Positions 1 to 17,708 of a DNA stretch of 17,708 nucleotides are shown in pieces. Source of the stretch: an uncultured Leucobacter sp. (GTDB lineage: Bacteria > Actinomycetota > Actinomycetes > Actinomycetales > Microbacteriaceae); NCBI GenBank assembly GCA_937872275.1, contig CALMSE010000209.1, positions 1-17,708 of the forward strand. The letters are read 5' to 3'. Below the pieces are notes generated by a model. That model was not told the origin of the DNA, ran no database searches, and saw only the letters and a program-made list of their open reading frames with translations. The stretch's first letter is position 1. Each line of letters opens with the position of its first letter. The translations under genes were made by a program, and so were the position numbers.

Positions 1-284
1 GTTTCGTACATTCGGGCGCGGAGCGGGCGGGGGGAGGCGCCTCCGATGGTCTCGGCGACCTGCCGGCCGAACTTGATCAGGCGGAGGTAGAGGAGGTCGG
101 CGTCGTCGGCGGGATCGACCCGGTAGGGGACTGGGGAAGTGTCCCTGCCTCCGGCGACCTTCACCGCGGAAGTGTCTACTGCGGCGACGGTGGTCTCGGC
201 GAGGTCGCGCATGTGCGCCAGCTGGAACGGCACCTGGCGGATGTGCCAGGTGAAGGACTCCGACCAGGTGCGTTCAGTCTGCAT
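1..284 (-). CDS. Unknown phage early protein, 3' end cut by the window edge
   Basis: Minus-strand reading frame that opens at ATG 284-282 after a strong GGAGGAG ribosome site and stays open to base 1, so only about 94 N-terminal codons are present. The peptide begins MQTERTWSESFTWHI and includes the segment DDADLLYLRLIKFGRQVAETI, mostly helical in character. The start lies 9 bases inside the end of the preceding gene (stop at 274), as elsewhere in this operon. G/C dominates third codon positions. No domain is recognised. It is the last gene of the leftward early operon visible here. Confidence 0.75.
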   Translation of the reverse strand, partial: MQTERTWSESFTWHIRQVPFQLAHMRDLAETTVAAVDTSAVKVAGGRDTSPVPYRVDPADDADLLYLRLIKFGRQVAETIGGASPRPLRARMYE

Positions 285-573
285 CGGCTCCTCCTCGACG
301 CATGAGGCCCTGGGCGACAGCTGTGAGGGTGGCGGTGTCGATGTACTCCTGGCCGCCGCACCGGTGCACCAGGCCGTTGGACGGCGCGCTGAGTTCGGCC
401 AGGAGGGCATCGAGCGCCCGTGCCGCAGCCTCACGCTCGATAGCATCCGCCTCTTCACGCTGCTCAGCAATGAACCTCGCAGCCCTCTGGCAAAGGTTGC
501 CGGCAGGGGTCATCTCCCCGACTGCTGCTGTCGCACCAGCCAGTTCAAGCTCGATGTTGGTCTTGGCGCTCAT
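274..573 (-). CDS. Small helical phage protein of unknown function
   Basis: 99 aa if started at ATG 573-571, which overlaps the upstream TGA as ATGA, the usual junction in this operon. An in-frame ATG three codons earlier (582) is possible but less likely. The middle is alanine- and glutamate-rich (FIAEQREEADAIEREAAARALDALLAEL) and probably forms a long helix or coiled coil. The C-terminus holds a short HRCGGQEYID segment. No catalytic motif is visible. It resembles the small variable proteins that fill actinophage early regions. Confidence 0.7.
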   Translation of the reverse strand: MSAKTNIELELAGATAAVGEMTPAGNLCQRAARFIAEQREEADAIEREAAARALDALLAELSAPSNGLVHRCGGQEYIDTATLTAVAQGLMRRGGADAD

Positions 574-806
574 TGCATCCACCTCTGCGCTCTCGGAATG
601 ATCTGATTCGGGTTGGCGATCTGCGCCATGGGAGACTGCATCATCTGTTGCACTATCGGAGCTGAGACCACCTGCGGCGCGATGATGTGGCGCGGGTTCT
701 TCCGCCAGCCCATCTCGTAGAGCTTCGTCGGGATGTGCACGCTGTTGCAGAGACCGAGGTAGTGGAGATCCCTCCCGAGCGCAGCTATCTCGTCCTCGGC
801 GCTCAC
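570..806 (-). CDS. Small unknown protein, GTG start
   Basis: 78 aa starting with GTG at 806-804, coupled to the upstream gene by a GTGA overlap. The N-terminal half (EDEIAALGRDLHYLGLCNSVHIPTKLYEMGWRK) looks globular. The C-terminal half is rich in Q, M, I and P (SAPIVQQMMQSPMAQIANPN) and is probably an extended tail. Neighbours on both sides are equally small operon members. No family is recognised. The reading frame is supported by both overlaps and by G/C-biased third positions. Confidence 0.65.
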   Translation of the reverse strand: MSAEDEIAALGRDLHYLGLCNSVHIPTKLYEMGWRKNPRHIIAPQVVSAPIVQQMMQSPMAQIANPNQIIPRAQRWMQ

Positions 807-1303
807 GTCAGCTCACCCTGCTTCGCCGCCTCACAGAGAGCACGAGCGATGTACTCAGCCTTCGGCCCCGGATCGTCGCCAGTCTCGGAGCGGTACAGGT
901 CGAACTTGAACTGCCACTCCATCGACGCCGCCTCGATCAAGTCGGCCACCTTGCTCTCATCGAGCACCGGCTGAGCAGCGAGATCAGCAAGCTCCATCAT
1001 CACCTCAGCGGCTCGGCTATTGAGGCCATTCAGCTCGACCCAGTGAGCCTCGGCCTCCGCGATCAGCTTCTCGTGGGCTTTATCCCCCTTTGGGGATGTT
1101 GCAACAGTTGCACTTTTCCCAAAGTCGCTCGGCTCCTGCGGGGCGATACCAGCGACGGTGAGCATCCTCGCGGCGCGCTTCCTGACTATCTCGCGATGGT
1201 GCTGCGAAGAGCGCGCCCACGATCCGACGCCGTTACCGCTCTCGTGCCACTCCTTCGCTGCCCGCTCGATCTGCTCGGCGGTCGGGTTAGGTGTGGTCGT
1301 CAT
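803..1303 (-). CDS. Unknown phage early protein, helical, 166 aa
   Basis: Starts at ATG 1303-1301 after a GGAGGG ribosome site, 2 bases downstream of the preceding stop. The N-terminus (NPTAEQIERAAKEWHESGNG) matches a common opening in actinophage hypothetical proteins in which a short helix ends in W or H. The rest is largely helical and acidic. It overlaps the next gene by GTGA. The coding DNA contains a perfect 6-bp hairpin at 1082-1097 and a GTTGCAAC palindrome at 1098-1105. No enzymatic motif is seen, so function is unknown. Confidence 0.75.
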   Translation of the reverse strand: MTTTPNPTAEQIERAAKEWHESGNGVGSWARSSQHHREIVRKRAARMLTVAGIAPQEPSDFGKSATVATSPKGDKAHEKLIAEAEAHWVELNGLNSRAAEVMMELADLAAQPVLDESKVADLIEAASMEWQFKFDLYRSETGDDPGPKAEYIARALCEAAKQGELT

Positions 1304-1305
1304 GG

Positions 1306-1590
1306 TCAGCCCTCCTCGGGGATGTCGTGGCCGAGAACGCGATCGATAGCCTTCTCAAGCCCTCGGATACCTTCGTCGATCACGCGCCACGCCTCCACTG
1401 CGGTGCGCATTTCCATGTAGCTGCCGCCGCGGCGCAGGACTTCGTTCATACGGTCTCGATCAGCGATCAGCGACTCCTTCACCCGGCCAATCGTGCGGAC
1501 CGCATGATCGTCGTACTCGTCCTGCATCGTCCGCTCGCGGGCGACCAATCGCGGCCCCGACTCGAATCCGGGCAGTGTTTCAGCAGTCAT
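1306..1590 (-). CDS. Small helical protein of unknown function
   Basis: 94 aa from ATG 1590-1588, with an AGGAGAGG ribosome site within the 39-base gap after the preceding gene. The sequence is charged and helical, with an MNEVLRRGGSYMEMRTAVEAWRVIDEGIRGLEKAIDRVL core suggestive of a helical hairpin. It ends 2 bases before the next start, so it belongs to the same transcript. No domain is recognised. Confidence 0.7.
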   Translation of the reverse strand: MTAETLPGFESGPRLVARERTMQDEYDDHAVRTIGRVKESLIADRDRMNEVLRRGGSYMEMRTAVEAWRVIDEGIRGLEKAIDRVLGHDIPEEG

Positions 1591-1629
1591 TCAGATCAAC
1601 CTCTCCTTCGCCACAGTGGTCGTCATGGT

Positions 1630-1803
1630 TTAGTCCTCCGCGAACCAGGGGCACACGTCACGGTGCTTCCTGGCGTAGTAGCGGTCGTGGTCGCACGTCG
1701 GGCACGAGTTCGCGCCCTCGTGGGAGCAGCCATTCGGGTCGGGGTGCATGATGTCGGTGTCGGTGTATACCGTCCCGTCATGCGAGACGTACGGGGCAGC
1801 CAT
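1630..1803 (-). CDS. 57-aa cysteine/histidine-rich protein, possible zinc knuckle
   Basis: Start ATG 1803-1801 overlaps the upstream TGA by one base (TGATG). The small protein contains CSHEG, CPTCDH and HRDVCPW segments, giving C-H-C-C-H-H-C spacing that could bind one zinc ion. It begins MAAPYVSHDG. The cysteine-rich character continues from the C-terminal part of the upstream 369-aa protein, so the two may have arisen by module shuffling. Metal binding is inference, and the function is unknown. Confidence 0.65.
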   Translation of the reverse strand: MAAPYVSHDGTVYTDTDIMHPDPNGCSHEGANSCPTCDHDRYYARKHRDVCPWFAED

Positions 1804-2912
1804 CAGTCGTCGCCTCCTACCGGGAGCACCGGCTTCTCGCACGGCCAGGGATACAACGGCGCGTCCTCCCAAACACTGGGATCAGCGCCAGCGCCACTGT
1901 CGACCATGCAGCCGACGCACACCTCCATCGGCGTCGCTGGGCACGCGGTCATGTCCTCGGGCTGGCCGTCCTCGTCGCGGTGCTCGCACTCGCCTTCGAG
2001 GCAGTCACGCGGCCAGCACTCGGCGACGTGAACGTGCTCGGTGTGCGGCTTGCCCGGGCAGTTTGATGCGAGATGAGACTGGCGCATCGTTCTCGCATAC
2101 GCCACCGCGTGCTGGGGGCAGTTGGCGTTCCCCGCGTCGGCCAGAGTGACGAGGCCGCACGGCTGCTTCGCGCAGGGGCACTCGTCCTCGAGGCGAGTAC
2201 CCACCCACGAGCGGCCATAGTGCCACTCGAGCTGCGGTTCGGGTACAGCAGCACGAGAGAGCACCGGGAACGCGGCCAGGATCGCGTCGGCCTCGCGCAG
2301 CGCGTTTGGTTGAGTGCCGTGGTCGTAGATGGTGAACAGCAGCTCAGACAATCGCCCACGTATATCGTCATCAGACTCGCAACAGGGTTTCGCTACCGGG
2401 GCAACATAGGGGGGCACCCACCCCTGCCCGTGACCAATCTGCCCGCAAGAAGGGTGCAGCTTGCCGTCGTTATGCCATGCATCTCCGCGCGCTGGCAGTG
2501 GGCACCAAGCGCATACTGGCGCCGCCTCTTGGGGTGTGGTGAGAGCAGCCCGAGCGGTGATCTTTTGCGAATGCTCGCCGACCGCCGAGGACACCGTTTC
2601 GTATCCAGTACGTTTTGCAGTACGTGACGGCGGCGAGGTAGCGGCTTGGATCGCGGCGTCAGTGATTTCTTGTAGTGCTACAAGATCGGACGCGACCGGC
2701 ACACCATCAATGACGGCTTCCATGTCGGCGAGCACTTCACCGATCGCCTCACGTACGCTCGGAGCGTCGATCTCCTGTCGTGTGGTGAGAGCTTCTAGGG
2801 CGTCAGCGCAAGCGTTGAGCACACCCTTGGCGATGTCCGGCACCGAGAGGCACCAATCGCGCTGTCCAAGCCGCCGCGCTTCCGCGATCAGGTCTTCGGT
2901 CTTCTCGGTCAT
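1803..2912 (-). CDS. 369-aa modular, cysteine-rich phage protein of unknown function
   Basis: Starts at ATG 2912-2910, overlapping the previous stop as ATGA. The opening MTEKT is identical to that of the gene just upstream. Residues 1 to about 95 are helical (LIAEARRLGQRDWCLSVPDIAKGVLNACADALEAL). A CAWCPLP...CGQIGHGQG segment follows near 130-165 and may be a small zinc module. Then come a helical DDDIRGRLSELLFTIYDHG segment, an EWHYGRSW...CPCAKQPCG segment, and a C-terminal third dense in Cys and His (CPGKPHTEHVHVAECWP, CEHRDEDG, CVGC). This looks like several small actinophage modules joined end to end. It carries an 8-bp-arm inverted repeat at 2668-2685 and an 8-bp direct repeat at 2606-2625. 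No known enzyme signature is seen. Confidence 0.75.
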   Translation of the reverse strand: MTEKTEDLIAEARRLGQRDWCLSVPDIAKGVLNACADALEALTTRQEIDAPSVREAIGEVLADMEAVIDGVPVASDLVALQEITDAAIQAATSPPSRTAKRTGYETVSSAVGEHSQKITARAALTTPQEAAPVCAWCPLPARGDAWHNDGKLHPSCGQIGHGQGWVPPYVAPVAKPCCESDDDIRGRLSELLFTIYDHGTQPNALREADAILAAFPVLSRAAVPEPQLEWHYGRSWVGTRLEDECPCAKQPCGLVTLADAGNANCPQHAVAYARTMRQSHLASNCPGKPHTEHVHVAECWPRDCLEGECEHRDEDGQPEDMTACPATPMEVCVGCMVDSGAGADPSVWEDAPLYPWPCEKPVLPVGGDD

Positions 2913-3148
2913 GGGGTTACCTCCGTCACGTACACGCCAAGCTCGCGCAGGTCCAGGTCGGGCAGCTCACCCGCGCGCAGACGCTTCACAAGCCCGTCTA
3001 TATCGACATCGCCGGGGTTCGTGATATCTCCCCGTAGCGGCTTGTCCACGTACTCCGCGATCTGGGTGAGAGTCCCGGTGAACTCAAACGGCGCTCCCGC
3101 ATCGTCCCGGTTATCAACGTCCCGCATCGTGTAGGTCTTCTCGGTCAT
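2909..3148 (-). CDS. Small acidic protein of unknown function
   Basis: 79 aa from ATG 3148-3146, joined by ATGA overlaps to the genes on both sides. It begins MTEKTYTMRDVDN and contains FEFTGTLTQIAEYVDKPLRG and DIDGLVKRLRAGELPDLDLRELGVYV, suggesting a small alpha/beta fold. It shares 15 identical start-region bases (complement at 3134-3148 and 2898-2912) with the downstream gene. No family is recognised. Confidence 0.7.
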   Translation of the reverse strand: MTEKTYTMRDVDNRDDAGAPFEFTGTLTQIAEYVDKPLRGDITNPGDVDIDGLVKRLRAGELPDLDLRELGVYVTEVTP

Positions 3149-3384
3149 CGCTCCGGCTCCTCTCTCGGCTTCACGAGCCGGATTGTCAGGTAGTCTTCGT
3201 ACTCCGGCGTGAATCGCCGGTAGCCCTGAGTGCGCAGCAGCCGCTCCGCCACTTCCGTCACCGTCTCGTCGTATCCGACCTCGACAGCGGTCATCACGTC
3301 CTGCGCATGATCCCCGGCATTCACAAGCACGCGGGTATGAGTCACGCTGACCGCGATCAGTTCGCGGGGGTTATCGGGGGTCAT
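3145..3384 (-). CDS. Small unknown protein
   Basis: 79 aa started at ATG 3384-3382, which overlaps the upstream stop as ATGA. The frame is open further upstream, but that extension runs inside the preceding gene. Visible features are a beta-rich N-terminus (ELIAVSVTHTRVLVNAGDHAQDVMTAVEV) and a basic C-terminus (YRRFTPEYEDYLTIRLVKPREEPER). It belongs to the leftward operon, immediately downstream of the RyR-domain gene. Function is unknown. Confidence 0.65.
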   Translation of the reverse strand: MTPDNPRELIAVSVTHTRVLVNAGDHAQDVMTAVEVGYDETVTEVAERLLRTQGYRRFTPEYEDYLTIRLVKPREEPER

Positions 3385-3740
3385 GAGAGGACTCCTTCGT
3401 GGAGTGCAAACGCGGTGACGATCGCACCGAAGACCGAATCCTTGAGACGCTGATCCGCCGGCAGTTCGGCATATGGAACCAGGCATGGATGGGTCTTCGC
3501 CACAGCGTCCTTAGTGTCGCCGTGCACCCAGCCGTCGCGGCGCTTGGTCTTGCACCAGGCGTCGTGAAGCTCCTCCGGCGTAGCCCCGTCGAGCGCCGTC
3601 TGCACCCCTTCATACGCGGATTGCACCTGCCACTCCGGTGCTTCCATGAAGTGCGGCGACACGTCGGCCTCGTCGCTGGTGACTTGGAGCGCACGATTCG
3701 CCTCGTGGCACACGTGCGCGATTCTCTCGATATCGATCAT
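3381..3740 (-). CDS. RyR-domain protein
   Basis: 119 aa from ATG 3740-3738, overlapping the stop of the ASCH gene as ATGA. Residues about 55-105 match the RyR repeat first described in ryanodine receptors: PEELHDAW, then KRRDGWVHGDTKDAV, then KTHPCLVPYAELP, then LKDSVF. The N-terminal 50 residues form a helical extension (IERIAHVCHEANRAL). RyR domains in bacteria and phages are proposed from comparative genomics to bind nucleotide-like ligands in conflict systems, so a role in sensing or sequestering a defence signal is inference. Tight coupling to the ASCH gene suggests the two proteins work together. Confidence 0.85.
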   Translation of the reverse strand: MIDIERIAHVCHEANRALQVTSDEADVSPHFMEAPEWQVQSAYEGVQTALDGATPEELHDAWCKTKRRDGWVHGDTKDAVAKTHPCLVPYAELPADQRLKDSVFGAIVTAFALHEGVLS

Positions 3741-4258
3741 GGTCGTGCTCCGATCTGCGACCACACGGCCGCGGTAGTGGTGTCATCGAGGCGGCGGAGC
3801 CCGAGGGCGCCCCGAAACTGGATCGGCTCACGAAGTGGTCGCGGGTTCGCAAGCACCAGGTGGTTCTCTGCGAATTGGTCAGCCCATGGAGAGCACAACC
3901 CGGTACCGGCCTTCACCGCCTCAGTGAAACCGTTCGCCTTCGCCTTGTAGCAGCGCGGCCGGTTCGTTGGCGTTCCAGCGCACTTATGCACGTCCACAAG
4001 GTCAACAACGCCGATGATCGCGCCGAACGTGTCAAGGTCGCCAGGCGCGTTCCTGACTGCCCTTGCAGCGTGAGGGTGTGCTCGCTCGAAGTCGATCCAC
4101 TCATGGATCGGGTTTACGCGGGCCGCAGCGTGCACCGCGATGGGCCCACGATACGATCCAGCAATATTCCTGACGCGATTCTCAACATCTTTCTCGCCCC
4201 AGATGATCGCGTGCGACCAGGGGTGGCGCACCGTCAGGATCCTCAGTTCAGTTGTCAT
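3737..4258 (-). CDS. ASCH-domain (PUA-like fold) protein
   Basis: 173 aa from ATG 4258-4256 with an AAAGGAAC ribosome site. The ASCH signature is at the N-terminus: LTVRHPWSHAIIWGEKDVENR (residues 8-28, G-x-K-x-x-E-x-R), then YRGPIAVHAAAR, the GAIIGVVDLVDVH strand near residues 79-91, and a closing segment with PWADQ, HLVLANPRPL and FRGALGLRRL. ASCH proteins have a beta-barrel related to PUA and are thought to bind RNA or modified nucleotides; some are nucleases or amidohydrolases. It is probably the first gene of the left transcription block, since 4259-4337 is a divergent intergenic region. The RyR-domain gene follows with a four-base overlap. Confidence 0.88.
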   Translation of the reverse strand: MTTELRILTVRHPWSHAIIWGEKDVENRVRNIAGSYRGPIAVHAAARVNPIHEWIDFERAHPHAARAVRNAPGDLDTFGAIIGVVDLVDVHKCAGTPTNRPRCYKAKANGFTEAVKAGTGLCSPWADQFAENHLVLANPRPLREPIQFRGALGLRRLDDTTTAAVWSQIGARP

Positions 4259-4874
4259 CGTGTGTTCCTTTCTCTCGGGGCGCGGACTTCATAGACAGGG
4301 ATTTCACTTCCATCAGGAACTGGGCTATGGTCCAGACATGGCACATGTAGCGATCGCTGCACGGCTTGACACACTCGCAGCACACAACCGGCGAACAGCG
4401 GACGCGCTCGAGCAGCTCGCGCACTCCACCGGGTCGACAGACCGGGAGATCGAGGAACTCATCGAGAAGCACCGCGACCTCGCAGCCGACCTCGAAACAC
4501 TCGCGTCCCGCAGTAGGGCGAACGACGTGTGACCCGCACCTGACTCTGCCTGCCGCCGTGGGCGCGTGTTCCCGCGTGGTGGGTGTTGGACCCTGGCTTT
4601 CGATTGGAGGGAGGGGTGATGTCCGGAAAGAACCGCGGAGAGAAGTCCGCAAAGAAGCCTGCTGCTCAGACGCTGAAGGAGAAGCGTGCAGCGAAGCGGG
4701 AGAAGGCCGCTGAAGACGGCAGTCTGCTCGGCAAACGCAAGTAGCGTGCTCGGGGTGCGTGATGCGCACCCCGAGTTCCCCGACTGGGCCCGAACCCCGA
4801 GACTTGAGTGCTTCCTCGGTAACGCCCGCGCGGTTGAGCGCGGCGAGCTCCGACACAGTGAGATTCCGGGTCAT
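4248..4874 (-). CDS. Doubtful ORF: coding-like first ~45 codons, then runs antisense through two plus-strand genes
   Basis: ATG 4874-4872 overlaps the previous stop as ATGA, and the first part (MTRNLTVSELAALNRAGV...) is protein-like with G/C third positions down to about 4745. No stop follows, however. The frame crosses the 4749-4775 hairpin and then becomes rich in Cys, Ser, Pro and Arg (CRADCRLQRPSPASL), as expected for the antisense of real genes at 4619-4744 and 4338-4532. It ends by overlapping the ASCH gene start by 11 bases. The likeliest reading is a small early gene whose 3' end was replaced when the plus-strand island was gained. A genuine 208-aa protein cannot be excluded. Confidence 0.3.
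   Translation of the reverse strand: MTRNLTVSELAALNRAGVTEEALKSRGSGPVGELGVRITHPEHATCVCRADCRLQRPSPASLHASPSASEQQASLRTSLRGSFRTSPLPPIESQGPTPTTREHAPTAAGRVRCGSHVVRPTAGRECFEVGCEVAVLLDEFLDLPVCRPGGVRELLERVRCSPVVCCECVKPCSDRYMCHVWTIAQFLMEVKSLSMKSAPREKGTHDDN
4288..4293 (-). promoter_or_regulatory. Candidate -10 for the left minus-strand block
   Basis: The minus-strand TATGAA lies about 30 bases before the ASCH gene start, in the only divergent gap of the left region. The -35 position 17 bases upstream reads CTGATG, a weak match. If real, it makes genes 1-4258 a separate transcript, independent of the replication operon. Confidence 0.3.
4303..4331 (+). promoter_or_regulatory. Candidate promoter for the plus-strand small-gene island
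   Basis: TTCACT at 4303-4308, a 17-base spacer, and TATGGT at 4326-4331. The predicted start of transcription (about 7 bases after the -10) falls on the A of ATG 4338. No ribosome site precedes that ATG, so the message would be leaderless, as is common in actinobacteria. The -10 is good and the -35 is weak. Confidence 0.45.
4338..4532 (+). CDS. 64-aa coiled-coil protein on the plus strand
   Basis: A short plus-strand gene inside an otherwise minus-strand region. The protein has heptad-like leucines throughout (RLDTLAAHNRRTADALEQL, EELIEKHRDLAADLETLAS) and is almost certainly a helical hairpin or coiled coil. Codon third positions are G/C-biased in this frame. The longer in-frame opening (from 4140) runs antisense through the ASCH gene start and is rejected. 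A TATGGT -10 sits 6 bases before the ATG and there is no Shine-Dalgarno, so it is probably leaderless. No family is recognised. A protein expressed separately from the lytic operon might be active in the lysogen, but this is inference. Confidence 0.6.
   Translation: MAHVAIAARLDTLAAHNRRTADALEQLAHSTGSTDREIEELIEKHRDLAADLETLASRSRANDV
4619..4744 (+). CDS. 41-aa highly basic protein, conserved-looking in actinobacteria
   Basis: Starts at ATG 4619 after a purine-rich ribosome site (GGAGGGAGGGG) and stops at TAG 4742-4744. The peptide opens MSGKNRGEKSAKKPAAQ, continues TLKEKRAAKREKA, and ends in LLGKRK. It is about one third lysine and arginine, with a helical centre. Short proteins with this GEKSAKK...LKEKRAAK pattern are familiar to me as chromosomal hypothetical proteins in actinobacteria, but I cannot verify the match here. 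Nucleic-acid binding is a plausible guess from charge alone. A perfect hairpin follows 5 bases after the stop. It lies antisense to the readthrough part of the minus-strand ORF at 4874. Confidence 0.7.
   Translation: MSGKNRGEKSAKKPAAQTLKEKRAAKREKAAEDGSLLGKRK
4749..4775. terminator. Hairpin with 11-bp perfect stem, no U-tract
   Basis: CTCGGGGTGCG at 4749-4759 pairs with CGCACCCCGAG at 4765-4775 around the loop TGATG. It starts 5 bases after the stop of the 41-aa gene, so it is best read as that gene's terminator. The missing T-run is typical of many actinobacterial hairpins. By symmetry it could also attenuate leftward transcription of the replication operon. Confidence 0.6.
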
Positions 4875-5176
4875 GCTGCGGCCCTCCTGCGGTATGCCGC
4901 GCGGCGCTTCTCCCGCTCCTGCACGAGTCGCTCATGCAAGGACTCTGGATGCGTTTCTCCCCAGCGAGAGAGGTGATAGCCGGGTGTAGCGGATTCACGA
5001 GTTCCGCAGCCGTCGAGCGACGCGCAAGCGTCGCAGAGGTAGAAGATCCCCTCAGCGCGTGCCCCGCCCAGGGCGCCGCCTACCTTCCCGCCACAGTCTC
5101 GGCAGGCGTGCACGTCATAGAGGGCGGCCCATTCCTCGGCGATCACGTCAAGGTCGAAGAGGGTCGGTCCGTTCAT
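4871..5176 (-). CDS. 101-aa protein with two CxxC pairs, putative zinc-binding
   Basis: Starts at ATG 5176-5174, overlapping the upstream stop as ATGA; the longer opening from 5305 lies inside the neighbouring gene. After a short acidic N-terminus (MNGPTLFDLDVIAEEW) it has HACRDCGG and YLCDACASLDGCG, two CxxC knuckles that probably hold one zinc ion. The C-terminus is a basic helix (LVQEREKRRAAYRRRAAA). Its size and the operon position downstream of ssb fit a small nucleic-acid or protein-contact factor. No named family is recognised. Confidence 0.72.
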   Translation of the reverse strand: MNGPTLFDLDVIAEEWAALYDVHACRDCGGKVGGALGGARAEGIFYLCDACASLDGCGTRESATPGYHLSRWGETHPESLHERLVQEREKRRAAYRRRAAA

Positions 5177-5703
5177 CGTGTGCCGTCCACGAACATCAGG
5201 GAAGCGGGCTCGACCGTGCGGATCGCTTCGAGGTTCCAGATGCATCCAGACGCGCAGTCCCATCCGTAGTACCAGGCAGTCTCGTTCGCGAGTCGGGCGG
5301 GCCACTGGTACGGGGCAATGATGATGCCGTCGTAGAAGTTGACGAGGTGATCCCAGGCGATACGGTCACCCCTCCACCCGTAACGGCGGGTGTCTGCAGC
5401 CGGGGTGCAGTCGTAGAGTCGGGTGAACCGGTGGAGTCCCTCGAGCGTGTCGATCAGGAGGATCCGGGCCTCGGGCGCGAGGGTGACGGTGTGCTCGTTG
5501 TCGAGGGAGCCGGTGCGGAAGTCCTCGGCCTGGCACCAGGTCTTCCAGTCGTCCTCACCGAGCACCGACACCCAGAACCCGCTGGGCTTGTCCCAACGCT
5601 TCAACTTGCCCGAGTAGTCGAGGGTGCGGTCGAAGGCGAAGTCGGGATCCTGCGAGTAGTGCCGCAACTGGAGGTCATGCACGGCGGGTGCCTGCTTGTT
5701 CAC
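5173..5703 (-). CDS. Phage protein, possibly with an ADP-ribosyltransferase-like fold
   Basis: 176 aa from GTG 5703-5701 (GTGA overlap with the upstream gene). Ordered segments include LQLRHYSQDP, FDRTLDYSG, the KPSGFWVSVLG strand, WKTWCQAEDF, an ILLIDTLEGLHRFTRLY region, WDHLVNFYDGIIIAPY, and WYYGWDCASGCIWNLEAI. The arrangement of an H-Y-S strand, a K-P-x-G-x-W-x-S strand and a late Y-D-G-I-x-x-P-Y strand resembles ART-fold proteins and recurs, in my memory, in actinophage hypothetical proteins. I cannot assign catalytic residues, so the fold is a guess. If it is an ART, it would modify host proteins or nucleic acid early in infection. It sits downstream of ssb and a small helical gene. Confidence 0.7.
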   Translation of the reverse strand: MNKQAPAVHDLQLRHYSQDPDFAFDRTLDYSGKLKRWDKPSGFWVSVLGEDDWKTWCQAEDFRTGSLDNEHTVTLAPEARILLIDTLEGLHRFTRLYDCTPAADTRRYGWRGDRIAWDHLVNFYDGIIIAPYQWPARLANETAWYYGWDCASGCIWNLEAIRTVEPASLMFVDGTR

Positions 5704-5945
5704 AGGACCACCTCCCCGCCCTCGGTGCGGATCACGCCCTCGGACAGGCGCAGACCCCGCTCGGCCATGTCCTCCGCGATCGCCGCGTCCACCCGCTCCG
5801 CGGCCTCGATCAACTCGAGCGCGAGATCCCGCGCCTGCGTCGTCGAGTAGTTGGTGCGCTTCTTCTCCTGCCGGAGCTCGACCCGGTAGTCGTCGGTCGC
5901 CTGCACTTCGGCGACGTCGACGACGATGCTCTCTCTGATAGCCAT
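5700..5945 (-). CDS. 81-aa helical protein of unknown function
   Basis: Starts at ATG 5945-5943, 12 bases after the ssb stop. The N-terminus (IRESIVVDVAEVQATDDYRVELRQEKKRTNYS) suggests beta strands followed by a charged turn. The middle (TQARDLALELIEAAERVDAAIAEDMAERG) is a clear amphipathic helix. It ends in a GTGA overlap with the following gene. It is likely part of the replication transcript, with no recognised domain. Confidence 0.72.
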   Translation of the reverse strand: MAIRESIVVDVAEVQATDDYRVELRQEKKRTNYSTTQARDLALELIEAAERVDAAIAEDMAERGLRLSEGVIRTEGGEVVL

Positions 5946-5957
5946 GTTCTTCGCCTC

Positions 5958-6494
5958 CTAGAAGGGCTGCTCGTCGTCGAAGCCGCCGAAGGACTGCTGT
6001 CCCTCGACCACCGCCGACTCGCCCCACGCCGGCTGACTCTGCGCGGCCCCGTACCCGCCGCCCTCGGTCTGCCCGTACGACGGCGCCGCCCCGTTCCCGG
6101 GCTTCTCCCACCCGCCACCGGCTGGGCCGCCCGACCCGGCACGAGCGACGGACGCGGTGGCGAAGCGCAGCGACGGTCCGACCTCCTCCACCTCAAGGTC
6201 GAGAGAAGTGCGGTCCTGCCCCTGGCTGTCCGTGTAGGCCCGCTGCGTGAGGCGACCCTGCACGATGACGCGCATGCCCTTCGCGAGCGTCGAGGCGATG
6301 TTGTCGGCCTGCTCACCGTAAGCGCGGCACCCCACCCAGAGGGGCTCACCGTCAGCCCAGTCGCCGGACTGGCGGTCCCGCACGCGCGGAGTCGAAGCGA
6401 TGCGGAACGTCACCCACGGCTTACCCGCCTGGCTGACGCGCGGTTCGGGGTCGGCGACGACGTTCCCGATGATTGTGATGATCGGTTCGTTCAT
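5958..6494 (-). CDS. ssb: Single-stranded DNA-binding protein
   Basis: 178 aa from ATG 6494-6492 (ATGA overlap with the HNH gene). The N-terminal OB fold is clear: IITIIGNVVADPEPRVSQAGK, VTFRIAST, the PLWVGCRAYGEQADNIASTLAKGMRVIVQGRL core and RTSLDLEVEEVGPSLRFA. A glycine-rich linker (about 118-165) follows. It ends in an acidic tip, DDEQPF, equivalent to the E. coli SSB tail that contacts partner proteins. It coats single-stranded DNA during phage replication and for the RecT-type annealase encoded in the same operon. The start is fixed by the overlap and by the conserved MNEPIITIIGN opening. Confidence 0.95.
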   Translation of the reverse strand: MNEPIITIIGNVVADPEPRVSQAGKPWVTFRIASTPRVRDRQSGDWADGEPLWVGCRAYGEQADNIASTLAKGMRVIVQGRLTQRAYTDSQGQDRTSLDLEVEEVGPSLRFATASVARAGSGGPAGGGWEKPGNGAAPSYGQTEGGGYGAAQSQPAWGESAVVEGQQSFGGFDDEQPF

Positions 6495-6997
6495 GATGCG
6501 TTCCTTCTCTTGTAGAGGCCCCGCTCGTGGCGGGCTTGCTTCCGGCGATCGGCTTGGAGCTTGTTGTTGTTGCGTCGGCACTCGTTGCAGCGCCGCTCGG
6601 TGTACCCGTCGGTGCGCACATAGAGGGTTGTGGATTCCGGCGTGAGAGCGTGGCCGTGTTTGCAGGCACTTCGCCCAGCGTTCGGTGCGGTTGCCCTGCC
6701 CTTTGCCGCCATGTCGCGCATGTTCTCGACCTGCGCGCCCTCTCGAAGGTGGGAGGGACGCGCACAAGGTGGGTTGTCGCACAGATGCATGACCACGCCG
6801 TCGAGATCGCGGTCAAGGTGATTCATCAGCGAGATCCGGTGTACCAGCCGAGTGCCATGCAGCGGCCGCGGTGAGACCCCGTAGCCTCTGCCGTTCTTCG
6901 CTCCTGTCCACTCCCAGCATTCGCCGAGTTCTGGTCGATGGGGCGGCAAACTCGTAGGAACGAGATGCTCGCCGAGTATCAGCGGGATAGAGGCCAT
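6491..6997 (-). CDS. HNH endonuclease, homing-endonuclease-like, between dnaB and ssb
   Basis: 168 aa from ATG 6997-6995 after a GAGGTG ribosome site. The N-terminal half matches the HNH_3-type nuclease core: CWEWTGAKNGRGYG (27-40), VHRISL (52-57), GVVMHLCDNPPCARPSHL (67-84) and ENMRDM (91-96). This core binds a catalytic metal through His and Asn residues, with a structural zinc at the cysteines. The C-terminal half has a second Cys/His set (CKHGHAL, RRCNEC) followed by a basic tail, probably for DNA contact. Such genes commonly move between phages and often sit among replication genes. Here it is neatly coupled to both neighbours, so it disrupts nothing. Confidence 0.9.
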   Translation of the reverse strand: MASIPLILGEHLVPTSLPPHRPELGECWEWTGAKNGRGYGVSPRPLHGTRLVHRISLMNHLDRDLDGVVMHLCDNPPCARPSHLREGAQVENMRDMAAKGRATAPNAGRSACKHGHALTPESTTLYVRTDGYTERRCNECRRNNNKLQADRRKQARHERGLYKRRNAS

Positions 6998-7000
6998 GAT

Positions 7001-8323
7001 TTACACCTCTCCCGGCTCGATCAGAGCCGTGTCTTCGTGGTCTTTCTGGACGATGCGGGCGTACTCGCCCTGGAAGCGCAGGGTGCGTTCCCCGGGCTGC
7101 CCCTGCCGGTTCTTCGGCACGATGAACTCGATGTCGGACGTCATGTAGTTCTTCCCGCCCACCCGCTTCTCTGGGCGGTGGAGCAGCACGATCGCATCCG
7201 CTGCGTGCTCGAGCGCGGCCGTGCCGCGTAGATCCGTGACGAGGGGGCGCGGCGACTTCCTCGCCGCACCGTCGCGGTTCAGTTGTTCGAGGAGCACGAC
7301 CGAGCAGTCGAGATCCTTCGCGAGCGCCTTCGCGTCATTCGCCCATGACTCCAGATCGAGCGGCCTCGACCGTGACCCGGGCGGGGACTTCACCAGGCCG
7401 AGGTAGTCCACGACGAGGAGCCGCAGATCACCCTTCCGGTGGAGGGCCCGTGCGAATGCGGTGACGTCTTCCCAGCGGGCGCCGGGACGGTCGTATACCT
7501 CGAGGGGCAGCTGGCCGATCGCGTCCTCCGCGGCCCGCACCGACTCCCACCCCTCAGGCGTCAGCTGGTGGTGCTGCAGCGCCGACTGGTGGATGCCCTG
7601 CATCATCGAGATCAGCCGCTTCAGGAGATCCTTCTCCGTCATCTCCAGCGAGATGTACCCGACCCGGCCGCCGAGCTCTGCGACGTGCAGCGCCAGCTGC
7701 AGCCCGAAGATGCTCTTCCCGTTGCCCGACCGGCCGGCGACGGTGTACATGCCGCCGGGGCGGATCCCGCCGATCATCGCGTTCAGCGACGGCCACGGTG
7801 TCGGGAGGTGGGGGACACGCGACTGCATCTCCTCGACGAGCTCCCCGAACACGTCCCCGATGCGGTGCGACTGGCGGAGTGTGCCGCCGCGGAGGTCGGC
7901 GACGATGTTCGCCGCCTGCTCGACGATGTCGGCGCCCTCATCATCTCCGGACGCGGCGAGCATCCGGATCGCGTCGGCCGCCTCGGCAAGCTTCCGGCGT
8001 TCCCCGAAGCGGCGCACGATCTCCGCGAACTCCATCGCCTGGTACCCGTACACGTTGAGGCCTGCGAGCTCGTGCGGGTAACCCGCGTCCATCTGATGGG
8101 TGCGGCCCGTCTGCACCAGCAGGTCGTTGACGGAGATCGGGGATGGCGTCCTGCCCTGGTCGGCGACGTCGCACATCGCCACGTAGAGGGCGGAGTTCCG
8201 AGGCACCGCGAAGTCCCCCTCGCGGACGATCTGCCGCACCTCCCAGATCCTGGCCGGGTCAGCGAAGATCGCCCCGAGGAGATACCCCTCGGTCTGCGGG
8301 TCGTACTGGATCTGCTCGGTCAC
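7001..8323 (-). CDS. dnaB: Replicative DNA helicase, DnaB family
   Basis: 440 aa from GTG 8323-8321 (GTGA overlap); the longer opening from 8452 runs back inside the loader gene. The N-terminal helical domain (1 to about 150, EGYLLGAIFADPARIWEV) is followed by the RecA-like ATPase core. Walker A is GRSGNGKS (197-204), YISLEM is near 223-228, Walker B is LLVVDYLGL (302-310), LEQLNR is 345-350, and DLRGTAALEHAAD (364-376) and PKNRQGQPG (403-411) are the H4/DNA-loop and arginine-finger regions. Length and motifs are normal, so it should be active as the phage fork helicase. The initiator and putative loader are encoded immediately upstream. Confidence 0.96.
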   Translation of the reverse strand: MTEQIQYDPQTEGYLLGAIFADPARIWEVRQIVREGDFAVPRNSALYVAMCDVADQGRTPSPISVNDLLVQTGRTHQMDAGYPHELAGLNVYGYQAMEFAEIVRRFGERRKLAEAADAIRMLAASGDDEGADIVEQAANIVADLRGGTLRQSHRIGDVFGELVEEMQSRVPHLPTPWPSLNAMIGGIRPGGMYTVAGRSGNGKSIFGLQLALHVAELGGRVGYISLEMTEKDLLKRLISMMQGIHQSALQHHQLTPEGWESVRAAEDAIGQLPLEVYDRPGARWEDVTAFARALHRKGDLRLLVVDYLGLVKSPPGSRSRPLDLESWANDAKALAKDLDCSVVLLEQLNRDGAARKSPRPLVTDLRGTAALEHAADAIVLLHRPEKRVGGKNYMTSDIEFIVPKNRQGQPGERTLRFQGEYARIVQKDHEDTALIEPGEV

Positions 8324-8667
8324 GACCGCGGCCCTTCCTCGATGATCTGCAGCACGTCGGCCGGCATCACCGGATACCGGGAGGACCGGTAGTGCTCGGT
8401 GATCGCCTGCTCGGTGTCCTCGATCGGGAACCCGTCGAGCACTTTCAGCCATGCGCGCGCCTCGTACTCGCCGCGCTCACGCCCGTCGAACGCTGCGGCG
8501 AGCGCGAGCAGGTTGTACGTGTCCCGCCAGGTTCGAATCGCTGGGCGCCGATCTGAGACGATTTCCTGGGCCCGCTCGTCGGACTGCCCGGCCCGGCCGC
8601 GATCGCCTGCGGTGGCCCCCATGGCGGCACGCTCCGCATGGGTCCGGTTGTCACTGCCCAAGCTCAT
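8320..8667 (-). CDS. Putative helicase loader, SPP1 G39P-like
   Basis: 115 aa from ATG 8667-8665, with a GGGGGAG ribosome site; it overlaps the initiator gene by 17 bases and dnaB by GTGA. A disordered polar N-terminus leads into a helical domain: TWRDTYNLLALAAAFDGR, YEARAWLKVLDGFPIEDTEQAITEHYRSSRYPVMPADVLQII. The pattern of repeated helices, a pair of short aromatics, and a closing P-x-x-A-D-V/I resembles the G39P 'loader and inhibitor of G40P' family. The position between initiator and helicase is exactly where such loaders occur. Similarity is low, so this rests on pattern and context. Confidence 0.75.
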   Translation of the reverse strand: MSLGSDNRTHAERAAMGATAGDRGRAGQSDERAQEIVSDRRPAIRTWRDTYNLLALAAAFDGRERGEYEARAWLKVLDGFPIEDTEQAITEHYRSSRYPVMPADVLQIIEEGPRS

Positions 8668-9427
8668 GACTCCCCCAATCGTCCGTGCGGGGCTCCTGCT
8701 GCCTGATCCTCTGCGCCATGCGCTCGACGGCGGTCCCCTCGCGGGCACCGGCGCGCGGGGGGAGCGGTTCGTCTTCCCACCTGTCGCCGTTCAGCCATGT
8801 CGCCGGGTGAGGGATGAACCGCTTCTCCGGCAAGTTCGGGTCGTCGCGAAGGCGGCGTGCACCATCGAGCAACGGGGTCGGGTTCCCCGCCCGCTCCACC
8901 GCCTTCTCGAAGGCCTTCCGTGCGGTGGCTTTCCCCGCCTTCCTGGGGTAGGTCGACCAGAACGCATCGAATGCGGCGGCCGACACCACCTCACCCCCCT
9001 TGGGGGTTTGGGGGTTATCTACCTCAGATCTATCTACCTCTATAAGAGGAGCGATCTGCTCGCTGGTGCCGGTAGGCTCGGTCGTTTCCTGCCGGTTGGA
9101 ATGGTCCCTACCGGCATCCGGTGCCGCTAGGGATTCGTCCTCGTCGAGAGGGCGATCCATCAGGCGGTATCCGTCGGCCTGTCGATAGCCACGCTTCGAG
9201 GTTCGGCGCACCCGCTCGACGACACCAAGCTCCTCGAGCTCGCGCAATGCGTCGCGCACTTTGCGCTCGGAGCAGCGGGCCTCCGCCGCGAGCGTGGCCT
9301 GGCCGGGGAAGTTGCCCCGCAGGCCGGCTCGCGTTGCGAGGGCGCCGAACACCATCACGCCCCATACCGAGACGCGCTGGTGTTCCCGGAACATCCACGT
9401 CGGGATAGCTGCGAATCCTTCAGCCAC
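8651..9427 (-). CDS. Phage replication initiator (winged-HTH, lambda O-like organisation)
   Basis: 258 aa from GTG 9427-9425 after AAAGGAGA. Residues about 1-95 form a winged helix: IPTWMFREHQRVSVWGVMVFGAL, ATLAAEARCSERKVRDALRELEELGVVERV (the recognition helix), then a basic wing. A polar linker (about 92-150) contains the EVD-RS-EVD repeat encoded by AT-rich DNA repeats. The C-terminal domain (FDAFWSTYPRKAGKATARKAFEKAV ... FIPHPATWLNGDRWEDEP, 153-221) is a module common to phage replication proteins, probably the helicase/loader contact. Gene order initiator-loader-DnaB supports the role. Confidence 0.88.
   Translation of the reverse strand: MAEGFAAIPTWMFREHQRVSVWGVMVFGALATRAGLRGNFPGQATLAAEARCSERKVRDALRELEELGVVERVRRTSKRGYRQADGYRLMDRPLDEDESLAAPDAGRDHSNRQETTEPTGTSEQIAPLIEVDRSEVDNPQTPKGGEVVSAAAFDAFWSTYPRKAGKATARKAFEKAVERAGNPTPLLDGARRLRDDPNLPEKRFIPHPATWLNGDRWEDEPLPPRAGAREGTAVERMAQRIRQQEPRTDDWGSHELGQ
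8994..9049. other. Candidate phage replication origin inside the initiator gene
   Basis: Within the linker-coding part of the initiator gene the base composition drops sharply to A/T. Two 10-bp direct repeats, TATCTACCTC, lie at 9016-9025 and 9031-9040 (15-bp period). An inverted repeat CCTCT-ATA-AGAGG lies at 9037-9049. A C-run/G-run hairpin-like stretch with GGGGG repeated lies at 8994-9014. In lambdoid phages the iterons of ori lie in the same part of the O gene. Functional assignment is inference. Confidence 0.5.
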
Positions 9428-9857
9428 GGTTCTCTCCTTTCACGGGCACCCAGGCCCCGATCAACGCCATCCACCGGTCCCACTCGTCGCCGTAGATGGC
9501 ACGCATCATCTCCGCTGCCGTCTCCGCCGAGATCGGGACCGCTTTCCCGTCTTCGGTGAGACGCGCCCACCCCCAGATGAACGGGTAGAGGACCGGCACA
9601 AGGGAGGGATCCTTCACCCACTTCTTGACCTTCGCCCCGTAGGCGAGGGCCTTCGTCTGCAGGTCGCGCTCCGCACGCTCGTTGCACGAGGCGCACAGGG
9701 TCACGCTGTCGGTGATCGACGGCCGGATCTTCGACCCGCCCATCCCGACCGCCCGCCGGTGCCCGTGCGTGAGATCCCCGCGCTTCCCGCAAAGAGCGCA
9801 CTGCTCGTGATCCCGCTCGTACATGCCCGCCCGGGTCTTCGGTGTCGGCCCGGTCAC
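9420..9857 (-). CDS. HNH-type zinc-binding protein, probable nuclease
   Basis: 145 aa from GTG 9857-9855 (GTGA overlap). The N-terminal half has the HNH layout: CALCG (20-24), LTHGHRRAVGMGG (29-41) and LCASCNERAERD (54-65), i.e. two CxxC zinc pairs flanking the HxH catalytic strand. The C-terminal half (VLYPFIWGWARLTEDGKAVPISAETAAEMMRAIYG) is not a known nuclease part and may bind DNA or a partner. Its place just upstream of the initiator gene suggests a replication-recombination or restriction-like role. The start overlaps the small gene before it. Confidence 0.85.
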   Translation of the reverse strand: MTGPTPKTRAGMYERDHEQCALCGKRGDLTHGHRRAVGMGGSKIRPSITDSVTLCASCNERAERDLQTKALAYGAKVKKWVKDPSLVPVLYPFIWGWARLTEDGKAVPISAETAAEMMRAIYGDEWDRWMALIGAWVPVKGENRG

Positions 9858-10045
9858 TGGAACGCACCCGCCTTCCACACCCGGAACTCGTGAATCCCGG
9901 ACAGCACCACGCGGGGGTAGGCGTTCAACGCCTCGAGCGTCAGCATCCCCTCCCGGGTGCGGCCGTCCACCCTGAACACGCGCTCCTCGCCCTCGACGTG
10001 CACGATGTCGCCGAGCTGGATCTCCTGCAGCTTCCGCTTCGCCAC
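9854..10045 (-). CDS. 63-aa beta-rich protein of unknown function
   Basis: GTG start at 10045-10043 after GGAAGGGG; the longer in-frame opening is antisense-like and rejected. The protein (AKRKLQEIQLGDIVHVEGEERVF then RVDGRTREGMLTLEALNAYPRVVLSG) reads as a small five-stranded barrel of the SH3/KOW kind. It ends in a GTGA overlap with the HNH gene. No specific family is named; a nucleic-acid-binding role is possible. Confidence 0.65.
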   Translation of the reverse strand: MAKRKLQEIQLGDIVHVEGEERVFRVDGRTREGMLTLEALNAYPRVVLSGIHEFRVWKAGAFQ

Positions 10046-10047
10046 GG

Positions 10048-10488
10048 TCAGCCCCTTCCCGGCCCGCCGGCCATCTGCACGGCGGCGAGCACCAGCTTCG
10101 ATTGCGTCTGCAGCGAGCTCTTGCGAGAGTCGACGAGGTCCGCGAGGCCCTTCGCATACCGGTACGCGATCTGCGCGGCAGCCTCCTCGGCCCGCTCGGC
10201 CTCGGTGGCCAGATCGACCACTGCAGCGCGGGCCTCCGCGTTCTTCCCTTCCGCGTTGCCCTGCGCCGCCGCGCGCGCTCGGAGGAGCGTCTCCGCCGCC
10301 GCTGCGCGCACCTTGTCGGCTTGCGTCACGATCCACAACGCCTTGTTCGCGACGGAGTCGACACGCTCCAGCTGGTAGATGATCTGGTCCGGGGTGCGGA
10401 TCTCGCCCTCGGTGGGCGGCTCGATCGCGATCTCCTGCCGCATCTTCGCCACCCACCCCTCGACCTCCGCGGCCGTGTGCTGCGTCAT
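10048..10488 (-). CDS. Helical phage protein downstream of the annealase
   Basis: 146 aa from ATG 10488-10486 (ATGA overlap with the RecT-like gene). Nearly all alpha-helical: [13 protein letters not shown], a [26 protein letters not shown] stretch, and an alanine-rich region ([32 protein letters not shown]) likely to be a coiled coil. Proteins of this size and composition recur next to RecE/RecT pairs in actinophages. A structural or accessory recombination role is inference from position only. Confidence 0.75.
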
Positions 10489-11369
10489 GACTGCCCCGGA
10501 TCGAGCAGGCGCGCCCTGCGGCGCCGAATCATCGCGCCCAGCGGCGTGCCCGTCGCATCCATCGGCGCGGAGAGCACCCCCTGCTCGCTCGCGTCATCCC
10601 AGACCTCCCGCAGCGCGTCCACGTCGGCCGCGGTCATGAGACGGTCGACCCACGCCTGCACGTCGAACTCCGCCTCGGCAGAATCCTCGATGACTTCGGC
10701 CTCGACCGGCTCCTCGGCGGGCTCGGTCACCTCTGCCACGTTCCCGCTGGCGTCCGATGCTGCCACCTGCGCATCCCGGCGGGCAGGCTTCCGCGAGGGC
10801 TGGCTGCCCGCCTGATCCATCTCCTCCGACGAGTAGAGACCGGAGAGATCCTGCGGGAATGCCTTGCGGAGTGCGAGCATTTCGGCGCACTTCGCAAGCA
10901 TCAGCGCGGGCATCTTCTGCCACATCGGCCCACCGGCCGAGTAGGCCTTGAACGTCGCCACCGCGAACAGCGGCTCCCTGAAGGTGCGCCGGTACACCCC
11001 GACGCGGGCGGCGGCGGGCGGCTTCGAATCGTCGAGCCACACGTCGACCCAGGTGATACCGTCGGACGTCCACTGCGCCGCGGTCTGCCCCTCGTACTCG
11101 CCGGAGCGCTCGGCGACGAGCCGGGCGCCGTCGATGCTGATCTGGATACCCCACTTCCCGCCGCGCTCGATCGCGTAGATCTGGCGGGCGATCGGGTCGA
11201 GGCCCGTGCGCTGGCAGTGCGCGAGGAACGCCTCGACGGTCGCACGCGGCGCCAGCTGCCGATTCTGCCCTCGCCCGGAGACGAGGCCGGCAGCCTCAAC
11301 GAGCGCAGCCTCCTGCTGCGTCCAGACGTTCGGATCTCCCGTCGTGGGGAGAGCGAGTGCGGTACTCAT
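10485..11369 (-). CDS. recT: RecT/Bet-family single-strand annealing protein
   Basis: 294 aa from ATG 11369-11367, which overlaps the exonuclease stop as ATGA; the opening to 11468 is rejected as it lies inside that gene. The Bet core spans about 40-210: [49 protein letters not shown], then [20 protein letters not shown], then [37 protein letters not shown] variable, acidic C-terminal part (210-294) follows. It anneals complementary single strands produced by the partner exonuclease, promoting phage recombination. SSB from the same operon is its expected partner. Confidence 0.93.
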
Positions 11370-12388
11370 GCTTTCGTTCCCTTCCCGGCGGTGATGGTTG
11401 CCCGTGCCGCCTTGCCCTTTTTCACGGTCTTGACCGTCTTCGTGTGCTGGTTCGCGAGCTCGTCCCACTCGGCCTGCAGCTTCTCGACGCGGGCCTTCGC
11501 CCGCTTCAGTGCCGCGGTCTCCTTCGGGTGTGCAGCCTCAGCCGTCTCGAGGTCGACCTCCTCCTCGTCGATCTCCTCGTCCGGCGTCCCGGGCGTGATC
11601 GTGACGCGGGCGAGCGGGGACTCCTGAGAGATGCCCTTCTCGACGACTGCCGAATAGTGCGTCTTCTTGAGCTCCGTCCACCGCTTCTCTTCGTCGATCG
11701 CGCGGAGGTAGTTCACGGCGTGCGTGTCCACCTCCTCGTCGATCTCGTCGTCCGAGTCGGCATCCAGCGCGGCGAGCACCTGATCCGCAGCCCTGAGCAG
11801 TTGCGCGATCATGCCCTCGTCACGGGGGAAGAACTCGCGCGACCGCGGGCCCGGCCGGAAGGCCCCGGGCTCGCCCAGGCGAAGCTCGACATTCAGCCAG
11901 CACCCGATCGCCCCGGTCACGTAGCAGCACCACTGCATCTGCCACTCGTAACCCTTCTCCACGAGCGCCGCAGACCCCTTCGGCAGCGGCTTCCCCGAGG
12001 TCTTGATCTCGTCGAGCACCAACTGCCCGTCGAAGTCGACCGACAGCCCGTCGGGGGAAGCCAGGTAGCGCGAGTCCGAGGCAGCATGGACCACGCGCGA
12101 CTCCGGGATGACGCCGTGCCCTGCGAGGTCCGCCGCGATGATCGGCTCCCGCTCCTTCCCCCACTCCGTGTAGGCATTCCCGGTGAAGCTGTCGCCCTCG
12201 CGCTTCTGCTTCACGAGATCCCGGACCGCCTGCTCCCGGCTACCGGCGAGCATGATCTTCGCGAGCTCGGTCGCGGTCACGCCCTGGGCCCGCTCGGCGA
12301 GCCACGCTTCCCGGTCCTGGTCAGACGCGCCGGCGCGGGCTTCGAGGTCAGCGAGCACGGGGGAGAGATCGGTGTCGATGCGGTTCAC
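11366..12388 (-). CDS. YqaJ/RecE-type recombination exonuclease
   Basis: 340 aa from GTG 12388-12386 (GTGA overlap). The YqaJ/lambda-Exo-like PD-(D/E)XK core is visible: [20 protein letters not shown] (27-46), [18 protein letters not shown] (71-88), YLASPDGL with D113, [10 protein letters not shown] with E127 and K129, then [13 protein letters not shown] with the paired glutamines Q150/Q152. The C-terminal third is acidic then lysine-rich ([27 protein letters not shown]), an appendage of unknown use. It degrades one strand of double-stranded ends and hands the product to the annealase encoded next. Confidence 0.92.
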
Positions 12389-12684
12389 TCGGAATCACCG
12401 CTCTCCAAGTCGTCGATCGGGAGCGCCTCGTTGCCCGTCCGCTCCGCATACCGGGCCTTCAAGATCGCGCGCACCGTCTTCTCGTCCGCCCCGGTGACCT
12501 GCTCGATGTGCTTGACCTTGATCGACGCCGAGAACGGCGCCGGATCCTTCTTCGCGAGCCCGTTCCGGGCGATCACGGCGACCACCAGGACGTCGTCGGG
12601 CGAGCCGCTGAGGAAGTGCTCCTCGAGCGGCTGCATGCCGTCGAGCTCGTCGTCCGGGCGGGTGCTGCTGTACTTCAGAACCAT
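12385..12684 (-). CDS. 99-aa unknown protein upstream of the exonuclease
   Basis: ATG 12684-12682 overlaps the resolvase stop by one base (TGATG). The N-terminal half is acidic and beta-like (MVLKYSSTRPDDELDGMQPLEEHFLSG then DDVLVVAVIARNGLAKKDP). The C-terminal half (SASIKVKHIEQVTGADEKTVRAILKARYAERTG) contains a helix-turn-helix-like TGADEKTVRAIL. It is encoded between the junction nuclease and the recombination pair, which suggests an accessory recombination or regulatory role. No family is recognised. Confidence 0.75.
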   Translation of the reverse strand: MVLKYSSTRPDDELDGMQPLEEHFLSGSPDDVLVVAVIARNGLAKKDPAPFSASIKVKHIEQVTGADEKTVRAILKARYAERTGNEALPIDDLESGDSE

Positions 12685-13061
12685 CAGTTCGTTCCTTCCG
12701 TTGTGGGCCTGTGCCCGTTGATGAGAGAGATGAGGTCGTCGAGGGTGCAGGTCACCCACTGCTTGCCGGGATCGCCGACTCCGTGCCGCTTGTGCACCGT
12801 GAGGCCGGCGAGAGCGTCGTCGTTGAGCCGTTCCTGCTCGGTCTCCCTCGCCCAACTCGCGAGGTCGATCCGGCTGGTGTTCTTCACCTCGACGACGACT
12901 CGCTGCCCGTGAACACGTAGGCCTGCGATGTCGCCCTTGTCCTTGCCGCCGGTCTTCACGCGCCGGTCGATGCGGTCGTCCACGTGCTCGGCCAGGTAGT
13001 CGGCGACGAGGCGCTCCTGGCGGGTTCCGGCCGCCTTCGCGGAGGCCCTGCTGCGGCTCAT
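12684..13061 (-). CDS. Holliday-junction-resolvase-like PD-(D/E)XK nuclease
   Basis: 125 aa from ATG 13061-13059 (ATGA overlap). The restriction-like fold is evident: R14-x-E16 on the first helix (RQERLVADYLAEH), VKTGGKDKGDIAGLRV with D44, and RVVVEVKN with E58 and K60. Basic and polar segments follow (SWARETEQERLNDDALAGLTVHKRHG). This matches the small resolvase family frequent in actinophages. It should resolve recombination or replication junctions made by the exonuclease/annealase pair encoded downstream. Confidence 0.9.
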   Translation of the reverse strand: MSRSRASAKAAGTRQERLVADYLAEHVDDRIDRRVKTGGKDKGDIAGLRVHGQRVVVEVKNTSRIDLASWARETEQERLNDDALAGLTVHKRHGVGDPGKQWVTCTLDDLISLINGHRPTTEGTN

Positions 13062-13297
13062 CGTCGTCCCTCCACGACCTGCACGAGGAAGTCGATCCCG
13101 CCGACGATCCGAGTCGCCTCCACAGCACCCACCATCGACGGGAAGCCCTCCGCGAGCCGCGCCAGGTTCCCCGGGTCGGCCTTCATGGCGGCCTGGATGA
13201 GCAGCTGCGTGAAGCTCCCAGGCTGCCTGCCGGCGGGGTGCCCGAACTGCCAGAGCACATGCTGCGCGTCCTCGGGGGAGACCTCGACCGTGATCAC
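13058..13297 (-). CDS. 79-aa unknown early protein
   Basis: GTG start at 13297-13295, 4 bases after the membrane-protein stop. The sequence (MITVEVSPEDAQHVLWQFGHPAGRQPGSFTQLLIQAAMKADPGN when read with formyl-Met) shows a short strand, then two helices and a GAVEATRIVGGIDFLVQ region. Proteins with this PEDAQHVLW...GSFT..L....KAD.GN.A.L pattern are frequent in Microbacterium-type phages as hypothetical proteins. No function is known to me. Confidence 0.78.
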   Translation of the reverse strand: MITVEVSPEDAQHVLWQFGHPAGRQPGSFTQLLIQAAMKADPGNLARLAEGFPSMVGAVEATRIVGGIDFLVQVVEGRR

Positions 13298-13301
13298 GAC
13301 A

Positions 13302-13529
13302 TCACCGCTTCGTCGATCCGGTCCGAGAACTCGAGCAGTCGGCCCACCACGCCACGAACAGGAGCAGCATGACGACCAGCCCCGGTATCGACACGACCCC
13401 CATCCAGAGGGGCGGCAGAGCCGAGAAGAGTCCCGTGACGGCCGCGAGACCCGACATGGTCGCGAGCAGGCACAGGAGCCACCACACGATCGAGGTCCAC
13501 GCGATCAACTTCGAACTTGATCTGGTCAT
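13302..13529 (-). CDS. 75-aa two-pass membrane protein
   Basis: ATG 13529-13527 after GGAAGG. Two hydrophobic segments are evident: residues about 9-31 (IAWTSIVWWLLCLLATMSGLAA) and 42-62 (WMGVVSIPGLVVMLLLFVAWW), joined by a short loop and followed by a polar Ser/Arg tail. Third positions are almost uniformly G/C in this frame, which rules out the overlapping 79-aa frame (13294-13533). Small early membrane proteins of this sort are often linked to superinfection exclusion or envelope change, but nothing specific can be read here. Confidence 0.8.
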   Translation of the reverse strand: MTRSSSKLIAWTSIVWWLLCLLATMSGLAAVTGLFSALPPLWMGVVSIPGLVVMLLLFVAWWADCSSSRTGSTKR

Positions 13530-13623
13530 GCATTGGGATTCCTTCCGGGAAATTGGGTGCAACGAATCGACCTCCGACCAGACGGGCCGGGGCGAGATAG
13601 TCAAGGGAGGGGGAGGGGAGGCG

Positions 13624-13863
13624 CTACTCGCGTTTGCCGGTGACCCGGGTCGACTCGACCCAGTCGTCAATCTCCGACTGCTCGTAGATCACCGTCTTCA
13701 ACGACGGCTTCCGGTAGTCCGGGCGGAGGCCCCTCTTCCGACGATCGGACAGGATTTCCTCCGTCATGCCGGGCACCCGCTCGCAGACCTGCGCCGGAGA
13801 CAGCCAGACCGGGCACGGCACGGCACTCTTGCGAGGCCGGATGTGGGTCACCTGGGCAGTCAT
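13624..13863 (-). CDS. xis: Excisionase-like winged-HTH protein
   Basis: 79 aa from ATG 13863-13861 with a GAAGGAG site at the right distance. The fold is MerR/excisionase-like: WLSPAQVCERVPGMTEEILSDRRKRGLRPDYRKPSLKTVIYEQSEIDDWVEST, i.e. a recognition helix, then the wing with a Tyr and the closing DDWV helix. Such proteins bend att DNA and direct the tyrosine integrase to excise. Its position at the head of the lytic operon, and a phage integrase in the same window, support this. A role as a simple transcription factor is the alternative. Confidence 0.75.
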   Translation of the reverse strand: MTAQVTHIRPRKSAVPCPVWLSPAQVCERVPGMTEEILSDRRKRGLRPDYRKPSLKTVIYEQSEIDDWVESTRVTGKRE

Positions 13864-13893
13864 GCTGCACGCTCCTTCGGATAAGTTGAGGGG

Positions 13894-14562
13894 ATGGAAT
13901 GGTGGGAAGCAGCGATCGAGTGGCTAAACGCCAACAGCGGGGCGGTGAGCGCCGTCGCTACGGTCGGGACCGTGCTCTTCACCGCAGTTGCGGCGAGCGC
14001 GGCCTGGATCACGATCCGCATGTCGCGGCGCCGGAAGCGCAGTAACCTGCAACTCACCTTCCGCCCAAACACGATCCGCGTCGGTCTCGAGATGACGCCC
14101 CGGCAAGTGATCAGCATGAGCCTCATGAACTCAGGCCCTTCAACGCCGATCTGGATCGAGATTCGAATGACCGATGGTCACGGATGGGGGTCAGTGGGGT
14201 TTGACCCTCCGAAGCCCCGAGAGCTGATCCATCCGCTCGAGGATCTTGGCCGTCCGTATCAGCGGAGGAACTACGTCGTTGAATGGATGGAGACCGACGG
14301 TCAGCTGCGACATATTCGCTGCTCGTATCGAGCGGATGGAGAGCTTGACGATCCCAAGAACTCACGAGGGACTCTACGAGGTGTGGAGAAGTGGCTACCG
14401 CGTAGTGAGCGCCCACGCCCTCTGCAAAGAAGACGACCCCTGTTCTTGCTTCGCTGGTACCGAATTCTCCTCGGCGAAGACCAGGCCCCGCCGAGTAGCG
14501 GTCCCGTAGTTCCTGGGACGGCGCACACACCTGGTAGAGATCCGGGCCCACCCGCTTCATGA
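13894..14562 (+). CDS. Membrane-anchored protein of unknown function, plus-strand moron-like gene
   Basis: 222 aa from ATG 13894, with GAGGGG directly in front (very short spacing). It opens with a short amphipathic segment (EWWEAAIEWLNANSG) and one membrane span (about 17-41), then a basic stop-transfer run (RMSRRRKRS). A soluble domain follows: LQLTFRPNTIRVGL, a beta-rich VISMSLMNSGPSTPIWIEIRM region, then YVVEWMETDGQLRHIRCSYR. This resembles bacterial and phage single-span proteins with a cytoplasmic beta-sandwich. The last 50 residues are Pro/Arg-rich and less convincing. It runs opposite to the neighbouring minus-strand genes and is probably expressed in the lysogen. Confidence 0.75.
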   Translation: MEWWEAAIEWLNANSGAVSAVATVGTVLFTAVAASAAWITIRMSRRRKRSNLQLTFRPNTIRVGLEMTPRQVISMSLMNSGPSTPIWIEIRMTDGHGWGSVGFDPPKPRELIHPLEDLGRPYQRRNYVVEWMETDGQLRHIRCSYRADGELDDPKNSRGTLRGVEKWLPRSERPRPLQRRRPLFLLRWYRILLGEDQAPPSSGPVVPGTAHTPGRDPGPPAS

Positions 14563-14604
14563 ACACCGGTCTGTGAGTTCTGGCCCGAGCCCTGAGTATC
14601 CAAC

Positions 14605-14883
14605 TCACGACGCCACCGCCAAGTCAGGCTCCGGGGCCGGCTCCGGCTTCACGACGACCTCGCCGAGCGCAAGGTCAAAGGCATCGGCCAGCAGCGCCAC
14701 GGCTCCGAGAGAGGGTTCGGCTCCGTTGCGATAGCGCTGCAGCGTCGCCCGCGATATCCCCATGATCCTCGCCAGAGCGTCATCGGACTTGATGCCGTTG
14801 TTGATCTTGAGTCGGTCGAGGAGACCGGGGCGGAGCACCCGAACCGGGGATTCAGCTACTTCCGTGACAGTCGGTGCGTTCAT
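14605..14883 (-). CDS. Cro/XRE-family HTH regulator
   Basis: 92 aa from ATG 14883-14881. Helix-turn-helix: GIKSDDALARIMGISRATLQRYRNGAEPSLGAVALLADAFDLALGEVV (about 30-77), a standard XRE fold, with a proline/acid-rich tail (KPEPAPEPDLAVAS). Transcribed divergently from the repressor, it is positioned like Cro and should compete for the same operators. Its own promoter candidate predicts a message starting on or next to the ATG. The plus-strand gene at 13894-14562 separates it from the main minus-strand operon. Confidence 0.9.
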   Translation of the reverse strand: MNAPTVTEVAESPVRVLRPGLLDRLKINNGIKSDDALARIMGISRATLQRYRNGAEPSLGAVALLADAFDLALGEVVVKPEPAPEPDLAVAS

Positions 14884-14971
14884 GCTCCAAGTGTCGCGCT
14901 GTCAAACCATAGTGTCAAGTTTTTGCGCAAAATGGTTTGCGATTGCGACATGTCTGGTTTAGCCTTGCACC
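14884..14971. promoter_or_regulatory. Divergent switch region between the Cro-like gene and repressor
   Basis: 88 bases with markedly lower G/C than the genes around it. Plus strand: TTGCGA 14937-14942, 17-base spacer, TAGCCT 14960-14965, start predicted at the repressor ATG. Minus strand: TTGACA (complement 14913-14918), 17-base spacer, GACACT (complement 14890-14895), start predicted at the Cro-like ATG. Both mRNAs would therefore lack a leader, and neither ATG has a good ribosome site. The region also holds GACATGTC (14947-14954), a perfect palindrome. Confidence 0.6.
14903..14939. repeat. Inverted-repeat operator candidate
   Basis: CAAACCAT at 14903-14910 and ATGGTTTG at 14932-14939 are exact reverse complements separated by 21 bases. 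The left arm lies in the spacer of the leftward promoter and the right arm overlaps the -35 of the repressor promoter, so a dimer bound to both arms would control both directions. A related TGGTTT recurs at 14955-14960. Confidence 0.5.
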
Positions 14972-15430
14972 ATGAACGAGAGCATGAAGTGGATCGACAG
15001 TGTGCGTGGCACCGATTCGCTCCGAGAGGTCGCGCGGCGAATTCACACAACACACTCGACACTGGCAAGACAGGTGAATGCGGACGCAGTCACATTCGAG
15101 ACCGTGCGTGATGTCTCGCGCGCATACCGCCGGTCAGTGCTTTCCGATCTCATTCTCCTCGGGCACCTCACGACCGCAGACGCCGGCTTGGAGGGTGTTG
15201 AGCGGGCCCTGCAAGCGGCCACCGACGCCGAACTAGTTCGAGAAGTGGCCCGACGTATGGACGGTGGTGCGGCCTCGATGTACTGGGACTCTCCAATCTC
15301 GGAAGCTGTCGACCGGGCTGAGAATGTCGCACGTCTGGATGATCATCGAAGGCCACCAGTCGATGATGAGCGTGCGGTCGCCTCCGAGTTCGACGGAGAC
15401 TACGACGAAGACGACGGCTACGACGCATAG
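14972..15430 (+). CDS. Immunity-repressor-like HTH protein
   Basis: 152 aa from ATG 14972. The N-terminal HTH (residues about 6-66) reads MKWIDSVRGTDSLREVARRIHTTHSTLARQVNADAVTFETVRDVSRAY, then RRSVLSDLILLGHLTTAD. This pattern is typical of actinophage immunity repressors and related regulators. The C-terminal part is helical (ELVREVARRMDGG), then extremely acidic (DGDYDEDDGYDA). A weak -10 and -35 place the RNA start at the ATG, so the message is likely leaderless. It heads the plus-strand lysogeny operon: lipoprotein, metallopeptidase, integrase. It should hold the leftward early promoter silent. Identity as repressor is inference from fold and position. Confidence 0.8.
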   Translation: MNESMKWIDSVRGTDSLREVARRIHTTHSTLARQVNADAVTFETVRDVSRAYRRSVLSDLILLGHLTTADAGLEGVERALQAATDAELVREVARRMDGGAASMYWDSPISEAVDRAENVARLDDHRRPPVDDERAVASEFDGDYDEDDGYDA

Positions 15431-15486
15431 ACCACAACTGGAAGACCGGGCGGCAAGGACGCCGTCCAGGAGGAAGGAAACACATC

Positions 15487-16029
15487 ATGAAGCTGATCCA
15501 GCGCGCCCTCGTGACGACCGCCACGGTACTACTGCTCGCGCCTCTCACTGCATGCTCAAGCGAGGACGGTCAGACGGAGGTGGCGCAGTCGATCGCCACA
15601 GAAGAAGCGTCAGCTGAAGCGACGCCGGAGCAACTGGCTTCGATCATCGCGCAGTATGAGGAGGATTGGCGTGCTGTCATCGAGGGGCGAATCGGATGCA
15701 GCAGTGCTCAACTGCGTGCCAACCTCTCAGATGCGACTCCCGGCGAGAAGGCAGAGGCAACGGACTGCCTCCAAGCGATGCGAAACATGTCCTCCACCGC
15801 GGGCACCGCATCGACTGAGCTCGGCAAACTTGCAACGCCTTCGTCGATGGCAGATCTTGTTGCCGAGACTAGGAAGTATCTTGACCAGATCTCCGCAACT
15901 GACCTGGACACGATCTGCGGCGGAGAACCATTCGGCTCAGCCGACTGCACTGCCGCCGACACAACAGCTTTTGAGATGGCGCACATTCGCCTTGATCAGC
16001 AACTCGATGCCTGGGGCCCCTACCTCTGA
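15487..16029 (+). CDS. Secreted lipoprotein of the lysogeny operon
   Basis: 180 aa from ATG 15487 after AGGAGGAAGG (15468-15477). A lipoprotein signal is clear: MKLIQRALVTTATVLLLAPL, then T21-A22-C23 as the lipidated cysteine. The mature part is Ser/Ala/Glu-rich, then largely helical (ASIIAQYEEDWRAVIEGRIGC), and holds four later cysteines (GRIGCSS, TDCLQAM, DTICGGE, SADCTAA) that could form disulfides. Its place between repressor and integrase implies expression in the lysogen. Prophage lipoproteins in this position in other systems (for example Ltp of TP-J34) block DNA entry by related phages. That role is inferred here, as no homologue is recognised. Confidence 0.88.
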   Translation: MKLIQRALVTTATVLLLAPLTACSSEDGQTEVAQSIATEEASAEATPEQLASIIAQYEEDWRAVIEGRIGCSSAQLRANLSDATPGEKAEATDCLQAMRNMSSTAGTASTELGKLATPSSMADLVAETRKYLDQISATDLDTICGGEPFGSADCTAADTTAFEMAHIRLDQQLDAWGPYL

Positions 16030-16036
16030 GGTCGTC

Positions 16037-16432
16037 ATGCAGCATCTGTTTGATCTTGCCGAGATGCAGGGCATCCGCATCGAGTACGCCCCACTCCGCG
16101 GCCGCGATGGCGAGTACCGTCACGACCTGAAGCTCATCCGTCTCCGCGAAGGTATGTCGCCGCGCCGCCTTCGCTCCGTCCTGGCGCACGAACTCGGCCA
16201 CGCCGCATTCGGAGACGTACCGAGCCCGTACGGGCCGCTGAGGGCCCGTCAGGAGCGCCGCGCCGACGAATGGGCGGCACTCCGCCTCATCACCCTCGAC
16301 GCCTACCGAGACGCCGAACTCATCCGAGACGGGCACATCGACTCGATGGCGCACGACCTCGGCGTCATCCCGCGAATCGTCGGAGCCTTCCGGCGGGTGC
16401 TCGAGCGGGAGCTCGCCAGGGCAGTCGCCTGA
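16037..16432 (+). CDS. ImmA/IrrE-family metallopeptidase
   Basis: 131 aa from ATG 16037, with GAGG five bases upstream overlapping the lipoprotein stop. The zinc motif HELGH (51-55) follows a LRSVLA helix, and the third ligand is probably E73 in ERRADEWAAL, as in the ImmA/IrrE family. An N-terminal EMQGIRIEYAPLRG and a beta-hairpin (RHDLKLIRLREGMSP) match the family. Such enzymes cleave phage repressors (ImmA with ImmR of ICEBs1) and so trigger induction. The stop overlaps the integrase start as TGATG, tying immunity and integration to one transcript. The substrate is likely the repressor encoded two genes upstream, but this is inference. Confidence 0.92.
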   Translation: MQHLFDLAEMQGIRIEYAPLRGRDGEYRHDLKLIRLREGMSPRRLRSVLAHELGHAAFGDVPSPYGPLRARQERRADEWAALRLITLDAYRDAELIRDGHIDSMAHDLGVIPRIVGAFRRVLERELARAVA

Positions 16433-17595
16433 TGGCCACGATCAAGGCCTACGAGACCGCGGCCGGGAAACGCTACCGGGTGAGATACCGGAAACCGGAC
16501 AAGTCGCAGACCGACAAGCGCGGATTCAAGACGAAACGCGAGGCGGAGATCTTCGCCGCCTCCGTGACCGTGTCTAAGGCGACGGGGGAGTACATCGACC
16601 CCCAACTGGGACGCATCACCGTCGCGCAACTCTCGAAAGGGTGGCTGGCAGGCAAGGAGAGCTCGCTGAAGCCCTCCGCATACCGACCGCTCGAATCAGC
16701 GTGGAGAACGCACGTGGAGCCCGGCTGGGGTGACCGTGAGGCGAAGGGGATCCAACCCTCCGAAGTGCAGCAATGGGTCGCGGGGCTCGGCAAGAAGAAA
16801 TCCGCGACGACCGCGTCCCGCGCACTCGGTGTGCTCGCCGGGATCCTCGACCAAGCGGTGGCCGACAGGCGCATCCCACGCAACCCCGCCCGGGGCGCGA
16901 AAACGGCGCGCAGGAAACCGAAGCCGCGCGTCTACCTCACCCACGACCAGGTGCAGGAGCTCGCCGAAGCCTCCGCGCATCCCGCACTGGTGCTCACGCT
17001 CGCATACACCGGCCTCCGCTGGGGAGAGGCAACCGCCCTGCGAGTGCGCTCCGTGAACGAGGTGCGGCGCCGGCTCCACGTCGAGGAGAACGCGGTGCTC
17101 GCCGGATCCGTGCTCCACGTCGGCACACCGAAGACCCACGAGAAGCGCAGCGTCCCCTACCCGGCGTTCCTCGCGAAGCACCTCACCGCTCAGTCGCAGG
17201 GGAAGCGGCCGGAGCAGTTGCTCTTCGGCGCCGGGGACGCGCACCTGCGACTGCCGAACTCGGTGAACGGGTGGTTCGCCTCCGCGGTTGACAAGGTGCG
17301 TGCCGCGCATCAGACCCGGTGGGAGGAGGCGACCGAGGCTGAGAGAGAGGCGCTGCCGCCGATCATGCCCCGAGTCACCCCGCACGACCTCCGCCACACC
17401 GCCGCATCGCTCGCGATCAGTTCAGGTGCGAACGTGAAGGCCGTGCAGAGGATGCTCGGCCATGCCTCCGCCGCGATGACCCTCGACACCTACGCCGACC
17501 TGTTCGATGACGATCTGGACGGTGTCGCCGCGAATCTCGAAGCCGCAGCCCGTGCCGCGAGTGTGGGCAAAAAGTGGGCAAACGTCGTCGCCTGA
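16432..17595 (+). CDS. int: Tyrosine-family site-specific integrase
   Basis: 387 aa from ATG 16432. The opening back to 16270 is rejected because it lies inside the metallopeptidase gene, and the MATIKAYETAAGKRYRVRYRK N-terminus is the arm-type DNA-binding domain of actinophage integrases. Next comes the core-binding SAM-like domain (about 60-145), then the catalytic domain. Catalytic residues are R196 (YTGLRWGE), K234 (TPKTHEKR), H318 and R321 (HDLRHTAAS), H344 (MLGHAS), and Y354 (TLDTYADLF). All are present, so the enzyme should be active. It is followed by a terminator and a tRNA-derived att core. Confidence 0.97.
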   Translation: MATIKAYETAAGKRYRVRYRKPDKSQTDKRGFKTKREAEIFAASVTVSKATGEYIDPQLGRITVAQLSKGWLAGKESSLKPSAYRPLESAWRTHVEPGWGDREAKGIQPSEVQQWVAGLGKKKSATTASRALGVLAGILDQAVADRRIPRNPARGAKTARRKPKPRVYLTHDQVQELAEASAHPALVLTLAYTGLRWGEATALRVRSVNEVRRRLHVEENAVLAGSVLHVGTPKTHEKRSVPYPAFLAKHLTAQSQGKRPEQLLFGAGDAHLRLPNSVNGWFASAVDKVRAAHQTRWEEATEAEREALPPIMPRVTPHDLRHTAASLAISSGANVKAVQRMLGHASAAMTLDTYADLFDDDLDGVAANLEAAARAASVGKKWANVVA

Positions 17596-17600
17596 AATAG

Positions 17601-17650
17601 AAAAAGCCCCCGACTCCCTAGTGTTTTCTAGGGGAGTCGGGGGCTTCTAT
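17601..17650 (+). terminator. Strong rho-independent-type hairpin after the integrase
   Basis: Left arm 17604-17621 and right arm 17628-17646 are complementary over 18 pairs with one bulged base, around a short T-rich loop (17622-17627). An A-run precedes and a CTT/TAT follows. It begins 6 bases after the integrase stop and would end the lysogeny operon. By symmetry it also blocks transcription entering from the host side. Confidence 0.9.
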
Positions 17651-17651
17651 C

Positions 17652-17674
17652 TGGCGGTGACGGTGGGATTTGAA
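17652..17674 (-). other. Attachment-site core: 3' fragment of a tRNA gene (probably tRNA-Ser)
   Basis: On the minus strand this reads as T-loop TTCAAAT, T-stem 3' half CCCAC, acceptor 3' half CGTCACC, discriminator G, and an encoded CCA. The upstream bases (GCGGC) cannot pair with CCCAC, so this is not a complete tRNA but the 3' end duplicated or carried by the phage. An acceptor beginning GGTGACG with discriminator G suggests a serine tRNA. Position next to the integrase makes it an attP core or one prophage end. Confidence 0.75.
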
Positions 17675-17708
17675 GCCGCTTCGCGCCCAAGCGGTGGCTC
17701 AGGATCCG

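Follow-up and report, generated by a model that had tools for sequence, protein, structure and literature searches.

A short acidic repressor tail as the probable target of an ImmA-type protease in a Leucobacter lysogeny cassette

When a phage repressor gene is accompanied by a gene for an ImmA-type protease, where on the repressor would the protease cut? Such pairs of repressor and protease are common in phages and in mobile elements, yet to our knowledge few of their cut sites have been mapped. The question is raised here by the window, the whole stretch of 17,708 nucleotides analysed from an uncultured Leucobacter sp., in which reading of the ORFs places a repressor, a lipoprotein, a metallopeptidase and a tyrosine integrase in this order on the plus strand between 14972 and 17595. 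Both set and order agree with the initial annotation, as does the 1-base overlap (TGATG) of the metallopeptidase and integrase genes. The gaps are 56 bases between repressor and lipoprotein and 7 bases between lipoprotein and metallopeptidase; from this spacing, the overlap and analogy, one transcript for the four genes would be expected. A divergent Cro-like gene, a repressor and an integrase together mark an actinophage lysogeny cassette, and all three are found here. The reading that we lean towards is that a temperate actinophage of a Leucobacter host has its lysogeny module here, and that on induction ImmA cuts the acidic tail of the repressor.

The gene set is an ordinary cassette of a kind already known in temperate actinophages, and the rule for the acidic tail is the new part. 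Annotated temperate actinophages often group a repressor, an ImmA/IrrE-type protease, a lipoprotein or membrane protein and an integrase, and comparison with actinobacterial elements found the arrangement to be common in actinophages, which the initial annotation had not noticed. For instance, Corynebacterium phi16, Bifidobacterium PMBT6 and Rhodococcus Sleepyhead all carry such a set. PMBT6 has its lipoprotein between repressor and protease, the same order as in the window, whereas its integrase is on the other strand; the membrane protein of phi16, annotated 'putative super infection exclusion protein', follows the protease, and the lipoprotein of Sleepyhead follows the integrase. The lipoprotein families of the three differ from that of the window. 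A DNA search of the cassette against phages gave, among the 20 of 59 records listed, just short patches of 69–79% identity, mostly in the integrase, and an Rfam scan of the window gave no match at gathering scores.

The integrase (16432–17595, plus strand, 387 aa) matches PF00589 (E = 3e-18) and phrog_1 (E = 3e-68). On the 3′ side of its gene lies a strong hairpin (17597–17650; RNA fold −37.6 kcal/mol, z = −6.1), a probable terminator that a simple terminator scan did not list, and its right arm is inside a putative attP core at 17620–17674. These 55 bases are identical to positions 1–55 of C183, in which ARAGORN places a tRNA-Ser(CGA) at 33–123, and comprise the 3′ end of that tRNA (minus strand) plus flank. 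A tRNA 3′ end adjoining an integrase gene is as expected for the att site of a tRNA-targeting tyrosine integrase. The tRNA scan found none in the window because only the 3′ end is present; the tRNA check took in 16 of the 20 listed loci and L004. The sequence beyond the core (17675–17708) is not tRNA body, a 26-base probe (at most 2 mismatches) occurs nowhere else in the assembly, and this sequence is likely to be the second phage arm of attP. Integration-dependent immunity of the BPs type was rejected, since the core lies outside the repressor gene (14972–15430); in BPs attP is within that gene, whereas here the core follows the integrase gene. The possible likeness to BPs is another one, a C-terminal ssrA-like tag that decides the fate of the repressor, as described for BPs in PMC4557955.

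The lipoprotein (15487–16029, plus strand, 180 aa) has a lipobox, LTAC, recognized by eye, and is proposed as a surface superinfection exclusion protein. Searches gave nothing better than E = 0.019 in Pfam and PHROGs, and nothing in NCBIfam at a cut-off of 0.1. Solved structures yielded no match by sequence, the nearest being to the N-terminal stretch of LpqN (E = 0.089), and a scan of viral contigs found no relative. Five homologues (P0002–P0006, 31–56% identity) each have a lipobox and a WxPYL C-terminus. Judged by its position, where other cassettes have different lipoproteins or membrane proteins, it probably blocks the entry of related phages. That it is instead cargo with another envelope role is less likely. 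In favour of cargo, of the 398 genomes searched in the family 6 others encode relatives, inspection by eye of the ORFs up to about 1.5 kb away from these recognized no phage gene, and a search of 50,697 phage records found no relative. Against cargo, 8 of 16 annotated regions, as well as L114, L120 and L122, have lipoproteins or membrane proteins together with their lysogeny genes, and Ltp of TP-J34 is a lipoprotein in a lysogeny module, adjoining a CI-type repressor and a metalloproteinase (PMC3952083). TP-J34 differs in its order, int-ltp-protease-repressor, and the lipoprotein of the window has no sequence match to a solved Ltp-like structure.

The metallopeptidase (16037–16432, plus strand, 131 aa, HELGH) is of the ImmA/IrrE type (M78), matching Pfam PF06114 (E = 5e-11) and phrog_87 (E = 1e-21), and its H51, E52, H55 and E73 are invariant across 9 aligned sequences. 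An HTH repressor is encoded on the same strand with one gene between, the arrangement of an ImmR/ImmA-type pair, which supports the ImmR/ImmA-like logic first proposed for the module. The repressor (14972–15430, plus strand, 152 aa) matches phrog_16278, 'HTH DNA binding protein' (E = 2e-26), while Pfam gives HTH matches below threshold only. This match and 33 further homologues at E ≤ 0.001 point to an actinobacterial family, in keeping with the actinophage type named earlier; a scan of viral contigs found no relative. Family searches likewise upheld the first identification of repressor, protease and integrase. The highly acidic tail noted at the outset is real, but it fails as a contrast to ImmR/ImmA, being itself probably the place of ImmA cutting. 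This tail, VA|SEFDGDYDEDDGYDA (15377–15427, plus strand), carries a motif common to ImmA-paired tails, and by analogy with Listeria MpaR the cut would most likely fall at A137|S138 (A137 codon, 15380–15382).

The known pairs are alike and unlike in instructive ways. ICEBs1 ImmR/ImmA also joins a repressor to an M78 protease as anti-repressor, whereas ImmR, like DdrO, is cut at another kind of bond, which counts against the tail cut proposed here, and no shared tail is established. The Listeria MpaR/CI-like repressors (phi10403S, the monocin and, as sequence, A118) have a metalloprotease gene beside the HTH repressor, and the CI of A118 contains LLAAHID. They share a small-residue site past the HTH domain (IAA|H, LLAAH), and the cut of MpaR, TIAA|HID, was mapped by mass spectrometry (PMC6872733). 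The likeness of RAVA|SEFD in the window to TIAA|HID is short. In Listeria a stretch rich in helix comes after the site (27 residues in A118), whereas in tails of the present type the residues after it number 14 in the median, are mostly acidic or polar, and stand on many unrelated HTH halves.

RAVA|SEFD does obey a rule for actinophage tails, [AV]A followed by mostly acidic or polar residues (median 14), which was framed only after the tails had been inspected. The input was 120 loci or regions, L107 having been excluded beforehand; L070 and L098 have no ImmA ORF, and the remaining 118 gave 104 distinct ImmA proteins. The repressor set omits L051, L080, L131, L137, L138 and L140, in which no upstream repressor was in reach, ImmA was weak or broken, or the contig ended. 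In the resulting 98 loci the repressor ORF was hand-picked in 16, which could favour right-looking tails; annotated phages brought the total to 108 repressors, which were reduced to 63 non-redundant tails. The rule holds in 60 of these 63, whereas 500 shuffles gave 13 on average and 23 at most, and 22 of 137 other proteins conform to it; the HTH halves of the repressors are often unrelated to one another. The exceptions are L132 (VSH at the site), L152R (QAG) and L148R (nothing); L148r, the neighbour of L148R, does carry the site. A de novo tail motif reached a log-likelihood of 404, against 215–237 in 8 shuffles. A matrix from 46 training tails ranked 17 held-out tails above the 137 controls with an AUC of 0.86, though just 8 of the 17 passed the 95th percentile of controls, the best being L049 (vB_MoxS-R1 copy), from Microbacterium; in A118 CI the best match of the matrix falls elsewhere than at LLAAHID. 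The similarity of tails tracks that of the ImmA proteins (correlation 0.46; partial 0.45, reached by 0 of 500 permutations) far more closely than the similarity of HTH halves does (0.17). A literature search did not find the rule in print, and we offer it as a testable generalisation from sequence.

Two other causes of such a tail have to be weighed. The tail may go with immA merely as neighbouring DNA, with recombination between HTH and tail, with an end that owes its acidic character to the start and ribosome-binding site of the gene that follows, and with ImmA recognizing the repressor elsewhere. In many loci the repressor and immA overlap or almost touch, and a Shine-Dalgarno-like GAGG can be encoded by GED-type ends; nevertheless, [AV]A lies a median of 14 codons ahead of the stop, outside the ribosome-binding site, and the site is kept in 8 of 9 cassettes with a gene between repressor and immA (the window, L073, L114, L120, L122, L126, L012 and L153, not L152; several were hand-picked), so that we consider this cause unlikely. 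It is quite unlikely that the tail serves the repressor as an acidic element for activity or oligomerisation, with no link to the protease: residues after the site are 35% acidic, against 14% in control C-termini, but the site tracks ImmA similarity, and Schmidt gp34 and Brujita gp34 (n = 2), from phages without a listed ImmA neighbour, do not have it.

Under the preferred reading, a cut of the tail by ImmA, the switch would work as follows. The repressor and the divergent Cro-like HTH protein (14605–14883, minus strand, 92 aa; Pfam HTH_3, E = 1.2e-7; phrog_9103, 'transcriptional repressor', E = 3e-11) would compete at the 88-base spacer between their genes (14884–14971), a likely operator/promoter region. 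The spacer holds an imperfect inverted repeat (14892–14910 / 14932–14950; 19-nt arms, 79% complementary) and both copies of CAAACCAT in the window; a simple promoter scan listed no sigma-70-type promoter in it. In the lysogen the repressor operon would also yield the surface lipoprotein, probably excluding related phages, the integrase for the tRNA-Ser(CGA) site, and the ImmA-type protease, idle until a stress signal. On induction ImmA would cleave the acidic C-terminal tail, most likely at the bond predicted above.

Cleavage may be followed by a second step, an extension of the tail-cut explanation that replaces nothing. Here ImmA would strip an acidic cap, and the exposed -[AV]A (-RAVA in the window) would be read like an ssrA tag by ClpX-type proteases, which would then destroy the repressor. 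The end left by the predicted cut would resemble the tag that ssrA adds in related hosts (-DFALAA), so that ClpX-type clearance may complete inactivation, which is speculative. The predicted cut spares the HTH half, and tmRNA tags end in (D/E)FALAA in 30 of 30 related loci; the tmRNA of the host itself was not recovered at the family cut-off. Tails match DFALAA with a mean score of 10.1 (shuffles, mean 6.8, maximum 7.8), DFALAA ranks first among its 120 permutations, and 15 of the 63 tails score at least 14, as do 6 of 137 controls. Precedents are fragments of LexA and S. aureus CI with ClpX (PMC10584840) and the repressors of BPs and further actinophages that bear ssrA-like tags (PMC4557955, PMC8092301 and PMC6109161). 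However, an Ala-preferring ImmA pocket would leave the identical pattern, and many tails (e.g. EVA|F, PHAA|D) are poor likenesses of DFALAA; we regard the second step as somewhat unlikely.

The Cro-like protein naturally ends in -DLAVAS. In annotated phage regions the Cro-like neighbour has the ending -AA in 12 cases out of 15, and other proteins have it in 19 out of 189; the 15 are non-independent (L149–L151 are near relatives), and one, L152, is Rha-like, not Cro-like. In unannotated loci, 46 of 79 such neighbours end in [AV]A[AS] or AA, against 19 of 258 background ORFs. Our first reading of -AVAS as a pure protein degron was weakened by a codon check: the identical DNA string GCGGTGGC[GA]TC[GA]TGA is present in 12 of 21 [AV]AS endings, that of the window included, and GTGA or ATGA terminates all 21. 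The shared string makes a cause in the DNA or in translational coupling possible, and in Microbacteriaceae gene overlaps may account for part of the bias through an effect on the DNA level. Overlap alone is insufficient: among ORFs ending in an overlap, such a C-terminus is found in 36 of 51 Cro-like genes (a count that admits TTGA) against 19 of 179 background ORFs (one that does not), and 10 of 12 -AA endings in annotated phages are without that overlap, with varying codons. A family-level test by single linkage put the 79 proteins in 4 clusters, 2 of them positive (p = 0.03), and is uninformative. A proteolysis switch on both sides, with a portable cap that moves from one DNA-binding domain to another, unrelated one, co-evolves with its ImmA and, once clipped, unmasks an ssrA-like -[AV]A cleared by ClpX, and with a Cro-like end that is openly such a tag, is improbable as a whole.

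If the C-terminal cut site is indeed portable, it would allow prediction of which repressors an ImmA can inactivate, and could explain cross-induction between prophages. How ImmA chooses its substrates could then be put to a direct test in many actinophages. If the connection with ssrA-type degrons is true, it would join the ImmA switch to a LexA-like two-step inactivation.

The four open reading frames proposed in the initial annotation were borne out, all on the forward strand: a repressor (14972–15430; phrog_16278), a lipoprotein (15487–16029), an ImmA-type protease (16037–16432; Pfam M78) and an integrase (16432–17595; tyrosine integrase by family search). Their successive junctions are two gaps, of 56 and 7 bases, and a one-base overlap. 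The window is one entire contig; the assembly it comes from has 346 contigs and is 77% complete. The lipoprotein matched no known family in Pfam, PHROGs or NCBIfam searches, but carries a lipobox that is kept in all five homologues; it is rare (7/398 family genomes, its own included) and has no relative among the 50,697 phage records searched. The switch is completed by a divergent Cro-like gene (14605–14883, reverse strand) and an 88-base spacer (14884–14971) containing an imperfect inverted repeat, in which a simple promoter scan listed no promoter. Two long ORFs adjoin the Cro-like gene and overlap on opposite strands, neither with a Pfam or PHROGs family. By eye, the forward one (13894–14562) begins with a membrane-like stretch, and the start of the reverse one (14123–14608) resembles an ORF of L073, another of the loci compared.

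The cassette is of a known kind. Annotated phages, including phi16, PMP-GADVASU-IND, vB_MoxS-R1, Poushou, StAB, IME1320_01, Sleepyhead, PMBT6, TripleJ, Stiles and others, carry a repressor and an ImmA-type protease, with an integrase close by in most regions read. The protease directly follows the presumed repressor gene in 13 of 16 regions, a count that takes in TripleJ gp40 and one unconfirmed hypothetical protein in ctl617 as repressors, and lies farther away in PMBT6, Kenna and Juicebox. C. glutamicum cg1988/cg1989 is already recognised as a repressor-protease pair (PMC8002715), vB_MoxS-R1 ORF2 is called ImmA-like (PMC9030533), and a common theme is drawn between ImmRA, CapHP and DdrO/IrrE (PMC10233336). 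The lysogeny genes of the Pasteurella phage PMP-GADVASU-IND (KY203335.1) resemble those of Corynebacterium phages, and its host may be mislabelled.

By our reading, 8 of the 16 annotated regions have lipoprotein or membrane-protein genes on their lysogeny strand. PMBT6 has the window's order of repressor, lipoprotein and protease. A lipobox gene between repressor and protease was found in 3 of 101 loci scanned (the window copy, L120 and PMBT6), and a further locus, L122, was added by eye; the four genes, again by eye, are unrelated to each other. The position fits an interchangeable slot with a putative role in exclusion, in parallel with Ltp of TP-J34 (PMC3952083). The slot is not reserved for lipoproteins: at locus L126 a 336-aa gene separates repressor and immA, and at L073 a 107-aa gene that lacks a lipobox.

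Downstream of the integrase gene lie a strong hairpin and 55 bases (17620–17674) identical to the start of another contig of the assembly, C183, where they form the 3′ end of tRNA-Ser(CGA) plus flank. Beyond them the contigs part, C183 continuing into the tRNA body and the window into other sequence, of which no second copy was found in the assembly. With integrase, core and non-tRNA arm on one contig, this is the layout to be expected of attP once a phage has excised; compared with positions 1–58 of C183, the contig end (17620–17708) has the appearance of attP and not of attL or attR, a hint that the population sampled contained excised phage DNA. Assembly overlap alone may account for the core length of 55 bases. 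Of 60 genomes, the window's own counted, 47 have sequence resembling the att region, and tRNA-Ser stands at the att-like site in 14 of 17 loci scanned (12 CGA, 2 GCT). In a genome of the same genus (G002, contig C13), two att-like copies of equal score (22233–22306 and 29118–29191) lie 6.9 kb apart, as they would if they flanked a small element at this type of site.

In aligned phage repressors the DNA-binding (HTH) halves are poorly related and the C-termini alike. ImmA relatives were gathered from viral contigs, genomes and the genus, and the adjoining repressor was taken for each; 108 repressors gave 63 non-redundant tails. A motif search on these returned [VA]A[RKSDH]x[RKS][DST]xDx[GE] (log-likelihood 404 versus 215–237 in 8 shuffles). 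A plain rule formulated after inspection of the tails ([AV]A, a next residue among RKHSDEQFNM, and 8–30 residues remaining) holds for 60 of the 63 and for 22 of 137 other proteins from annotated regions; 500 shuffles gave 13 on average and 23 at most. After the [AV]A site come a median of 14 residues, 35% of them acidic versus 14% in control C-termini. In a stricter test, a matrix built from 46 tails, mainly of Microbacteriaceae, was applied to the 17 others (AUC 0.86, p=7e-7); only 8 of the 17, one being the Microbacterium phage R1 copy, exceeded the 95th percentile of the 137 controls. The site is absent from Schmidt gp34 and Brujita gp34, a small control (n=2) of repressors from phages with no listed nearby ImmA. 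A literature search, covering a minority of subscription papers, turned up the Listeria motif but nothing on this tail for actinophages.

The tail follows the protease more than the HTH half. Over 97 loci, ImmA similarity correlates with that of the tail (rho 0.46) and much more weakly with that of the HTH half (0.17); with the HTH half controlled, the tail-ImmA correlation is 0.45, a value reached in 0 of 500 permutations. Among HTH-unrelated pairs (3635/4656), median tail similarity climbs from 0.11 to 0.63 with increasing ImmA similarity. Two homologues, P0017 and P0026, have the HTH half of the window's repressor and a tail of another type (...RYAADERDGRDEEAEADPHP), which suggests tail swapping inside one HTH family. 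The adjacency of tail and immA in the DNA can account for part of the link, yet the site is retained in 8 of 9 cassettes with an inserted gene, several of those repressors being hand-picked.

The simplest reading is that the tail site is the target of ImmA. The Listeria protease MpaR cleaves a CI-like repressor at A|H of TIAAHID, a region common to five repressors according to PMC6872733; A118 CI contains LLAAHID, which the tail matrix did not pick. The actinophage site is of the same sequence kind, but lies closer to the C-terminus. In the window's repressor, ImmA would cut between A137 and S138, sparing the HTH half and creating a new -[AV]A C-terminus.

Tentatively, the cut repressor might then be cleared by a ClpX-type protease through this ssrA-like end. 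Action of ClpX following a cut has precedent in LexA and S. aureus CI (PMC10584840), as have ssrA-like tags in actinophage repressors of the BPs type (PMC6109161, PMC8092301 and PMC4557955). In 30 of 30 loci from the same genus or order, the ssrA tag ends in -(D/E)FALAA; the tmRNA of the window's own genome was not recovered at the family cut-off. The tails resemble DFALAA more than shuffles do, and DFALAA ranks first of its 120 permutations. Scores of at least 14 occur in 15/63 tails versus 6/137 controls, and of at least 10 in 31/63 versus 31/137, so that the controls overlap. Among annotated actinophages (L005–L012, L148–L155), 12 of 15 Cro-like neighbours end in -AA, versus 19/189 controls, and here the ending is a protein-level feature. 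In the other loci (L036–L147), with HTH assigned from chained sequence matches only, -AVAS or -AA ends 46 of 79 Cro-like proteins versus 19/258 controls; in Microbacteriaceae, the window too, a DNA string that recurs at a gene overlap is a confounder for this ending. Though we consider it unlikely, these phages may possess a two-sided proteolysis switch, in which the tag of the repressor would be unmasked by ImmA and that of the Cro-like protein would be open.
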